From an uncultured Bacteroidota bacterium (lineage in GTDB: Bacteria > Bacteroidota > Bacteroidia > Chitinophagales > Chitinophagaceae): DNA of 64,000 nt. Positions within the stretch are counted from its first letter, which is position 1. Each line of letters begins with the position of its first letter. The notes below the pieces were generated by a model, which saw only the letters and a program-made list of their open reading frames with translations, was not told the origin of the DNA and did not search any database. This document shows, one piece after another, positions 1 to 64,000 of the stretch. The position numbers and the translations under genes were made by a program. The stretch lies in the NCBI GenBank assembly GCA_903829015.1, contig CAIKOJ010000151.1, positions 1-64,000 of the forward strand, written 5' to 3'.

Positions 1-137
1 ATAATTAAATTTATTTCAATAAGTGTGCATAAAATCTTTATTAAGGTCCGCCTAACCGGTTGGCTTGTATAGTAGAAACAAGATCCTTTTTATTATATTT
101 GGAACCTAATTTTCATTCATCTTCAACCAAAAAAATT

Positions 138-1829
138 ATGGCAGATACACCGAACCAACCATTTCCATCAGATATTGAAATATCTAGGTCTACAGTATTA
201 AAACCGATCTCAGAGATAGCAGCGAAAATTGGGATCAATGCCGATGATATAATCCCTTACGGGAAATATAAAGCAAAGGTGCCACTGACCTATCTGGATG
301 AAAATAAAATAAAGAACAGTAACCTCATTCTTGTAACGGCGATCACGCCTAATAAAGCGGGTGTAGGTAAAACAGTAACGAGCGTTGCACTTTCTCTTGG
401 TCTCAACCACATTGGCAAAAAGGCAGCAGTAGCACTTCGCGAACCCAGCCTTGGCCCATGTTTTGGTATGAAGGGTGGTGCTGCCGGTGGCGGTTATTCT
501 CAGGTGCTGCCTATGGAAGATATCAACCTGCATTTCACAGGTGACTTTCATGCGATCACTTGTGCCAACAATATGATCTCAGCTTTGCTGGATAACTACC
601 AATACCAGAACAGAAACACTGCCAATGCACTGGACCGTATTGTATGGAGGCGTGTAGCCGACGTGAACGACCGTTCTTTGAGAAACATTGTAACAGGCCT
701 TGGCGGCACGGCTAATGGACTGCCTACTGAAGCAGGTTTCGACATTACCCCAGCATCTGAGATTATGGCATTGTTTTGCCTGGCTACCGATCTGGATGAT
801 CTGCAGGCAAGGATAGAGCGCATAGTATTAGGATATACGAGCGATAAAAAACCATTTACCGTTAAAGACCTCGGCGTGGCTGAGGCAATAACCGTTCTGC
901 TGAAAGACGCTCTGCTGCCAAACCTCGTACAAACCACTGAGCAGACAACGGCCTTTGTACATGGCGGACCGTTTGCCAATATAGCACATGGCTGTAACAC
1001 AGTTCTGGCTACTAAGATGGCCATGAGTACCAATGATTATGTAGTAACAGAATCAGGTTTCGGAAGCGACCTCGGTGCTGAGAAGTTCCTGGATATCAAG
1101 TGTCGCTTATCTGGACTTAGGCCTAAGGCTACAATCATTGTTGCAACTACTGCTGCGCTAAAACTGCATGGCGGAGTAGATGCAAAAGAGATCACCAAGC
1201 AAAACATGGAAGCTCTTATTGCTGGTCTGCCAAACCTTCAGCGCCACATTGAGAACATGAAGAACTTCGGACAAAGCGTGGTGGTGTCTTTCAACCGTTT
1301 CAAACACGATAGCGATGAAGAAGTGGCTCATCTCGAGAACTTCTGCGAACAGCAGGGAGTGGTATTTGCCATCAACAACGGATTTACAAAAGGCGGTGCC
1401 GGTGCAGCTGACCTCGCACAGAAAGTGGTAAACCTTATTGAGAACCACCCTTCTCAAGATATCAACTTTACCTATGATCTTACTGACCCGATCAGGCAGA
1501 AAATAGAAAAGATCGCTAAAACAATTTACCGCGCAAGCGAAGTGGTGTTCAGCGGTCCCGCTGTAAACAAACTGAAACAGTTTGAAGCAAATGGCTGGGG
1601 ACAACTGCCTATCTGCATTGCCAAAACACAATATTCCTTCTCTGACGACGAGAAAAAAATATGTGCGCCTACCGGTTTTACTATCAATATCCGCGACCTG
1701 GTGATCAATGCCGGAGCAGGATTTATTGTTGCCGTTGCTGGGGAGATCATGCGTATGCCCGGATTACCAAAAGATCCGCAAGCTTTGCATATTAAACTGG
1801 TAAACGGTCAGATCGAAGGACTGAGCTAA
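138..1829 (+). CDS. fhs: Formate--tetrahydrofolate ligase
   Basis: Joins formate to tetrahydrofolate with ATP to make 10-formyl-THF, the one-carbon donor for purine synthesis; cytosolic. The 563-residue product matches the usual family length (about 555-560). A P-loop variant [10 protein letters not shown] lies at residues 70-79, followed by the conserved [18 protein letters not shown] block at about 102-119. The open frame extends upstream to a TTG at 60, but the family-like sequence begins at the ATG at 138, so I use that start. An imperfect palindrome (GCC-TAACCGGTTG-GC, 50-64) lies in the leader; its role is unknown. The next gene is convergent. Other purine genes (purS, purF, purC) are scattered in the window, not in an operon with it. 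Family assignment is very secure. Confidence 0.97.
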
Positions 1830-1834
1830 TTACT

Positions 1835-1854
1835 CATTGGCTGAACAGCCAATG
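1835..1854. terminator. Hairpin between convergent genes, possible terminator
   Basis: CATTGGCTG and CAGCCAATG form a 9-bp perfect inverted repeat separated by AA, six bases after the fhs stop. There is no clear T-run on either side, so termination is inferred only from position. Confidence 0.4.
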
Positions 1855-1940
1855 CCAATAATACTGAGCCACTTTGCATACACTTAACAAGTGTCCGCAA
1901 GGTGGTTCTTCTTTCAGAGTAAGTTTTGCAATAAGGACCC

Positions 1941-3443
1941 TTACATATATTTCCCGATGATGGGGAATCCTTTTAACTCTTCCCGCTCTGTGCGGTATAT
2001 GTAGAACAAATATGCAGCAAACAAAATCGTGCCGGATAAAAGGTGCAGTGGAACACCCTCTAGAAACCGGCAAACCCCAGAATTGACCGCAAACACTAAC
2101 AACATGAGTCCTATATATTTCAGGAGTTTTGGCACATCATAGGGTATGGGGTAGTACTTCTGTCCCCAGTAGTAAGACAGCGACATCATAACACCATAAC
2201 ACAACAAAGTACCCCATGCGCAGGCGTAGTATCCCCATGTAGGTATCAGCAGCCAGTTGAACGCTATGGTAACAACAGAACCGATCACCATTATGTAGGT
2301 GCCATACTGCGTTTTATCGGTGAGTTTGTACCATACTGTAAGGTTGTAATACACACCCAGAAAAATGTAGGAGAACAACAACACAGGTACAATATCCAGC
2401 GCCCGCCAGTACTCGTGATTCACGAAATGTTTCCAGATGTCGAGATACAGCGTCACATTCAGGAACATAATTGCCAGCAGTATCACAAACCACTTCATTA
2501 CCCTGGCGTATGTATTCCTTGCATTGTCTTCCTTGGCAATTGAGAAAAAGAACGGCTCTGCTGCCAACTTGAACGCCTGTATGACCAGATTGATCAAAAT
2601 GGCTAGTCGCAATGCTGCCGTATAATACGCAAGCAGGCTTAATGAATTATCAGACGAGCCGGGATACAAATGGAGGAACATCACCCGGTTCAGCGAATCG
2701 TTGATCTGACCTGCAAATCCGGCAATGAGTATCGGGTAGCCATAAGTAATAACCTTCTTGAATATTGCTTTATCAAATGCCGGGCGGAAATCCTTCAGTT
2801 CGCCAAACAGCAGTGCTAGCGTTACTATAGCCTGCAGAATGTTTGCGAATAAAATAAAACCAAGCCCCCAATGATAGTGGTACCAGCGGGCAAACGCACT
2901 GTCTTCATTGCCTCTTACAAATCCGCTACCAAAACTGAACAGAAATACAATTGTAAATACAAACACAACTATGCCGGCTACTTTAGTAGCCGCATACTTT
3001 CGTGGTCTGTTTTCTTTTCTTAGGCGTGCATACGGCAATGCAGATAAGGCATCAAGTCCTATAATTATTGCACACCAGCCCACATACTCCACATGGTCTT
3101 TGATCTCCGCAAAAACCGATAGCGGCGACCGGAATATCCAAAGCAGTAAAGTAAACACAAGAGTAGAAAAAAGCATGGAGGTTACCTGAGTGCGGTACAG
3201 CTTTGTTCGGTCTTCTGTGATACTGAACCTGAAGAACGAAGTCTCCATGCCGTAGGTATACACCACATTCATGATAGGGAGTATAGTATACAGGTAACCA
3301 TACTGACCGTAAATTATATGGCCCCTCTCTCCTGTAAGCATGTTGGTGAGGTAAGGTGTCAGCAGAAACGTTAGTAAACGTGCCGCAATATTACTCACAC
3401 CATACCATGCAGTTTGCCCGGCCAGTTTATTTAATGAACCCAA
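1941..3443 (-). CDS. Polysaccharide/lipid-linked oligosaccharide flippase (MATE/MOP superfamily)
   Basis: A 500-residue integral membrane protein with about 12-14 hydrophobic segments across its length. The N-terminus (KLAGQTAWYGVSNIAARLL then a loop with LTPYLTN) is the hallmark first helix of Wzx-like polysaccharide biosynthesis flippases of the MOP superfamily. Known members move undecaprenyl-linked glycans across the inner membrane. No glycosyltransferase or polymerase genes are adjacent, so its substrate cannot be told from context. It is transcribed alone and convergently with fhs. An alternative is a peptidoglycan lipid II flippase, but the sequence pattern favours the Wzx/RfbX group. 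Confidence 0.88.
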   Translation of the reverse strand: MGSLNKLAGQTAWYGVSNIAARLLTFLLTPYLTNMLTGERGHIIYGQYGYLYTILPIMNVVYTYGMETSFFRFSITEDRTKLYRTQVTSMLFSTLVFTLLLWIFRSPLSVFAEIKDHVEYVGWCAIIIGLDALSALPYARLRKENRPRKYAATKVAGIVVFVFTIVFLFSFGSGFVRGNEDSAFARWYHYHWGLGFILFANILQAIVTLALLFGELKDFRPAFDKAIFKKVITYGYPILIAGFAGQINDSLNRVMFLHLYPGSSDNSLSLLAYYTAALRLAILINLVIQAFKLAAEPFFFSIAKEDNARNTYARVMKWFVILLAIMFLNVTLYLDIWKHFVNHEYWRALDIVPVLLFSYIFLGVYYNLTVWYKLTDKTQYGTYIMVIGSVVTIAFNWLLIPTWGYYACAWGTLLCYGVMMSLSYYWGQKYYPIPYDVPKLLKYIGLMLLVFAVNSGVCRFLEGVPLHLLSGTILFAAYLFYIYRTEREELKGFPIIGKYM

Positions 3444-3649
3444 TTATTGTTTGTTTATTTTTTAATAATATTCAAAAGTACTCAGTCGCTTTCACATATC
3501 GGAGTGCGAATCCATCCTGAAAGTTAATAATGCTAAATTTTAATTGAACCGGTGCGCCAGTTTTGTTTTCGAAAACAGTATCTATTCAGATTTTTATTGT
3601 GCTGCAATTCCTTTCACTTAATTCACTCCGCACACCCATATTATTGAAT

Positions 3650-3657
3650 TATATTTG
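3650..3657 (+). promoter_or_regulatory. Bacteroidota -7 box (TATATTTG)
   Basis: Matches the TAnnTTTG -7 element known from Bacteroidota housekeeping promoters and lies 11 bases before the ATG of the lipoprotein gene at 3669. Confidence 0.5.
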
Positions 3658-3668
3658 CAGAAAAACGG

Positions 3669-4436
3669 ATGAAACGGGTTTTATCTCTGGTTATACTTTC
3701 GGCAGCTTTGGTCTCTTGCGGTAGTGGCAACGAAAAAAATAAGAAAAAGGAAGTTTCACAAAATGTGATCACCTCGCCTGTACCAGCCGGACAAGCAGCT
3801 AACGGCCTTACGTTAAATGAACAAAACGGCATTAATCAGGTACTGGGATTCTATGGGGGTGCAGTTTCCTATTCAAAAGGGCTGGCTTCAGGATCGCAGC
3901 AGTACTTTAAAATAGAGGTGAGCAAAAGTGGAGCGCTCGATAGCTCCATGCAGATCGCCGAGCTCAGCGTCGCAAATATTTCCATTTTGCTATACAGCTC
4001 ACTACAGGAAGAAAGAACCAGATACAGTGAGATCCGTACGGTAGTAAACTACAGTTCCGGCCAAAAAGCAGAGCGAACTTATGAAACAGATAAACTGGAT
4101 ATGGTGCTGAACAGAATGGAAGTGGTAATGAAAATAGTAGGGCTCCTCAAGGAAAAGAAATATGACGACATAGCACCGCTGCTTAACGACCAGTCGAATA
4201 TCATTGCCTATAAAAAGAGTGAACTGATCAATAAGATCAAAAAAGCCGAACCCGGACTTGGAGAGATCAATCAGTTCATACCCTACGGTTTCATGTTTGC
4301 AACTACCGACAAACAGAAAAACATTCTGCATATTGCAGGCGTCATTCAGCGCGCCAATCAAAATAACGAATTCAGTGTAGATTTCGACCCGTCTTCTACA
4401 AAGAACGAAGCTATCTTTCTTAATTATAAACTCTGA
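3669..4436 (+). CDS. Lipoprotein of unknown function
   Basis: A 255-residue protein with a short signal peptide ending in the lipobox LVSC (Cys17), followed by a Lys/Glu-rich linker and a soluble domain without a motif I recognise. The lipid anchor predicts membrane attachment on the periplasmic side or at the outer membrane. Its TGA stop overlaps the ATG of the downstream flavin oxidoreductase by one base (TGATG), so the two are very probably translationally coupled in one transcript. A TATATTTG -7 box lies just upstream. I cannot assign a function; the coupling to an old-yellow-enzyme homologue is the only contextual hint. Confidence 0.85.
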   Translation: MKRVLSLVILSAALVSCGSGNEKNKKKEVSQNVITSPVPAGQAANGLTLNEQNGINQVLGFYGGAVSYSKGLASGSQQYFKIEVSKSGALDSSMQIAELSVANISILLYSSLQEERTRYSEIRTVVNYSSGQKAERTYETDKLDMVLNRMEVVMKIVGLLKEKKYDDIAPLLNDQSNIIAYKKSELINKIKKAEPGLGEINQFIPYGFMFATTDKQKNILHIAGVIQRANQNNEFSVDFDPSSTKNEAIFLNYKL

Positions 4437-5512
4437 TGGCCACCCCATTGCTTTTCACCCCGCTTGCTATAAGAACCATAACGCTTAAAAACCGGCTGGT
4501 GGTTTCACCTATGTGTCAATACTCCGGTGAGGATGGGTTTGCCAACGACTGGCATCTCGTACATTTGGGCAGCAGGGCGGTGGGTGGTGCAGGCTTAGTA
4601 TTTACCGAGGCAATTGCGGTGAGCCCCAGTGGAAGAATCTCACCGGCTGATCTGGGTATCTGGAAAGACGAACATATTATCCAGCTCAGAAAAATTACAG
4701 ACTTTATTGCGGCTCAGGGTAGTGTACCGGGCATACAACTGGCTCATGCCGGCAGAAAAGCGAGTGTGACGCCACCGTGGAAAGGCGACCATTATATTCC
4801 CGAGCAGGAAGGAGGCTGGCATACTATAGGGCCAAGCCCGATTCCTTTTGCGGATGAAAGTAATATGCCCCATGAGTTAAGCCAGGCAGAGATAGCGGCT
4901 ATTGTCACTGAATTTAAGTCGGCGGCACAAAGGTCATTGGATGCGGGTTTTAAAATTATTGAGATCCATGCCGCCCATGGGTATCTGATCAATCAATTTA
5001 CCTCGCCGCTCAGTAATAAAAGAACTGATGAATACGGTGGTAGTTTTGATAACCGCATACGTTTTCTGCTGGAAATTATTAATGCCATCAGGAGCGTATG
5101 GCCCGATGAATTACCGTTATTCCTCAGGATATCGGCTTCCGACTGGACAGAAGGTGGCTGGACAACCGAAGATTCGGTGCAGCTGGCAGGAATAGTTAAG
5201 AACCTTGGTGTTGATCTGATCGATTGTTCTTCCGGCGGCGTAGTTGCAAATGTAAAGATTCCGGCCAAGCCCGATTATCAGGTACCCTTCGCAGCGGCAG
5301 TAAGGAAAGCCGGCATTTTGACCGGAGCCGTTGGGATCATTGTGTCGCCCGAACAGGCCGAGGCAATCCTCAACAATGAGCAGGCTGACCTGATCTTTAT
5401 GGCTCGTGAACTTTTGCGAGATCCTTACTTCCCATTAAGGGCAGCCAGAGAACTGGGCTATAACGAAATGGAATGGCCCGTTCAGTATGAACGGGCCAAA
5501 AGAAAGAAATAA
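4436..5512 (+). CDS. NADH:flavin oxidoreductase, old yellow enzyme family (NamA/YqjM-like)
   Basis: A 358-residue FMN-dependent ene-reductase of the OYE family, closest in layout to NADPH dehydrogenase NamA/YqjM. The N-terminal LKNRLVVSPMCQYS block carries the Cys typical of the YqjM class. The HAAHGYLINQF segment and the DEYGGSFDNRIRFLLEI block bind FMN/substrate, and the C-terminus has the (beta/alpha)8 barrel phosphate site region (GAVGII, MARELLRDP). Family members reduce activated C=C bonds; the physiological substrate is unknown. The start codon overlaps the stop of the lipoprotein gene by one base, suggesting a two-gene operon. Very secure at family level. Confidence 0.93.
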   Translation: MATPLLFTPLAIRTITLKNRLVVSPMCQYSGEDGFANDWHLVHLGSRAVGGAGLVFTEAIAVSPSGRISPADLGIWKDEHIIQLRKITDFIAAQGSVPGIQLAHAGRKASVTPPWKGDHYIPEQEGGWHTIGPSPIPFADESNMPHELSQAEIAAIVTEFKSAAQRSLDAGFKIIEIHAAHGYLINQFTSPLSNKRTDEYGGSFDNRIRFLLEIINAIRSVWPDELPLFLRISASDWTEGGWTTEDSVQLAGIVKNLGVDLIDCSSGGVVANVKIPAKPDYQVPFAAAVRKAGILTGAVGIIVSPEQAEAILNNEQADLIFMARELLRDPYFPLRAARELGYNEMEWPVQYERAKRKK

Positions 5513-5571
5513 TCTGTAAATATTTAAACCAATTGGCTTACTCCGCCATGGATACACTAAGAAAGGCTGTA

Positions 5572-6078
5572 TTATTTAAGCGAAGCTAAAAAAGAAGTTT
5601 TCGGCATCTTTATCAGAGCCAGCATACTCAAGATTTTATTTTCCCACTCCTCCGGAACTTCAGAATAGTGGGCAAGGCTCATCGCATGAACCCATGCCTT
5701 AGTATCAGAATTGCCTTTCAGCTTGTTGTAAAAACGTTTACGGGTAAGTAGCTGGCAAAAGTCCAAATAGGAAGCCCATTCATTAGCATACTGTTTGTAG
5801 CGACTTGAATGGCCTCTCTTATTCACGTAATTGTTTTCACCCTCGATGCCAAAATGATTGTTCAGCACTTTTGCGGCTGGACCTTTCCCGCCCGAAGATT
5901 CTATAGTTGCTACTGCAAGAATCAATGGCGCAGGAATACCATACGACTCACCGAGCAGTGTAGCGATAAGCTTGTGGTTGGCGATATAGGTCTTGTTCTG
6001 TGCGTTGGCAGAGAACATCATACCTAGTAGTGCCACTACAAGTACTTTCCTGAATAATATCCTTTTAAGCAATAACAT
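5572..6078 (-). CDS. Glucosaminidase-domain protein (peptidoglycan hydrolase-like)
   Basis: An exported protein of about 168 residues. The signal peptide (Lys/Arg-rich start, hydrophobic core, cleavage after SANA) is followed by a glucosaminidase-type lysozyme-fold domain. The motif AVATIESSGGKGPAAKVLNNHFG contains a glutamate in the expected catalytic position, and the tail has the WASYLDFCQLL and YSEVPEEWENKI segments usual for these proteins. Family members cleave the glycan strands of peptidoglycan. The frame opens at a GTG at 6096, but the ATG at 6078 gives a better signal peptide and is chosen. It is single and convergent with the upstream gene. Confidence 0.85.
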   Translation of the reverse strand: MLLLKRILFRKVLVVALLGMMFSANAQNKTYIANHKLIATLLGESYGIPAPLILAVATIESSGGKGPAAKVLNNHFGIEGENNYVNKRGHSSRYKQYANEWASYLDFCQLLTRKRFYNKLKGNSDTKAWVHAMSLAHYSEVPEEWENKILSMLALIKMPKTSFLASLK

Positions 6079-6240
6079 AATTTTTGTTTTCCACACACAT
6101 TATTAACATCGGCTGTAAAAAAATATGTTGTGGGGTTGCAAAAGTAATGTATAGTTTCGAGACGATGGTAATAAAAGCTGTTAAAATTTGCAAAAAGCAG
6201 AATAATTCACATATGAAATGAGCTAGAACGTATATTAAAC

Positions 6241-6248
6241 TACCTTTG
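6241..6248 (+). promoter_or_regulatory. Bacteroidota -7 box (TACCTTTG) for hemW
   Basis: Exact TAnnTTTG match ending 13 bases before the hemW ATG; implies a very short leader. Confidence 0.55.
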
Positions 6249-6261
6249 CCACCCTAACAAA

Positions 6262-7422
6262 ATGGCTACAGAACAGCAGAAAATGGCAAAAACAGGCGGA
6301 ATATACATACACATACCATTTTGTAAGCAAGCATGTGTTTACTGCAACTTTCACTTCTCCACTTCACTAAAATACAAGGGAGATGTATTTGCTGCTATTA
6401 TAAAAGAGCTGGAACTTCGCAGAGATTACATGCAGGGTACCTCAATTGAGACGATATATCTGGGTGGAGGTACGCCATCCTTATTATCCTCCGATGAGAT
6501 AAAACAGATCTTTGAAACAATTCAGAAGAACTATATAGTCGATAAAATAAAAGAGTTTACACTCGAAACCAATCCCGATGACCTCACCAAAGAATATATC
6601 AGGTCTTTACGCAACTCTCCTGTCGACAGGTTTAGCATCGGTGTTCAGTCATTCAGAGACGAGGACCTGACTTATATGAACCGCGCGCACAACGCCAGTC
6701 AGGCAGATTTCGCAATCAAAGCAGCTCAGGATGCCGGATTTACAAATGTCACTATCGACCTTATTTACGGCACACCCGGACTAACAGACACTGCCTGGAA
6801 AAATAACATTACAAAGATCAGGGAGTTGGGCATCCCCCATTTTTCTTCTTATGCCCTTACAGTAGAAGAAAAAACTGCTTTGCACCATGCAATCAGTAAG
6901 AAAAAATCAGCCCCGGTCGATCCTGCGCAGTCTGCCGGACAATTTGAAATACTGATGGAACAAGCCGCTGCAATGGGATTTGAACAATATGAGATCTCCA
7001 ATTTTGCGCTACCAGGCAGCTATGCAGTACACAATACAAATTATTGGCGGGGCTTGCCCTACCTGGGTATAGGGCCCTCAGCCCATTCATTCAACGGCAC
7101 AGCCAGAGGCTGGAATATTGCCAATAATATTAAGTATACCGAGAGTATTTTAACTCAAAAAAAAGTACCTTTTGAGGAAGAAACCCTTACCTCTGTGCAA
7201 CAGCTCAACGAATATATTATGACATCGCTGCGCACAATGTGGGGCTGCGATCTGGAAAAGATCAGCAGCAATTGGGACTCCGGTGCCGCAGAGGAAGTAG
7301 AAAAAAGCAGTCATTTGTTTCAGGAAAAGAACTGGATGATGCAGGATGGTAACAAACTAATATTAACTACAGCCGGAAAATTATTTGCAGACAGGATAGC
7401 CGCAGAAATGTTTGTAGGATAA
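6262..7422 (+). CDS. hemW: Radical SAM heme chaperone HemW
   Basis: A 386-residue radical SAM protein of the HemN-like group. The CxxxCxxC iron-sulfur motif lies at Cys21-Cys25-Cys28 inside GGIYIHIPFCKQACVYC, and the GGGTPS motif is at about residues 68-73. HemW differs from true coproporphyrinogen dehydrogenase HemN by its shorter N-terminus before the cysteines and its HemN_C-like tail (LNEYIMTSLRTMWG), both seen here. Known members bind heme and help insert it into respiratory enzymes. The gene stands alone between the glucosaminidase and lepB, with its own -7 box. HemN activity is a less likely alternative. Confidence 0.93.
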   Translation: MATEQQKMAKTGGIYIHIPFCKQACVYCNFHFSTSLKYKGDVFAAIIKELELRRDYMQGTSIETIYLGGGTPSLLSSDEIKQIFETIQKNYIVDKIKEFTLETNPDDLTKEYIRSLRNSPVDRFSIGVQSFRDEDLTYMNRAHNASQADFAIKAAQDAGFTNVTIDLIYGTPGLTDTAWKNNITKIRELGIPHFSSYALTVEEKTALHHAISKKKSAPVDPAQSAGQFEILMEQAAAMGFEQYEISNFALPGSYAVHNTNYWRGLPYLGIGPSAHSFNGTARGWNIANNIKYTESILTQKKVPFEEETLTSVQQLNEYIMTSLRTMWGCDLEKISSNWDSGAAEEVEKSSHLFQEKNWMMQDGNKLILTTAGKLFADRIAAEMFVG

Positions 7423-7539
7423 GCAATAGAAATCGCTTGTATATGTGCGGAGCCTGCGTTTTATTATATACAATTTACTGCAAATGTTAAATGTTCACTC
7501 AAGATTATTACCGATACAATAAAATGTACAGGAAGTTGT

Positions 7540-7547
7540 TACTTTTG
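7540..7547 (+). promoter_or_regulatory. Bacteroidota -7 box (TACTTTTG) for lepB
   Basis: Exact TAnnTTTG match, 20 bases before the lepB ATG at 7568. Confidence 0.5.
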
Positions 7548-7567
7548 AAACAATATTATTTATACAC

Positions 7568-8776
7568 ATGGCATTCTGGAAAACAAAAGCATCAGGCACA
7601 GAAACAGTAGTAAAAGTTAAAAAGCCGGTTTGGCGCGAATGGCTCGATGCGGCATTGTTCGCTATTGTGGCAGCTACGCTTATTAGAACCTTCTTTTTTG
7701 AAGCATATACCATCCCTACCGGATCCATGGAGGGCACCATGTTGGTAAATGATTATCTGTTTGTAAGCAAACTGGCCTACGGCCCCAGGGTACCTATGAC
7801 CCCACTGGCTGTTCCGCTGGTACACAATACAATGCCTATAACAGGTGGAAAATCTTATAGCGAATCAGTGAAATGGGGCTACCACCGCTGGTGGGGATTC
7901 GGAAAAGTAGAACGTAATGACGTCGTTGTTTTCAATTATCCGGCCGGCGATACTGTTTTGCTCGAAAACCCTGAAAGTGGCGACTACTACCGCGAAGTAA
8001 GAATGTATGGCAGAGAAAATGTGATGAGCAGATACACCATTATTTCACGCCCGGTAGATAAAGAGGAGAATTACATTAAACGCTGTGTGGGCGTGCCCGG
8101 AGATGTACTGGAAATAAAAAATGGCAGAATACACATCAATGGAGAGCCGAACGTATTGTACCCGCATTCCAAGCTCAATTATCTGGTTAAAACCAATGGT
8201 AAAATGCCATTGATGGCTGACGAAATAGAACAGCCATACCCGGTAGGCAGCGGTCAGTATATTTATAACCTAGCCAATGACCAGGTAGAACCTGCCAGAA
8301 AAGCACCCAATGTGGTCTCTGTTGAACTGTATCTGAATACCCCGGCAGGAGCCAGCCCTAAAGAACCGGCAGAGTGGGTTTTTCCGCATGATACCGCTAA
8401 TTTCAAGTGGAACCGCGATAATTTTGGGCCTATAACTATTCCAAAGAAAGGAGTAACAGCTGCGCTTACACCTCAGAATATTGCAATCTACCGCAGGATC
8501 ATTCGCAACTACGAAGGCAACACTTTGGACGAACAGAATGGCAAGATCATCATCAACGGTAAGGAAGCTACTTCCTATACGTTCAAAATGGACTATTACT
8601 GGATGATGGGTGACAACCGCCATAATTCACTTGACTCCAGATATTGGGGTTTTGTACCCGAAGATCACGTTGTAGGCAAAGCATGGTTTGTATGGCTGAG
8701 CTATGGCGAAGGGGGCATGTTTAAAGATATGAGGTGGAGACGTCTGTTGCATGGCATACATTCACTCGAAAAATAA
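7568..8776 (+). CDS. lepB: Signal peptidase I
   Basis: A membrane-bound serine protease that removes signal peptides from exported preproteins. The N-terminal anchor (about residues 24-46) is followed by box B with the catalytic serine in TGSMEGTM (Ser53) and box D with the general-base lysine in ENYIKRCVGVPGD (Lys171). Box E is GDNRHNSLDSRYWG near residues 353-366. At 402 residues it is long for the family because of a large insertion between boxes D and E (about residues 185-340), a layout I recall for other Bacteroidota LepB proteins. The motif reads SMEGT rather than the usual SM.PT. Signal peptidase II (lspA) is also in this window but is unlinked. Confidence 0.96.
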   Translation: MAFWKTKASGTETVVKVKKPVWREWLDAALFAIVAATLIRTFFFEAYTIPTGSMEGTMLVNDYLFVSKLAYGPRVPMTPLAVPLVHNTMPITGGKSYSESVKWGYHRWWGFGKVERNDVVVFNYPAGDTVLLENPESGDYYREVRMYGRENVMSRYTIISRPVDKEENYIKRCVGVPGDVLEIKNGRIHINGEPNVLYPHSKLNYLVKTNGKMPLMADEIEQPYPVGSGQYIYNLANDQVEPARKAPNVVSVELYLNTPAGASPKEPAEWVFPHDTANFKWNRDNFGPITIPKKGVTAALTPQNIAIYRRIIRNYEGNTLDEQNGKIIINGKEATSYTFKMDYYWMMGDNRHNSLDSRYWGFVPEDHVVGKAWFVWLSYGEGGMFKDMRWRRLLHGIHSLEK

Positions 8777-8968
8777 TTGATATAGATTAGCTATTCCGCT
8801 GCAGGTAAACTTGCTCAAACTAATCTTCGTCATTTTTCGTTTGGAGCAACATTAGTATATTGCAATCCTTTGCGGAACATAGCCCTATTTTCCCAAGCGT
8901 ACGTGAAGTCTCACTTACATTCTGATGATAATTGTGGTTACAAAACCAGGTGAACGAATTTGGAAAAA

Positions 8969-10054
8969 ATGGAACAACAAGCGAGTAAACGCTTATTCGA
9001 AGAAGACAACAAACCAGCATTGCAGGCTATCAGAGATGTACAATATATTGCATTCGCTCCTTACATTTTCGAGGCTTCGGTTTTGCTGAGAGACAAAGGC
9101 ATTCTTAAATACATTGAAAGCGATGGTGATACTGGCAGGTCGATAGGTGAGGTTGCTGCAGCAGTAGATATGGCGTACTACGGAGCAAGGGTACTGATGG
9201 AAGCAGGACTTGGTATTGGCTTGCTGTTCCGAAAGGAAGGAATGTACAAGCTTTCTAAAACCGGGCACATGTTCATTAATCATAAAATGTCGGTTGTAAA
9301 CACTGATTTTATGAGAGATGTCTGCCTTCCCGGCGTAAACGAAATGGAGTCTTCTATCGTTGAAGGAAAACCAGCAGGTCTGAAACACATCGGAGACTGG
9401 CCAACCATTTATCAAGGTCTCTCTATTTTACCCGAGCCCGCAAAAACCAGTTGGTTTGCTTTTGATCACTATTATTCCGACCATGCTTTTCCCGAAATAT
9501 TGCCGCTCGTGTTTGAGTGCAATCCGAAAAAAATAATGGATATAGGTGCTAACACCGGCAACTGGGCTAGGGCTTGTTTTGAATACAGCGATACCATTGA
9601 GATTGGTCAGGTCGATCTGCAAATACAACTGAACGTTGCCAAAAAGAATATTGAGGATGCTGGTTTCGGCAATCGGGCTACTTACCACCCACAAAATATA
9701 CTGGATGGCACTGTTGGCCTTCCTAAGGGATATGACGTTATGTTCATGAGCCAGTTTCTGGATTGCTTTGCCGACGCAGAAATTGCTTTTATCCTGAAGA
9801 AGTGTTTTGACGCTCTGCCTGACCATGGGCGTGTTTTTATTAATGAGACCTTTTGGGATTGCCAGCGATTCGAAGTATCTGCGTTCAGTCTGCAGATGTC
9901 CTCATTGTATTTTACCACTATGGCAAACGGCAACAGCCAGATGTATGACAGTGAAGTTTTTCTGAAATTAATTGAAGAAACAGGTTTTGAAGTGGTAAGG
10001 CAGGTTGACGGCATAGGCGTCAGCCACACTATTTTAGAATTGAAAAAGAAATAA
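8969..10054 (+). CDS. SAM-dependent O-methyltransferase (COMT-like), pigment-type operon gene 1
   Basis: A 361-residue methyltransferase with an N-terminal winged-helix dimerisation region (about 20-110) and a C-terminal Rossmann fold. The SAM-binding motif I is MDIGANTG, near residue 190. A GHMFINH segment and the family-typical acidic loop (QVDLQIQL) follow. COMT-like enzymes methylate hydroxyl groups on small aromatic or polyketide molecules. The frame opens at a TTG at 8960; I chose the ATG at 8969. It starts an apparent three-gene operon (38-nt gap, then a 1-nt overlap) with a halogenase-like flavoprotein and a ketosynthase-like protein, which suggests tailoring of an aromatic polyene such as flexirubin (inference). 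Confidence 0.85.
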   Translation: MEQQASKRLFEEDNKPALQAIRDVQYIAFAPYIFEASVLLRDKGILKYIESDGDTGRSIGEVAAAVDMAYYGARVLMEAGLGIGLLFRKEGMYKLSKTGHMFINHKMSVVNTDFMRDVCLPGVNEMESSIVEGKPAGLKHIGDWPTIYQGLSILPEPAKTSWFAFDHYYSDHAFPEILPLVFECNPKKIMDIGANTGNWARACFEYSDTIEIGQVDLQIQLNVAKKNIEDAGFGNRATYHPQNILDGTVGLPKGYDVMFMSQFLDCFADAEIAFILKKCFDALPDHGRVFINETFWDCQRFEVSAFSLQMSSLYFTTMANGNSQMYDSEVFLKLIEETGFEVVRQVDGIGVSHTILELKKK

Positions 10055-10092
10055 GAGTTCTGCTCTTTTATTTTTAATAAAAATATCATTTT

Positions 10093-11331
10093 ATGAAAAA
10101 AGAAGTTGACGTATTGGTAATCGGTGCCGGACCATCCGGTACTATAGCGGCATCCATAATAAATAATGCCGGCTACTCGGTGCAAATGGTAGAAAAATTG
10201 AAATTCCCACGCTTTGTGATAGGTGAAAGCCTGCTGCCCCGCAGTATGGAAGCCCTTGAAGAGGCCGGACTACTTGATGCGGTGAAGGCAAGAGGTTTCC
10301 AGCAAAAGGATGGTGCCAAGTTTGTTATGGGCGACAAAATATGCGACTTTAATTTCTCAAATCAGTACACCCAGGGCTGGAAGTGGACCTGGCAGGTGCC
10401 AAGAGCTGATTTTGATAAAACGCTGGCCGATGAGTGTGTGCGCAAGGGCATTGATCTGGAATATGAAATGGAAGTTACGGGCATCGAAATTTTCGACGAC
10501 TACTCGCTAACCACTGTACAAGACCCCGCAGGTAATAGCCACGTTATTAAAGCAAAATTCATTGTTGACGGCAGCGGCTACGGTCGCGTCATTCCACGCC
10601 TCTTCGGACTGGAAAAGCCATCCACTATGAAGCAGCGCAAAACAATATTCGGACATGTTACGGATCCGCTGAGAAGCGAAGCTTTCGAACCTAACAGGAT
10701 CATCATTTACGTGCATAACCCTACTACATGGATATGGGTAATTCCATTTTCTACCGGCATTACTTCTTTAGGATACGTAGGTGATGTCGAATTCTTTGAG
10801 GCGCACAAGGGTACGCTGATGGAGAAATTCAAGAGCCTTATTGCTTCAGAACCCGAAATATCTGCCCGCTTCGGCAACTCAGAATTAGTATGGGATGAAC
10901 CAAAGACAATTGAAAGCTGGAGTGTTTCGGTTGAAGCTTTTTATGGAAAGGGATTTGTACTTACAGGTAACGTTACCGAATTCCTTGATCCGGTGTTTTC
11001 ATCAGGTGTTACGCTGGCAGCCGTTTCTGCACAGATGGCAGCTAAGCTTGTTATCCGCGAACTGAAAGGAGAAAAAGTAGATTGGGAAAGTGATTATGCT
11101 GACCCTATGAAAAAAGGCATAGGTGTCTTCCGCACTTACGTACAGAGCTGGTACGACGGCTCGCTGTATAACATCTTCTTTGCGCCCGAACCAGATCTGA
11201 CTATACGTGCTCAGATATGCTCTGTACTTGCAGGGTACGTATGGGATGAATCGAACAGTTTCGTTGCTAAGCACGAAAAAAATGTTCGTGCACTTTCTAA
11301 TTTCCTTGTCTCGCAAAAGTCGATGGCTTAA
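10093..11331 (+). CDS. Flavin-dependent halogenase-like oxidoreductase, pigment-type operon gene 2
   Basis: A 412-residue FAD protein. The GxGxxG dinucleotide motif is GAGPSG (11-16). GESLLP (44-49) and GFQQKDGAKF (68-77) follow, with Lys72 near the position of the catalytic lysine of flavin-dependent halogenases. The halogenase signature WxWxIP is present as WIWVIP (213-218), and the FLDPVFSSGV block (297-306) matches the family. Known members chlorinate or brominate aromatic rings, often carrier-bound, using FADH2 from a separate reductase. Some flexirubin pigments carry ring chlorine, which fits the operon, but non-halogenating relatives share parts of this pattern. Its stop overlaps the next start by one base. 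Confidence 0.85.
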   Translation: MKKEVDVLVIGAGPSGTIAASIINNAGYSVQMVEKLKFPRFVIGESLLPRSMEALEEAGLLDAVKARGFQQKDGAKFVMGDKICDFNFSNQYTQGWKWTWQVPRADFDKTLADECVRKGIDLEYEMEVTGIEIFDDYSLTTVQDPAGNSHVIKAKFIVDGSGYGRVIPRLFGLEKPSTMKQRKTIFGHVTDPLRSEAFEPNRIIIYVHNPTTWIWVIPFSTGITSLGYVGDVEFFEAHKGTLMEKFKSLIASEPEISARFGNSELVWDEPKTIESWSVSVEAFYGKGFVLTGNVTEFLDPVFSSGVTLAAVSAQMAAKLVIRELKGEKVDWESDYADPMKKGIGVFRTYVQSWYDGSLYNIFFAPEPDLTIRAQICSVLAGYVWDESNSFVAKHEKNVRALSNFLVSQKSMA

Positions 11332-11861
11332 TGACCGTTCGCCACTCGGTACAGTTAAATAACGAAGCAGTAGTTCAGGACAATGTCTTATTGCCCGGCA
11401 GGCAATTGCTTTCTGTTGAAGATCTGTATCGCGACCAGCATTGGAGTTATCCAAAGTTCTTTAAGATGGATAGACTCTGCAAATGGGCATGGGCAGGCGC
11501 TGAGTTATTGCTTAGCGGCGGATCGGTTTACAAAGATCTCGATAAAAATAAAATTGGCATCGTATTGTCCACTTCTCAGGGTTGCCTGGAAGTGGACAAA
11601 CGATATTTTGACACAATCGATGTCCCTAGTCCCGCATTGTTTGTTTATACATTACCAAACATTATGCTGGGCGAGATTTGCATCAGGCATTGCCTCAAGG
11701 GCGCTCAGCTGTGCACTGTCAGCGATCGATTCGACTTCGATGAAATGCAGTTTGCAGTAAATAGCCTTTTAAACCAACAGGGCATGGACGCGGTATTGTG
11801 TGGATGGGCCGATGTATCGGAATCCCACCACAACATTCAATTTTATTGGATGACCAGATAA
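11331..11861 (+). CDS. Truncated ketosynthase-like protein lacking the catalytic cysteine, operon gene 3
   Basis: A 176-residue protein resembling only the N-terminal half of beta-ketoacyl synthases. The segment SPALFVYTLPNIMLGEICI (about 100-118) is the dimer-interface and substrate-channel region of that fold. Where a working enzyme would have the nucleophilic Cys in a TACSSG-like motif there is instead LCTVSDRFDFDE, and the His-His part of the triad is absent because the C-terminal half is missing. It is therefore predicted to be non-catalytic: a chain-length factor, scaffold or binding partner. Similar short proteins are recalled from flexirubin/aryl-polyene clusters. The start overlaps the halogenase-like gene (TAATG), implying coupled translation. 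Confidence 0.75.
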   Translation: MTVRHSVQLNNEAVVQDNVLLPGRQLLSVEDLYRDQHWSYPKFFKMDRLCKWAWAGAELLLSGGSVYKDLDKNKIGIVLSTSQGCLEVDKRYFDTIDVPSPALFVYTLPNIMLGEICIRHCLKGAQLCTVSDRFDFDEMQFAVNSLLNQQGMDAVLCGWADVSESHHNIQFYWMTR

Positions 11862-11881
11862 TCAGCCTTAACACACTATCC

Positions 11882-12274
11882 ATGGAGAAACTCAGACTAG
11901 ACAAATACCTGTGGGCAATCCGGATATTTAAGACCAGAACCCAGGCCACTGATGCCATAGAAAGTGGTAAAGTAAAATGGAACGGCGATACTGTTAAACC
12001 AGCCCGGCCAGTATCCATTGGCGATATTTACAGTATCCGTACACCTGCACGCCGCTGGACAATTCAAGTTACCAATTTGCTGCATACGCGGGTTGCCTAT
12101 GAAGAAGCAATCAAGAACTACCTGGACATCACTACCGACGAAGAAAAAGAAATGAACCTACAAGTAGGCAGCAGTTTTTACACCGGTAAGCGCCTAAGTA
12201 AAACAGGCCACCCCACTAAGAAACAGCGGCGTGACCTGGAATCATTTTTAGGAGAGGCTCCCGATACTGACTAG
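11882..12274 (+). CDS. S4-domain RNA-binding protein (Hsp15/HslR-like)
   Basis: A 130-residue basic protein with an S4 RNA-binding domain at the N-terminus: MEKLRLDKYLWAIRIFKTR, then the GKVKWNG strand. A Lys/Arg-rich tail (SKTGHPTKKQRRDLE) follows. This layout matches heat-shock protein 15, which in E. coli binds the 50S subunit carrying a stalled peptidyl-tRNA. The frame extends upstream to 11798, inside the preceding gene, but the S4 domain begins at the ATG at 11882. Its TAG stop and the stop of the convergent gene are both encoded by the same palindromic CTAG (12271-12274). Confidence 0.88.
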   Translation: MEKLRLDKYLWAIRIFKTRTQATDAIESGKVKWNGDTVKPARPVSIGDIYSIRTPARRWTIQVTNLLHTRVAYEEAIKNYLDITTDEEKEMNLQVGSSFYTGKRLSKTGHPTKKQRRDLESFLGEAPDTD

Positions 12275-13491
12275 TAAACGGCTAAGTAGTTGCCAGGTAT
12301 AGTCTTAGTCCATTTGTTACCTCCATCAGTACTTTGGTATATTCCCTGATTAGTTGCCAGGTATATGTACTTCTTATGTGTTCCGTTCTTAAAGATGTTT
12401 TCTTTAAACGCAATGTTCCTCACTACAATGTTTGTACCAAGGCCATTATTCACCTGCTGCTGCCAGGTACCTGTATTGGTATTCAATTCATATAGGCCGG
12501 CCGAATCGGTACCTATCAGGCAAATCTCTTCAAAAGGCGCACTTATGCAAAGCAGCGGCTTGCTTGGAAGGCCAGTATAACGCGTCCAGTTCTTTCCAAG
12601 GTCATCGCTGTAATATGCGCCGTTTCCGTTGCAGTTAATATTGTCAATAGCTATCAGGCGGTTATTAAAGTGACCATACGAATACTTTGCTTCGGTATCT
12701 ACAGTGGGGTATGTAGGCGAAAGTAATCCCGAAATTTTATGGTGTGGCAATGGAGCTCCCGAATAGTTGTGCGGAGAGCCAATACCATTAAATACAGAAG
12801 AATCAGGATTTCCTGTACATTCACTCCACAATGTGGTTTTAGACCGGTAAAAATTACGATTGCTGTTTGCATCATAGCCGCATAAATACCCGTTTTTCAA
12901 CAATGTAAACGATGTAATGCGAATTGTCCATGGAGCACCGGAGTACAGACCCATACTTGTTGAAGCACCAGCGAAAGCAGGGGTGTCAGGGATATCATCC
13001 CACCATGAACCAAGAACGCCACCCACATTCATACTAAAAGACACGCCCAGATAATTACTGGCCGTTGCCGGAAAATTGTTAGTTACAAAAGTCATGCCCC
13101 AATCAGGAATATTAATGATCATCGATTGATTCAAATCAAGCCACAAACCGTTGCAGGTAGAGAATGGGAAGGAAGAAACAGAATCGAAGGCATGATTAAA
13201 ATTCACGCCGTTATTTGTGCTGATGTACAGGTTGTTCTTCGCCCACAAAATGTTATTACCGTCTGTGCAAATTGCCCTGCATGGAGCACCGTCCGCTTTA
13301 AAAACTGTCTTTACTGTTTTACCATCAGTAGTATTAAACAACGAACCGGCAGTATCGGAAAAATACAGACCATAAGGTGTTTCAATAACCTGATCATTGT
13401 CTATACCATTTACTTTTTTTGTACAGCTATTCAACGAAACTATAATCGCTAACAACAATCCAAATGTTATATATAGGGACGTTTTTTGCAT
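12271..13491 (-). CDS. Lipoprotein with sortilin/BNR-like beta-propeller repeats
   Basis: A 406-residue exported protein with a lipobox SLNSC near residue 23. The mature part contains Asp-box-like repeats (NNLYISTNNGVNF, AYYSDDLGKNWTR, GIYQSTDGGNKWTK), as found in sialidase, photosystem-stability (Ycf48-like) and sortilin-type beta-propellers. Enzyme residues of sialidases are not evident, so a binding or structural role is more likely. It is not coupled to other genes and shares a CTAG tetramer with the convergent S4-protein gene for its stop. Function unknown. Confidence 0.8.
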   Translation of the reverse strand: MQKTSLYITFGLLLAIIVSLNSCTKKVNGIDNDQVIETPYGLYFSDTAGSLFNTTDGKTVKTVFKADGAPCRAICTDGNNILWAKNNLYISTNNGVNFNHAFDSVSSFPFSTCNGLWLDLNQSMIINIPDWGMTFVTNNFPATASNYLGVSFSMNVGGVLGSWWDDIPDTPAFAGASTSMGLYSGAPWTIRITSFTLLKNGYLCGYDANSNRNFYRSKTTLWSECTGNPDSSVFNGIGSPHNYSGAPLPHHKISGLLSPTYPTVDTEAKYSYGHFNNRLIAIDNINCNGNGAYYSDDLGKNWTRYTGLPSKPLLCISAPFEEICLIGTDSAGLYELNTNTGTWQQQVNNGLGTNIVVRNIAFKENIFKNGTHKKYIYLATNQGIYQSTDGGNKWTKTIPGNYLAVY

Positions 13492-13603
13492 TGAATTTTA
13501 TTTATTGAGTTATTAAAAACACCAGAAAACAACTGGCATTACCTACAAATTTAATCAGAAAGACGCAATTTACTAATAAATGGTTGGCAAAACCGGAACT
13601 AAT

Positions 13604-15277
13604 TTAATTCGACCTTGCCTTATTTGCGTCGCTCATTTTCATTCCATAGTCCATTAAAGCAATAATGCTGTTTTCCTCCTTGTTCAGGAAATTAATATCC
13701 ATATGATAGTCAAACGTATTGTTGCTGAATGATCCGCCTGTAAGCGAAATGTTATTCAACAGTTTTTTACTTTCATTGATCATCAAAGAATCCTGCGATG
13801 AATTTGTGATACTACCGTCTATGTTCTTGCAAAACTGCTGTATATCTGTAAAAAACGCAATCGGATGACCCATTACCACTGAAGTCACCGCATCTGATTT
13901 CTTCTGCGACTTATACTTTCCTTCCAGGAAGCCTGTTGCATAGGCATATTTGTTAGATGCTATTGCATATTGGTCGTTCATCAAAATGTATACAGAATCA
14001 GATGCACTAATAGGAATTACAAAACCAGAACCCATTGTCTGTAGCCCCATATCTTTCACCATTTTTACCAGCTTCTGAAAATTCTCCTTTTTATTGATCT
14101 TGATCACATAACTCATGGTCATGCTGGGCTTTTGGTTGTTATGCACTACAGCCATACCCATAAAAGAATCAACCACCTTTTCAGATTTCAGGCTAAAATC
14201 ATTCATAGCAAAGGTCATATCTCCGGTAAAAGCATCTAATACTCCGTCTACACTTGATCCCTGCGTACTCAATCCCAGATTGGCAAGCCCCAGCATATTC
14301 ATTTTCTCCAAAAGCAATTTGATCGCTTTTGGAGAAAGATGAATGGCAAACATCATATCCATATTGTCTGCCGGCATCCGTTCTATCATGTCCTTATCAG
14401 CATTCGCCGCCCCCATTTCCACGCCAATTTCCTTCATAGCATCAGAAACATAGTAGTGCATATCGCCCGTGATCTTTCCTTTTACAAAGTCTACACCTGT
14501 AGCAAATGCTGCGTCCTTCCATATTTCACCGGTTACAGATAAACTCATTTTCTCAGCAAGACTGCCACTCATCTGGCCTACCAGTTGCTCATAGTTTAGC
14601 CAAAAGGTGATATCATGTCCTTCTTTTTCAAGCGTTACAAAACGACTGTTACCGATGATAGAATTTTCCTTGGTTACCTTAAACGCATTTTCCATCTCAG
14701 CCGAAATGGTAGTCATATCAAGCGAAGGCTGCTCTTGAGCCTTATTGTCGCCACCCGTGAGGCTGTTGTAGTCAGGTGCAGCAGGCAATACATTAATTAC
14801 AATGAGCAGATTCTTGTTCCAGCCCACATACATGTCCTTACCCAGGCTTGCTTCTTTAATATCGCCATGCTGCTGTACTGCAACTTTCGGAAAAACCGTC
14901 TTCAGATAAGTTTCCCATTCCGCTGCATCAGATAGCGGTGCCAGACCCGTAATTCTGTTTCCACCTTTAAATCTGTTGTCACTTTTTACATAAACGTAAA
15001 AGGTGTTGGAAAAATCGAATCCGGCCTTCTCAATGCCGCTCACAGCATCCTTTGCATTTTTTTCGGGAATACGCGCCTGCATTTCCTTAAACAGTTTGCT
15101 CCCGGTGATCACATTCCACGCTATCTTCTTGCTCAGCGACTTCAGGTTGATACCTGCTACTACTACTGCATCTTTTGGTATGTAGCGCGCATGGTCGGGC
15201 ATGCTGTTACATGCACTCAACAATACGATCGACAAAACAATAATTATGCGGCTATAACCGGGAGTCTGCATTTTCAT
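13604..15277 (-). CDS. DUF4836 family lipoprotein
   Basis: A 557-residue protein with a signal peptide and lipobox LLSAC (Cys near residue 23), then the DUF4836 start DHARYIPKDAVVVAGINLKSL, which I recall as diagnostic for this Bacteroidota family. The rest has repeated beta-strand and helix units without catalytic motifs. The family has no established function; the lipid anchor predicts an envelope location. Two in-frame ATGs (residues 1 and 3) are both plausible starts. It lies 15 bases downstream of the DUF3127 gene on the same strand and may share its transcript. Confidence 0.85.
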   Translation of the reverse strand: MKMQTPGYSRIIIVLSIVLLSACNSMPDHARYIPKDAVVVAGINLKSLSKKIAWNVITGSKLFKEMQARIPEKNAKDAVSGIEKAGFDFSNTFYVYVKSDNRFKGGNRITGLAPLSDAAEWETYLKTVFPKVAVQQHGDIKEASLGKDMYVGWNKNLLIVINVLPAAPDYNSLTGGDNKAQEQPSLDMTTISAEMENAFKVTKENSIIGNSRFVTLEKEGHDITFWLNYEQLVGQMSGSLAEKMSLSVTGEIWKDAAFATGVDFVKGKITGDMHYYVSDAMKEIGVEMGAANADKDMIERMPADNMDMMFAIHLSPKAIKLLLEKMNMLGLANLGLSTQGSSVDGVLDAFTGDMTFAMNDFSLKSEKVVDSFMGMAVVHNNQKPSMTMSYVIKINKKENFQKLVKMVKDMGLQTMGSGFVIPISASDSVYILMNDQYAIASNKYAYATGFLEGKYKSQKKSDAVTSVVMGHPIAFFTDIQQFCKNIDGSITNSSQDSLMINESKKLLNNISLTGGSFSNNTFDYHMDINFLNKEENSIIALMDYGMKMSDANKARSN

Positions 15278-15292
15278 ACTCTACAGTTTTGG

Positions 15293-15733
15293 TTAAAACG
15301 GAAGATCATCAATAGTTTCAGGAGATGGATTATAGCTAGGTGTACTGTTGAAATTATTATTTCCACCAGCATTACCGCCATTGTTGTTATAAGCAGGTGC
15401 CGATGATTGCTGACCGCTGTTACCATTGCCGGCAGGTGCTGCGTTTGCGCTCTCTACTCTCCACGCATCCAGATTGGTGATGTAGTTCACCTTACCATCA
15501 CGCTCCCATTTATTACCTTTTATGTTGAAGCTCACTTTCACCTGATCGCCTTCGTTATATCTGTCTATGATGTCGCACTTATTTTGCACCAACTGCATTT
15601 TAGCGAAATTGGTATATACATTTCCGTTAATCTCCTCTGCCAATTCAATAACGAATTCGCGCTTCTTGAATTTCTCACTTACTTGCTGGGTGTCGTACTT
15701 TGCGATCAGTTTCCCTGTTACTTCTAAGCTCAT
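15293..15733 (-). CDS. DUF3127 protein with SSB-like acidic C-terminal tip
   Basis: A 146-residue protein. Residues 1-95 form a compact DUF3127 domain, predicted to be OB-fold-like. A low-complexity Asn/Gly/Ala/Ser linker (about 97-135) follows, and the protein ends in TIDDLPF. This architecture closely mirrors bacterial single-stranded DNA-binding proteins, whose conserved DDIPF-type tip docks repair and replication partners. The tail match is seen directly; ssDNA binding is inferred. A TATCTTTG -7 box lies about 33 bases upstream. A canonical ssb gene is not present in this window. The DUF4836 gene follows closely. Confidence 0.82.
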   Translation of the reverse strand: MSLEVTGKLIAKYDTQQVSEKFKKREFVIELAEEINGNVYTNFAKMQLVQNKCDIIDRYNEGDQVKVSFNIKGNKWERDGKVNYITNLDAWRVESANAAPAGNGNSGQQSSAPAYNNNGGNAGGNNNFNSTPSYNPSPETIDDLPF

Positions 15734-15765
15734 ATTGGTAAAATTTAATTATAAAACAATAAATA

Positions 15766-15773
15766 CAAAGATA
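15766..15773 (-). promoter_or_regulatory. Bacteroidota -7 box (TATCTTTG) for the DUF3127 gene
   Basis: Reverse complement of CAAAGATA, an exact TAnnTTTG match 33 bases before the start codon. Confidence 0.5.
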
Positions 15774-15799
15774 CAATGTTCGGGGGTGGAAAATAATAA

Positions 15800-15828
15800 A
15801 AAAAGCGCTGTAAAAAGCGCTTTTTTTA
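15800..15828. terminator. Intrinsic terminator downstream of tRNA-His
   Basis: AAAAAGCGC and GCGCTTTTT form a 9-bp stem around TGTAAAAA, with A- and T-runs on both sides, so it can act in either direction. It lies 10 bases past the encoded CCA of tRNA-His. Confidence 0.8.
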
Positions 15829-15837
15829 AGAAATTAT

Positions 15838-15915
15838 TGGGGAGGCTAAAGGGGCTCGAACCCTCGACCCTCAGAACCACAATCTGATGCTCTAACCAAC
15901 TGAGCTACAACCTCC
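15838..15915 (-). tRNA. tRNA-His (anticodon GTG)
   Basis: A complete cloverleaf reads on the minus strand. The acceptor pairs GAGGTTG with TAGCCTC. The D-arm stem is GCTC/GAGC, the anticodon stem TCAGA/TCTGA with loop TTGTGGT (anticodon GTG), and the T-arm GAGGG-TTCGAGC-CCCTT. An extra 5' G (G-1) faces discriminator C73, the identity pair required by histidyl-tRNA synthetase. CCA is encoded in the DNA (15838-15840). A TATCTTTG -7 box lies upstream and an intrinsic terminator downstream, so it is a single-gene transcription unit. Confidence 0.97.
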
Positions 15916-15930
15916 GTGTAAAGTGGGCGA

Positions 15931-15938
15931 CAAAGATA
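15931..15938 (-). promoter_or_regulatory. Bacteroidota -7 box (TATCTTTG) for tRNA-His
   Basis: Exact TAnnTTTG match on the minus strand, 15 bases before the tRNA 5' end. Confidence 0.6.
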
Positions 15939-15962
15939 TAAAAAATCCGTGAAAACAGAAGG

Positions 15963-16670
15963 CTAATTCAATTCATTTTCTGAATCGTTTTCAGCATCAT
16001 TTGCCGATGGCGGACCTATCACAATCACGATCTCGCCCTTGGGTGGATGCTTTTCGTAATGTGAAGCAAGTGCGACAAGTGTATTTTTATTGGTTTCCTC
16101 ATATATCTTGGTGAGTTCGCGGCAAACGGCAGCCTGCCTGTTAGGCCCTAGGTAGGTTGCCAGCTCATTCAGTGTTTTAACCAATCTGTGCGGCGATTCA
16201 TAGAGAATAATAGTACGCTCCTCTGCCGCCAGTTTCTTCATCATCGTCTGCCTGCCCTTTTTTAGCGGCAGGAAACCTTCAAAGCAAAAACTGCTTGCCG
16301 GCAACCCCGACTGCACCAGTGCCGGCACAAACGCAGTGGCACCCGGCAGGCACTCTACCCTGATATTATTGCGCACACATTCTCTTACCAGCAAAAAGCC
16401 CGGATCAGAGATACCGGGGGTACCGGCATCTGTGATCAGTGCGAACTTCTTACCGTCAAGTATCTGCTCAATAAGATGGGGTAGTATTTTATGCTCGTTG
16501 TGCTGGTGGTAAGGAGTGAGTGGCTTTCTGATGCTGTAATGGTTCAGCAGTACCTGACTGGAACGGGTATCTTCACACAATATCACATCTGCAGCGCGCA
16601 ACACCTCCACAGCCCTGTAGGTCATATCTCCAAGGTTGCCTATAGGCGATGGTACCAGGTATAAGCGCAT
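15963..16670 (-). CDS. rsmI: 16S rRNA (cytidine(1402)-2'-O)-methyltransferase
   Basis: A 235-residue SAM-dependent enzyme that 2'-O-methylates C1402 in the decoding centre of 16S rRNA. The sequence has the tetrapyrrole-methylase fold signatures: LYLVPSPIGNLGDMTYRA at the N-terminus, CEDTRSSQVLL (about 33-43), and LITDAGTPGISDPG (about 78-91), all diagnostic of RsmI. The C-terminal extension of some longer RsmI proteins is absent, as is common. It lies downstream of purS on the same strand with about 105 bases between, containing a weak TTGCCA/TGGCAA inverted repeat. Confidence 0.96.
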   Translation of the reverse strand: MRLYLVPSPIGNLGDMTYRAVEVLRAADVILCEDTRSSQVLLNHYSIRKPLTPYHQHNEHKILPHLIEQILDGKKFALITDAGTPGISDPGFLLVRECVRNNIRVECLPGATAFVPALVQSGLPASSFCFEGFLPLKKGRQTMMKKLAAEERTIILYESPHRLVKTLNELATYLGPNRQAAVCRELTKIYEETNKNTLVALASHYEKHPPKGEIVIVIGPPSANDAENDSENELN

Positions 16671-16775
16671 AATAAACTGATTTTACAATTTGCCAATGTG
16701 AAAATTTGGCAATTCGGCAATTCCCGGCGTAACCGGTCATTCAAAGACAGAATGTTTCCTATCCGCTGTTATTAG

Positions 16776-17027
16776 CTACCCTTCTGTAATTGTAAACTCA
16801 AACGATTCCATTACCTGGTTCGCCAATAACTTCTTGCAGGCTTCCTGAGTTTGCTTTTCAGCATCTGCTTTGCTGGGTGCGTCTATGCTTAACGTAATGT
16901 GCTTACCTATGCGCACGTCCTGCAGATTGGTAAGCCCAAGATTGTGCAGACTGTTGTTCACCGCCTTACCCTGTGGATCCAGAAGTTCCTTGAGCGGCAT
17001 GATGTTTATGTGTGCTAAATACCTCAT
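16776..17027 (-). CDS. purS: Phosphoribosylformylglycinamidine synthase subunit PurS
   Basis: An 83-residue protein matching PurS in length and pattern: MRYLAHINIMPLKELLDPQGKA at the start, the NLGLTNLQDVRIGKHITL strand, and a TEG ending. PurS bridges the small PurL and the glutaminase PurQ in the fourth step of purine synthesis, carrying ammonia between them. Its presence implies that this organism uses the three-part FGAM synthase rather than only the large single-chain PurL. purL and purQ are not in the window. It is followed by rsmI on the same strand. Confidence 0.9.
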   Translation of the reverse strand: MRYLAHINIMPLKELLDPQGKAVNNSLHNLGLTNLQDVRIGKHITLSIDAPSKADAEKQTQEACKKLLANQVMESFEFTITEG

Positions 17028-17085
17028 AAAAAAGTAAAAGTTTAAAATTATTACTGAATCCCGATCGCTATCGGAACTTTATTAC

Positions 17086-17886
17086 CTATACCTGTGCCGC
17101 TTCCGGAAATTTGTGAATAATAGAAAGCAATACATACAGTATAAAAGCCAAAGGAAAAGCGGCGTATCCCAATACAAAATACCCGCCTATTGCCGTAGCC
17201 ACTATCAATAACTGCGGCCACATTTGCCCGATACTCATTTTACCCGGTACCAGTTTCAGGAACTTTATTTTTGAAACCATGAACCAACACAGAACAGCGA
17301 TAATAGCATAAATACCCCATTTGTTTTGAAGTACCACCGAAACATAATGTATCACCTTTGCCGGGCTGAACCACAATATAAGCGGGAATGTAGCCACAAA
17401 CAATCCTACTGCCGGAATAGGCATCCCTATAAAATAACCTTTCTGAGCATCAGATGTAATATTGAATTTTGCCAGCCTCAGCGCCCCGAAACAGGCTATC
17501 AGAAAGGCAGGAGCCATGCCCAGCATATTTATGTCGAAAGCATTTTTTTCACCCGTAAGCGAATCCCACAGTAACTTGAATAAAATAGTTGATGGTGCCA
17601 CCCCGAAAGAAACGATATCTGCCAGTGAATCCAGGTCTTTACCAATAGGAGAAAATACCTTCAGCGCTCGTGCCACCATGCCATCGAGCATATCGCACAC
17701 TGCAGCTATAACTATAAATAAGCTACCCAAATACATTTGCTGTGCCCCATTTATCCATTGCCAGGTAGGCAACCCTGCATGGCCCACGCTCATACTCAGG
17801 TAGGGCTGTGCACTCAATATATAAGCTATGGCTATGCAACCGCAAAACAGATTGGCAAGCGTAAGCAGGTTGGGCAAATGCTTCAT
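17086..17886 (-). CDS. pssA: CDP-diacylglycerol--serine O-phosphatidyltransferase
   Basis: A 266-residue inner-membrane enzyme making phosphatidylserine, the precursor of phosphatidylethanolamine. The CDP-alcohol phosphatidyltransferase motif D-x2-DG-x2-AR-x8-G-x3-D-x3-D is complete at about residues 88-112 (DMLDGMVAR, then GKDLDSLAD). About seven or eight hydrophobic segments span the protein. A TACTTTTG -7 box ends six bases before the ATG, suggesting a leaderless or nearly leaderless mRNA. A small CCGAT/ATCGG hairpin (17061-17074) follows its stop. Confidence 0.95.
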   Translation of the reverse strand: MKHLPNLLTLANLFCGCIAIAYILSAQPYLSMSVGHAGLPTWQWINGAQQMYLGSLFIVIAAVCDMLDGMVARALKVFSPIGKDLDSLADIVSFGVAPSTILFKLLWDSLTGEKNAFDINMLGMAPAFLIACFGALRLAKFNITSDAQKGYFIGMPIPAVGLFVATFPLILWFSPAKVIHYVSVVLQNKWGIYAIIAVLCWFMVSKIKFLKLVPGKMSIGQMWPQLLIVATAIGGYFVLGYAAFPLAFILYVLLSIIHKFPEAAQV

Positions 17887-17891
17887 TGGGT

Positions 17892-17899
17892 CAAAAGTA
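17892..17899 (-). promoter_or_regulatory. Bacteroidota -7 box (TACTTTTG) for pssA
   Basis: Exact TAnnTTTG match on the minus strand, ending 6 bases before the pssA ATG; transcription would start at or next to the start codon. Confidence 0.5.
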
Positions 17900-17986
17900 A
17901 GAAAAAAAAGCCCTGCTACTTAAAAATTCTTCACCAATTGAAGGGCGGCAAATGCTCGTACCTAACATAAATAAATGAAGCTGTTA

Positions 17987-18025
17987 AACAAAAACAGGAT
18001 GCAAAGATTGCATCCTGTTTTTGTT
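17987..18025. terminator. Strong intrinsic terminator
   Basis: An 18-bp perfect stem (AACAAAAACAGGATGCAA and its complement) with loop AGA, and T-rich sequence on both sides. It lies downstream of the minus-strand response regulator and upstream of pssA, so it most likely ends the regulator transcript. Confidence 0.85.
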
Positions 18026-18091
18026 ATTTTACTTTACTAATATTTTCACTACCCCGCCTAATAGCATTCCTCAACTGAGCACTTAGCTAAC

Positions 18092-18150
18092 AACTCCCCT
18101 TTAGGGGCTGGGGGTAGTTCCCCCCTTAGGGGGCTGGGGGGCGAGGGTTT
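18092..18150. repeat. Two tandem G/C-rich palindromic repeat units (CCCCTTTAGGGG type)
   Basis: Unit 1 (18092-18117) has CTCCCCTTTAGGGGCTGGGG and unit 2 (18118-18145) has CCCCCCTTAGGGGGCTGGGG. On the minus strand they read TAAACCC...CCCCTAAGGGG. The TAA stop codon of the response regulator gene (18149-18151) coincides with the start of this array. The units resemble, but are not identical to, the GACCCTAAAGGGAG repeats around the DUF559 gene near 35.1-35.9 kb. Confidence 0.75.
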
Positions 18151-18850
18151 ACTCAGGCACCACTAACCTAAAGCCATTACCGTGGATGTTAACGATCTCC
18201 ACGCTGCTGTCTTCTTTCAGGTACTTGCGCAGTTTGGCGATGTACACATCCATACTACGTCCATTGAAGTAAGTATCACTACCCCATATCCGTTTAAGTG
18301 CAGTTTCACGTGGCAGCAGATCGTTCTTATATTCACACAGCATTAGCAGCAGTTCGTTCTCCTTAGGAGACAACGTGCTGGAATCGTTACCATGTTTAAG
18401 CGTGCGTAGTTTGCTATTGAACTGATAAGCACCCACCACAAATTCTATTTGAGCGTGTTGCTTTTCCTGCAGCTCCTGGTTACGTTTCAAAACAGCCTTT
18501 ATTTTTGATAAAAGCACATCGCTGTCAAACGGCTTAGTTATATAATCGTCAGCTCCCAGCTTATAACCCGTCAAAATGTCATCTTTCATACTTTTGGCAG
18601 ACAGGAAGAACAACGGCACATCCGGATCTACATTCCTGATCTCTTCGGCCAGAGTAAAACCATCCATGTTCGGCATCATCACATCCAACAGGCAGATGTC
18701 GAAACGCTCACGGCGAAAGGCAGCAAGGCCCAGAATACCATCACGTGCAAGTTCTACAACAAAATCATTCAGCTCCAGGTAGTTTTTAAGCACCTGTCCG
18801 AAATTGGTATCATCTTCAACCAACAATACTTTATTTTTCTGATTTTCCAT
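18149..18850 (-). CDS. Response regulator, OmpR/PhoB family (RprY-like)
   Basis: A 233-residue two-component regulator. The receiver domain (about 7-120) has the acidic pair VEDD, phosphoacceptor Asp56 in LLDVMMP, the Ser/Thr switch in FLSAK and Lys106 in ITKPF. The winged-helix DNA-binding domain (about 135-232) ends in RSMDVYIAKLRKYL and VNIHGNGFRLV. It resembles RprY of Bacteroides. No histidine kinase is adjacent, so it is an orphan in this window. A TATATTTG -7 box lies 17 bases upstream. The TAA stop is contributed by a palindromic repeat array, with a strong terminator further on. Confidence 0.93.
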   Translation of the reverse strand: MENQKNKVLLVEDDTNFGQVLKNYLELNDFVVELARDGILGLAAFRRERFDICLLDVMMPNMDGFTLAEEIRNVDPDVPLFFLSAKSMKDDILTGYKLGADDYITKPFDSDVLLSKIKAVLKRNQELQEKQHAQIEFVVGAYQFNSKLRTLKHGNDSSTLSPKENELLLMLCEYKNDLLPRETALKRIWGSDTYFNGRSMDVYIAKLRKYLKEDSSVEIVNIHGNGFRLVVPE

Positions 18851-18866
18851 ATAATAGTTTGTTCAT

Positions 18867-18874
18867 CAAATATA
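18867..18874 (-). promoter_or_regulatory. Bacteroidota -7 box (TATATTTG) for the response regulator
   Basis: Exact TAnnTTTG match on the minus strand, 16 bases before the ATG. Confidence 0.5.
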
Positions 18875-18908
18875 ATACCGCACTGCTGCAATGGCGTGAA
18901 AATATTTG

Positions 18909-19946
18909 TTAAAAGAAGCGTGGACAAGTATACATTTTCTTAATACCTTGATTGTTGGGGTACTTACCCTGGTATATAAGAGAGAATTCAAGTGCACCAT
19001 AAGCCGAATTGTATGGAGCCAGCGAAGACATGGTAAAATCATAGTTTGCCATGAACTGAATAGAGCCAATCTGAATACCTGCAACTCCAATTGCAGCATC
19101 TCCTATACGGTCAAAAATACCGAGGATAAGTTGCGTAGGCATATGGTTATCGTTTTCCCCTATCTTGGTACGAAACAGTGAGCCAACTACCAACTCTGAT
19201 GCGCCACTTTGCGTTGCATAATAGATCGAAGGATTAATGATCAGCACCGGTCCTGTTTTTACCAATACATCCAATGCCGCTTCCGGTCTCATATCAAGTG
19301 TGTTCTTGCCACCTTTGTAAAAAGTTTCGGTGGGCTTATTAATGTTGGCAACACCACCACCTAACTTGATGTACAGATTTTCGTTAGGAAAAATTGCCAG
19401 GTTGATACCACCGGCCACTGTGTAATAATTTGTTTTAACCACACCCGGTTGCTCACCATTTGCATAATGCGAATTAAAGGTCATGCCATCCCATTGCGCA
19501 TCAAATGTCAGGTTGTCGAAATTTACGCTGCGTTGTACATACGCACCAGATAAACCAAAGGACAGCATAGTGTACTGGTTGAGCTGCAAATGATACGCCA
19601 GACTAGCCTGCAGCTGCAGCAGCGACAGATTACCATCACCCGCTTTATCGCTGAACATGGCCAGACCTATTCCCAGCCACTTGCTCTTATCGTCCTCGCT
19701 CGTTTTTCTAAGCACTTTAAAATCTCCGAAAGCCGAAAACGTATTGTATGGCACCGGCACCGCCGACCATTGGTTGCGGTAGTTGAGTCCTATTCTGAAA
19801 TCATCCTCCGGCATCAGTGCGGTATTGGCGGGACTCAGCAACATGGGCGCATTGTAGTACTGACTGAAATGCATACTCTGCCCAGATGCGCCTGCCGCAA
19901 GCAGCAGGCAACCTATTGTCATCAACCTAAAAATTCTGTCCATCAC
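18909..19946 (-). CDS. Type IX secretion membrane protein, PorP/SprF family
   Basis: A 345-residue outer-membrane protein. A signal peptide (cleavage after GASG) is followed by the PorP/SprF opening QSMHFSQYYNAPMLLSPAN, then strand-rich repeats (GIGLAMFSDKAGDGNLS, LSFGLSGAY) consistent with a beta-barrel. SprF-type proteins in Flavobacterium are needed for secretion or surface attachment of the type-B-tailed protein encoded next to them. Here it lies 38 bases downstream of exactly such a gene (19985-23560) on the same strand, so the two probably form a secretion pair. Confidence 0.93.
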   Translation of the reverse strand: MMDRIFRLMTIGCLLLAAGASGQSMHFSQYYNAPMLLSPANTALMPEDDFRIGLNYRNQWSAVPVPYNTFSAFGDFKVLRKTSEDDKSKWLGIGLAMFSDKAGDGNLSLLQLQASLAYHLQLNQYTMLSFGLSGAYVQRSVNFDNLTFDAQWDGMTFNSHYANGEQPGVVKTNYYTVAGGINLAIFPNENLYIKLGGGVANINKPTETFYKGGKNTLDMRPEAALDVLVKTGPVLIINPSIYYATQSGASELVVGSLFRTKIGENDNHMPTQLILGIFDRIGDAAIGVAGIQIGSIQFMANYDFTMSSLAPYNSAYGALEFSLIYQGKYPNNQGIKKMYTCPRFF

Positions 19947-19984
19947 AATTATGTTTTAAAGCCATGCCTTTGGCAGGCAGCAGC

Positions 19985-22900
19985 TTATCTTAATAAAGTT
20001 ATGTTCCCCTTCAATACTTTCGATGTACCATCAATAAATGTAGCATCGAGTACATACGCATATGCTTCCATCGGCTGCGGTTGTCCGTTGAACTTACCGT
20101 CCCAGCCTATCTTCTGATCTCTCGTCTCAAACACCAATTGACCCCACCTGTTGTATATTTTCAGGTCAAGTGTTTTGATTGCCGCACAACGCACGTAAAG
20201 CACATCATTCTCTCCATCGCCGTTAGGGCTGAAGCCTGTAGGCAAACCAAGTAATGGCATTACGTCAGCAGGTGCCTGCTTACATACTGTAGAAGGACAG
20301 TTGCTGGTGTTATACGCTGTAAGACACACCTTGTATGTTCCTGTTTTATCGTATTGGTGCACAGGATCTTTTTCTGTGCCTGTATTGGTATCACCAAAGT
20401 CCCATAGATACCTTATGGCATTTGTCGATAGATTAGTGAACGTGGTGGGCACATTCGGTACCGGCGTGGTAGGCGAATAATTGAAATTAGCCACAGGGAT
20501 CGGCAATATTTTAATGATCTCTATAATGGTATCTCCTCCATTGCAGGCACCCGGATTCTGCGCAATTAATGTCACAGTATAGGTTCCTACAGCTTTGTAA
20601 ATGTGCGAAGGATCTAAGCTGGTAGACGATGTTCCATCTCCAAATGTCCAAACAGTATTGGTTACATTAGTGAAACTGATCGCAGGCGTAAATGGTGCGC
20701 CCAAACATAACGAGTCAGGTATAGTAAACGTCGCTGAAACATTTACATTGGCGAAATGGATAGAATGTATAACTGTATCAGGCGATTTACACGCAGCCGT
20801 ATCCGCCATCACCAACATTACGGTATACCATCCGGTGTCTGCATAGGTATGATTAGGTGGTGTGGTACCTACATAAGTAGTACCGTCTCCCAGATACCAT
20901 GTAAAAGTAGGTGTACCTATAAAATCAGTAGATGTGTTGGTAAACGAAGCAATGTAAGGATTACAGCTGTCAATTAATTGAGTCGTAAAACCCGGGGTGA
21001 TCTTTCCTGTATCCACTAAAATGGTGAGCCGGAAGGTATCCTCTGTTTTAAAACAGGCGTTCGAGTTGGCCGATGACAATGATACTGTATATACCCCTGC
21101 TGCAGTGAAAGTATGAGACGCTGCGAACGTAGTAACAATTGGGCTACCATCACCAAAGTCCCAAACATACGTTAGTCCATTTGTGGAAAGGTTTGAAAAG
21201 TTCACCGTAAGTGGTGCACAACCCGAAGTGCTCGGGCTTGCCACTACGTTACATACAACTGGACCGATGTTGAATTCTATTTTCAGTGCCCCCTCATTGC
21301 AATTGTTACTCGAGTCCACCATGCTCCACACACCTGGGGTTGTGGGGAAAGCTGCCGCACAACCTGTCACACCTCCGCAGTTTGCGCATATACCCTGGTA
21401 TATGATACCTTGCTTGCTGAACCTGCTTGTGCCACCATCCACGTGCTCACCCATCCACTCCTGCCCAGGCAAAGAACAATCCCGGCCGAAAAATGTTGCA
21501 TACCGGAGCACTGTCATACCCGAACCCAGCACTATAAAATAAAAATCCCTGCCATCGATAGTAGTTGGCTGGTAGCATCCTGGCGTTGTTTCCATACCGG
21601 TACACAGACCTGTTCCGGTACCTGTTATTCCAAGGTTACCTCCCCAGCCGGATACATAAACATTCCCGCACGTATCAACAAGAAATGCTGTTGGAGAAAT
21701 ATTGGTAAACGTAGAACTGCCGTCACCGAAAACAGTTGAAATTAAGTCCGTAGATAAGTTGTTGTCCATCTTCATAATGAACTGACAAGAGTTTGGATTA
21801 CTGTGCACGCCAGGTGTCACCGGAAACAAGCCACCCAAAGATTGCCCCATAGAATAAACATGACCTGAGTCATCTACCTGAATACCATAAATCTGATCAT
21901 AACCTGTTGTGCCAACATATGTACTCTTTACAAGTGGATAGGATCCCGAGTTAGTGAATTTCATTATGAAACCATCAGCACCACCTCCTGACGCCACGGT
22001 TTGCCATGTGCCGGGTGTTGTCGGTAAGTTGGGGCTGTTTGTTCCTCCAGCCACATAAACGTATTGCTGTAAAGGGTCAAAAGCAAGCACATAGCCCGCA
22101 TCCGAACCTGAGCCACTTAGATAAGTACTCCATATCAAATTGTCAACTAGAGGCGTTAGTTTAAAAATCAGTCCATCCTGCAATCCTGAAAGTGTTGTAG
22201 CCAATGCAGAACCTGGAGTTGTAGGAAAGTTAACCGATTGGGTACAGGCCGCAACATAAATATTCCCCAAATTATCAACCTGAACTTCGCTGCGCGAATC
22301 ATCGCCATAATTATGCTTGAGCTCTCCATAGGTAAATTCACTCGAATCAAAATTCACGCCGTCGTTACCGGTTCCGCCTATATAAGTAGAACCCACCAGC
22401 CCGGTGCCTGTTGCATTCAGTTTGGTAACAACCATATCCCATCCCCCGCGATTAGTACCCTGGTATGCAGTAGTTGTCACCGGATAGTTATGCGACAATG
22501 TTCTGCCCGCAATGATCAGATTATCAGATGCATCAACTATCATACTATGCGGATGTTCGTTTTGGTTGCCACCAATATAAGTTGCGTACATTCTGGTAGT
22601 ACCGGTTGAGTTGTACTTAATAATAGACATATCAGCAGCATAGGCATAGCCGTCTGCCGGGGATGCCGTACCAAACCCTCCGCCCCATGTTGTCTGGAAC
22701 GCACCAGGGCTAACGGGAAAATGTGTTCCGAACACTGTACAGTTCACTAAACCTCCCGCATAGAAATTACCTGAATTATCGTAAGTGGCTGTATAGCCCC
22801 AGTTATCTGCTGTTGAGCCCGTTAATGTACTCCACAACACGATCGGATCTATGATCAGCAACTGCGAATGATCGTAACCATTCGGAAAATTAAATGTTAC

Positions 22901-23560
22901 TTTTTTTCCCTTTAGTGCATACTCACATGCAACTTCTACTTTTTCATCATTTATATACTGGAACGCATAAGGCTTCACTTCACTTACCTGCCCAACAGAA
23001 GTCGAAATTAAAAGATTCTTGTTCTTGATCTTTATCGATTCCTGTCCTTCAAAATTCAGTTTTATATTGTCGGCGTCACCTTCCGGGTGCACCATAAATT
23101 CGTAAATGATATTACCTTTCTCAGATGCCACGTGCATATCCACACCTTTATAGAGCCCCATGTAATCTACATTCAGGCAGGGATGAATTCCTGTTTTCCA
23201 TCTGTTGGCATCATCTCCAAGGAAGTAGTTGTAATAAACAGATTGGTATTTACCGCCTACCAGTGTCGGTTCTTTCGCCCCATCAAAACTCAATTTATAC
23301 ACGTGGAATTTCAATATCGGACTGATGTTAGTCTGGCCATGATGGAAGGAATCAAGTTTTCTGTTATTGGTAGGTTCAGCCAGCAAAAAACGGAATCCAT
23401 CTTTTTCAAGACAAACTTCTCCGTTCTTGATATTGGCTTTGTAAGAGAACCAATCTCCCCATTGTCCCTTGTTCTCAACAAACTCAATTGGAGACTGTGA
23501 GTAGCCCCGCCCGATTGCAAACACCAGTATGCAACTAAGCAATATATAGCGAAGTTTCAT
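19985..23560 (-). CDS. Giant PKD-domain surface protein with T9SS type B sorting domain
   Basis: A 1191-residue exported protein. After the signal peptide comes a DUF7948-like opening (FVENKGQWGDWFSYKANI). A long stretch of SBBP-type seven-bladed-propeller repeats follows (about 240-760), with recurring STYIGG, DNLGNIYV and FPTTPG motifs. Four PKD domains (about 770-1100) carry WDFGDG, WYLGDG, WTFGDG and WDFGD signatures. The end is a gliding-motility-type (type B) C-terminal domain containing FSPNGDGENDVL and YNRWGQLVFE. Type B tails direct export through the type IX system. The PorP/SprF gene lies just downstream. Likely role: surface adhesin or motility-related filament (inference). Confidence 0.93.
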   Translation of the reverse strand: MKLRYILLSCILVFAIGRGYSQSPIEFVENKGQWGDWFSYKANIKNGEVCLEKDGFRFLLAEPTNNRKLDSFHHGQTNISPILKFHVYKLSFDGAKEPTLVGGKYQSVYYNYFLGDDANRWKTGIHPCLNVDYMGLYKGVDMHVASEKGNIIYEFMVHPEGDADNIKLNFEGQESIKIKNKNLLISTSVGQVSEVKPYAFQYINDEKVEVACEYALKGKKVTFNFPNGYDHSQLLIIDPIVLWSTLTGSTADNWGYTATYDNSGNFYAGGLVNCTVFGTHFPVSPGAFQTTWGGGFGTASPADGYAYAADMSIIKYNSTGTTRMYATYIGGNQNEHPHSMIVDASDNLIIAGRTLSHNYPVTTTAYQGTNRGGWDMVVTKLNATGTGLVGSTYIGGTGNDGVNFDSSEFTYGELKHNYGDDSRSEVQVDNLGNIYVAACTQSVNFPTTPGSALATTLSGLQDGLIFKLTPLVDNLIWSTYLSGSGSDAGYVLAFDPLQQYVYVAGGTNSPNLPTTPGTWQTVASGGGADGFIMKFTNSGSYPLVKSTYVGTTGYDQIYGIQVDDSGHVYSMGQSLGGLFPVTPGVHSNPNSCQFIMKMDNNLSTDLISTVFGDGSSTFTNISPTAFLVDTCGNVYVSGWGGNLGITGTGTGLCTGMETTPGCYQPTTIDGRDFYFIVLGSGMTVLRYATFFGRDCSLPGQEWMGEHVDGGTSRFSKQGIIYQGICANCGGVTGCAAAFPTTPGVWSMVDSSNNCNEGALKIEFNIGPVVCNVVASPSTSGCAPLTVNFSNLSTNGLTYVWDFGDGSPIVTTFAASHTFTAAGVYTVSLSSANSNACFKTEDTFRLTILVDTGKITPGFTTQLIDSCNPYIASFTNTSTDFIGTPTFTWYLGDGTTYVGTTPPNHTYADTGWYTVMLVMADTAACKSPDTVIHSIHFANVNVSATFTIPDSLCLGAPFTPAISFTNVTNTVWTFGDGTSSTSLDPSHIYKAVGTYTVTLIAQNPGACNGGDTIIEIIKILPIPVANFNYSPTTPVPNVPTTFTNLSTNAIRYLWDFGDTNTGTEKDPVHQYDKTGTYKVCLTAYNTSNCPSTVCKQAPADVMPLLGLPTGFSPNGDGENDVLYVRCAAIKTLDLKIYNRWGQLVFETRDQKIGWDGKFNGQPQPMEAYAYVLDATFIDGTSKVLKGNITLLR

Positions 23561-23716
23561 TATAAAATTATAGTTATGATAGTAAATTTAAGCTTTTCTT
23601 TAATAATAGACAGATAAAAACAAAAAAAAGTATGCCAATTACTAAAAAATAAGGCAGGAATGCCAATCAAGGGGAGAAGGAGCCCCTTGCAGGTAGAAAA
23701 TACTTAAGTGTGGTGG

Positions 23717-24190
23717 TCAGTTCACCATCTTGTCTGCGCAACAACTGCTGGCAAATGCATCGGGTTTGGCCTTAAATGCATAACCCATACCCAAAATGTA
23801 CCCCATTGCTTCGCGCAGCGCTTCGTTACTCTTAAACTGCGGATTGGTATTAATGTCGGCATGTACTTCCATGTCTACATCATACTTGCTGAACAAGTCG
23901 CACAGCTCAAAAGCGATCTCAATGCTCCTGGCTACTTCTACCAGCATCCGCTCTTTAATAGAGTAGGGCTGTGTTGTCTTCTCATTACTGATGAACATAA
24001 ACCCACCTCTTTTCTCCCGCAGAAAAACGATCACTGTGGCAAACTCTGTGCCCCCGGCGCGCACCTGAGAATCAGTACCAATGCACACTTTAAGTTTGTA
24101 TCCCGCATTTTTCTCTCTGATAATGGCTTCCTCAACTGCTGATTTTACAGGCATCCTGAGAGGTTCGCCGCTGAATTTGTGCCATAACAT
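23717..24190 (-). CDS. YkuK/DUF458 family, RNase H-like fold protein
   Basis: A 157-residue protein with the YkuK pattern: an N-terminal WHKFSGEP motif, the acidic strand KVCIGTDSQVRAGGTEFATVIV with Asp in the RNase H-like position, and a C-terminal HADINTNPQFKSNEALREAMGYILGMG. The fold is predicted to resemble RNase H, but catalytic activity is not established for this family. It is a single gene between the giant PKD gene (minus) and the divergent M1 peptidase (plus). A start at the ATG at 24190 fits the WHKF motif position. Confidence 0.85.
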   Translation of the reverse strand: MLWHKFSGEPLRMPVKSAVEEAIIREKNAGYKLKVCIGTDSQVRAGGTEFATVIVFLREKRGGFMFISNEKTTQPYSIKERMLVEVARSIEIAFELCDLFSKYDVDMEVHADINTNPQFKSNEALREAMGYILGMGYAFKAKPDAFASSCCADKMVN

Positions 24191-24419
24191 ATTTCATAAT
24201 ATTTTGGTCATTTAAAGATAGGTACATTTATAATACCAAATTGTTATGCCATAATTAAACAAATATGAAATGCACATGTTCTGCACATTTAGGTGAATAC
24301 CCGGATTTGAACTGCATAATCAAACCACGAAAGGCATGTGCCTGCTGTTTGCACACTCACCTAAAGTGAGGTACTCCGGTTTCTCTTTTAATCTCTATTT
24401 TTAACGCCAAATCTTTTCT

Positions 24420-27400
24420 ATGCGGATATTTTTAATTGCTCTGGCCTGCCAGGTACTTGCTGTTTCAACTTCAATTGCCCAGCTGCATGATAACGACTAC
24501 CGGAACACCAGCAACAAACTCTACTGGAAAAACCGCATGCCCGATGCAGCCTACTGGCAGCAGGATGTGCAGTATAAAATAAACGCTACCATACACGAAG
24601 AAGACAACCGAATAGAAGCCACTGAGGAACTTACCTACTGGAACAACTCTCCCGATACGCTTACCTATGTGTACTTCCACCTTTACCAGAATGCCTTTGT
24701 CAAAGGTTCCTACCTGCATCAGCTCGAAAAAACGAATAAAGTAAAAACCCGCATGGGCAAGAACGAAGCTGCCGGGTTAGGCATCACCACTGAGCATGTA
24801 ACCGTTGATGGAAAAGACTGCGCTGTGGAGCTGGACAATACAATTATGAAAGTGGCTCTGCCTTCAGCACTACTACCCGGTGCCAGAGTAACCATAAAAA
24901 TGAACTTCAATACTTACTGGGACAGAGGCGACACCCGCCGGCGTATGAAGATGTACGATGCCTGGGGCTTTATGCACTACAATGGCTGCCAGTGGTTTCC
25001 TAAACTGTGTGTGTATGATCGTATGCACGGCTGGGATACATACCAACACCTGAACAAAGAATTTTACGGCGACTATGGCCTGTTCGATGTTACACTCGAT
25101 TTCGCGTCCAACTATATTGTAGAAGCGACAGGTGTGCTGCAAAACAGAAATGAAGTATTGCCCGAAGACCTCAGAAGTAAACTGGACATCAAAAACTTTG
25201 CGACTAAAAAATGGAATGAAGCCCCATCAACTATTATACCGTACGAAAAAGGCAAGCGTAAGCAATGGCATTTCATAGGCAATAATGTACACGACTTTGC
25301 ATTCACTGCCGACCCCTCTTACCGCATTGGCACAGCCTACTGGAACGATGTAGAGTGCGTAGCATTGGTACAGGAACCACATGCTGCCGGCTGGCAGACA
25401 GCCGCATCGTATATAACCAAGATCATAAAAACTTTCTCTGAAGACATAGGCATGTACTGCTACCCAAAAATAGTAGCTGCAGATGCACAGGATGGTATGG
25501 AGTACCCAATGCTTACCCTCGATGGCGGCTCTGAGCCTGGCTTCCATGGCCTTTTTGTACACGAGATAGGCCACAACTGGTTCTATGGGCAGGTGGGCAG
25601 TAACGAAACCTACCGCGCTGCCATGGACGAGGGTTTTACGCAGTTCCTCACTGCGTGGGGCCTGCGCCGCATTGATGGCGAAGACATGATTGGAGGAACT
25701 CCAAGATCGAAATACAGAAGGATGTTTGCAGAACCAGCCAACACACTCGACCGTAACGTGCTCACCCGCTATACCTATGAGGCATTGAACGGTGCCGAGC
25801 AAACGCTCAACACCCATTCCGATGATTTCAACAACGCACTGAACCACGGAGGAGGGTACGGACAGGTATACTTCAAAACCGCCACCATGCTGTATAATCT
25901 GCAGTATGTATTGGGCGATTCATTGTTTCAGGCTGCCTTGCAACACTACTTCGAACAATGGAAATTTGCACATCCCTATTTCGAAGATTTTCGTGCATCG
26001 GTTATCCAGTTCACCCACGTTGATCTCTCTTGGTTTTTCGACCAGTGGTTTGAATCTGCTAAAACAGTCGACTATGGAATATGTGGCATGAAGCGCATTT
26101 CGGGCACAGACAGTTTTGCTGTCCAATTCCACCGCAGCAGCGATATGCAGATGCCTCTGGATTTTACCGTTACTGCAAAAGACGGCACCAAGCATAATTT
26201 TTACATTCCCAATACATGGTTCAGCAAACAAACTACTGCCATAAAATTACCTAAGTGGTATGGCTGGGGCAGCCTGGGCAGGCACTACACCGCACATGTG
26301 CAGATACCTTCGGGCATCAAAAACGTACAGATAGACCCGACCAACCGTCTCGCCGACAAAAACATGGTGGACAATTATAAGAAAAAAGGTTTCAGCCTGA
26401 ATCCAAGAGGTATCAAAATCAAATTTGACGGAGGGCTGAGCCCCCAACTGGACAGAAGAAACTACCGCCTCTATGTGCGCCCCGATCTTTGGTGGAATCC
26501 TATAGACGGTGTAAAAGCAGGCATCCATTTTGAAGGTGACTATCTGGCTACACTCAACAAGATCGATGTAACCGTATGGTGGAATACACACGCGCTGCAG
26601 GGCGATAAATACATGGCAGTGGGTAAAGAAGGCTGGTATGATCGTTACTCACCAGTAGACTACTCGCTGAATTATACGTCGCCATTAACCCGCAATATGC
26701 CCAAACTGCAAATGCAGGTCAACAGCAGATACCTTGATGGTTTGTGGTTCCATAAAGCAGGCCTGAACTGGCTGATCAGCGATAAGAATACGATCAGCAT
26801 CTCTGCACAAACTATGTGGCGCCAAAATGCCGCTGCATTGGAGTACCTCACCGACCGCAATGACTGGACCAGTGACTCCAAACAAAAGAACACTTCGCTC
26901 AATCTCGCGTGGACACACCGTTACAACTACATACAGGGCGCAGGCAGCTACACCTTTAGTTTCAGGGCACCTTTCATGAACAGCAAAAACGGCACCTACG
27001 ATTACTCCTACGCCCAGCTTGAGTCCATCAACACCAACTATCTTGGCAGGCTGGAAATACGTACGAGGCTCATAGGCCGCTACGGAACCGGCAAGTCACT
27101 ACCTTATGAAAGTACACTCTATCTGGCAGGTGCCAGCCCCGAAGAGCAGATGGAAAACAAATACACCCGCAGCAATGGTTTCATACCCAACGACTGGCAG
27201 GACATTTCGCGGTATGATCTCTCGCATTTCCAGCAGGGTGGCGGTCTTGATCTGAGAGGATATGCAGGCTACTATGCACCCGACGAAAGAAACGGAGCAA
27301 GCTATGTGGGCTATAAAGGCAGAAGCGGTGCGGCAGCTAATGTGGAAATTGGATTCGAAAATTACACGCCATGGCATCCACGCATGTTCCGCAACTGGCT

Positions 27401-27683
27401 GCATGCAAATCTATATGCCTTTGCCGATGCAGGAGTTATGGAACTCAGCAAATATTCGATTCACAATTATTACACCAACTACCCGGTTGATGGTTACTGG
27501 AGCAACATACACGTAGATGCCGGACTGGGAGCGGCTTTCACGATAAAGAACTGGGGCGTATTCGAAAAAGCCAGACCATTAACTATCAGGTTCGATGTGC
27601 CTGTATTCCTGAACAGGCCACCATTCAACAACAATCAGTATGCCACATTCAGATACGTGATCGGTATAAACAGAGCTTTCTAA
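24420..27683 (+). CDS. M1 family metallopeptidase fused to a probable outer-membrane beta-barrel
   Basis: A 1087-residue exported protein (signal peptide cleaved near STSIA). Residues about 40-600 form an M1 aminopeptidase unit. A GMEYP motif lies near 357, the zinc motif HEIGHNW at 381-387, and the third ligand Glu404 in AAMDEGFTQF, correctly spaced 18 residues after His385. Residues about 630-1087 are unlike peptidase: alternating strands rich in aromatic residues, a GGGLDLRGYAGYY motif like the LRGY motif of Omp85-type barrels, and a terminal Phe (YVIGINRAF). This suggests a barrel that anchors or exports the peptidase at the outer membrane. Barrel identity is inferred; the peptidase is secure. 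Confidence 0.9.
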   Translation: MRIFLIALACQVLAVSTSIAQLHDNDYRNTSNKLYWKNRMPDAAYWQQDVQYKINATIHEEDNRIEATEELTYWNNSPDTLTYVYFHLYQNAFVKGSYLHQLEKTNKVKTRMGKNEAAGLGITTEHVTVDGKDCAVELDNTIMKVALPSALLPGARVTIKMNFNTYWDRGDTRRRMKMYDAWGFMHYNGCQWFPKLCVYDRMHGWDTYQHLNKEFYGDYGLFDVTLDFASNYIVEATGVLQNRNEVLPEDLRSKLDIKNFATKKWNEAPSTIIPYEKGKRKQWHFIGNNVHDFAFTADPSYRIGTAYWNDVECVALVQEPHAAGWQTAASYITKIIKTFSEDIGMYCYPKIVAADAQDGMEYPMLTLDGGSEPGFHGLFVHEIGHNWFYGQVGSNETYRAAMDEGFTQFLTAWGLRRIDGEDMIGGTPRSKYRRMFAEPANTLDRNVLTRYTYEALNGAEQTLNTHSDDFNNALNHGGGYGQVYFKTATMLYNLQYVLGDSLFQAALQHYFEQWKFAHPYFEDFRASVIQFTHVDLSWFFDQWFESAKTVDYGICGMKRISGTDSFAVQFHRSSDMQMPLDFTVTAKDGTKHNFYIPNTWFSKQTTAIKLPKWYGWGSLGRHYTAHVQIPSGIKNVQIDPTNRLADKNMVDNYKKKGFSLNPRGIKIKFDGGLSPQLDRRNYRLYVRPDLWWNPIDGVKAGIHFEGDYLATLNKIDVTVWWNTHALQGDKYMAVGKEGWYDRYSPVDYSLNYTSPLTRNMPKLQMQVNSRYLDGLWFHKAGLNWLISDKNTISISAQTMWRQNAAALEYLTDRNDWTSDSKQKNTSLNLAWTHRYNYIQGAGSYTFSFRAPFMNSKNGTYDYSYAQLESINTNYLGRLEIRTRLIGRYGTGKSLPYESTLYLAGASPEEQMENKYTRSNGFIPNDWQDISRYDLSHFQQGGGLDLRGYAGYYAPDERNGASYVGYKGRSGAAANVEIGFENYTPWHPRMFRNWLHANLYAFADAGVMELSKYSIHNYYTNYPVDGYWSNIHVDAGLGAAFTIKNWGVFEKARPLTIRFDVPVFLNRPPFNNNQYATFRYVIGINRAF

Positions 27684-27716
27684 AAATCAAATTGAATTAC
27701 GGCAGAGAAAAAAAGT

Positions 27717-27796
27717 AAGAAGTGTATTAAGATGCCTGGCCACCGAACCTACGAATCGTTCGTAGGTCAGTGGGTCCAGGGGACATCAGCTTCTTT
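27717..27796 (+). terminator. Long nested hairpin, terminator or structured RNA
   Basis: Five paired blocks nest in order: AAGAAG/CTTCTT, GATG/CATC, CCTGG/CCAGG, CCAC/GTGG and ACCTACGAA/TTCGTAGGT, with a TCG loop. The 3' arm runs into CTTCTTTTATG. It starts 33 bases after the M1 peptidase stop, so a terminator is the simplest reading, but the length and number of paired blocks are unusual for one. Confidence 0.6.
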
Positions 27797-28143
27797 TATG
27801 TGTATGTTGCAGGAACTTCGTTTTTGTATGTACAAATATAGTAAACGTAATTAACCGAAAATCACATAAGTGATTAAAAAATTAACTACCCTATTGTTAA
27901 TTCTTAGACAAGCCTGTTTTTTAATCTTGCACACAGCTAATGTTATAATTTGTTATGTACAGATTAAGGGATAGAAAAGAAATTGTGATTAAAAGATCAT
28001 TTTAATTGACAAAAACTGCGAAAAATCCTGAATTTATAGCCGTCACCAATACTTTAAACCCAAATTTTACCGATTTCGGTCACTAAAAAGATCATCTGCA
28101 TTGCGGCTTGTACTACTTTTCCCCTATTGGCACTATTTTTAGG

Positions 28144-28151
28144 TACGTTTG
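28144..28151 (+). promoter_or_regulatory. Bacteroidota -7 box (TACGTTTG)
   Basis: TAnnTTTG match 23 bases before the lipoprotein ATG at 28175, with a TTGG 14 bases further upstream. Confidence 0.4.
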
Positions 28152-28174
28152 CTCATGTACAAAACACTGATTAG

Positions 28175-28627
28175 ATGAAAGTATTTTTTTGGGGGTTGTG
28201 GTTGGGTGCGGCATCAGTCTGTTTATTTGCCGGCTGTAAGAAAAAAGAAGAGTTGCCTGTATACATGAAAAATATGGACGGCGAGCGGCAATGGCGTGCA
28301 ACTGAGCGGGATATTTTTGCTTCGGGTGGATTGGTAGATACAACATATTACAACACCTATGCAATTAGTGTGTCGGTGATTAACAGCACTACTATTACCA
28401 CATCAGTTGCCGATACTTTTGGCCATCCTTACTATCTAACCGGCATACTACATTTTATCGATGTCGATCAGACTACCAGCACTATCACTTTTGCCAACAC
28501 AGTTACTGATATAGAACATGGTCTGCTGGATACTGTTGTGTACTACTACAACGACAACTACTATACCGAGCACCAAATGAGCATAGGCTCCCAGCGCAAG
28601 GTCGAAATTTGGTTACACTCTCAGTAG
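28175..28627 (+). CDS. Small lipoprotein of unknown function
   Basis: A 150-residue protein with a hydrophobic signal ending in the lipobox LFAGC (Cys about residue 22) and a Lys-rich KKKEE stretch after it. The mature domain is Thr- and Tyr-rich and strand-forming, with a WRATERD motif near its start, resembling lipocalin-like or beta-sandwich lipoproteins common in this phylum. I do not recognise the family. It is convergent with the OmpA-like pair. Confidence 0.75.
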   Translation: MKVFFWGLWLGAASVCLFAGCKKKEELPVYMKNMDGERQWRATERDIFASGGLVDTTYYNTYAISVSVINSTTITTSVADTFGHPYYLTGILHFIDVDQTTSTITFANTVTDIEHGLLDTVVYYYNDNYYTEHQMSIGSQRKVEIWLHSQ

Positions 28628-28662
28628 AAGTGATTTTGGGTGGCTGCTGGTTATCAAAAGGA

Positions 28663-29490
28663 TTACTTGCTTAGTATCCTTATTTCAACCCTTCTGTTCC
28701 TTTGCTTGTCTGCTTCGGTGATTTCGCTTCTCACAATCGGATTGCGGTTGCCAAGGCCTATATATTTAAGCCTGTCTTTATCAATTCCTTTCTCCACCAG
28801 GTAGTTGTAGATCGCTTCTGCCCTGCATTCAGACAGGTTCCTGCCTTTAAATTTACTATCCGCACCCTCAGTAGGTCCCATGCAGCATACATGACCTTCT
28901 ATCTGTATTTTCAACAATGGATTCTCTGTGAGTATTTTCAGCAGATGACGCAGATCCGGCTCCGATTTGTCGAGCAGCACCGGTTGGTTCAGTTTGAAGA
29001 AAATGTTATGGAGCGCAAACGTTTGATTAACCCTGAGCCGCTTTACATCTACAGTGCCATTCGCTTCTTCAATCTGCCTTACCTTTTCCATCTCGGCCCG
29101 GTCAATAATTATCTGCACCTTTCTGTCGGGGGCATAACCGTCTTTCCCTTTTACGTTGGTTCTATCTATCTTACCCTTACCTAAGCACAGTTTAATATCT
29201 TCTTCTTTAAACCCTGCTTTCACCAGATGTTCTCTTACATTCTTCGCCCGCACCATAGATAGCGTGTCATTGTAACCGCTGCCACCAATAAAGTCGGCAT
29301 AGCCCAGCACAGTCAGTTTATCGCCGTGCAGCAGTGTATCTTTTGATATGAGCCTGTCTAAATATGCCTCCGACTCCTTGCTCAGCTTTGAAATATTCAA
29401 TGGAAAATACACCTCAAAGGTATCCCTGCTCTGGCCGCGCCCGGCAAAAGAGGGTATAATAAGGCAGATAATGATCGCGATGTTTTTCAT
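28663..29490 (-). CDS. Double OmpA-like domain protein (copy 1)
   Basis: A 275-residue exported protein with two OmpA-C-like modules. The first (about 25-130) has VYFPLNISKLSKESEAYL, LTVLGYADFIGG and a degenerate end. The second (about 155-275) has the standard strand-helix order with IQIEGHVCCMG, where peptidoglycan-binding OmpA domains usually have GHTDxxG, and ends NRRVEIRILSK. Replacement of the TD pair by vicinal cysteines removes the usual meso-DAP-contacting Asp, so peptidoglycan binding is uncertain. A paralogue of the same architecture lies 28 bases upstream; the two are probably one operon formed by duplication. Confidence 0.85.
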   Translation of the reverse strand: MKNIAIIICLIIPSFAGRGQSRDTFEVYFPLNISKLSKESEAYLDRLISKDTLLHGDKLTVLGYADFIGGSGYNDTLSMVRAKNVREHLVKAGFKEEDIKLCLGKGKIDRTNVKGKDGYAPDRKVQIIIDRAEMEKVRQIEEANGTVDVKRLRVNQTFALHNIFFKLNQPVLLDKSEPDLRHLLKILTENPLLKIQIEGHVCCMGPTEGADSKFKGRNLSECRAEAIYNYLVEKGIDKDRLKYIGLGNRNPIVRSEITEADKQRNRRVEIRILSK

Positions 29491-29518
29491 TACGTTCTAA
29501 CTAATATTTTTCACTCGT

Positions 29519-30373
29519 TTACTTACTCATAATCCTAATTTCAACACGCCGGTTTTTGCACCGGTCCTCTTCCGTAACTTCTTCTTTTACTACGGGATCA
29601 TTATTACCTAACCCAATTGTTTTCATCCTCGCAGTATCAATGCCGTTCTGAGCAAGGTAGTCAAAAATCGCCTTAGCTCGATAAGCCGACAGATAACCAT
29701 CTTTATACCGGGCATCAATCCCTACCTGAGAACCAAGGCAGCAAACATGACCTTCGATACGCACAGTAACTTTTGGGTTCTCTCTCATAAAACCTACTAG
29801 AAAGACAAGGTCAGGGTCTGATTCCGGCAATAAAAAGTCTATACCCGGCGCAAAAAAGAGGTTATTCAATGCAAATGCCTGATTGACCTTGAGCTTGTTA
29901 ATATCAATTTTCGGTTTGGACTTAGCAGCCGGAGACTGCCGCGCGGGAGGCGGCAGGATAGGCGGAGGCGCCGCCTGTGTATGCACAATCACTATCTGCA
30001 CTTTCCGGTCGGGAGCATACCCATCCTTCCCTGCTACATTTTTACGGTCTATTTTCCCTTTGCCCGCGCACAGCGAAATATCCTCTTTATCGAAGCCGTA
30101 TTTTATGAGATAGTTACGTACGGCATTGGCACGCAAAATAGACAGACTATCGTTGTGTTTGTTGCCGCCAACGTAATCAGCATACCCCAGCACCATCAGT
30201 TTATCGCCATGAATAAGTGTATCCTTAAAAATCAGGTGGTCAATGTGATCTTCTGCTTCTTTACTGATCATAGCAGAATTGAATGGGAAATAAATTTCAA
30301 AGGTATCTCTGCCTTGGCTGCGTCCCTGCAGTGCGGAAAATAACAGACAGCTAAAAAGCAAGAGATTTTTCAT
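29519..30373 (-). CDS. Double OmpA-like domain protein (copy 2)
   Basis: A 284-residue paralogue of the downstream gene, with the same order: signal peptide (MKNLLLFSCLLFSALQG), first OmpA-like module (FEIYFPFNSAMISKEAEDHI, LMVLGYADYVGG), linker, second module (VRIEGHVCCLG ... NRRVEIRIMSK). It has an extra Pro-rich linker (QAAPPPILPPPARQSPAAKS, about 145-165) that copy 1 lacks. The open frame extends to 30487, but the signal peptide begins at the ATG at 30373. Both copies share the Cys-Cys replacement in the second module. Confidence 0.85.
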   Translation of the reverse strand: MKNLLLFSCLLFSALQGRSQGRDTFEIYFPFNSAMISKEAEDHIDHLIFKDTLIHGDKLMVLGYADYVGGNKHNDSLSILRANAVRNYLIKYGFDKEDISLCAGKGKIDRKNVAGKDGYAPDRKVQIVIVHTQAAPPPILPPPARQSPAAKSKPKIDINKLKVNQAFALNNLFFAPGIDFLLPESDPDLVFLVGFMRENPKVTVRIEGHVCCLGSQVGIDARYKDGYLSAYRAKAIFDYLAQNGIDTARMKTIGLGNNDPVVKEEVTEEDRCKNRRVEIRIMSK

Positions 30374-30508
30374 AAACCCAGATCGTAATAGATTACTAAG
30401 GTAATAATATTTGCTGGTTAACATTATACAGCTTAGCATTTCCCCGGACAGGGTTGTGATTTTTTGAAGCTTTACGGGTTTTGCCAATTGGAGTTGTTAT
30501 CCAATCGT

Positions 30509-31300
30509 TTATGGCAACTTCAAAAAACTACTGTTTTGCCTGTTTTTGGAATAATTATATTGCCAAAGGAAATACTTACTGGATTTCAGTGCGTCAATAC
30601 CTGTAGTTTTTGATACCAGCTCAAATTCAAATGACACATTATTGATTGCCTTTACAGTAAAACAGACCAAGCCATATTCGTTGTTCAAAAAATAGGAGGC
30701 AGAAGAAGTGCCGAATCTGGAAACACTTGTTGCTTCTACATCGAAACAGAATAACCTTCCGAATTTTGTTTTTAAAGTAACAGTATCTTTTACCAGGTAG
30801 CTTGTCTTAAAATGTTCAACACCTTTAATCGGGTATATGGAACCAATAGCCCAAATGGCACCTATATCAAAACTCCAATCCCACTTACTCCCAATTTTTT
30901 CAGTTTCCTTAAAATAGGGATACGGACAAAATTGAAGTAATTGGTAACAGCTGCGTGCCGGGTGCATGAATAATTCCGAATCACAGGATTCTATCCCTTC
31001 AAATACATTATGATCGCTGTTTTCGACCACGCTGTATTTATGAATGCTGTCGGTTGTTAAGAACTGCCACTGGCATAGCTTCTGCCCGGCATTGGCGTTA
31101 AATGCAATATCTGAACAAAATAACCCAACGGTATCTATGCTTACAAGTGAATTGTTGGAGTCGGTTTGTGTTACACGAAAAACAAACATTGCAGGACGAT
31201 CGTATCCCATACCTGCGAAGGACAATTTTATATCCCTCTTATCGTTTGTTTTGCAGGAGGAACAAACAAACAGAAACAGTATAAAGAGCCTGCCATGCAT
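30509..31300 (-). CDS. Lipoprotein of unknown function
   Basis: A 263-residue protein with a short signal and the lipobox-like LFVCSSC (Cys about residue 16) followed by a charged linker. The body contains several strands with aromatic residues and a KWDWSFDIGAIWAIG segment, but no motif I can name. It lies upstream of the OmpA-like pair on the same strand with about 135 bases between; linkage is uncertain. Confidence 0.75.
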   Translation of the reverse strand: MHGRLFILFLFVCSSCKTNDKRDIKLSFAGMGYDRPAMFVFRVTQTDSNNSLVSIDTVGLFCSDIAFNANAGQKLCQWQFLTTDSIHKYSVVENSDHNVFEGIESCDSELFMHPARSCYQLLQFCPYPYFKETEKIGSKWDWSFDIGAIWAIGSIYPIKGVEHFKTSYLVKDTVTLKTKFGRLFCFDVEATSVSRFGTSSASYFLNNEYGLVCFTVKAINNVSFEFELVSKTTGIDALKSSKYFLWQYNYSKNRQNSSFLKLP

Positions 31301-31359
31301 TTGCGCAAACTAAGCAAAATAAAATAAATGAATGTAACCCGGCGACGCTAATAAATAAC

Positions 31360-33204
31360 CTAATAGCCCCTGCCGTCCTGCTTCTCCATGTAATTCATAA
31401 AAGCACGGTTGGCCACCCTGTTACCTCCCCTGGTAGGATAATTACCTGTGAAATACCAGTCGCCCTGATTGTGCGGGCAGGCTTCATGCAGCCCTTCTAT
31501 CGACTGGTAAATAACATCCACCTCGGCTGTAACGTCCTTGTGTCGGAGCATCCCGGCTATTTTCTTACTGATCTGGTCAGGTGTAAACGGACTGTACACA
31601 CCCTTCACGAAATTCTTTTCGTCCAGCGTGCCGTTTCCTTCAGCTTCCTTGCACTGTTCATATATTTCATGCAGTCTTTGCTCATTGCCCTGTTCTGTAT
31701 ACAATGCTACTGCCGCCTGAAAAGCTATAAAATCTCCCATCCGGCTCATATCTATACCGTAGCAGTCCGGATACCGGATCTGCGGAGCAGATGATACAAC
31801 AATGATGCGCTTGGGCCCTAAGCGGTCGAGCATTTTTATGATACTCTCTTTCAACGTAGTTCCACGTACTATAGAATCGTCTATGATCACAAGTGTATCT
31901 ACGCCCTTCTCCACCGTACCATAGGTAATATCATACACATGCTGCACCATCTCATTTCTCGATGAGTCTTCAGTAATGAAGGTGCGCATCTTAGCATCTT
32001 TAATGGCGATCTTTTCGATCCTTACCCTGCGCCCTATCAGTTCGCGCATTTCTTCTTCGGTCATATCTGGCTTGGCCAGAATACGCTCGATCTTTATTTC
32101 CTTAAGGTAATCCTCAAGCCCTTTGATCAGGCCGTAAAAAGCAATTTCAGCCGTATTAGGTATAAACGATACAATTGTATGTTTCAGGTGATTATCCAGT
32201 GCCTTAAGTACAGTTCCTGCAAGGTTCCTGCCCAGATCCATACGTTCCCTGTATATATCCGGGTCACTGCCCCTGCTGAAATAGATACGCTCAAAACTAC
32301 AAGCAGTGTGTTCCCTCGGTGCCAGTATCTCTACATTCTTAAACTCTCCGGTCGACGATACAATTATCGCATGACCCGGTTCCAGTTTCATTACGTCTTT
32401 CTGTTTCAGGTTAAAGGTTGTCATCAGTGCTGCACGCTCAGATGCCGCTACCACTATTTCCTCATCCCGGTAGTAATAACATGGCCTGATACCGTTTGCG
32501 TCACGCATTACAAAGCTGTCTCCATTACCTATCAGTCCGCAAAACACAAATCCACCGTCAAAATGGGTAACCGCCTGTTTCAATATCCCTTCTATATTCA
32601 GTTTGGCAGGGTTGGTATCGTCTGCCAGGCATAGATAGTAGTGAATGGTCTCGATCATTGCCCCCAGGTCACTTTCCCTCAGTGTACTGTTCGGGTGCTG
32701 ACCCAACATATCAAACAACTCATCTGTATTCACCAGATTAAAGTTGCCCGCCATGGTCAAATTTCTTGTGGGGTTGATATGTGGTTTCAAAAACGGGTGG
32801 CAGAATTCCACATTGTTTTTGCCCTGAGTACCATAACGCAAATGCCCCATCAGCACCTCACCCACAAAGCGCATATAGCCCTTCATCAATCCGGGGTGCT
32901 GCAGTATGCCCGGATACATTTTATCCAGCTCCGTAACCTCCTGGTTGATATTCTGAAATATCTGCGAGATCGCCTGTGCACCGCTTACTCTCAGGCGGTG
33001 CATGAACTGGTGTCCCGGCTCTGTGTTAAGCTTCACGGTGGCTATACCCGCACCGTCCTGACCGCGGTTGTGCTGCTTTTCCATAAGCAGGTATAACTTG
33101 TTCAGGCCAAAGAAGGCAGTACCGTATTTTTGCTGGTAGTAAGAAAGTGGTTTGAGCAGCCTGATATAGGCGAGGCCGCATTCGTGCTGTATTGCGTCAG
33201 ACAT
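31360..33204 (-). CDS. purF: Amidophosphoribosyltransferase
   Basis: A 614-residue enzyme that commits PRPP to purine synthesis by transferring the glutamine amide nitrogen. The N-terminal nucleophile is the Cys in HECGLAYIRL (residue 9, exposed after propeptide removal). KQHNRGQDGAGIA and FCGLIGNGDSFVMRDANGIRP complete the glutaminase half. The PRPP-binding loop is VIIDDSIVRGTTL. The protein is longer than E. coli PurF (about 505), which matches the extended Bacteroidota form as I recall it. A -7 box (TATCTTTG) ends 7 bases before the start codon. Confidence 0.95.
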   Translation of the reverse strand: MSDAIQHECGLAYIRLLKPLSYYQQKYGTAFFGLNKLYLLMEKQHNRGQDGAGIATVKLNTEPGHQFMHRLRVSGAQAISQIFQNINQEVTELDKMYPGILQHPGLMKGYMRFVGEVLMGHLRYGTQGKNNVEFCHPFLKPHINPTRNLTMAGNFNLVNTDELFDMLGQHPNSTLRESDLGAMIETIHYYLCLADDTNPAKLNIEGILKQAVTHFDGGFVFCGLIGNGDSFVMRDANGIRPCYYYRDEEIVVAASERAALMTTFNLKQKDVMKLEPGHAIIVSSTGEFKNVEILAPREHTACSFERIYFSRGSDPDIYRERMDLGRNLAGTVLKALDNHLKHTIVSFIPNTAEIAFYGLIKGLEDYLKEIKIERILAKPDMTEEEMRELIGRRVRIEKIAIKDAKMRTFITEDSSRNEMVQHVYDITYGTVEKGVDTLVIIDDSIVRGTTLKESIIKMLDRLGPKRIIVVSSAPQIRYPDCYGIDMSRMGDFIAFQAAVALYTEQGNEQRLHEIYEQCKEAEGNGTLDEKNFVKGVYSPFTPDQISKKIAGMLRHKDVTAEVDVIYQSIEGLHEACPHNQGDWYFTGNYPTRGGNRVANRAFMNYMEKQDGRGY

Positions 33205-33211
33205 CTGGTGG

Positions 33212-33219
33212 CAAAGATA
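33212..33219 (-). promoter_or_regulatory. Bacteroidota -7 box (TATCTTTG) for purF
   Basis: Exact TAnnTTTG match on the minus strand, 8 bases before the purF start; implies a leaderless or near-leaderless transcript. Confidence 0.5.
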
Positions 33220-33290
33220 GGGCGATTGGCTGATAAGTAAAAAAAATGATAGGTTATTCTGAACGGACCATCACTTAAAAGTATGGCGCA

Positions 33291-33977
33291 CTAATTCGAC
33301 CCCAGAGATAGTATCTTGTTCACCCCTCCTTCCTCGTTGCCTTTACCAGCAGGTTTGCTGGTGAGTGTGGTTATCATTAACACCAGACCTATAAAAAATA
33401 TACATACAGCCGAAAATTTTTGCATATAGCCTACTCTTTTGGGGGTGAGCAACGTCTTTAACTTACCGGCAAGAAAAACTTTAAGAAAATCGATACCCAA
33501 TATGATGATCAGCGCAATACCAAACAATACGATCCTATACATTGCCGGCTTGCTGGCAATAATGGTTACTGCACCCAGCCAGGTAACGATCACGCCCGGA
33601 TTCAGTGTATTTACCAGAAAACCACCCAGCCATATCTTAAAATAGTCACTTCCGGACACTTCATTATCAGCTGATTTAGCACTTGCTGCAGCTTGTTTTT
33701 TAAAGAAACCCACAAGCCCTATTGTCATAAGAGCAATTGCCCCTCCAACTCCTATGATCCGCTGATAAGGAGTGAGCTGTTGCAGCCATGTCGCCGCCAT
33801 ATTTGCCAATGTCACATAAATAATATCGCTCACCGATACGCCCAGCACAAAAGCCAGACCTGCCTTATAACTGTAGGTAAGGCTGTACTTAATGATCACA
33901 AATATTGTGGGACCTACCGATATGGCCATAAACAGGCCTACCAATATTCCTTTTAAAGCAGCATCAGCAAAATTCAT
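33291..33977 (-). CDS. LysE family exporter
   Basis: A 228-residue inner-membrane protein with about six hydrophobic helices. The N-terminal segment GILVGLFMAISVGPTIFVIIK is the LysE/RhtB signature with its GP turn, and NTLNPGVIVTWLGAV is the second conserved block. Family members export amino acids or related small molecules. Neighbours (purF, purC) give no substrate hint. An exact -7 box (TAAGTTTG) lies 22 bases upstream. Confidence 0.88.
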   Translation of the reverse strand: MNFADAALKGILVGLFMAISVGPTIFVIIKYSLTYSYKAGLAFVLGVSVSDIIYVTLANMAATWLQQLTPYQRIIGVGGAIALMTIGLVGFFKKQAAASAKSADNEVSGSDYFKIWLGGFLVNTLNPGVIVTWLGAVTIIASKPAMYRIVLFGIALIIILGIDFLKVFLAGKLKTLLTPKRVGYMQKFSAVCIFFIGLVLMITTLTSKPAGKGNEEGGVNKILSLGSN

Positions 33978-33998
33978 AATCTATCACCCCTTTACACA

Positions 33999-34006
33999 CA
34001 AACTTA
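33999..34006 (-). promoter_or_regulatory. Bacteroidota -7 box (TAAGTTTG) for the LysE-type gene
   Basis: Exact TAnnTTTG match on the minus strand, 22 bases before the ATG. Confidence 0.45.
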
Positions 34007-34099
34007 CGCCAATGGCATGGTATTCAATGGTAAAATAAACAAGTAGTTGGATTTGGCAATTGCAATGGGGGGTCAAATTGGCCTATAATTATTAACAAT

Positions 34100-34128
34100 T
34101 TTGGTTTCGCCCTATCCACTTATATTTG
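34100..34128 (+). promoter_or_regulatory. Promoter for purC (-33 TTTG, -7 TATATTTG)
   Basis: TTTG at 34100-34103 and TATATTTG at 34121-34128 are separated by 17 bases, close to the Bacteroidota consensus spacing. The box rules out the TTG at 34126 as the start and supports the ATG at 34168. Confidence 0.6.
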
Positions 34129-34167
34129 CAGTCCTTATTAATCAACGTTTATAATTTATTTACAAAT

Positions 34168-35088
34168 ATGAATTTCCCTGGTCAAACAAATTTCTATAAA
34201 GGCAAAGTACGTGATGTGTACACTATCGGCGACAAGTACTTACTGATGATAGTAAGCGATCGCATTTCTGCATTCGATGTCGTTCTACCTAAACCTATCC
34301 CTTACAAGGGCCAGGTGCTGAATCAGATCGCGGCCCAATTTCTTAACGCTACAAAAGATATCGTTCCAAACTGGATGCTGTCTGTGCCAATGCCTAATGC
34401 AACGATCGGGTATAAATGCGAAACTTATCCGGTTGAAATGGTGGTTAGGGGCAACCTCACCGGCCATGCATGGCGTACCTATAAGAGCGGCAAACGCGAA
34501 ATCTGCGGCGTTGCTATGCCCGACGGCATGAAAGAAAACGACTTTTTCGCAAAACCCATCATCACCCCTACAACCAAAGCCCACGAAGGCCATGATGAAG
34601 ACATAACGCGCGATGAGATCATCAGCAGCGGACTTGTTTCAAAAGCGGAATATGAGCAACTGGAAAAATACACACTTGCAATATTTGAAAGAGGCCGTGA
34701 AATGGCAAAAGAAAGGGGATTGATACTCGTTGATACCAAGTATGAATTTGGAAAGATCGGCGATACCATTTACCTGATCGACGAGATCCACACGCCTGAT
34801 TCCTCACGCTATTTCTACATGGAAGGCTATGAAGAGCGCCAGAAAAACGGAGAACAGCAGCGCCAGCTTTCTAAAGAATTTGTGCGTGAATGGCTGATGG
34901 GAAACGGCTTCCAGGGCAAAGAAGGACAGTCGATCCCTGAAATGACAGAAGAAGTAGTAGGTCAGATATCAGAGCGCTACATAGAGCTGTTTGAAGTAGT
35001 TACCGGCAGAACCTTTGTAAAACACGATGTGAACCATGCCGAAGAAGAAAGGAAGCTGATAGAGGCGCTGAACCAATTGAATGCGTAA
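34168..35088 (+). CDS. purC: Phosphoribosylaminoimidazole-succinocarboxamide synthase
   Basis: A 306-residue SAICAR synthase joining CAIR to aspartate with ATP. The ATP-grasp signatures are present: [18 protein letters not shown] at the start, [26 protein letters not shown] and EVVTGRTF near the end. A Bacteroidota promoter overlaps the upstream in-frame TTG at 34126, so the ATG at 34168 is the start. The TAA stop (35086-35088) is also the beginning of the first palindromic repeat (GTAAACCCC) of the DUF559 element, so the repeat joins directly onto the last codon. Confidence 0.95.
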
Positions 35089-35112
35089 ACCCCAACCCTA
35101 AAGGGAGATGTT
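35085..35112 (-). repeat. Palindromic repeat R1
   Basis: GTAAACCCCAACCCTAAAGG followed by GAGATGTT; one base differs from the other copies. Its TAA is the purC stop codon. Confidence 0.8.
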
Positions 35113-35196
35113 ACGTAAAATAGATTGCGCCTTGTGATTGCAGAAAATGTTTGGTTATTGCTTTGAAAAAATTTGTTTCCAATAGACTTTTAAGAT

Positions 35197-35223
35197 AACA
35201 CCTCCCTTTAGGGTCGGGGTTTA
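35197..35223 (+). repeat. Palindromic repeat F1
   Basis: AACACCTCCCTTTAGGGTCG then GGGTTTA; inverted relative to R1, with about 85 bases between them. Confidence 0.8.
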
Positions 35224-35240
35224 TAGGAATTGAGTACTAA

Positions 35241-35267
35241 TAATCTTTATGGAAATGAAAATGTTTT
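35241..35267 (+). pseudogene. Fragment of a second DUF559 gene (start codon and first codons only)
   Basis: After F1 the sequence continues exactly as in the intact copy through ATGGAAATGAAAATGTTTT (ATG at 35249), encoding Met-Glu-Met-Lys-Met-Phe, then hits TAA. Resemblance to the intact copy stops there. It is a truncated left end of the same element. Confidence 0.65.
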
Positions 35268-35296
35268 AATATTGTGAGTTATTGCAAATATGTTAC

Positions 35297-35326
35297 GTAA
35301 ACCCCGACCCTAAAGGGAGGTGTTTT
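35297..35326 (-). repeat. Palindromic repeat R2
   Basis: GTAAACCCCGACCCTAAAGG then GAGGTGTTTT; directly abuts R3. Confidence 0.8.
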
Positions 35327-35354
35327 GTAAACCCCGACCCTAAAGGGAGATGTT
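35327..35354 (-). repeat. Palindromic repeat R3
   Basis: GTAAACCCCGACCCTAAAGG then GAGATGTT; left boundary of the intact module. Confidence 0.8.
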
Positions 35355-35438
35355 ACGTAAAATAGATTGTGCCTCGTGGTTGCAGAAAATGTTTGGTTAT
35401 TGCTTTGAAAAAATTTGTTTCCAGTAAACTTGTACGAT

Positions 35439-35465
35439 AACACCTCCCTTTAGGGTCGGGGTTTA
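35439..35465 (+). repeat. Palindromic repeat F2
   Basis: AACACCTCCCTTTAGGGTCG then GGGTTTA; ends 25 bases before the DUF559 ATG. Confidence 0.8.
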
Positions 35466-35490
35466 TAGGAAATGAGTACAAACTTTCTTT

Positions 35491-35877
35491 ATGGAAAAGA
35501 AAATGTTTTTAAATGCGTCCTATACAATATTTGAAACCGCTAAATCCTTACGAAATAATCAAACAAATACCGAAAAACAACTTTGGGATTATTTAAAACA
35601 AAAACCACACGGGTATAACTTCAGAAGACAACATCCTATCAGCACCTATATAGCAGATTTTTACTGCCATCCTTTAAAACTGATAATTGAAATTGATGGA
35701 GGTTACCATCTAAAAAAGGAGGAGCAGAATTATGATAAGAACAGACAGGAAATTTTGGAAGGTCACGGAATCAGATTTTTAAGGTTCACAAACGATGAGA
35801 TTGAAAAAGAAATCAAGTCGGTTATAGCAAAAATTGAAGAATATTTTAACAGCACCATAAATAACACCTCCCTTTAG
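35491..35877 (+). CDS. DUF559 stand-alone endonuclease-like protein
   Basis: A 128-residue single-domain protein of the DUF559 group, related to Vsr-like and PD-(D/E)XK nucleases. Conserved positions: [15 protein letters not shown] (21-35), FRRQHPI (44-50), Asp56 in YIADFY, Glu67 and Asp69 in IIEIDGGYH, and [12 protein letters not shown] (93-104). The Asp56...Glu67-x-Asp69 arrangement fits a metal-binding nuclease site. The last residues Thr-Ser-Leu and the TAG stop are encoded inside repeat F3. Repeat F2 lies 25 bases upstream. No methylase or restriction partner is nearby. Activity is inferred; family identity is fairly secure. Confidence 0.88.
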
Positions 35878-35889
35878 GGTCGGGGTTTT
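35863..35889 (+). repeat. Palindromic repeat F3
   Basis: AACACCTCCCTTTAGGGTCG then GGGTTTT; right boundary of the element. It contains the DUF559 stop codon and ends 14 bases before the hutU ATG. Confidence 0.8.
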
Positions 35890-35903
35890 ACTCGCTAAGA
35901 ACT

Positions 35904-37559
35904 ATGTCAGAAACAACAACCTCACGCGTCATCCGCTCCCCTCGTGGCAGCCAGCTAACCTGTAAGAACTGGGTAACAGAAGCAGCATACCGAATGATCC
36001 AAAACAATCTGGACCCCGAAGTGGCTGAACGGCCTGAAGACCTCGTAGTATATGGTGGCATTGGTAAAGCCGCCCGCAACTGGGAGAGCTTTGATAAAAT
36101 ACTCGAATGCCTCAAAAACCTCAACGACGACGAAACGCTGATGGTGCAATCGGGCAAACCTGTTGGAGTACTCCGGTCGCACAAAAATGCCCCTCGCGTA
36201 CTTATTGCCAATTCAAACCTCGTTGGACGCTGGGCTACCTGGGAACACTTCAGGGAACTCGAAGCCAAAGGGCTGATGATGTATGGTCAGATGACTGCCG
36301 GCAGCTGGATATATATCGGTTCGCAGGGCATCGTTCAGGGCACCTACGAAACTTACCTGTCTCTGGCTAACATTCATTACAATGGCTCACTCAAAGGCAC
36401 TTTAAATGTTACAGCCGGACTTGGTGGTATGGGCGGGGCTCAGCCGTTGGCCATAACCATGAACGAAGGTGTTTGTCTGGCTGCAGAAATGGAAGACTGG
36501 CGCATCAAAAAACGTATTGAAACAAGATACCTCGATAAGTGGACGTCTGATATCGACGAAAGCATAGAATGGGCGTTGGACGCTAAAGCCAAAGGCGAGC
36601 GCATCTCCATTGGCGTATGCTGCAACGTCGTAGACCTGCTTCAAAGGCTTATCGACAGGAATATCATACCTGATACCCTTACCGATCAGACTTCGGCACA
36701 CGACGAGCTGATAGGTTATTTCCCCGAAGGATTGAGTGTAGCAGAAGCAAACGCCCTACGCACTACTAACCCGGAACAATACAAGAACCGCTCTCTGGAT
36801 ACGATGGCGCGCCACGTGCGCCAGATGCTGGAACTGCAGAAACATGGTGCCATCACTTTCGATTACGGCAATAATCTGCGCGGTCAGGCACACGACAAGC
36901 GCGGGGTAGCCAATGCTTTCGATTTCCCCGGCTTTGTTCCGGCTTATATACGTCCGCTGTTTTGTGAAGGTAAAGGTCCTTTCCGCTGGGTAGCACTGAG
37001 CGGCGACCCCGAAGACATCTATACTACAGATCAGGCATTGAAAGAACTTTTCCCCGACAATAAAGGTTTACACCGTTGGCTCGATATGGCCCGTGAGCGC
37101 ATTGCCTTTCAGGGCCTGCCTGCACGTATTTGCTGGCTGGGTATGGGCGAACGTGAAAAAGCGGGATTACTCTTTAACGAACTCGTGCGCACCGGAAAAG
37201 TAAAAGCACCAATTGTTATTGGCCGCGATCATCTGGATACAGGATCAGTAGCATCACCGAACAGAGAAACAGAAGCTATGAAGGATGGCAGCGATGCCGT
37301 AGCCGACTGGCCGATACTCAATGCACTCATTAACACAGCCGGCGGTGCCAGTTGGGTTTCCTTCCACCACGGTGGCGGAGTGGGTATGGGCTACTCACTG
37401 CACGCAGGTATGGTGATTGTTGCAGATGGCACCCAGGATGCAGAAGAAAGATTGAAAAGGGTATTGTTCAACGATCCCGCAATGGGGGTTATTCGCCATG
37501 CCGATGCTGGCTATGACATCGCTATTGACACCGGCGAAAAGTTCGGACTGATGATTTAG
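35904..37559 (+). CDS. hutU: Urocanate hydratase
   Basis: A 551-residue NAD-dependent enzyme of histidine breakdown, converting urocanate to imidazolonepropionate. Motifs include [49 protein letters not shown] (NAD-binding glycine cluster) and [12 protein letters not shown] near the end. Length matches the family (about 550-560). No hutH, hutI or hutG is in the window, so the pathway genes are dispersed. The upstream region is occupied by the DUF559 element; repeat F3 ends 14 bases before the ATG, so the native promoter must lie inside or beyond the element. ispF follows 68 bases later. Confidence 0.95.
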
Positions 37560-37627
37560 CCTGAAATAACGACATTTACAAAGCTTTTTAAAAACAAGGG
37601 GAAGTCCCTTCACGGATTTAGGGTTTT

Positions 37628-38110
37628 ATGTATCGCATCGGACAAGGAATAGATTTTCATAAACTGGTTGAGGGACGTGAGTTCTGGCTCGGCGGCATTC
37701 ACATACCACACAGCAAGGGCGCGCTCGGTCATTCTGATGCCGATGTGCTGTTGCACGCCATCTGCGATGCACTGCTCGGTGCACTATCCCTCGGCGATAT
37801 TGGCCAGCACTTCCCCGATACCGATGCCGCATACAAAGGCATAGACAGCAAAGTATTACTGGCAAAGTCTTACCAACTTGTCTGCGAGCGCGGTTACCAG
37901 CTCGTAAATATCGACAGCACCATTTTACTGCAGGCACCCAAGATCAGGAAGTATGTGGATGAAATGAGAAAAGCAATTGCTGATATACTTTCCGTTTCGG
38001 TCGACGATGTTTCTATAAAAGCCACCACCACCGAGCAGCTCAGCTTTATTGGCCGGGAGGAAGGTATAGTGGCAACAGCAAATGTGTTGTTAGTGAAAAG
38101 TAATTCATAA
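37628..38110 (+). CDS. ispF: 2-C-methyl-D-erythritol 2,4-cyclodiphosphate synthase
   Basis: A 160-residue enzyme of the MEP isoprenoid pathway. The metal-binding Asp9 and His11 are in GQGIDFHKL, and a third ligand His lies in LGHSDADVLLHAICDALLGA. The C-terminal KATTTEQLSFIGREEGI closes the active site. Length matches the family. It follows hutU on the same strand with a 68-base gap; whether they share a transcript is unclear because the functions are unrelated. Confidence 0.96.
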   Translation: MYRIGQGIDFHKLVEGREFWLGGIHIPHSKGALGHSDADVLLHAICDALLGALSLGDIGQHFPDTDAAYKGIDSKVLLAKSYQLVCERGYQLVNIDSTILLQAPKIRKYVDEMRKAIADILSVSVDDVSIKATTTEQLSFIGREEGIVATANVLLVKSNS

Positions 38111-38160
38111 GTTACCGGAGGACTTGCTTTTTTCTATCTTTATTTTCTAAATGACTCCTT

Positions 38161-38583
38161 ATGCTTAAGCCTTTTATACTCTTCGTTGCTACTGCCTTTG
38201 TAGCAGGGTCCTTTCTTTCCTGCAAATCAAAACACGATACTTCCACCAGAGACCTGGTTGCCGGCGACTGGAGTCTGACACACAGTGTCCGCGACGATAA
38301 CGGCGACGGCATCATGGATTCAACAGAGATTTCATTAGGGGTCCGCACACCCAGCCCCACATATACCTTCGTATCCAACGGCAGTGGCTATGTAACTTTA
38401 CTTAGCAACCCCCAGTACAACTTTACGTGGGAACTGGTAGATAACACTACCATTAAGATTACCGGAAGCACGCCAACCAGTACACCCACTACTACAACCA
38501 TAGATAAACTTACAGCCACAGATATGACCTTGAAAGAAACAACAAGCAGTTTAACTTCCTGGGGGCTTTTTAAGAAGAAATAG
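38161..38583 (+). CDS. Lipocalin-like small lipoprotein
   Basis: A 140-residue lipoprotein (lipobox SFLSC, Cys about residue 21). The mature part starts with DLVAGDWSLTHS, resembling the G-x-W motif of lipocalin-like DUFs common in Bacteroidota. It contains DDNGDGIMDSTE, an EF-hand/dockerin-like calcium-loop pattern. A Thr/Pro/Ser-rich stretch follows. Function unknown; small-ligand binding is a guess from the fold class. Confidence 0.75.
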   Translation: MLKPFILFVATAFVAGSFLSCKSKHDTSTRDLVAGDWSLTHSVRDDNGDGIMDSTEISLGVRTPSPTYTFVSNGSGYVTLLSNPQYNFTWELVDNTTIKITGSTPTSTPTTTTIDKLTATDMTLKETTSSLTSWGLFKKK

Positions 38584-38587
38584 CCAA

Positions 38588-39322
38588 TTATTGCTCAATA
38601 TGGATGGTGCAGAATTGAGTATCAATACCACTCACAAGTGTATCGTTGATCTCCATCCTGAAATAGCTGCCGGTATCTTTAAAATAATGACCGCTGCCCC
38701 ATACTTTATACCCACCAGCCCACTGCACTGGCACCTGAATAACGCTTGAAACCCACGCCTTCAAACTAACACCCGAGCCCAGGTTTCTTATGTTGCTTAT
38801 CCTGATCAGGTACGGCGTATCTGCAACTGTAGTTACAACAGAGTTGTAGTAAAAAAAACCGGTAGGCTGGCAATAATCAAAACAATGATTATAGGTGGCT
38901 GCGAGCATTGGTGCATTATCAATAGGGTCATGTACATTCAAAATGATCTTGTGCGTTTCTGTACCGGTCACTGCGCTGCTGATGGTAAGCTTTGCAGTAT
39001 CTGTACCCTTGGGCACATTACCCAGCATAATAGTAAATGCACCACCTAGCACACCACCTACCGTTTGGGTTGCGGGCATCACAGTTACGTTTGGTGGCAA
39101 GCCGGTTACTGAATAAGTTACCGGATTTGATGCAATATCTCCGCTCACTACATTGATCGTAAACGACAGTGTAACATTACTATTTGGGTAACAGCTATAA
39201 ATGGAATCGTATGAAGTTGTAAATGCAAAACCAGCTGGTGGTCTGGTAACAGTACCCGAGTCCTTTTTGTCACAGCAAATAAAAAGAACAGACATTAGGA
39301 AAATAAGGCTCCAGACTTTCAT
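38588..39322 (-). CDS. Lipoprotein with Ig-like/immunoglobulin-sandwich features
   Basis: A 244-residue lipoprotein (signal then VLFICC lipobox region, Cys about 17-18). The N-terminal half has NVTLSFTINVVSGD and YSVTGLPPNVTVMPATQTV, typical of bacterial Ig-like sandwich repeats. The C-terminal half is strand-rich with several Trp residues and a final Cys-x-Ile-His-Ile-Glu. No enzyme motif is seen. It is convergent with the lipocalin-like gene, four bases apart. Confidence 0.7.
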   Translation of the reverse strand: MKVWSLIFLMSVLFICCDKKDSGTVTRPPAGFAFTTSYDSIYSCYPNSNVTLSFTINVVSGDIASNPVTYSVTGLPPNVTVMPATQTVGGVLGGAFTIMLGNVPKGTDTAKLTISSAVTGTETHKIILNVHDPIDNAPMLAATYNHCFDYCQPTGFFYYNSVVTTVADTPYLIRISNIRNLGSGVSLKAWVSSVIQVPVQWAGGYKVWGSGHYFKDTGSYFRMEINDTLVSGIDTQFCTIHIEQ

Positions 39323-39461
39323 AACCCAAAATTAAGCATTATATCCAATTAATCTCCCCTGCGCCATGTTGGAATTGCTATCCCGGTTAAAACTATAAGC
39401 TCATCAATACCGGCATATCCTACCAGGCTGGCTGGAAGAAATCACACAGATTTTCGTAGCC

Positions 39462-41375
39462 CTATATCCTCCCACTCTTAATTTCCTCCACCACTGCCGG
39501 ATCCAGCAATGTCGATATGTCACCTATCGACCCCAGCTCATTCTCTGCAATTTTCCGCAGTATCCTGCGCATGATCTTGCCACTGCGTGTTTTAGGCAAG
39601 CCAGTCACCAGTTGTATCTTATCCGGTCGTGCAATTGGGCCTATGACCCTTGATACGGTTTGCATAATATCGGCCTTTATACTCTCGGCATCGGTCGGCA
39701 CATGATCCATGATCACAAAGGCATAAATTCCCTGCCCTTTCATATCATGCGGATAGCCCACAACTGCACTTTCCAGTACGCCGGTATGCATATTTATGGC
39801 GTTCTCCACTTCGGCAGTACCTATTCTGTGGCCACTCACATTCAGCACATCATCTACCCTGCCAGTTATTCGGTAGAAACCATTTACATCTCTGTAACAG
39901 CCATCACCGGTAAAGTACATGCCCTTGTATGCCGAAAAATAATTCAGCCGGCATCTTTCGTGGTCACCATAAGTAGTGCGTATCATCGATGGCCACGGAA
40001 ACCTGATACACAGATTCCCGCTCACATCATTACCTTCAATTACAATCCCCTGTTCATCTACCAGCACTGGCTGCACACCCGGCAACGGCAGTGTTGCATA
40101 ACTTGGTTTTGCAGGCGTAATACCCGCCAGATTGGATATCATTACTCCGCCGGTTTCAGTCTGCCACCATGTGTCAACTATCGGGCAACGCTTCTTTCCA
40201 ATATGCTCATCATACCAGTGCCATGCTTCTTCGTTTATCGGTTCTCCTACCGTCCCGAGTATCTTCAGCGTATCAAGACTCTTGCCCTCCAGTGGAGCCA
40301 ATCCATATGCCATCAAACTGCGGATGGCCGTGGGTGCGGTGTAAAGAATATTCACCTTGTGCTTATCTACTATATCCCATATCCTGCCAGCATCTGGCCA
40401 GGTAGGTAGCCCCTCATACATAACCGATGTACCACCGGCGCACAATACGCTGTAGACAATATATGTATGCCCGGTTATCCAGCCAATATCGGCAGTGCAG
40501 AAATGCACATCACCGGGTTGATACTGAAACACATTCACAAACGAGTAGGTTGAATAAACCATATACCCTCCCGACGTATGTACAACTCCCTTAGGTTTTC
40601 CCGTAGACCCCGAAGTATACAGTATAAACAACGGATCCTCAGAATCCATCTCCTCCGCTGCAACTATCGGATTACCCTGTTCCTCAATTTTCTCTATCTC
40701 CTCCTGCCACCAGATATCCCTGCCTTTTATCATGCTCACCGGTGTATTGGTCCGGTTGAGCACAATAACAGTTTTTACAAAATCGCAGCTCACCAGCGCA
40801 TCGTCAATAATACTTTTCAGCTGAATATCTTTTCCGCCGCGGTAAGCACCATCACAGGTAATGATGAAGGTCGCGTTTGCATCCTTCAGTCTGTCTGCAA
40901 TGCTCTGCGCACTAAACCCTCCGAATATAACCGAATGTATTGCCCCCACACGGGCACAGGCCAGCATAGCTATCGGCAACTCAGGCACCATGCCCATGTA
41001 TATGCATATCCTGTCACCCTTCTTCACCCCATTGTTTCGCAACACATTCGCAAACTGATTCACCTTAAAATACATTTCGTTATAGCTGATCACCCTGTGC
41101 GGCTCAGTAACACCATTAGGCTCCCATATTATGGCTGGCCTATCGCCAAATGCTGCCAGATGCCGGTCCAGGCAATTCTCAGTAATATTCAGTTTGCCGT
41201 TGATGAACCATTTCACGTCTGGTGTTGTAAACTCCCATTGCAGCACCCTATCCCACTTCTTCCTCCATAAAAACTGCTCTGCAATATCGCCCCAGAATTG
41301 CTCAGGGTCTGCAAAGCTTTTTTCATAAGCTGCCTGGTACGCTTGGTAAGAATCTATCTGAAATGAGTATGACAT
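39462..41375 (-). CDS. acs: Acetate--CoA ligase (acetyl-CoA synthetase)
   Basis: A 637-residue AMP-forming ligase converting acetate, ATP and CoA to acetyl-CoA. Core motifs: the P-loop-like YTSGSTGKPKGVVHT, WWQTETGG, YFTGDGCYRD and the C-terminal PKTRSGKIMRRILRK with the lysine that is acetyl-regulated in known Acs enzymes. The open frame starts at 41435, but the family N-terminus fits the ATG at 41375 (MSYSFQIDSY), which gives the usual length near 640. It is a single gene; no acetyltransferase or deacetylase regulator is adjacent. Confidence 0.96.
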   Translation of the reverse strand: MSYSFQIDSYQAYQAAYEKSFADPEQFWGDIAEQFLWRKKWDRVLQWEFTTPDVKWFINGKLNITENCLDRHLAAFGDRPAIIWEPNGVTEPHRVISYNEMYFKVNQFANVLRNNGVKKGDRICIYMGMVPELPIAMLACARVGAIHSVIFGGFSAQSIADRLKDANATFIITCDGAYRGGKDIQLKSIIDDALVSCDFVKTVIVLNRTNTPVSMIKGRDIWWQEEIEKIEEQGNPIVAAEEMDSEDPLFILYTSGSTGKPKGVVHTSGGYMVYSTYSFVNVFQYQPGDVHFCTADIGWITGHTYIVYSVLCAGGTSVMYEGLPTWPDAGRIWDIVDKHKVNILYTAPTAIRSLMAYGLAPLEGKSLDTLKILGTVGEPINEEAWHWYDEHIGKKRCPIVDTWWQTETGGVMISNLAGITPAKPSYATLPLPGVQPVLVDEQGIVIEGNDVSGNLCIRFPWPSMIRTTYGDHERCRLNYFSAYKGMYFTGDGCYRDVNGFYRITGRVDDVLNVSGHRIGTAEVENAINMHTGVLESAVVGYPHDMKGQGIYAFVIMDHVPTDAESIKADIMQTVSRVIGPIARPDKIQLVTGLPKTRSGKIMRRILRKIAENELGSIGDISTLLDPAVVEEIKSGRI

Positions 41376-41486
41376 GCTCTGTATTTTTAAACAACTATAA
41401 TTCAGGAAAGTTAAGTTAAAAATCGCTGGATACATATGCTCTGCGTCAGGCAGAATATTTTTACCCGGTTGATACCGGATATGCTG

Positions 41487-42743
41487 CTACGCACTCTTCA
41501 GCGATGGGTCTTCTGCCCTTACCGACCGGATAGCCGGATACCAGGAAACAAGCAATCCCACCCCAAGTATCGTGGATATCACAAGGCCCAGGTCACGCAT
41601 CTGGATCTCTACCGGCCATGCCTCCACTACAAACGAGCCGCCTAGTTTCACTATGCCAAACTGGAGCTGTATCAGGCACACGGTCACGCCCAGCACTATA
41701 CCCGAAAGCCCTCCTACCAGCGACCACAATACCCCTTCCAGCAAAAATATTTTCTTGATGGCCTCGTTGGTTGCACCCATCGCTTTGAGTATCGCAATAT
41801 CCTTTTGTTTTTCCAGCACCAGCATCGATAGTGCACCCACCATATTAAACGAGGCTATCAGCAGCACCAGCAGCAGTATCGCATAAACCGCCCACTTTTC
41901 AGCGCCCATTACCATATACATGGTTTTATTCTGCTCGTATCTGGTCTCTACTTTGAATGCGGTACCCAACAACAGCCTGAGTTGTTCCTGTATCTCTTTA
42001 GCCTTGCCCGGTTCTGCCTTTATCTCTATCGATGAGTACTTGCCGGCCTGCTTAAAAAGTTCCTGCACCAGGGGCAGTGGGGCAAGTATATACTTACCAT
42101 CAAACTCTTCTTCTATCCTGAATACGCCACCGGGATGCAGTCTCAGCGACTGGAATGCGGAGCCCGGATCCGCGCTGGGATTAACCACAGTTGGATTGGG
42201 ATAATTAAGTGTGAAGTAACTAAGTGAATTGATATCCGTACCCAGCTCATTCAGTATTCTTTGCCCCATGATCGCCGTATTCGGACTGCCCGGATCATTG
42301 TCGGCCTGCGGACGGCTTTCCATTACCGTTGTATCACCCTGCACTATGTAAGGCGTTATATCGTTTACCTTGAAGTAATGCGCATCTATCCCCTTCAGAC
42401 TGATCACTTTCTGCTCATCATTGCTCACCGCAAATGCATTGTCTTCAATAACAGCCGTCACTGCTCTCACACCACCCGTTTGCCTGATCACCGCGATCTT
42501 TGCCGAATCCATGGTAAAGAATTTACCCCTCGCAGTTACGATTCGCAGATCCGGGTAAAATGCCTTGTATCTTTCCTTTACCAGCGACTCCAGACCGTTA
42601 AATACCGAGAAAATAATGATCATTGCACCGCTGCTTACCGCAATGGCCACCATACTTATCCGCGAAAGAATAGGCACGGCATTGGCCGAGCGCTTACCGC
42701 GCAGATACCTGAAAGAGAGTTGCCAGATAAGTCTGTTATTCAA
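41487..42743 (-). CDS. FtsX-type ABC permease, LolC/LolE-like
   Basis: A 418-residue inner-membrane protein: one N-terminal helix (about 26-48), a large periplasmic MacB-type domain (about 50-270), and three C-terminal helices in the FtsX domain containing LEKQKDIAILKAMGATNEAI. The opening RYLRGKRSANAVPILSRISM is typical of LolC/LolE. In known systems LolCDE releases lipoproteins for outer-membrane delivery. No LolD-type ATPase is adjacent, so the partner is elsewhere. rbfA lies about 50 bases upstream on the same strand, and the two may be cotranscribed. Confidence 0.88.
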   Translation of the reverse strand: MNNRLIWQLSFRYLRGKRSANAVPILSRISMVAIAVSSGAMIIIFSVFNGLESLVKERYKAFYPDLRIVTARGKFFTMDSAKIAVIRQTGGVRAVTAVIEDNAFAVSNDEQKVISLKGIDAHYFKVNDITPYIVQGDTTVMESRPQADNDPGSPNTAIMGQRILNELGTDINSLSYFTLNYPNPTVVNPSADPGSAFQSLRLHPGGVFRIEEEFDGKYILAPLPLVQELFKQAGKYSSIEIKAEPGKAKEIQEQLRLLLGTAFKVETRYEQNKTMYMVMGAEKWAVYAILLLVLLIASFNMVGALSMLVLEKQKDIAILKAMGATNEAIKKIFLLEGVLWSLVGGLSGIVLGVTVCLIQLQFGIVKLGGSFVVEAWPVEIQMRDLGLVISTILGVGLLVSWYPAIRSVRAEDPSLKSA

Positions 42744-42793
42744 AAAAGTGCAATGTTAAAAGCTATGATCAATGCAGTATCTGATGGAAAATA

Positions 42794-43183
42794 CTATTCA
42801 GCTTCTGGTGCCGCAGGTGCTTGCTTAATACGGTCTTCTTCGATCTTCTTAAATAATTGTTCCATCTTAAATACATGCTCCATTGTGTCGTCAGTATAAA
42901 AATGAAGGTCCGGTACCCGGCGCAGCTGGTTCTTTACTCTCTGCCCCAGCAGTTTTCGCCATTCCCAGCCCCTGTCTCTTATTTTTTCCAGCAGCGCAGT
43001 CGGTTCCTTTACCTGAAACAAACTCAGGTAAACCCTTGCTTCAAGCAGATCGGGCGTTATCATTACTTTCGAAATCGATACCATTCCCCCATCTACAATA
43101 TTCATCCCCTCCCTCTGAAAAATATCACTCAGCTCCTCCATCAACAGTTTGCCTACTTGTTTCTGCCTTTTATTCTCTTCCAT
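42794..43183 (-). CDS. rbfA: 30S ribosome-binding factor A
   Basis: A 129-residue protein that binds the 16S rRNA 5' helix during late 30S maturation. The KH-type fold is indicated by KQVGKLLMEELSDIFQRE, the strand VSISKVMITPDLLEARVYLS and RVKNQLRRVPDLHFYTDDT. The acidic/Ala-rich tail is variable in the family. Length is typical. It probably leads a two-gene unit with the LolC/E-like permease. Confidence 0.94.
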   Translation of the reverse strand: MEENKRQKQVGKLLMEELSDIFQREGMNIVDGGMVSISKVMITPDLLEARVYLSLFQVKEPTALLEKIRDRGWEWRKLLGQRVKNQLRRVPDLHFYTDDTMEHVFKMEQLFKKIEEDRIKQAPAAPEAE

Positions 43184-43320
43184 ATTACCTCTTTGAGCCT
43201 ATAAAGTTATACTAATTTACCTAATAGGCTTAGCAGCCCGCCACCGTTTTAACTTTAAGATCAGTGTTTTCAGCCCCCGATATTATTTTTATTTACTAAA
43301 TTCGTGTTTTAACTACTGTT

Positions 43321-44220
43321 ATGAATAAAACAAAATTAACACTAATATCTGCCTTCACATTTCTCGGTATCAGTCTGTGTGGATGCAAAGAAAACAATAC
43401 TCCTATAGACTTCAGCCATCATTCTGTGGGCGACACTACCTACCTAATGGCAGCGGGAACTTTCCCTACTTCAGTAGATCATAATGTATTAGTAGAGGAA
43501 TTTACTGGTCCGAATTGTGCCAATTGCCCGGATGCCGCAAATATACTCGTGGGTATTGAGAGCGCCCATCCAGGGCGAGTTAATGTTATGAGTCTCTTTC
43601 CTAGTTCAAGCACTTTTTGCAGGCCTCTCCCTGGGTACACACATGATTTCAGAAGCGCAACAGCTGAAGATATTGCCAAGCAAATTTACGCAGATAGAGT
43701 AGGTAGTTATCCTGCAGGTGGTATCGACAGGGTTCCTGTAAGCGGAGAGATGGCAATGGGGCGTTCCCTATGGGATGCCGCCGTCACCAGTAGATTGACA
43801 CCATGTCGCATTTCCATTGATTTGAAAACCATCCATAATGCTGCGGCAGGAAATGATACCATTGTGGCTAAAGTCACCTACCTCGACACTACAATCGTAC
43901 CTGGCAATTTAACTATTGCGATTGTTGAAGACGAAATGCACGATATACAGGAGAACGGAACCAGCATAATAGACGACTACACTTTTATGAATGTTGTTCG
44001 TGAAACTGTAACACCGTACAATGGTACCCCTTTGGGTATTGACAGACCTCTGAAAGAAGCCGGCCGCGTATACCAGAAAGTATTTGTTTATAAGCCCAAG
44101 ACACTGGCTGCACCCAATCCTCCCATCAATCCACTGAATTGTAGGGTTATTGCTTTCGTACATGGTATTGGTCCGGATTATACTATAATTCAATCAGCAC
44201 AAACTCCACTTCGCCATTGA
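43321..44220 (+). CDS. Omp28-related lipoprotein with thioredoxin-like CxxC motif
   Basis: A 299-residue lipoprotein (lipobox SLCGC, Cys22). The segment VLVEEFTGPNCANCPDAA places Cys66-Ala-Asn-Cys69-Pro at the start of a thioredoxin-like fold, a pattern of the Omp28 family first noted as a Porphyromonas surface antigen. A second domain (about 165-299) is strand-rich. The CxxC might be redox active; this is inference. The M28-type gene follows after 25 bases, so the two could be one operon. Confidence 0.85.
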   Translation: MNKTKLTLISAFTFLGISLCGCKENNTPIDFSHHSVGDTTYLMAAGTFPTSVDHNVLVEEFTGPNCANCPDAANILVGIESAHPGRVNVMSLFPSSSTFCRPLPGYTHDFRSATAEDIAKQIYADRVGSYPAGGIDRVPVSGEMAMGRSLWDAAVTSRLTPCRISIDLKTIHNAAAGNDTIVAKVTYLDTTIVPGNLTIAIVEDEMHDIQENGTSIIDDYTFMNVVRETVTPYNGTPLGIDRPLKEAGRVYQKVFVYKPKTLAAPNPPINPLNCRVIAFVHGIGPDYTIIQSAQTPLRH

Positions 44221-44245
44221 TCTCAACTTTGAATCAAACCAGATC

Positions 44246-45253
44246 ATGAAGCGTATTGCATTCTTTTTTGTTGCGGCAGGCACCGTCTTGTTTACTTCCT
44301 GTGGCAGCAATACTAATAACGAGCAAAAAAAAGAAGTTGCAACAGATACTGTTGCCGCAAAACCATTGAACCTGCCTGTTTTCGATGCCGACAGCGCATA
44401 CGATTATGTAAGCAGGCAGGTTGCTCTTGGCCCCCGTACTCCCGGCTCCACAGCTCAAACTAAGTGCGCTGCATGGATGGAATCGCAGCTGACGAAAAGT
44501 TGCGACACTGTTTACCGCCAATCAGTGCATGTAACCGGTGGCGATGGCAAGTCACTGCCTTGTTTCAATATAATAGGCGTCATAAACCCCAAAGCCGCAA
44601 AGCGCATCCTGTTTCTTACCCACTGGGATAGCCGCGCATGGGCCGATCAGGACACAAAAAATACCGACAAGCCCATACTGGCAGCAGACGATGCCGGCAG
44701 TGGTGTAGGCGTTCTACTGGAAGTTGCCCGCCAGATCAAGGCACACGGCCTGCCTGCAAACATTGGCATAGATATACTGCTCACAGATGTGGAAGATTAC
44801 GGCCAGACAGCCTGGGGCGAAAACTCCTATTGTCTGGGTACTCAATATTGGGCTATGCATCCGCATATTCCCGGCTACAAAGCCGAATTTGGGGTTTTGC
44901 TCGATATGGTGGGCGCGCGTGGTGCACAATTTCCGCTCGAAGGATTTTCTGCACAGTTTGCCGGCGATGTGCAGCAAAAGATCTGGAAAGCCGCCGCAGA
45001 TGCGGGCTACTCCTCTTTCTTCCCTTTTTCGGTTAATGTGAGTATCACCGACGATCACGTGCCTGTTAATAAAATAGCGGGTATCAAGACCGTAGATATC
45101 ATCAACCTCACCAACGACCCCGAAAAGCCATTTGCACCACACTGGCACACCCATGCCGATGTAATGGATATTATTGATAAATCTACCCTCAAAGCAGTTG
45201 GGCAAACCCTGCTGCAAACCATCTATCAGGAGGCCGAAAGACCAAATGCATAG
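44246..45253 (+). CDS. M28-family glutaminyl-peptide cyclotransferase-like lipoprotein
   Basis: A 335-residue lipoprotein (lipobox LFTSC, Cys about residue 16). The M28 fold has one zinc-site region in LTHWDSRAWADQDT, the Asp in ILAADDAGSGVGVLLEVARQ, and the glutamate/aspartate pair in LLTDVEDYGQTAWGENSY, with CLGTQYWA following. The DAEDYG-like block and CLGTQYWA are features I recall from bacterial type II glutaminyl cyclases, such as the Porphyromonas enzyme. These cyclise N-terminal Gln of exported proteins, which is common in Bacteroidota after signal cleavage before Gln. An M28 aminopeptidase is the alternative. Confidence 0.82.
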   Translation: MKRIAFFFVAAGTVLFTSCGSNTNNEQKKEVATDTVAAKPLNLPVFDADSAYDYVSRQVALGPRTPGSTAQTKCAAWMESQLTKSCDTVYRQSVHVTGGDGKSLPCFNIIGVINPKAAKRILFLTHWDSRAWADQDTKNTDKPILAADDAGSGVGVLLEVARQIKAHGLPANIGIDILLTDVEDYGQTAWGENSYCLGTQYWAMHPHIPGYKAEFGVLLDMVGARGAQFPLEGFSAQFAGDVQQKIWKAAADAGYSSFFPFSVNVSITDDHVPVNKIAGIKTVDIINLTNDPEKPFAPHWHTHADVMDIIDKSTLKAVGQTLLQTIYQEAERPNA

Positions 45254-45330
45254 TAATACAGATGTGCGCTGGTCATATTTTTAATTTTTTTTAGGACTAT
45301 TGTTTTAACAATACGTTATTACGTTTGCTG

Positions 45331-45338
45331 TATATTTG
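45331..45338 (+). promoter_or_regulatory. Bacteroidota -7 box (TATATTTG) for lspA
   Basis: Exact TAnnTTTG match. The most upstream in-frame start (TTG at 45336) lies inside this box and cannot be used if the promoter is real. Confidence 0.55.
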
Positions 45339-45359
45339 TGCACCAACAATACTGAAGTT

Positions 45360-46049
45360 TTGAAATACCGCAATGCATTATTAATAATCCTCGTCATCAT
45401 TCTTGCTGACCAGTTCCTGAAGATCTACATCAAGACAAACTTCGCCAACGGCGACGAAGTAAAGGTTATGGGCAACTGGTTCAGACTCCACTTCATCGAG
45501 AATGAAGGCATGGCTTATGGTATGAAGCTCAGTGAATCTGTTATTGGCAAAATACTGTTATCATCTTTCCGTCTTGTTGCAGTAGTGTTCGGTTTCTTCC
45601 TGCTCCACAAGCTGGTTAAAAAAGGCTATGCAAAGGGTGCTATTATTTGCGGTTCACTCATCCTTGCCGGTGCATTGGGCAATCTGCTGGATAGCATGTT
45701 TTACGGTCTTATTTTCACAGATAGTCCTGTGTCCTGCTATTCCGGTTATTACGAGGAGCTCAGCAGTCTCGTAAAAAATCACAACCGAGCAGCAGTCGCA
45801 CACTTTACTTCCTTTGGCCATGGTTACGGGAAATTCCTGCAAGGCAAGGTGGTAGATATGCTCTACTTCCCTATTGTAGATACACGTATGCCGGGCTGGG
45901 TGCCGTTCTTGGGTGGTAAGAACTTTATATTTTTCGAACCCGTTTTTAATATTGCAGATGCGGCCATCTCCGTGGGCGTACTCACACTTGTGCTGTTTCA
46001 ACAAAAGTTGATACACAAGGTCAATACTGAAAATCTGGTAACACAGTAA
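45360..46049 (+). CDS. lspA: Lipoprotein signal peptidase (signal peptidase II)
   Basis: A polytopic aspartyl protease (about 229 residues) that removes signal peptides from prolipoproteins; this window encodes many lipoproteins. Four hydrophobic segments are visible. The first catalytic Asp is in GALGNLLDSMFYG and the second in FNIADAAISVG. Ser follows the first Asp where most LspA have Arg, which I recall as usual in Bacteroidota, as is the insertion between the motifs. The frame opens at 45336, but that codon sits in the -7 box, so I prefer the TTG at 45360 (LKYRNALLI). zapA follows after 3 bases. Confidence 0.92.
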   Translation: MKYRNALLIILVIILADQFLKIYIKTNFANGDEVKVMGNWFRLHFIENEGMAYGMKLSESVIGKILLSSFRLVAVVFGFFLLHKLVKKGYAKGAIICGSLILAGALGNLLDSMFYGLIFTDSPVSCYSGYYEELSSLVKNHNRAAVAHFTSFGHGYGKFLQGKVVDMLYFPIVDTRMPGWVPFLGGKNFIFFEPVFNIADAAISVGVLTLVLFQQKLIHKVNTENLVTQ

Positions 46050-46052
46050 TCT

Positions 46053-46346
46053 ATGGCAGACGAAGAACTTATTTCTATAAAAGTTTGGTTGGCAGGTCGC
46101 GCTTATCCAATCCGCATTAAGCCGGAAGAAGAATCTGCCGTGCGTAAAGCTGTGAAACTGGCCGACGAAAAAGTTCACGAAATGCGTTCACAATATGCGG
46201 GCAAAGACGACCAGGATTTCATGGCTATGTGCCTGCTCAGCTATGCCGCCGACAGTGCCATAGAGGCTTACAACAATCCTGTGCTGCAGGAGGAATTGGA
46301 TAAGCTGTCTAAAAAAATAGACAAGGTAATTATCCCTGCGGTTTAG
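46053..46346 (+). CDS. zapA: Cell division protein ZapA
   Basis: A 97-residue protein with the ZapA pattern: a strand-rich head (ISIKVWLAGRAYPIRIKPEEE), AVKLADEKVHEMR, then a long amphipathic helix (DDQDFMAMCLLSYAADSAIE) for tetramer formation. ZapA bundles FtsZ filaments at mid-cell. It follows lspA with a 3-base gap and is probably cotranscribed. It is convergent with ctaA. Confidence 0.9.
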   Translation: MADEELISIKVWLAGRAYPIRIKPEEESAVRKAVKLADEKVHEMRSQYAGKDDQDFMAMCLLSYAADSAIEAYNNPVLQEELDKLSKKIDKVIIPAV

Positions 46347-46358
46347 TTCTATACCCGG

Positions 46359-47414
46359 CTATATCCGTACTTTCTTTTTCACTACATACAGGTTTACCAT
46401 CATAGCCATCAGCAGGAACATGGCTGTCATTTGGTGCAGCTCGGCAAGTATTTCAAACACACCAAATTTCCCCGGCACAATCAGTGGTGCACATAATACT
46501 GTCGCAATCCCCAGCCCAACCTGCACCAGTACAAAAATGATGGGCCATCTCGCAGTTTGCGTCAGTATAGTACCCTTAAAACTCTTTTTGATCTGCCGTG
46601 CTTTTGCAAACCAAAACAACAGCAAAAAGATCAGCAGGTAAGCAATATTTCTGTGAAAGAAATGCACATTCATTTTATCACTTATCCAGCTCGCTCCGGC
46701 CAGATTGTCCGGCAATATCATCCCGTTGATACGTGGCCACGTAGGTGCCGCCATCGCCGCCTTCAGCCCTGCCATAAAAGCACCGTATGTGAGTTGCACA
46801 AAAAGCAATAAAATTATTACCACCGTATAGTTCTGGAACCCGGTGTTCGTTACTCTCTTCTCTTCAGGTATAAACAACTGTAGTGCAAACCATAGTGTGT
46901 AGCAAGCCAGCACCATCGCCGATACAAAATGAAGTGCCAGTTTTATATGGTCTACATACAGGTGCGAGTCATTCAGTCCGCTGGCTACCATAATCCAGCC
47001 TATCAATCCCTGCAGCCCGCCCAGCAAGAACAGCACCACAAATGGCTTGATCATCTTCTTATCGAAGTATTGCCTTACCAGAAAATAAACAAATCCTACT
47101 GCAAAAACTATCCCAAGCATCCTTGCCCAAAACCTGTGCAGCCACTCCCAAAAGAAAATGAACTGGAAGTCTGACAATGTAAAATCACTGTTCAGGTATT
47201 TGAACTGGCCTATTTGCTTATAGCCATCAAAAGCGTCGTTCCACTGCTTTGCATTAAGCGGTGGCAATATCCCGAATATCGGGTTCCATTTGGTAATAGA
47301 TAAACCCGATCCGGTGAGTCTGGTTACACCACCCAACAAAGTCTGAATGATGATCATTGCTACACCAGCAAGCAACCAAAATGCAACGGCCTTTTTCTTA
47401 TTATGCTCCAACAA
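46359..47414 (-). CDS. ctaA: Heme A synthase (COX15/CtaA)
   Basis: About 351 residues with eight hydrophobic helices. The conserved block LLGGVTRLTGSGLSITKW lies near the start, FFWEWLHRFWARMLG carries heme-ligand His, and later His residues fall in HFFHRNIAYL and ELHQMTAMFLL. The enzyme oxidises heme O to heme A for cytochrome oxidase. The frame opens at 47429, but that TTG is part of a TACTTTTG -7 box (47427-47434), so the start is more likely the TTG at 47414 or 47411. No oxidase genes are adjacent. Confidence 0.92.
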   Translation of the reverse strand: MLEHNKKKAVAFWLLAGVAMIIIQTLLGGVTRLTGSGLSITKWNPIFGILPPLNAKQWNDAFDGYKQIGQFKYLNSDFTLSDFQFIFFWEWLHRFWARMLGIVFAVGFVYFLVRQYFDKKMIKPFVVLFLLGGLQGLIGWIMVASGLNDSHLYVDHIKLALHFVSAMVLACYTLWFALQLFIPEEKRVTNTGFQNYTVVIILLLFVQLTYGAFMAGLKAAMAAPTWPRINGMILPDNLAGASWISDKMNVHFFHRNIAYLLIFLLLFWFAKARQIKKSFKGTILTQTARWPIIFVLVQVGLGIATVLCAPLIVPGKFGVFEILAELHQMTAMFLLMAMMVNLYVVKKKVRI

Positions 47415-47426
47415 TTTTCTTTTTTG

Positions 47427-47434
47427 CAAAAGTA
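47427..47434 (-). promoter_or_regulatory. Bacteroidota -7 box (TACTTTTG) for ctaA
   Basis: Exact TAnnTTTG match that overlaps the first in-frame TTG of ctaA, pushing the true start downstream. Confidence 0.55.
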
Positions 47435-47839
47435 ACAGTTAACAATGCATCTGCCATTCCAAAAATGAAATACAGTAAAGGTTGGTACATTGATTTTTTT
47501 TGAAAAATTACTTTCCAAGCAGAAAACCGATAAATATTAGATTATTTTTCAAATGCAGTTTGTGTATATTTTTAGCTCAAAAACGCACTTGACCTATGCA
47601 ACAAAACGGAATTTACACCACCTTTTTTAGTAGTATTTTCTCTTTTTTTAGTTTAATTAAACACGCTCAACAATTTATTTAAACAAGAAATTTAATAATT
47701 ATGAAAAAAACTTATTTTCATATAATTACTATCTATTTGAATTGTTATTGTTTTGTAAGTATATTGCCTTATATTCGTAGAAAATTACCTAAACCATAGC
47801 TTGAAAATCCATACTTTTTACTTTTAAACTAACTGCTAT
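47435..47839. other. AT-rich intergenic region upstream of the HU gene
   Basis: 405 bases rich in A and T tracts. A TTTTG (47751-47755) and a near-consensus TATATTCG (47770-47777) may be the HU promoter. A 32-codon frame at 47701-47799 is present but has no support. No repeats or hairpins stand out. Confidence 0.5.
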
Positions 47840-48163
47840 ATGAGAAAAGCTGATATCGTAGGCACTATCGCTGAAAAAACAGGAATACCCAAAGTTGATA
47901 TCCTTGTTGCATTGGAAACGTTTTTTAAAGAAGTTAAGACTTCCCTGATAGAGGGCGAGCCAGTCTATGTTCGTGGATTTGGTAGCTTCATCCTTAAGAA
48001 AAGGGCTGCTAAGATTGGCCGCAATATCAAAAAGAATGTGGCAGTTAGTATACCCGAGCATTTTATTCCCGCATTCAAACCTGCTAAAGAGTTTGTTGTT
48101 GCAGTAAAAGATTCCAAGCATGAGCTGGTAGCGCATTCTGCCGACGACTCTGATGTCGATTAA
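47840..48163 (+). CDS. HU/IHF family DNA-binding protein
   Basis: A 107-residue nucleoid protein. The HU core is clear: MRKADIVGTIAEKTGIPKVD, then VYVRGFGSFILKKRAAKIGRN with the conserved GFGSF and the Arg-rich arm, and IPEHFIPAFKPAKEF. A 15-residue acidic C-terminal tail (SKHELVAHSADDSDVD) extends beyond the usual 90-95 residues. It binds and bends DNA without strong sequence specificity. It precedes a TPR gene that has its own -7 box. Confidence 0.94.
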   Translation: MRKADIVGTIAEKTGIPKVDILVALETFFKEVKTSLIEGEPVYVRGFGSFILKKRAAKIGRNIKKNVAVSIPEHFIPAFKPAKEFVVAVKDSKHELVAHSADDSDVD

Positions 48164-48170
48164 TCCTCCG

Positions 48171-48197
48171 TTTGCATCCCTGATTTCATTACCTTTG
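48171..48197 (+). promoter_or_regulatory. Promoter for the TPR gene (-33 TTTG, -7 TACCTTTG)
   Basis: TTTG at 48171-48174 and TACCTTTG at 48190-48197, 15 bases apart, upstream of the TTG start at 48236. Confidence 0.5.
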
Positions 48198-48235
48198 CAT
48201 CCCTTTACATAAAAAAGGTATTTTAAATCAGATCC

Positions 48236-49102
48236 TTGCGGGCACCACACTACATATCTATTGCAGTTGCAGTTGTTTTGATAGCTGTTCTTTACTGGGG
48301 GGGCAACACAGTTCCTCCGGCTAAGAAACCAGGCTCAGACATGCAGCGCCCTAATTCCGGCGGACCAGTATCTGCCGCACCGCACCAAAACGCGGCCCCT
48401 GCGTCATTCGATACCATGCTCTCTAATGCCAGGGCATTACTTGCAAAACCATCGGCAGATTCTATTCACGCTATTGAAAACGAGGTGGTTGCGCTAAAAG
48501 ACTCCTCAAAAATGGCTCCCCTGTTCGATCGAATTTCGAAAATATGGGAACACGCCGGCCAATACAGATTCGCTAACTTTTATACCGCAAAAGCGGGTAA
48601 ATTGGAAAGTTCGGAAAAAAAGCTCACCTTTGCAGGCCAATTCTATTTACAGCTGATGGAAAACGAGAGTAATCCTTCAGTTCAGATTTGGGAAGCGGGA
48701 GAAGCAGTAAGTTGCCTGGAGCAGTCATTAAAGATCAATCCGAATAACGAAGAAACCAAACTGGCACTGGGTACTGCCTATATCGAAGGCACTGGTGAAC
48801 CAATGAAAGGGGTTCAAATACTATTAGCCATCACCCGCGAAAAACCTGATGATATTCCAGCCAACATGGTGTTGGGCAGAATGTCTATTCAATCAGGACA
48901 ATTTGAAAAAGCCATCGGTCGCTTTGAAACAGTTTTAAAGCACGAACCCGAAAATAAAGAAGCCCTGTATTTTCTGGCACAGGCTTACGAAGGAAAAGGA
49001 GATAAAAAGAAGGCGATTGAAATACTGGAAAAGTGTAAGAAGGTTGTGAACAACCCTGATTTCAGTAAGGATATTGACCAGCACATAAATTCATTAAAGT
49101 AA
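48236..49102 (+). CDS. Membrane-anchored TPR protein
   Basis: A 288-residue protein with one N-terminal hydrophobic helix (about 5-23), a Pro/Ala-rich linker and a C-terminal set of TPR-like helical pairs. These contain LEQSLKINPNNEETKLALGTAY and the recognisable FEKAIGRFETVLKHEPENKEALYFLAQAYEGKGDKKKAIE pattern, split across about 215-265. TPRs bind protein partners. The start codon is TTG; a promoter lies 39 bases upstream and no better start is in frame. It sits between the HU gene and rng, an arrangement I recall as recurrent in Bacteroidota. Confidence 0.85.
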   Translation: MRAPHYISIAVAVVLIAVLYWGGNTVPPAKKPGSDMQRPNSGGPVSAAPHQNAAPASFDTMLSNARALLAKPSADSIHAIENEVVALKDSSKMAPLFDRISKIWEHAGQYRFANFYTAKAGKLESSEKKLTFAGQFYLQLMENESNPSVQIWEAGEAVSCLEQSLKINPNNEETKLALGTAYIEGTGEPMKGVQILLAITREKPDDIPANMVLGRMSIQSGQFEKAIGRFETVLKHEPENKEALYFLAQAYEGKGDKKKAIEILEKCKKVVNNPDFSKDIDQHINSLK

Positions 49103-49120
49103 CGTTTAAAATTTCGAGTT

Positions 49121-49213
49121 ATGCCTTGCGGTAAAAAAAGAAAAAGACATAAGATAGCCACACACAAACGCAAAAAGCGCCTGAGAAAGAATCGCCATAA
49201 AAAGAATAAATAG
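49121..49213 (+). CDS. Tiny highly basic protein, probable ribosome-associated protein
   Basis: A 30-codon frame, MPCGKKRKRHKIATHKRKKR followed by LRKNRHKKNK, made almost entirely of Lys, Arg and His. It is too short for routine gene callers. The composition and lack of hydrophobic core are typical of small ribosomal proteins buried in rRNA (compare bTHX, bL34, bL36). Near-identical sequences are, to my recollection, conserved in Bacteroidota just before rng. It could be the phylum-specific protein described from the Flavobacterium ribosome as bL38, but I cannot verify that. It begins 18 bases after the TPR gene. Confidence 0.75.
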   Translation: MPCGKKRKRHKIATHKRKKRLRKNRHKKNK

Positions 49214-49250
49214 GCTTTTTTACCGCTTCCTCAATCAAGTTAGAAATCTT

Positions 49251-49286
49251 GCACATCATCTCCGTTTCAACGGCAGGTTGATGTGC
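49251..49286 (+). promoter_or_regulatory. Structured leader hairpin between the basic-protein gene and rng
   Basis: GCACATCA pairs with TGATGTGC, and inside the loop CCGTT pairs with AACGG around TC, giving a two-tier hairpin. No T-run follows at once, so it could be a terminator for the small gene or a 5' regulatory structure of the RNase G/E gene about 80 bases downstream. Confidence 0.5.
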
Positions 49287-49364
49287 AGGTTTATTATTAC
49301 GACCTTAATGCGATACTTATACAGTATCTGCCATGAACAGTTGAAGCTGAACTGGTAATCTGGA

Positions 49365-50924
49365 ATGAACAAAGAACTTATTATTAATTCGGCACCGGAA
49401 GGTGTCGAGATAGCTTTATTGGAAGACAAGAAGCTGGTCGAACTACACTATGGACGTGGACAGGACCAGTTTGCTGTCGGCGACCTCTATCTGGGCAAGA
49501 TCAAAAAGCTCATGCCTGGTCTCAACGCCGTTTTTGTGGATGTTGGTTATGAGAAAGATGCCTTCCTGCATTATACCGACCTTAGCCCTTACCTTAAATC
49601 GATCATCAAATTTTCGAAGCTTGCTGTAGATGGTGTTACCACCTGGGGCGACGATCTGGGTAAGTTCAAAAACGAACCTGAGATCCTTAAGTCTGGTAAA
49701 ATTACCGAGGTCTTTAACGGTAAGCCCGAAATAATAGTACAGATCCTCAAAGAACCAATTTCATCAAAAGGCCCAAGGCTCAGCTGTGAAATATCGCTAC
49801 CCGGTCGTTTCGTTGTAGTTACTCCGTTCAACGATGTAGTTGCTATCTCCCGCAAGATCCATTCGGCCGAAGAGCGTAAACGCCTGCAAAGGATCGTTGA
49901 AAGCATAAAGCCTAAGAATTTTGGTGTTATTGTTCGCACTGCCGCCGAAGGCAAAAGCACGGCCGAACTCCATACCGACATTCTGGAACTGGAGAAAATG
50001 TGGAAGTCTATGCAGGCTAACCTGAAAGGAGCTAAGGCTCCGCAGATGGTACTCAGCGAGCAGGACAAAACAACGTCCATCCTCCGCGATCTGCTGAGCG
50101 AAAGCTTTCAGAAAATTGTGGTGAACGACAAAAAGTTGTTGACCGTTACCAAAGAATACATCTCACGCATCTCTCCCGGTCAGGAAGAGATCGTTACAAT
50201 GCACAGCAATCAGCAATCCATTTTCGAGACCTATGGTGTAGCCAAGCAGGTGAAATCCTCTTTCGGTAAAACCGTGAATCTGGCAAGTGGTGCTTACCTG
50301 ATCATAGAGCATACCGAAGCACTGCACGTAATTGACGTAAACAGCGGCACCCGTAGTTCCGATATCGGACAGGAGCAGAACGCACTTGCTACCAATCTCG
50401 AAGCAGCACAGGAAGTTATCAGACAGATGCGCTTACGTGATCTGGGTGGTATCATCATCGTCGATTTTATCGACATGAAGCTGCCTGAGAACCGCAAGCA
50501 GTTGCATGACGCTATGGAGGATATGATGGTCAACGACCGTGCCCGCCATACTATTCTGCCATTGTCTAAGTTCGGCCTGATGCAGATCACCCGCCAAAGG
50601 CTGAAACCTGAACTAAACATCTCTACTGCCGAAGTTTGCCCAACCTGCAAAGGCACAGGCAAAATAGGCCCTTCAATTTTACTGAGCGACGATATAGAAA
50701 AGGACCTCAAATATCTGGCAACACAGGGCCATCAAAGCCTGAAACTGCAAGTGCATCCTATTCTCGAAGGCTACCTCACCAAGGGCACCTTCCTGAAACC
50801 TTCTATTATGAAGAAATGGAGCAAGCTCTACAAAGTGAAAATGAAAGTAATTGCCGACAACGGCTCACCGCTTACCGAATACAATTTCTACGACGCCCAT
50901 TCTGATGATCTGATCAAGTTGTAG
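49365..50924 (+). CDS. rng: Ribonuclease G/E family endoribonuclease
   Basis: A 519-residue RNase G-size enzyme. The N-terminal S1 domain is visible in DLYLGKIKKLMPGLNAVFVDVGYEKDAFLH (parts at 42-71). The catalytic metal site is represented by HVIDVNSGTRS and IIIVDFIDM, and the Zn-link by CPTCKGTGKIG (about 425-435), which joins subunits in RNase E/G. No long C-terminal degradosome scaffold is present. It cleaves single-stranded RNA in rRNA maturation and mRNA turnover. A strong terminator follows. Confidence 0.95.
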   Translation: MNKELIINSAPEGVEIALLEDKKLVELHYGRGQDQFAVGDLYLGKIKKLMPGLNAVFVDVGYEKDAFLHYTDLSPYLKSIIKFSKLAVDGVTTWGDDLGKFKNEPEILKSGKITEVFNGKPEIIVQILKEPISSKGPRLSCEISLPGRFVVVTPFNDVVAISRKIHSAEERKRLQRIVESIKPKNFGVIVRTAAEGKSTAELHTDILELEKMWKSMQANLKGAKAPQMVLSEQDKTTSILRDLLSESFQKIVVNDKKLLTVTKEYISRISPGQEEIVTMHSNQQSIFETYGVAKQVKSSFGKTVNLASGAYLIIEHTEALHVIDVNSGTRSSDIGQEQNALATNLEAAQEVIRQMRLRDLGGIIIVDFIDMKLPENRKQLHDAMEDMMVNDRARHTILPLSKFGLMQITRQRLKPELNISTAEVCPTCKGTGKIGPSILLSDDIEKDLKYLATQGHQSLKLQVHPILEGYLTKGTFLKPSIMKKWSKLYKVKMKVIADNGSPLTEYNFYDAHSDDLIKL

Positions 50925-50946
50925 GCATCCAACTCAAAGATATTTT

Positions 50947-50969
50947 ACGGGCTGCTTGCAGCCCGTTTT
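50947..50969 (+). terminator. Intrinsic terminator of rng
   Basis: ACGGGCTGC and GCAGCCCGT form a 9-bp stem around TT, followed by TTTCTTTT. Confidence 0.85.
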
Positions 50970-50993
50970 CTTTTCAAATCTTTATCGGTCGCA

Positions 50994-51044
50994 CTCCATC
51001 TACTCACGACTATCTACTATCTACTAACGACCATCTACTATACC
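50994..51044. repeat. Degenerate short tandem repeat (ATCTACT/ACGACTATCT type)
   Basis: The stretch between rng and priA repeats ATCTACT-like units with interspersed ACGAC. It ends at the priA stop codon. Confidence 0.5.
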
Positions 51045-53486
51045 CTACATCGGATCCACATCAAATATAACCTGCACATTACTGTTGCCTCTTTTGTTTA
51101 GTATCTGCATCCGCTCATTTTTCAGAAAATGCTTTACAGATTCCAGCTGCTTGTTGTCCTTTGAGCACTTCACCCATATCTCGTATATATACTGATTCCT
51201 CACCCTCGGCACCAGCGCGGGTGCAGGACCCTGCAAACCAATGCCCGGCACCGCCTGCAGCGCCTCGGCCATCATGGTTGCGGCGGCAATGGTTCTGGGC
51301 TCATCTTTATGCTTAAATACAATTTTGATCAACCTCGTAAACGGTGGATAGGCAAAGTGGTTTCTGTACCCTATCTCCTGCATGTAAAAGTTGTGTACGT
51401 CATGGTCCTTCACCAGTTGCAGTACCGGATGCGTAAGATTGTAAGCCTGTATCAATACCCGCCCCTTGCCGTCTACCCTGCCTGCGCGGCCACTCACCTG
51501 CTCCATCAACTGAAACGCCCGCTCATTCACCCTGAAATCCGGATAACTCAGCAGGCTGTCTGCACTCAGTATGCCTACCAGCGCCACCGAGGCAAAGTCC
51601 AGCCCCTTTACCACCATCTGCGTGCCTACCAGTATATCTATCTTTCTTTTCTCCAGCAGGTCCAGCAGCTCGCGCATACTGTGCTTGCCCCGCATACTGT
51701 CCACATCCATACGTGCTACCCTGGCATCCGGAAATATATGCTGCACCTCCTCTTCTATCTTCTCTGTACCAAAACTCTTGCTCACCAGTTTATCGCTCCC
51801 GCATGCAGGACAAGACCTCACCACCGCAGCCTTCAGTCCGCAGTAGTGGCAGTGCAGTTTATCGGTGCTTTTGTGGTAGGTGAGCGATACCGAGCAGTTC
51901 TTGCACTGCGGCACCCAGCCGCATACGGTACACAACTGAAACGGAGCATAACCCCTCCTGTTCTGAAAAAGTATTACCTGCTTCTTTTGTTGCAGTGTTT
52001 CCAGTATTGCCTGCTGCAGTTCTGGTGTCACCAGCTTCACACCGCTCAGCTTCACTGTCTCCAGCGACTTCGCATTAATGATCTCTATCACCGGCATCTT
52101 CACACCCTGATACCTGTCCTTCAGCCCCGCATAGGCATACTTGCCCTGCTGCACATTATACAGGCTCTCTACCGATGGTGTTGCCGACCCCAGTATCACC
52201 TTGGCACCAAACAGCGACGACAGATATATAGCCGCATCACGTGCATGAAACCTCGGTGCCGGTTCTTTTTGCTTGTAGCTGCTGTCGTGCTCCTCATCTA
52301 CTATTATCAGACCCAGATCGTTATACGGCAACCACAATGCCGACCGCGGACCAGCCACTACCTGATAATTCCCTTTCCGCACCTTCTCCCATATCTCTAC
52401 CCGTTCATTATTACTAAAGTGCGAATGATACACCCCCAGCTGTTCGCCAAAATAAGCGTGCAGCCGCCTTACCAACTGCGTGGTAAGCCCTATCTCCGGC
52501 AACAGCAACACTGCCTGCTTGCCTGCCGCCAGGCACTCCTTTATTTTATGAATATACAGCAGTGTCTTGCCGCTGCCGGTAACCCCATGCAGCACTGCTA
52601 CGTTCTTATCCTGCAGCCCGGCATTCAGGTCGTCATACGCCTTTTGCTGCGCGGCTGTAAATACTATTTCCTTGGCCTGCTGTGCCGCCGGAAAAAACAC
52701 CCGGTCTACATTCTGCTCCTCAACCACAAATATGCCCTTGGTCACCAATGCCTTCATCTGTGCTGCCGATGCGCTTGTTCGGTCCAGCAGTTCGCTTTGT
52801 TTCACCACTCCTGCCTTTACCGATATTTCGGTATAGGCCATCAGCAGCTCCAGCTGCTTTGGTGCTTTTTCCAGTTCTTTAAAGAGTGCCAGCAAAGCAG
52901 CATCACTGTTATGAATTGCGGCCAGCATCACCACCTTTTCCCGTTTAGGCCGGTAGGTAGCTTCCAGCATTTCGTTGATCTGTATTACCTCCTGTTCCAG
53001 CAGCTCATTCAGCACCTGCGCAAAGTGCCGTGCACTGATGATATTGCGCAGCTCACTGATCGTTATCTCCTTCCGCAATATCAGCGATTCCACTGCCAGG
53101 TGCGCCTCATCGCTCCACTCATACACCACACTGTCATCACCCACCCATTGCAGCCTCGTCTCACCCATCAGTTTCAGATGCGCAGGCAATGCAGCCTGCA
53201 TCACCTCGCCCGGAGCAGCCATATAATACTTCCCCACCCACCGCCAGAACTGCAGCTGCTGGTCATTCACCACCGGCTCCTCATCAATAATATTCCTGAT
53301 GGGCTTTACCATGTATTCCTGCGGCTTATTGTCGTGCAACCGCTCTATGATACCCGAATACTGCTTGTTCTTGCCCAGCGACACCTCCACACGCATCCCC
53401 GGACGCAGCAGTTCCTGCATTTCCAGCGGCACCCCATAAGTAAGCACCTGCGGCAGATTAAGCGGAAGGATCACATCAGCAAACAT
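51045..53486 (-). CDS. priA: Primosomal replication protein N' (PriA helicase)
   Basis: An 813-residue DNA helicase that restarts stalled replication forks. The N-terminal 3'-end-binding domain starts FADVILPLNLPQVLTYGVP. Walker A is HGVTGSGKTLLYI, and the DEEH box is in IIVDEEHDSSYKQ. The Cys-rich zinc region reads CTVCGWVPQCKNC then CHYCG and CPACGSDKL. The C-terminal helicase motif is LVGTQMVVKGLDF with QVSGRAGR. Size is at the upper end of the family. A 736-codon open frame on the opposite strand is an artefact of codon usage. Confidence 0.96.
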   Translation of the reverse strand: MFADVILPLNLPQVLTYGVPLEMQELLRPGMRVEVSLGKNKQYSGIIERLHDNKPQEYMVKPIRNIIDEEPVVNDQQLQFWRWVGKYYMAAPGEVMQAALPAHLKLMGETRLQWVGDDSVVYEWSDEAHLAVESLILRKEITISELRNIISARHFAQVLNELLEQEVIQINEMLEATYRPKREKVVMLAAIHNSDAALLALFKELEKAPKQLELLMAYTEISVKAGVVKQSELLDRTSASAAQMKALVTKGIFVVEEQNVDRVFFPAAQQAKEIVFTAAQQKAYDDLNAGLQDKNVAVLHGVTGSGKTLLYIHKIKECLAAGKQAVLLLPEIGLTTQLVRRLHAYFGEQLGVYHSHFSNNERVEIWEKVRKGNYQVVAGPRSALWLPYNDLGLIIVDEEHDSSYKQKEPAPRFHARDAAIYLSSLFGAKVILGSATPSVESLYNVQQGKYAYAGLKDRYQGVKMPVIEIINAKSLETVKLSGVKLVTPELQQAILETLQQKKQVILFQNRRGYAPFQLCTVCGWVPQCKNCSVSLTYHKSTDKLHCHYCGLKAAVVRSCPACGSDKLVSKSFGTEKIEEEVQHIFPDARVARMDVDSMRGKHSMRELLDLLEKRKIDILVGTQMVVKGLDFASVALVGILSADSLLSYPDFRVNERAFQLMEQVSGRAGRVDGKGRVLIQAYNLTHPVLQLVKDHDVHNFYMQEIGYRNHFAYPPFTRLIKIVFKHKDEPRTIAAATMMAEALQAVPGIGLQGPAPALVPRVRNQYIYEIWVKCSKDNKQLESVKHFLKNERMQILNKRGNSNVQVIFDVDPM

Positions 53487-53585
53487 ACCCGCAAGTTAAA
53501 CCCCTATTCCCGATTCTGAAGGGTGAACCATATTTTTTTGCATAATAATAAATACTATGATAATCGCTAGAGGCTCAATAAAGGG

Positions 53586-53597
53586 CGTCATTTCGAA
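53586..53597 (+). repeat. Left inverted repeat CGTCATTTCGAA
   Basis: Perfect inverted match to 54121-54132. Confidence 0.7.
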
Positions 53598-53758
53598 CAA
53601 ACGCAGCAAGGCGTAGCCGAGCGCAGTGCAGAGAGAAACCCCCTGAGCGAGTGCAGTCCGCCCAATAGCATTCCTTCCTCCATTATGCGGCAGCAACCAC
53701 AAAAACACTACAACCAAACCAAATTTTCAATTAAATTAGACTAACATTAATCACTACC

Positions 53759-54058
53759 ATGAAAGGAGGATATGTATATATACTCACAAACAAACATCAT
53801 AACGTATTGTATGTTGGCGTTACCTCATCAATTGTAAATAGAATCCACCAGCATAAAAATCATTTTTATAAGAACAGCTTTACATCAAAGTACAACGTTG
53901 AAAAACTGGTGTACTATGAAGTACACCAAACGATAGAAGTTGCAATAGCGCGGGAAAAAGAAATCAAAAAATGGAATCGGTCTAAAAAAGAAACACTTAT
54001 CAATACGCTGAATCCCGACTGGAAAGATCTGTGGATTGAAATTAACGGTGAAACTTAA
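53759..54058 (+). CDS. Stand-alone GIY-YIG endonuclease (UPF0213-like)
   Basis: A 99-residue single-domain nuclease. The GIY position reads GYVYILTN (4-11), the YIG position LYVGVTS (17-23), the catalytic Arg28 lies in NRIHQHK, Glu66 in AIAREKEIKKWNR, and Asn in LINTLNPDW. These match the metal-dependent GIY-YIG active site. Members without extra DNA-binding domains have unclear targets. The gene is alone in a repeat-rich spacer between priA and a T9SS cargo gene, both transcribed the other way. An AAATTAGACTAACATTAATCACTACC leader shows no Shine-Dalgarno sequence. Confidence 0.9.
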   Translation: MKGGYVYILTNKHHNVLYVGVTSSIVNRIHQHKNHFYKNSFTSKYNVEKLVYYEVHQTIEVAIAREKEIKKWNRSKKETLINTLNPDWKDLWIEINGET

Positions 54059-54095
54059 AGCAGCAGTACCGAATTTCAGGAGATTTCACCATTCC

Positions 54096-54116
54096 GGCCC
54101 GATGAAAAATCGGGCC
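54096..54116. terminator. Hairpin after the GIY-YIG gene
   Basis: GGCCCGAT and ATCGGGCC pair perfectly around GAAAA, 38 bases past the stop. No T-run follows, so it may be part of the repeat rather than a terminator. Confidence 0.5.
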
Positions 54117-54120
54117 TCCA

Positions 54121-54132
54121 TTCGAAATGACG
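54121..54132 (-). repeat. Right inverted repeat TTCGAAATGACG
   Basis: Exact reverse complement of 53586-53597. Confidence 0.7.
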
Positions 54133-54195
54133 GCAACTTTCTGCTTTTCCCACCTCCATAAAAAAAAATCAAAAAACGCAGTGCCACCCCTTCAC

Positions 54196-55767
54196 CTACA
54201 TCTTTACAAACCTACCTCCAACCACAGCACCGTTATCACCATTCCATTTTACAAAATAAACACCCTCCGCCCAGTCGGCAATAGATACTGCAAGAGTTTT
54301 ATGCCCTAGCACTCTGCCCGAATACATCACTTGTCCCATACTGTTATAAATGTGCACATTCCCGGTCTCATTTTCCGGCAATTCAATTTTGACTAGGATA
54401 TTGCTGGGGTTAGGGTACAGGTTTAAGGTATACGCTTTGGGTAGTACCTCAATACTGGTAGTTGAAGGGGTGAAAACAACTAGAAATGCATCTTCTAATC
54501 CACCGTAATATTCAAATGGATCGATGAAGCTACCTCCGGAATCATCATAAAAACCTCCTCCAATTACATTTGCATTCGATAAAGGATAAACCATTGTAGC
54601 TCTATCCCATAGGCGACTGCCAAGCACCTTTGCATTAATAAAGTTCCCAACACTATCTGCATGTACAAACCACGCATCATCGACACCATACCGCATAGCC
54701 ACTTCAGCACCTGCATTCGTTGAAACTCCCGCCATCCAAATACTACCATCAGTTGCTTTGCAAATGGAATTTGCATAACAATTTCCACCGCCACCACCAA
54801 AACAGTTGTTCCATAATATGTTGCTATTGCTGTCAACGTCCAGGACCCAAATCGGGCATCCAAAACTCGGAAAATGAGTTCGATCTCCATCAGTGGAATT
54901 ACTAGCCCCGGCAACTATAACGCCTCCCTTTCCATCTGAAACTGCGCAATTTCCGTTATCCCCCCCTGAGCCTCCAATAAGTTGCTGCCAAACTAAATTT
55001 CCATTTTTATCAATTCTTGCCAAATAAATGTCATCACCACCATGATTTCCTGTACAATCATAATCTGTCGAAAACGTTGTACCCATGATATAACATCCAT
55101 CGTCAGGGGCGGAAACTATACTTATTGCTCTTTCATCCCCAGACCCTCCAATTACTTTGCTCCACATTTTATTCCCGTTACTATCCACTTTGATTAACGC
55201 AAAATCAGCGTTAGTCCAACTTCCATGATGTATCGTGAAATCAGTATCTGAATAGTTTGTTTCGCCAAACATTAGGTATCCTCCATCCTGGATAGCTATC
55301 ATGTCTCTTAAGATAGCAGAGGCCGCTTGACCACCGTACGATCTTTGCCATAAAATAAGACCTGAACTATTTTTTCGATTTACTTCAAATGCCCATCCTG
55401 ACGGTACAGTCCTAGTAATGCCGACGAAGATAAAATCACCATTGTCAATCGGAAATATTATATCTCCTCCTGTATAACATTTTACCCATTCAAGCATTGT
55501 TGCGTTTGAATTGTACTTTAGGTAAATGGTTCTATCTCCACCCAATGAGCAAAACGAATCAAGATTTCCAGACCCGATTGTTGAGTTTGAACCTATGGAT
55601 ATGATAAACCCTCCGTCACTTGTTTTAGTGATATGTTTACTAACCGCATCTAAACCCCCTCCACCATATCCTTTTTGCCAAAGTATACTCGCCTCTGGCA
55701 CCTGCCCATAAGCACTTATTGCAACAACAACTAATAATAAAGTAACCAGTTTTCTCATCCTCAACAT
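54196..55767 (-). CDS. Exported repeat protein with T9SS type A sorting domain
   Basis: A 523-residue protein with a signal peptide (cleaved near AISAYG). Repeated propeller-type units follow: KTSDGGFIISIGS, IQDGGYLMFGETN, APDDGCYIMGTTFS, VIGGSGDERA. The end is a type A (Por secretion) tail with LNLYPNPSNILVKIEL and VYFVKWNG. Such tails lead to export through the type IX system and surface attachment. Two in-frame ATGs (55767, 55758) are possible starts. It is not next to a PorP/SprF gene, as expected for type A cargo. Confidence 0.88.
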   Translation of the reverse strand: MLRMRKLVTLLLVVVAISAYGQVPEASILWQKGYGGGGLDAVSKHITKTSDGGFIISIGSNSTIGSGNLDSFCSLGGDRTIYLKYNSNATMLEWVKCYTGGDIIFPIDNGDFIFVGITRTVPSGWAFEVNRKNSSGLILWQRSYGGQAASAILRDMIAIQDGGYLMFGETNYSDTDFTIHHGSWTNADFALIKVDSNGNKMWSKVIGGSGDERAISIVSAPDDGCYIMGTTFSTDYDCTGNHGGDDIYLARIDKNGNLVWQQLIGGSGGDNGNCAVSDGKGGVIVAGASNSTDGDRTHFPSFGCPIWVLDVDSNSNILWNNCFGGGGGNCYANSICKATDGSIWMAGVSTNAGAEVAMRYGVDDAWFVHADSVGNFINAKVLGSRLWDRATMVYPLSNANVIGGGFYDDSGGSFIDPFEYYGGLEDAFLVVFTPSTTSIEVLPKAYTLNLYPNPSNILVKIELPENETGNVHIYNSMGQVMYSGRVLGHKTLAVSIADWAEGVYFVKWNGDNGAVVGGRFVKM

Positions 55768-56006
55768 TTCGCATTATAAATATATAACCAATATTCCTGA
55801 ATAATTGAACCTATAGGTAATTTATTTTAACTCCTCCAGCATTTCCTTTTTTCTATCACAGGCCCCCTCCGTCCCATCATAGGCCGGATACGGCCCATCA
55901 TAGATTTTAAATTTTGCCATTTCCATTGCATCCCCGATATTTACAAAGGTCTGTCTGTTGTTTGCCCTTCCTGTTTATTTAACATTAGTAAGCCCCTTTA
56001 GGCTTG

Positions 56007-56063
56007 CCTGCCGAAGCTTTTTTCAACAGCCATAGTTTCAACGACGGCTGTAGCGTAGGCAGG
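56007..56063. repeat. Two-tier imperfect hairpin
   Basis: Outer arms CCTGCC (56007-56012) and GGCAGG (56058-56063); inner arms ACAGCC (56026-56031) and GGCTGT (56046-56051). Confidence 0.5.
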
Positions 56064-56152
56064 GGTTTCTGGTTCCAATTTTCCGACAAGACCCGCAATT
56101 CAAACACAAATAATTGATTATCAATTAATTAAGCCACTTCCGGTTTTTCCGG

Positions 56153-56195
56153 CACCGGAAGCAACCGGAAGAAAACCAGAAGTTTGCTTCCGGTG
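56153..56195. repeat. Hairpin of CCGGAAG/CTTCCGG units
   Basis: CACCGGAAGCAA (56153-56164) pairs with TTGCTTCCGGTG (56184-56195). Additional CTTCCGG and CCGGAAG copies flank and fill the loop, so alternative pairings exist. Confidence 0.55.
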
Positions 56196-56510
56196 GGCGT
56201 TAGGGATAAGGTAGCATAATCAATGGAACATAAAATAGAAAAGCACAATAGAAAAATGTCTTGGTGAGCTTGCCGAACTATGACATGTTCAGCATTTACC
56301 CGCTGCTGAAAAGCGATACATGCAAATTTTTATTCGAACAACATGGGAAGAAAATGGGTAGTTTTTGGGAAATTTTTCCAAAACACCCTACTGGCAATCA
56401 ATACTTTACCACTTTACACAACTTGCAGCAAAAAATGGGAAATTTTATAATCAGTAATACATCGCACATTCAAAAATACATATTACTGATTATAACTCGC
56501 AAATTTCGTG

Positions 56511-56535
56511 ACACCTCCCTTTAGGGTCGGGGTTT
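56511..56535 (+). repeat. Solo copy of the DUF559-element repeat (F4)
   Basis: ACACCTCCCTTTAGGGTCGG then GGTTT, matching F1-F3 near 35 kb over its full length. No nuclease gene is beside it. Confidence 0.8.
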
Positions 56536-56598
56536 CACCACATTGCGCACACAACTTATGACTTACGACTCACGACTTATGACTACGTTTTTTTTACC

Positions 56599-56606
56599 TA
56601 CTTTTG
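56599..56606 (+). promoter_or_regulatory. Bacteroidota -7 box (TACTTTTG) for etfB
   Basis: Exact TAnnTTTG match, 45 bases before the etfB ATG. Confidence 0.55.
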
Positions 56607-56651
56607 CACTCCAATTGAGCTCACAATTGCACGAATTTTAATTTTAGCCAG

Positions 56652-57395
56652 ATGAAAATATTAGTTTGTATTTGCCCCGTTCCCGATACCACCACCAAGG
56701 TGGCATTCGCCGACAACAACACCCATTTCAGCACAGCAGGCGTTACCTTCATCATCAATCCTTACGATGAATGGTATGCACTCGTACGCGCCCTTGAGTT
56801 GAAAGAAGCAGGTATCGCTACCGATGTACACATGATCACTGTAGGCAAGGCCGATGCTGAGCCGGTTATCCGCAAGGCACTGGCACTGGGTGGCGACGAA
56901 GCCATCCGTATCGATGCCGAAAGTGGTGATACTTATTCAGTAGCAGCACAGATAGCCGAGTACGCAAAATCCGTAGGTTACGACCTCGTGCTTTGCGGCA
57001 AGGAATCTATCGATTACAACAATGGTTCTGTAGGTGCTATGATCGCTGAGCTGCTCGATATGAATTACATAGGTTTCGCTGCCAAACTCGATGTGGCATC
57101 CGGCGTGGCAACTGTGGTTCGCGAAATCGAGGGTGGCGAAGAAACAGATACCTGCGCATTGCCGCTGGTGGTTTCTTGTCAGAAAGGAATGTCTGAAGCC
57201 CGCATACCTAATATGCGTGGTATTATGGCAGCACGTACCAAGCCACTGAAAGTGGTAGCACCCGCAGCTATCAGTGCTGTGAGCAGCATTGTTGCCTACG
57301 AAATGCCACCTGCAAAATCTGGTGTAAAAATGATCTCTGCCGACAATATGGACGAACTGGTAAGCCTGCTGCACAACGAAGCAAAAGTGATCTGA
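56652..57395 (+). CDS. etfB: Electron transfer flavoprotein, beta subunit
   Basis: A 247-residue ETF beta chain that, with the alpha chain, carries electrons from acyl-CoA dehydrogenases to the quinone pool. Motifs: MKILVCICPVPDTTTKVAF at the start, NPYDEWYALVRALELKE, LCGKESIDYNNGSVGAMIAELL, and the signature block LVVSCQKGMSEARIPNMRGIM (split at about 176-197). The gene is followed by etfA after about 100 bases on the same strand; cotranscription is likely. Confidence 0.95.
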   Translation: MKILVCICPVPDTTTKVAFADNNTHFSTAGVTFIINPYDEWYALVRALELKEAGIATDVHMITVGKADAEPVIRKALALGGDEAIRIDAESGDTYSVAAQIAEYAKSVGYDLVLCGKESIDYNNGSVGAMIAELLDMNYIGFAAKLDVASGVATVVREIEGGEETDTCALPLVVSCQKGMSEARIPNMRGIMAARTKPLKVVAPAAISAVSSIVAYEMPPAKSGVKMISADNMDELVSLLHNEAKVI

Positions 57396-57496
57396 TAACC
57401 GGGCATAAAGCAATATGCCTTACGGTTGTGAATGAATGAACAGTATGGTGGAATACCACTTTTAAAAAGTAACTCTTAACTTCTGAAATAATAAAA

Positions 57497-58471
57497 ATGA
57501 GTGTACTCGTTTTAGTTGAACATACAAATGGTGCCTTTAAGAAAAAATCTTTAGAGGCAGTACAATATGCTGCACATATCGCTAAGGAAACCGGCACTAC
57601 TGTTACTGCAGTAGCGGTTGGCAATGTTGGTGATACTGCCATGCAGGAACTGGGTGCATACGGCGCACAAAAAGTATTGAATGCAGCCGATGCCCGCCTG
57701 GAGAACTTCAGTTCGCGTGCATATACCAAAGTAATGCTGGCTGCTGCTCAGAAAGAAGGCGCAAAGGTGATTGTTGGTCTGCACGATACTGTAGGTAAGG
57801 CAGTAAGCCCTCGTCTGGCAGCACGTCTGCAGGCAGGTCTTGTAGCCGGTGCAGTTTCTTACCCCGATCTGTCTAAAGGATTTGTGGTAAAGAAAACTGT
57901 ATTCTCAGGCAAGGCATTTGCTTTCGTAAGCATTACCAGCGATATAAAGGTAATTACCCTCATGCCTAACACTTACCCTGTGGTTAAAGGCGAAGGCAGT
58001 GCATCAGTTGAAAAACTGGATGTATCCTTCAGCGATGCTGATTTCGCAGTTCAGGTGAAAGAGGTGGCAAAAGCATCTGGTGCCGTTCCGCTTTCTGAGG
58101 CCGAACTGGTAGTAAGTGGTGGTCGTGGTATGAAGGGACCAGAAAACTGGCATGTACTCGAAGACCTGGCTAAAGAGCTGGGTGCAGCTACTGCCTGTTC
58201 ACGCCCTGTGGCCGACAGCCACTGGCGCCCGCATAATGAGCACGTAGGCCAGACCGGAGGCACCATACGCCCCAACCTGTATATTGCTGTTGGTATCTCA
58301 GGTGCTATACAACATCTGGCTGGTGTTAACGGTTCCAAGACCATCGTTGTTATCAATAAAGACCCCGAAGCACCATTCTTCTCAGCCGCTAATTACGGCG
58401 TGCTGGGCGATGCTATGGAGATCGTACCAAAGCTCACTGAAGCGGTGAAGAAGTTCAAGGCGAATCACTAA
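57497..58471 (+). CDS. etfA: Electron transfer flavoprotein, alpha subunit
   Basis: A 324-residue ETF alpha chain. The N-terminal half matches the beta-like fold (VLVEHTNGAFKKKSLEAV, PRLAARLQAGLVAGAV). The C-terminal FAD domain has VVSGGRGMKGPENWHVLEDL, ASRPVADSHW-type residues (CSRPVADSHWRPHNEHVGQT), and IAVGISGAIQHLAGVNGS with VINKDPEAPFF. These bind FAD. An 11-bp hairpin terminator lies 26 bases after its stop. Confidence 0.96.
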   Translation: MSVLVLVEHTNGAFKKKSLEAVQYAAHIAKETGTTVTAVAVGNVGDTAMQELGAYGAQKVLNAADARLENFSSRAYTKVMLAAAQKEGAKVIVGLHDTVGKAVSPRLAARLQAGLVAGAVSYPDLSKGFVVKKTVFSGKAFAFVSITSDIKVITLMPNTYPVVKGEGSASVEKLDVSFSDADFAVQVKEVAKASGAVPLSEAELVVSGGRGMKGPENWHVLEDLAKELGAATACSRPVADSHWRPHNEHVGQTGGTIRPNLYIAVGISGAIQHLAGVNGSKTIVVINKDPEAPFFSAANYGVLGDAMEIVPKLTEAVKKFKANH

Positions 58472-58496
58472 TTGATCCGCTTTTTAAGATAGTATC

Positions 58497-58522
58497 ACAA
58501 AACCGGCATTAGCCGGTTTTGT
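58497..58522 (+). terminator. Intrinsic terminator of etfA
   Basis: ACAAAACCGGC and GCCGGTTTTGT form an 11-bp perfect stem around ATTA, with a TTTT run in the 3' arm. Confidence 0.8.
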
Positions 58523-58523
58523 T

Positions 58524-58766
58524 GTCTCAGGCAGTGTTAGAAATACAGACCCAGCCTTTTATGCACCTGTAAAAAAAGAACTGCAGGAAGAAATTTTCAA
58601 TAAAATCTGCCGCCTGATGGAAACCGCACCCGCTTTCAGGCCCGGCATTGAAGATGGAAAGAAAGCCATAACCGTCTACCGCCTTACCGACTTCTGGAAT
58701 AACTTCAAAGTGGACAATCATAAGCTCTATGATGTAAACAACAAAGGCGAGTACGTGGAGCTATAG
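58524..58766 (+). pseudogene. Gene remnant, TonB-C-like tail without a start
   Basis: A frame open from 58488 (inside the etfA terminator region) to a TAG at 58764-58766 encodes a coherent protein-like sequence: FYAPVKKELQEEIFNKICRL, then METAPAFRPGIEDGKKAITV and YRLTDFWNNFKVDNHKLYDV. The AFRPGIEDGK part resembles the W/F-x-PG-x-x-x-GK turn of TonB C-terminal domains, as does the strand after it. No ATG precedes it; the first Met is mid-domain (58621-58623). I read it as the 3' end of a decayed gene. The TonB link is weak. Confidence 0.5.
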
Positions 58767-58780
58767 TCTTCTGTAAAACA

Positions 58781-58814
58781 AAAAGAAGAGCACCGTATCT
58801 GGTGCTCTTCTTTT
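58781..58814. terminator. Bidirectional intrinsic terminator
   Basis: AAAAGAAGAGCACC and GGTGCTCTTCTTTT form a 14-bp perfect stem with loop GTATCT. It lies 26 bases past the stop of the minus-strand dipeptidyl peptidase gene. Confidence 0.85.
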
Positions 58815-58839
58815 CAATTTGTTTCTATTCTTTTATTGA

Positions 58840-60942
58840 TCAGTTTTTCACAGGCAGAAATCCATAGTTCTTTCCGTATTCCATATGCTGCTGATAGAAA
58901 TTATCCGGGTATTCCACCTTCACATCAGTAATATCTGCACCATTCATCACCGGTACTAATTTAGGCTGTATAAAGCCCCTGTATGGCTTAATACCCAGTT
59001 TAGCGAAACGCTCCAGCACTTCTTTGTGCAACACAGGATCCACTTTCACACCATAGGTTTCCACGAGGTTTTTACCGCCGTTATAATCACCTTCAGATTT
59101 TACTCGCTGTATTTCTTTCAGCAGCTGGCCAAACAGATCACGCAGTTTGTTGTAGTCATTCACCTGCACATAGGTTTTGCCGTTTTTCTTTACAAACTCC
59201 ACTACGTTGTCTTTTTTGCCATGTTCGTATACCCAGTGTGCATTCAGGGCACGGTTACGCATGTGGGCTTCTTCCAGTTGGTCACCTGGTTTTATACGGG
59301 TAAGCTGTGTCATCAGGCCATTCATCATGTAGCTGTCATATTCGGCCATTGCCACATCAAGGCTTGGCATTACTCCCATCTCCTCGAGCTTCTTGTCCAT
59401 AATAAAATAAAGGCCCACCAGATCAGCACGGGCTTCTTCCAGGCAGCTGGCGTAGTTCTTCAGCGTCACGTCGGTGGTCTTCACATTCGGGTTCAACTGG
59501 CCTGATGCATGCCCTATACACTCATGCATATCGGTATGCAGATCAGAGGCAAGTGGACCGTATTTCTTCAGGCGCTGCATTACCGTATCATTCGCTGCAA
59601 ATTCATCGAGCATGCCACTCTTAGATCCGCTTACGTTGTAAGAATGAATGATATTGCTGAGCGACACAGATTTAGAACCGTGCGATTTACGGATCCATTC
59701 TGCATTTGGCAGGTTGATACCTATTGGCGTACTTGGCGCGGCATCACCGCTTTCTACTATCACTGTAATTGCTTTTGCCGTAATCCCTTTAACCGTTTTC
59801 TTTTTATGTTCCGGCATTATCGGCGAGTTATCTTCGAACCACTGCGCCTGATTGGCTATAGCCTCAATACGTTTGGTCTCCTCCATATCCTTTAGCGACA
59901 CCGTACTTTCAAAGCTGCCCTTCTTACCTATCGCATCCAGGTACACTTCTATAAATCCATTCACTGCATCTATCCTCGATGACGTCTTTACCCAGCTAAT
60001 ATTGTAATCGTCCCACACCTTCAGGTCGCCTGTTTTGTAAAACTGCACCAGCAGCTCCAGCGACTTCTTTTGCTCAGCGTCTTCAGCAACAGACACAGCC
60101 TTTTCCAGCCATCCTGCAATTTTGTCGATGGCTGCGCCATACATGCCGCCGCTCTTCCATGTTTTCTCTACTACCTGTCCATTCTCCTTCATCAGCTTAC
60201 TGTTCAGCCCCCACGACGGTGCGCTGTCGCTCGCCGGGAACTTAGAATAGAACGCCTCAACTTCCTTCTGCGTTACCCCTTCATAAAAGTTATTTGATGA
60301 GTTGGCAACATTATCAATATTAGGCCGCTGATCCACCACTTTAGGCTCAAAGTTCATGTCATACACAATTGGCTTGATCCTCGCCAGAAATGCATCAACA
60401 CTTTCACCCTTCTCCATAGGCAGCGATTCGGGCTTTGAGCCTTTAACTACTGCCGAGAAGTATTCCCACGAACAATCGGGTATGAACTTAATGTTGCTGT
60501 AATGATGGTGGTTGCCGTTGCTGAACCACACCCTGCCGCAATACTCTTCAAACTTCTTCCAGTTGTCAGGGGTTGCATCCTTTTTAGCATCGTAGGTACC
60601 GTACATACCTTCTACGGTTTTACGCAGCAGCAATCCATACCTGCTTTTCTGGTCATAGATCATATCTCTGCCGCATAGTGCCGCTTCATACAGGTAATAA
60701 GAGAGTTTTTTCTGCTGAAGACTCAATCCGTCAAAACCGGGTATCTCATACCGCAGTACCTGCAGATCAGCAAACGACTGAGCTTCTACCTTAAAATTCG
60801 GGTCGTAGCCCGAAACTTTGGCTGTAGTATCTGCCTTTGAATTGTTCATATTGTTGCCTGTGTTATTGCAGCCGGTACTTAGCATCTGGGTGGTCATTGC
60901 CATAACGGGAATCGCCCACTTTAAGTTAATACTGTATTTCAT
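58840..60942 (-). CDS. Dipeptidyl peptidase III-like metallopeptidase (M49), exported lipoprotein
   Basis: A 700-residue protein with an N-terminal signal and lipobox-like STGC (Cys about 25). The M49 zinc motif HECIGH lies near residues 473-478, and the second metal-site block is EEARADLVGLYF. DPP III enzymes release dipeptides from short peptides. An Asn-rich stretch after the Cys suggests a tether. The gene is divergent from the small lipoprotein gene at 61020 and ends at a strong bidirectional terminator. Family assignment is secure; its substrate is unknown. Confidence 0.92.
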   Translation of the reverse strand: MKYSINLKWAIPVMAMTTQMLSTGCNNTGNNMNNSKADTTAKVSGYDPNFKVEAQSFADLQVLRYEIPGFDGLSLQQKKLSYYLYEAALCGRDMIYDQKSRYGLLLRKTVEGMYGTYDAKKDATPDNWKKFEEYCGRVWFSNGNHHHYSNIKFIPDCSWEYFSAVVKGSKPESLPMEKGESVDAFLARIKPIVYDMNFEPKVVDQRPNIDNVANSSNNFYEGVTQKEVEAFYSKFPASDSAPSWGLNSKLMKENGQVVEKTWKSGGMYGAAIDKIAGWLEKAVSVAEDAEQKKSLELLVQFYKTGDLKVWDDYNISWVKTSSRIDAVNGFIEVYLDAIGKKGSFESTVSLKDMEETKRIEAIANQAQWFEDNSPIMPEHKKKTVKGITAKAITVIVESGDAAPSTPIGINLPNAEWIRKSHGSKSVSLSNIIHSYNVSGSKSGMLDEFAANDTVMQRLKKYGPLASDLHTDMHECIGHASGQLNPNVKTTDVTLKNYASCLEEARADLVGLYFIMDKKLEEMGVMPSLDVAMAEYDSYMMNGLMTQLTRIKPGDQLEEAHMRNRALNAHWVYEHGKKDNVVEFVKKNGKTYVQVNDYNKLRDLFGQLLKEIQRVKSEGDYNGGKNLVETYGVKVDPVLHKEVLERFAKLGIKPYRGFIQPKLVPVMNGADITDVKVEYPDNFYQQHMEYGKNYGFLPVKN

Positions 60943-61006
60943 TGAGGAGAATTATTGATTGCCGTAAATTTAGTTCAATCCTGCAACTTTAGGTGCCTTA
61001 ATCCGT

Positions 61007-61014
61007 TATTTTTG
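61007..61014 (+). promoter_or_regulatory. Bacteroidota -7 box (TATTTTTG)
   Basis: TAnnTTTG match ending 5 bases before the GTG start at 61020, implying a near-leaderless mRNA. Confidence 0.4.
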
Positions 61015-61019
61015 CCGCC

Positions 61020-61466
61020 GTGAAAAAATTCAGATTCTTAGCACCTTTCTGTTTAGCTGCTGCTTTAGCCGCCGCCTGCAACAATTCTGCAAACGAAGCC
61101 AAGTCTGAAAGTACTTTAGTGCAACTGCCAAAACCCGGCTCTGTAGTTGCCGCAGATTCAATGGACGCGCTAACGGAAGACAAACTGAATCATTTCAACT
61201 TTACCGTTAAAGTAATTGCAGACAGCAATATTGCGTCAGGAGTCTATGATGTTGATGCCGACTTCGGGCCCAATTTCTCAACAGGGCAATTTACGATGCC
61301 AAAAGGAGGTGAAGCACTGAAACCCCTGATCAAAAAAGGAAGTGCTCCCTATACATTTGTAATTGGATTCAAGGTAAATGGAGACACGACTTTTTACGAG
61401 TACTTTGAAGTAAGCAGCAACCGCCATTCTACAAAGATGCAGTACCTGAAAGCCTATACTTTCTAA
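61020..61466 (+). CDS. Small lipoprotein of unknown function
   Basis: A 148-residue lipoprotein starting at GTG, with signal MKKFRFLAPFCLAAALAAAC and Cys20 as the lipidated residue. The mature part contains FNFTVKVIADSNIASGVYDV and FGPNFSTGQFTMPKGGE, strand-rich and without known motifs. The -7 box close upstream supports the GTG start. It is divergent from the M49 gene. Confidence 0.78.
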   Translation: MKKFRFLAPFCLAAALAAACNNSANEAKSESTLVQLPKPGSVVAADSMDALTEDKLNHFNFTVKVIADSNIASGVYDVDADFGPNFSTGQFTMPKGGEALKPLIKKGSAPYTFVIGFKVNGDTTFYEYFEVSSNRHSTKMQYLKAYTF

Positions 61467-61482
61467 TATTTACCAGCAAAGG

Positions 61483-61731
61483 TTACTCCACACTTTTCTC
61501 AGGACCTTCGCCATTCCTGAAATAGGATAGTGCACCAGATGGGCAGTTGTTTACCTGTTGAATGATTCGCTCGGTATCTGCTCCCGAAATGGTGATCCAC
61601 GGCTTGTTACCCGGATCAAATACCTCAGGCAATGAATGGAAGCAAATTGCCGAGTGTATACAAGTGCCGGGTTTCCATACTACTGTTATATCGTCGTTTG
61701 AGTACTTTTTGGTTAGGTTTTTTAAATCCAT
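61483..61731 (-). CDS. Fer4_19-type small iron-sulfur protein (YjdI-like)
   Basis: An 82-residue protein with Cys24 and Cys30 in GTCIHSAICF and Cys63 in NNCPSGALSY, plus His26. This CxHxxxxC...CP pattern belongs to the small divergent 4Fe-4S/YjdI group, sometimes compared with CDGSH-type centres. The gene lies 5 bases downstream of the OsmC gene on the same strand, so the two are almost surely one operon. A redox role with the OsmC protein is plausible but inferred. Confidence 0.85.
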   Translation of the reverse strand: MDLKNLTKKYSNDDITVVWKPGTCIHSAICFHSLPEVFDPGNKPWITISGADTERIIQQVNNCPSGALSYFRNGEGPEKSVE

Positions 61732-61736
61732 AAATG

Positions 61737-62123
61737 CTATTTTAAGTTGGTGGTTATCAGATTTTGTTTACTTAACATTTTATGTACGGGGCAATGTTTG
61801 GCAATGTATAGGAGCCTGTCTTTTTGGCGCGCGTCCAGATTACCTTTCAGCTCTATTTCTCTAATTATTGATTCTTCGCCGTTACTTCCGCCGGAATTGC
61901 TCATGTTCACTGTGACACGGATTGATTCCAACTGCCACTCCTTTCTGTTGGCATACATCTTTACAGTAATGGAGGTACACGAAGCCAGGCTACACAGCAA
62001 TAATTGCGTAGGGCTCATTCCCACATCCTTTCCGCCTGCCGCTACAGATTCATCGGCTGTATATTTATGGTTGCCGGCTTCCAGTACCGCCTGGTAATTA
62101 TCCTGTAAAAAAGCAGTGACCAT
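61737..62123 (-). CDS. OsmC/Ohr-family protein
   Basis: A 128-residue protein of the OsmC fold. The first conserved Cys is in QLLLCSLASCTSITVKMY (an extra Cys lies nearby) and the second in YIAKHCPVHKMLS. These two positions form the thiol pair that reduces organic hydroperoxides in OsmC/Ohr. The KYTADESVAAGGKDVGMSPTQ stretch matches the family substrate loop. It leads a two-gene operon with the small iron-sulfur protein. Confidence 0.9.
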   Translation of the reverse strand: MVTAFLQDNYQAVLEAGNHKYTADESVAAGGKDVGMSPTQLLLCSLASCTSITVKMYANRKEWQLESIRVTVNMSNSGGSNGEESIIREIELKGNLDARQKDRLLYIAKHCPVHKMLSKQNLITTNLK

Positions 62124-62432
62124 ATTCTTTGATTCAGAAATGTAAGATCAAACGAAAATAACGATTTCCATTCCAACAACTGATATTGTCCACCAAATCT
62201 TAATCTGGCGGGTGGTAGAATGAGTATTACCAATTCTTTGAAACTACTCTGGTGGTTGCGGTAGTACCGAAAACAGTGTATTAGCAATAAAGGCAATAAT
62301 TAAGCGTTAAGTAGTATACTGAACTCGCCATCGAAAAATCACTTGATGAAACTTACAAATACCTAATTAACAATGGTAATAAAATACTATAATTCGTAAC
62401 AAAACCTTACTTTCATTAAAATTTAGTGACCA
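62124..62432. other. 309-base intergenic region, nothing recognisable
   Basis: AT-rich sequence with one weak CCACC/GGTGG pairing (62191-62216). I see no reading frame, repeat or RNA gene that I can support. Confidence 0.5.
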
Positions 62433-62939
62433 ATGAAACAATCTATAGTGCCTGAATCACCAAACGCCGCTGATTTTCTTGAAGTAGCCTTTGAAAAGAA
62501 AATACCGGAAAAGGTATTGGAGTGCTATATTGAGATGTTTGAGAAACGAGGTTTTACATTGGAACAAAAATTTTACCCTGATTTTGAGAAGGCTCACCCC
62601 AATGAAATGTTCAGGAATTTCAAAAGTGAGGCAGGCAGCACATATACAGTGGTTACTTTAATGGCTCAGCAACCGGGCGACTGGATATTTAAAGTACGTA
62701 AAGGCAATATTTTACTTCCTCAAAACGGCAAAGTAACAAGCCTGATGCTGATGAAAAACATGTACTGGTCAGACTTTATTACTACAGCATCAACCACCGC
62801 CACCGGAGGTCAGATCGACTGCGATCTGAAGATCAGCGCATACGATAACCAGGTAACCAACCTGCCAGTTTACATTCTAATTTTCGGAGTTGATAAGGTA
62901 AAAAGCCTCAATTTATCAGATTCCGGAAACCCGTTCTGA
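62433..62939 (+). CDS. Protein of unknown function
   Basis: A 168-residue soluble protein without signal peptide. It starts MKQSIVPESPNAADFLEVAF, has a helical segment (KKIPEKVLECYIEMFEKRGF), then strands (YTVVTLMAQQPGDWIFKVRK) and an acidic-hydrophobic end. I do not recognise the family. Codon use and spacing look like a real gene. A sulfotransferase-like gene follows about 110 bases later on the same strand. Confidence 0.7.
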   Translation: MKQSIVPESPNAADFLEVAFEKKIPEKVLECYIEMFEKRGFTLEQKFYPDFEKAHPNEMFRNFKSEAGSTYTVVTLMAQQPGDWIFKVRKGNILLPQNGKVTSLMLMKNMYWSDFITTASTTATGGQIDCDLKISAYDNQVTNLPVYILIFGVDKVKSLNLSDSGNPF

Positions 62940-63049
62940 TCTTATTTTTAGGTTCCCGTGATAACCTGCCGGCAAAGTTCATTCCTATCGCCGGGGTAAT
63001 AGTTTGTTGAGTACCGAAGGTTTGATATATTCGTTTTGAAATACAATAT

Positions 63050-64000
63050 ATGGAGGAGCTGCAAAGTGCGTTGAAAAACTGGGTACCTGAAAAAATATTA
63101 ATTGATGATAGAGAGCTGATTTTCAAGTGCCTGTGTTGCAGTGACCTACCTTTTACAGAGCCTTTTTTTGACGACACCCTCCGTAAGTTCAGAACGTTGG
63201 ATCTAAACAGAAAGCAGTACAAATGTTTTGTTGGAGCTGAGATGATCAATGAATGGGCCGGCAATATCGATTTCGTACCGCCAACTGCTTTTATCTTTCA
63301 TGTTTCCCGTTGTGGCTCCACTCTGGTTTCGCAATCCCTGGGATTGAACAATGAATTTATCTCACTCTCTGAAGTCCCGGTACTTGACCAGATTCTCAGG
63401 CTAACTGTTTCGAACGATGAGGAAGTGAAAGGCAAGGCGGAACAGTTATTCAAATCTTTGGTAAAAATCTATGGTGCACAACGAACCGGTGTTGAAAATA
63501 AATTGTTTATTAAGACTGACTGCTGGCATTTAATGTTTTACAAACAACTGCGGTCTTTATACCCTACTACGCCTTTCATAATCATGTATCGCCAACCAGC
63601 GGCTGTAATTGAGTCAAACAAAAGAAGTAAGGGTATACAATGCATTCACTCATACGTTCCTCCGGAGATATATGGAATGGAAGGTAAGCTCAAAAGTGAT
63701 GATTTGGTGCCGGATAACTATTTCAAAATAGCATTGGAGCAGTTTTTCAGAGCAATTATTGAAATTGCAGCAAACGAAAATCAGGTATTGCTGTTGAACT
63801 ATAACGAAGGTATTCCTGCACTAATGAGTAAGATCGCAGGATATACCGGTCTTTCATTCAGCGGGGAATTTGAAAGCAAAATACTGAAAAGGAGTGCCTA
63901 CCATGCTAAAAACCCGGACGAGGAATTTGTGGAGCAAAATACTGCGGCAAAATTCAGTGACATTACTGTTCTGGAGGAACTTTACAATAGTATAGAAAAT
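63050..64000 (+). CDS. Sulfotransferase-family protein, cut by the window end
   Basis: An open frame from the ATG at 63050 to the last base (317 codons, no stop). The block FIFHVSRCGSTLVSQSLG (about 86-103) is the 5'-phosphosulfate-binding P-loop (SRSGSTLL-type) of PAPS-dependent sulfotransferases. FIIMYRQPAAVIESNKRSKG (about 184-203) is the 3'-phosphate-binding segment, where RxP...S is expected. The first 80 residues form an extra N-terminal domain with a CLCC cysteine cluster. The acceptor is unknown. Because it lacks its end, length and domain order cannot be judged. Confidence 0.82.
   Translation, partial: MEELQSALKNWVPEKILIDDRELIFKCLCCSDLPFTEPFFDDTLRKFRTLDLNRKQYKCFVGAEMINEWAGNIDFVPPTAFIFHVSRCGSTLVSQSLGLNNEFISLSEVPVLDQILRLTVSNDEEVKGKAEQLFKSLVKIYGAQRTGVENKLFIKTDCWHLMFYKQLRSLYPTTPFIIMYRQPAAVIESNKRSKGIQCIHSYVPPEIYGMEGKLKSDDLVPDNYFKIALEQFFRAIIEIAANENQVLLLNYNEGIPALMSKIAGYTGLSFSGEFESKILKRSAYHAKNPDEEFVEQNTAAKFSDITVLEELYNSIEN

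Follow-up and report, generated by a model that had tools for sequence, protein, structure and literature searches.

The window, by which we mean the whole stretch of 64,000 nucleotides that we analysed, carries a single small gene set among repeats between two host genes. On the left lies purC (34168–35088, plus strand; SAICAR synthetase by ORF and Pfam) and on the right hutU (35904–37559, plus strand; urocanase, likewise). Between them, at 35491–35877 on the plus strand, is an open reading frame of 128 residues that Pfam places in DUF559 (PF04480; E 2.9e-33, 114.4 bits against a gathering cut-off of 20.6) and whose fold matches point to a homing-endonuclease-type nuclease of the I-Bth0305I/Vsr kind. 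Six exact copies of the core CCCTAAAGGGAG surround the gene in both orientations, at 35096 (+), 35202 (−), 35308 (+), 35338 (+), 35444 (−) and 35868 (−). The first-pass annotation had described six repeats around one intact DUF559 gene with no other gene for company; our recount agrees exactly, and the ORF list and Pfam both give DUF559 as the sole gene between the repeats.

Each core sits within a longer repeat, AACCCCGACCCTAAAGGGAGGTG and close variants, placed by core match. Copy 1 (35085–35113, +) overlaps the purC stop codon at 35086–35088, and its inverted partner, by core match and folding, is copy 2 (35195–35223, −). Copy 3 (35298–35325, +) is the left copy facing the one at 35861. Copy 4 (35327–35355, +) pairs in the same way with the inverted copy 5 (35437–35465, −) just upstream of DUF559, and copy 6 (35861–35889, −), at the right end of the putative element, provides the DUF559 stop codon (TAG, 35875–35877). 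Comparing the locus with itself reveals two tandem units of 188 nt, at 35085–35272 and 35327–35514 (both +), that are 91% identical and have one plus and one minus copy each. The second, with copy 4 at its left end, leads into the intact gene; the first closes with a truncated 5' copy of it, which on our reading of the sequence starts at an ATG at 35249 and stops after six codons. At another locus, L026, purC likewise adjoins DUF559.

On its own a repeat folds only weakly into a hairpin (free energies of −3.0 and −3.7 kcal/mol, with z-scores of −0.4 and −0.7), whereas the plus/minus pairs form stable folds (free energies of −25 and −33 kcal/mol, with z-scores of −5.8 and −8.5); Rfam microRNA matches to these pairs fell far under gathering scores and were set aside as chance hairpins. 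Elsewhere in the window there is one solo copy (56512–56534, −, by core and consensus match) with a seventh exact core at 56515, and allowing up to 2 mismatches to the core brings the matches to 11, including the 7 exact ones, where 3.66 ± 1.87 would be expected. Across the 3.99 Mb of the window's own genome we counted 21 copies of the 23-nt repeat consensus at up to 3 mismatches (reversed control, 0), 15 of which lie outside the locus and far from DUF559.

In structure the nuclease matches I-Bth0305I (3r3p), an EDxHD homing endonuclease: Foldseek gave E values of 8.1e-5 and 3.6e-4, with TM scores of 0.76–0.79 by target, and a profile search gave 4.4e-6. The residues D56, E67, D69, H73 and D82 are conserved, so that both the fold and the D, E, D and H of the EDxHD catalytic site are present. 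Vsr was matched weakly (Foldseek E 0.14, NCBIfam 0.028), and an anti-phage defence search with PADLOC returned partial matches only, the best to mREase_II (2.2e-8), 'homing endonuclease' (5.2e-6) and DpdF (7e-6).

Do the repeats belong with the gene? The first-pass annotation had proposed asking whether DUF559 genes and the repeat core co-occur beyond chance, and at the level of loci they do. An inward-facing pair of the CCCTAAAGGGAG type flanks DUF559 at 19 of 25 Bacteroidota loci that we read and at 29 of 55 held-out loci, with control ORFs at 0/70 and 0/141. These loci are not independent, because a single orthologous site, hisF, weighs heavily in the held-out count: the pair is found at 21 of the 25 held-out hisF loci and at 8 of the 30 others. 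With hisF-containing loci removed, 15 of 21 read and 8 of 30 held-out loci retain it, the latter against 0/141 control ORFs (p 4e-7). hisF stands beside DUF559 in 29 of 80 loci, a conservation that has the look of a site kept stable by long vertical descent. At 9/70 and 35/141 control ORFs at least one core lies within 300 bp, none of them with an inward pair, and 8 of the 55 held-out DUF559 loci have no core within that distance. Scoring inverted repeats with no pattern imposed, and omitting loci with less than 150 bp of flank (2 in the non-hisF set), we found scores of at least 30 at 14/21 read and 9/28 held-out non-hisF loci (controls 2/54 and 2/53). Among stand-alone DUF559 genes drawn from the family and filtered in the same way, 29 of 61 reached that score, as against 0/39 control ORFs and 18/482 mismatched upstream/downstream pairs; left and right repeats therefore match within a locus.

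The same association is seen in genomes and in clades. Among 147 genomes of the window's family, the core occurs 167 times in the 76 with DUF559 and 23 times in the 71 without, the reversed core 20 times in each group, so that in this raw tally, which ignores relatedness, the core rises above background only where DUF559 is present; the equal frequency in genomes lacking the nuclease that the first-pass annotation would have counted against the link is not what we see. On an 87-row tree of DUF559 domains (those with E above 1e-20 or shorter than 85 aa left out), repeat type tracks nuclease clade with 11 label changes, when shuffled labels average 34.1 and none of 200 shuffles is as low; neither repeat label applied to 23 of the rows. 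Even within one genome, G027, repeat type splits by nuclease clade, with L113, L155 and L173 on one side and L182 on the other. A tie between repeat type and enzyme clade is familiar from RAYTs.

What kind of repeat is this? Members of the BoxC/PIT/TM class have a first block that is the mirror match of the second, and repeats of the BoxC type have been known since the 1990s. The repeats beside DUF559 genes share this property: mirror was the better match in 68 cases and direct in 14, with 25 ties (n = 107), when a shuffled control gave 27 mirror and 26 direct. These figures come from a stricter filter (asymmetric pyrimidine arms in C-rich context only) chosen after a looser one, which had given 107 against 67 of 333. 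In the window repeat itself the blocks (CCCC, CCC, GGG) have too little length and variety for mirror to be distinguished from direct, and because they span only 3–4 nt its class membership by shape is weak; it may be a short, weak member of the triplex-type class.

Beyond the Bacteroidota, DUF559 genes of other phyla mostly lie between inverted repeats as well, with one-sided repeats at 4 of 15 loci. Scores of at least 27 were reached at 11/15 loci, and we treat 27 as a soft threshold in this set because 35/210 mismatched pairs and 2/133 control windows at L238 also reach it; at 34 or above the figures are 10/15 loci and 10/210 mismatched pairs. In Escherichia coli K-12 the DUF559 gene is ycjD, and about 170 bp downstream of it, on one side only, lies a BoxC (PIT, triplex-motif) repeat that matches TM no. 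9 in Table 1 of PMC4666352 exactly. At least 80% of a sapDF–ycjD–fabI query is contained in 3362 of 5426 E. coli genomes. Strains lacking ycjD proved not to be clean empty sites, since in the two examined, L240 and L241, sapF is followed by an efflux operon, and a comparison on Sinorhizobium meliloti pSymB gave no usable empty site.

The most striking placements are in frame. We found 24 DUF559 domains at 23 loci with at least 100 residues of open frame on each side, in host proteins that by Pfam include LeuRS, AroC, MetRS, MetH and others. Junction pairs score at least 27 for 17 of the 24, compared with 0/240 control windows of the same loci, and under 27 for the other 7; the presumed active-site residues are conserved in these inserts too. 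Long 'fused' DUF559 proteins had served as negative controls and proved invalid as such, since their ORF ends are without repeats (1/7 at 30 or above) and it is the in-frame borders of the DUF559 domain that carry them. We rejected an intron or intein around the nuclease on zero matches to Rfam introns in 20 of the 23 loci and to intein domains in Pfam scans of 21.

In MetRS, occupied and empty alleles coexist in two same-genus pairs whose flanks are 97% and 89% identical. The insert replaces about 8 residues, and at these two sites no target-site duplication, the mark looked for of an insertion sequence or MITE, was seen. Inserts of the two genera share 83% identity and their flanks 85–87%, being equally diverged, and descent followed by loss fits this as well as movement does. 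Within one genome, G064, two copies of the DUF559 element are 97.7% identical over 484 nt at unrelated loci, one flanked by moxR and a DUF58 gene and the other by homoserine dehydrogenase and a GHMP kinase, with identity stopping where the right repeat ends on its outer side, although gene conversion between two older copies could have produced this.

We read these observations as a small mobile element, a homing-type nuclease bounded by inward-facing repeats of the BoxC/PIT class that would spread by cutting, and give this reading as a whole a probability of about 0.6. Its parts differ in strength. That the nuclease and its repeats form one element is very probable; the sequence comparisons support a unit that is found or missing as a whole, that has been duplicated within a genome, and that occurs both in gene spacers and in frame inside conserved enzymes. 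That nuclease activity drives the movement we favour only slightly. The first-pass annotation had suggested an enzyme that recognises or spreads its flanking palindromes, and of this the association stands, in loci, genomes, clade covariation and presence or absence at purC–hutU, while recognition, cutting and spreading of the repeats by the nuclease we infer. The element ends would consist of two pyrimidine blocks and a purine block with intrastrand-triplex potential. The nuclease would cleave DNA either in a conserved target that is still empty or in the folded repeat, and repair of the break would copy the whole unit into the cut, much as for a free-standing homing endonuclease. Solo repeats and gene-less repeat pairs may then be decayed or non-autonomous copies.

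The rival that survives best, though we think it unlikely, makes the repeats pre-existing REP-like landing sites and DUF559 a passenger or homing gene inserting in or beside them. The comparison of occupied and empty purC–hutU sites in relatives, proposed in the first-pass annotation, did reveal presence and absence, and in two species without DUF559 at purC (L201 and L196) solo repeats lie directly after purC; the many solo and tandem copies elsewhere are also in keeping with it. Yet the empty MetRS alleles of both pairs have no repeat at the site, repeat type goes with nuclease clade even within G027, and the core falls to background where DUF559 is missing.

We hold it improbable that DUF559 is instead a Vsr-like cellular nuclease for repair or stress, retained close to unstable repeats or merely collecting repeats in its flanks, with no element at all. 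The long conservation beside hisF would suit such a role, as would Caulobacter VsrA, which includes DUF559 and functions in DNA damage according to the part of PMC12907096 cited here. The in-frame inserts in LeuRS, AroC, MetRS and MetH, with repeats at most junctions, speak strongly against it, and so do presence and absence within genera and the two copies in one genome.

Very improbable, to our minds, is that the repeats are mobilised by a different enzyme, for instance a Y1/RAYT transposase, with DUF559 as cargo, and we dropped this reading. REP-flanked RAYT genes are known (the portion of PMC3733652 used here), and the window's own genome has three Y1_Tnp genes; but none of the three has the CCCTAAAGGGAG core nearby and two carry different, long inverted repeats (scores 78 and 95; the third scores 32), so that in this genome the repeats are not of the RAYT type. 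The conservation of the presumed catalytic residues of DUF559 also speaks against mere cargo. Least credible of all are transcription terminators or RNA stabilisers whose link to DUF559 would be only apparent, a result of orphan genes being located at gene ends: several copies do come directly after stop codons, but the inward pair is found at 0/211 control ORFs, repeats also occur within open frames, in which termination would truncate the host protein, and other small orphan genes, compared in the window's own genome, have no core (four-helix-bundle 0/3 and GIY-YIG 0/5 loci, five of these eight cut by contig ends), for which reason they were also dropped as sharers of the repeat.

If the mobile-element reading is right, DUF559, present in 76 of the 147 family genomes, gains a biological role, and a nuclease gene can persist, in frame and unspliced, within essential proteins, leucyl- and methionyl-tRNA synthetase among them, which matters for annotating the host enzymes. 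Several descriptions of BoxC/PIT/triplex repeats exist, none of which names a mover, and DUF559 may be that mover; a candidate occurs in E. coli K-12, which makes the question directly testable. More tentatively, and here we lean towards doubt, DUF559 proteins might be the missing mobility enzymes of these repeats across bacteria, ycjD included: homing-type nucleases acting on triplex-forming ends, spreading by break repair and invading essential enzymes in frame with neither intron nor intein. In the open PMC literature we found no paper connecting DUF559 with such repeats or with insertion in frame, which is weak evidence of absence, as subscription papers lie mostly outside it.

How does this compare with known systems? 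With I-Bth0305I the nuclease shares fold, sequence and the conserved D, E, D and H, but DUF559 comprises the catalytic domain only, is bounded by repeats, and comes with neither intron nor intein in the in-frame loci scanned for these. With BoxC/PIT/TM repeats, around which no mobility gene has been found (PMC4666352), the repeats beside DUF559 have in common the pyrimidine, pyrimidine and purine blocks, the mirror arrangement holding for 68 of the 82 cases that could be decided; the differences are the blocks of merely 3–4 nt in the window and the one-sided repeats at ycjD. REP/RAYT loci, REPtrons, REPINs and TIRYTs are alike in their dispersed short spacer palindromes, inverted pairs and repeat-flanked enzyme gene, and in repeats that give stop codons or lie inside genes, as far as the part of PMC3733652 cited here goes. 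They differ in having a Y1/HUH transposase where the window has, between its repeats, only a DUF559 nuclease of homing-endonuclease fold; in the GTAG tetranucleotide at the palindrome foot, which the window repeats lack; and in that the DUF559 gene itself also occurs in frame inside essential enzymes. The same part of that source speaks of CGTC repeats without a dedicated transposase, and of Rickettsia palindromic elements (RPE), palindromic units in frame within functional protein genes. In-frame palindromic insertion is common to RPE and the present case, but whereas no enzyme is described inside RPE in that part of PMC3733652, the unit inserted here has an intact nuclease.

Comparison of related loci supports the reading that the DUF559 nuclease and the repeats around it form one unit, present or absent jointly, copied, and tolerated within the reading frames of other genes. 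In the window, the unit lies between purC, which ends at 35088, and hutU, which starts at 35904, both names being confirmed by Pfam. The six repeat copies claimed by the first-pass annotation are indeed there, in both orientations and with the core CCCTAAAGGGAG, and they surround a single intact gene of 128 amino acids (35491-35877), again as claimed. The repeat block is a tandem of two 188-nt units, 91% identical. The first ends in a truncated DUF559 gene start and the second continues into the intact gene, the stop codon of which is supplied by the outermost right repeat copy. Single copies make poor hairpins; inverted pairs fold strongly.

The genome itself (3.99 Mb, 225 contigs) holds 21 matches to a 23-nt repeat consensus when up to 3 mismatches are allowed; the reversed control sequence has none. 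Its only other DUF559 gene, on contig C55 between an MqnC/CofH-like gene and dnaN, has one internal stop (TAA) and a related repeat on both sides. The left one (L018:1337-1390) is interrupted, and its loop seems to hold another inserted GC-rich palindrome. Tandem same-orientation repeat arrays lie far from both genes (C155:72723-72861, C147:6278-6300 and C58:28610-28732), those on C58 and C155 having a common tail, GGGGTTTAT..G..AATGAGT. A GIY-YIG domain at window positions 53768-53989 lies about 2.5 kb from a solo repeat at 56512, with no core copy within 1.5 kb of the domain.

Do the repeats go with the nuclease? We took the best 80 of 383 DUF559 loci, read 25 by eye, fixed the pattern and scored all of them afterwards, counting an inward pair where cores within 300 bp to left and right both faced the gene. 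Such pairs occurred at 19 of the 25 loci read and 29 of the 55 held out, against 0/70 and 0/141 for other ORFs of the same loci, so the co-occurrence suspected at first pass holds. At least one core lay near 47 of the 55 held-out genes and also near 35 of the 141 controls; it is thus the inward pair, and not core presence alone, that marks DUF559. Because 29 of the best 80 loci hold hisF, one ancestral site is common to those, and the held-out loci divide accordingly: 21 of 25 with hisF have the pair, 8 of 30 without it. Even the latter differ from the 0/141 controls (p 4e-7). Many loci without hisF carry another repeat type, and here a pattern-free score of inverted repetition between left and right flanks reached at least 30 at 14 of the 21 loci read by eye and at 9 of the 28 held out (controls 2/54 and 2/53). 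In the window's own family, 29 of 61 stand-alone DUF559 loci scored at least 30, compared with none of the 39 control ORFs and with 18 of 482 pairs of flanks taken from different loci, so left and right match within the single locus.

The same association was seen across whole genomes. PF04480 was found in 76 of 147 family genomes, the window's included; these hold 167 core copies, and the 71 others 23, with 20 copies of the reversed control in each set (Fisher p 4e-7, kinship of genomes ignored). Fifty-seven of the 167 are concentrated in three genomes. By presence, the core occurs in 35 of 76 and 15 of 71 genomes (p 0.0017, kinship likewise ignored). Where DUF559 is lacking, the core is therefore at background, and not equally frequent. 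Nor was such a core seen in the window's genome beside three Y1, three four-helix-bundle or five GIY-YIG genes, contig ends cutting the flanks at five of the eight non-Y1 loci. Two of these Y1 transposase genes (L019 and L021) carry their own long inverted repeats, with scores of 78 and 95; the third (L020) scores 32.

Repeat type follows nuclease clade. Relatives of the window protein have CCCTAAAGGG-type repeats, and other clades have the CCCTCC...GGAGGG or CCCTCTCC...GGAGAGGG type, differing even inside one genome (G027). On an 87-row tree, where 23 rows bear neither repeat label, the three labels required 11 changes; shuffling gave a mean of 34.1 and never so few in 200 trials. The CCCTTTAGGG core also turns up in one row that belongs to a different clade (L175). 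The arrangement extends to other phyla, from which we took 15 loci out of 40 plasmid-collection records with a relative. Eleven of these (Alphaproteobacteria, Cyanobacteria, Deinococcus) scored at least 27, a value reached by 35 of 210 mismatched pairs, and the remaining four had one-sided repeats; at a threshold of 34, the figures were 10/15 and 10/210. Gene pairs split here include sufB-sufC (L225), the transhydrogenase genes (L224), yqeY-dnaG (L223) and paaD-paaZ (L234). The DUF559 gene on Sinorhizobium meliloti Ak57 pSymB (L228) has an exceptionally long flanking inverted repeat, score 208, adjoining an IS4-family element.

The purC-hutU interval shows the gain or loss that the first-pass annotation asked about. 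Nine genus loci, the window's among them, have purC upstream of hutU and within reach; DUF559 is present in two and absent from seven, of which two show a solo repeat after purC, three have other small genes and two neither. Two genera each include a species with an insert in methionyl-tRNA synthetase (MetRS) and a species with a plain eight-residue loop and no repeats, the flanks being 97% and 89% identical. The two inserts are 83% identical to each other and their flanks 85-87%, about equally diverged, so descent with loss fits as well as repeated gain. Genome G064 has two elements that are 97.7% identical over 484 nt; the neighbours of one are moxR and a DUF58 gene, those of the other homoserine dehydrogenase and a GHMP kinase. 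Their identity extends as far as the outer edge of the right repeat; the left repeat is also common to both, with a stretch of greater divergence inside it. By its sequence, the pair is a case of within-genome copying, through transposition or gene conversion. Against easy mobility stand the hisF site of those 29 among the best 80 loci and one of them, L043, which reads into a His_biosynth domain. There, the frame (L043:3001-4137) crosses the right repeat (linker SPFRGSGG) without a stop into HisF, possibly a DUF559-HisF fusion. An open frame extends at least 200 residues beyond the domain in 27 of the best 80 loci, L043 included.

With at least 100 residues of the longer frame required on either side, we counted 24 in-frame DUF559 domains in 23 loci, their hosts including essential enzymes: leucyl-tRNA synthetase (LeuRS; nine loci, of which one counts two inserts under this rule), cobalamin methionine synthase (four), chorismate synthase (AroC; three), MetRS and homocysteine methyltransferase (two each), and CinA, Lhr helicase and HsdR (one each). 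Pfam identified 21 of the 23 hosts, and junction sequences the others (L125, L128). Placed on solved structures, the MetRS insert comes after residue 242 and before residue 245 of 1rqg, and the AroC insert somewhere in the stretch of 7rca bounded by alignable residues 148 and 207. Inverted repeats, read in frame, mark the junctions (score at least 27 at 17/24, against 0/240 control windows of the same loci), and the presumed catalytic residues D56, E67, D69, H73 and D82 are conserved throughout. No intron RNA was found in the 20 of 23 loci searched, and no intein domain around the inserts in 21 of 23 (Pfam). The inserts are nearly a single lineage on the DUF559 tree (3 changes), in which AroC interleaves with LeuRS and CinA with MetRS (SH-aLRT 81-96, moderate, from a short search), as movement of the unit from gene to gene would lead one to expect. 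In two genera, one LeuRS carries two DUF559 domains at different sites (L114, L116). The HsdR subunit of a type I restriction system (L110:106-3318) has GIY-YIG and DUF559 domains, both in frame, and GIY-YIG may share this lifestyle.

Beside DUF559, the repeats consist of two pyrimidine blocks (1 and 2) followed by a purine block (3). In 107 cases with an asymmetric block 2, block 1 matched it better as a mirror in 68 and as a direct copy in 14, with 25 ties (shuffled, 27 and 26); a looser filter (n=333) gave 107 and 67. Mirror blocks are the layout of intrastrand triplex motifs, formerly BoxC and PIT, as set out in PMC4666352. Judged on sequence, the DUF559 repeats share that layout, although the window's blocks are only three to four bases long, so its own membership depends on its relatives. 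In Escherichia coli K-12 MG1655, motif no. 9 of that paper falls at ~1,351,205-1,351,239, between fabI and the DUF559 gene ycjD (1,351,407-1,351,760). This motif and two degenerate relatives are found on the downstream side of ycjD only, leaving the gene unbracketed. Two E. coli strains lacking ycjD (L240, L241) have an efflux operon, with annotated MFS, outer membrane and RND subunits, immediately past sapF. PMC4666352 reports no mobility gene around such repeats; a DUF559 gene near triplex motifs, we infer, might well have been overlooked. A bolder reading would make DUF559 the missing enzyme of BoxC/PIT repeats.

Structure search with the model of the window protein (mean pLDDT 84.9) finds the DUF559 protein 3hrl and the homing endonuclease I-Bth0305I, in its catalytic domain (3r3p, E 8.1e-5; 4.4e-6 by profile search), and more weakly Vsr (E 0.14). 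We take I-Bth0305I to be a member of the EDxHD family. EDxHD is listed in PMC6083498 as a family of homing endonucleases. Most likely, the nuclease would make a cut, in a conserved target or in the folded repeat, into which repair would then copy the whole unit, with the triplex shape of the repeats perhaps playing a role.

The DUF559 nuclease thus has its fold in common with EDxHD homing endonucleases, but its element comes without intron or intein. The element would operate much as a REPtron does, yet the Y1 enzyme and the GTAG tag that define REP/RAYT are both missing. Like the Rickettsia RPE, as presented in PMC3733652, it enters reading frames; unlike RPE, it has an enzyme inside.
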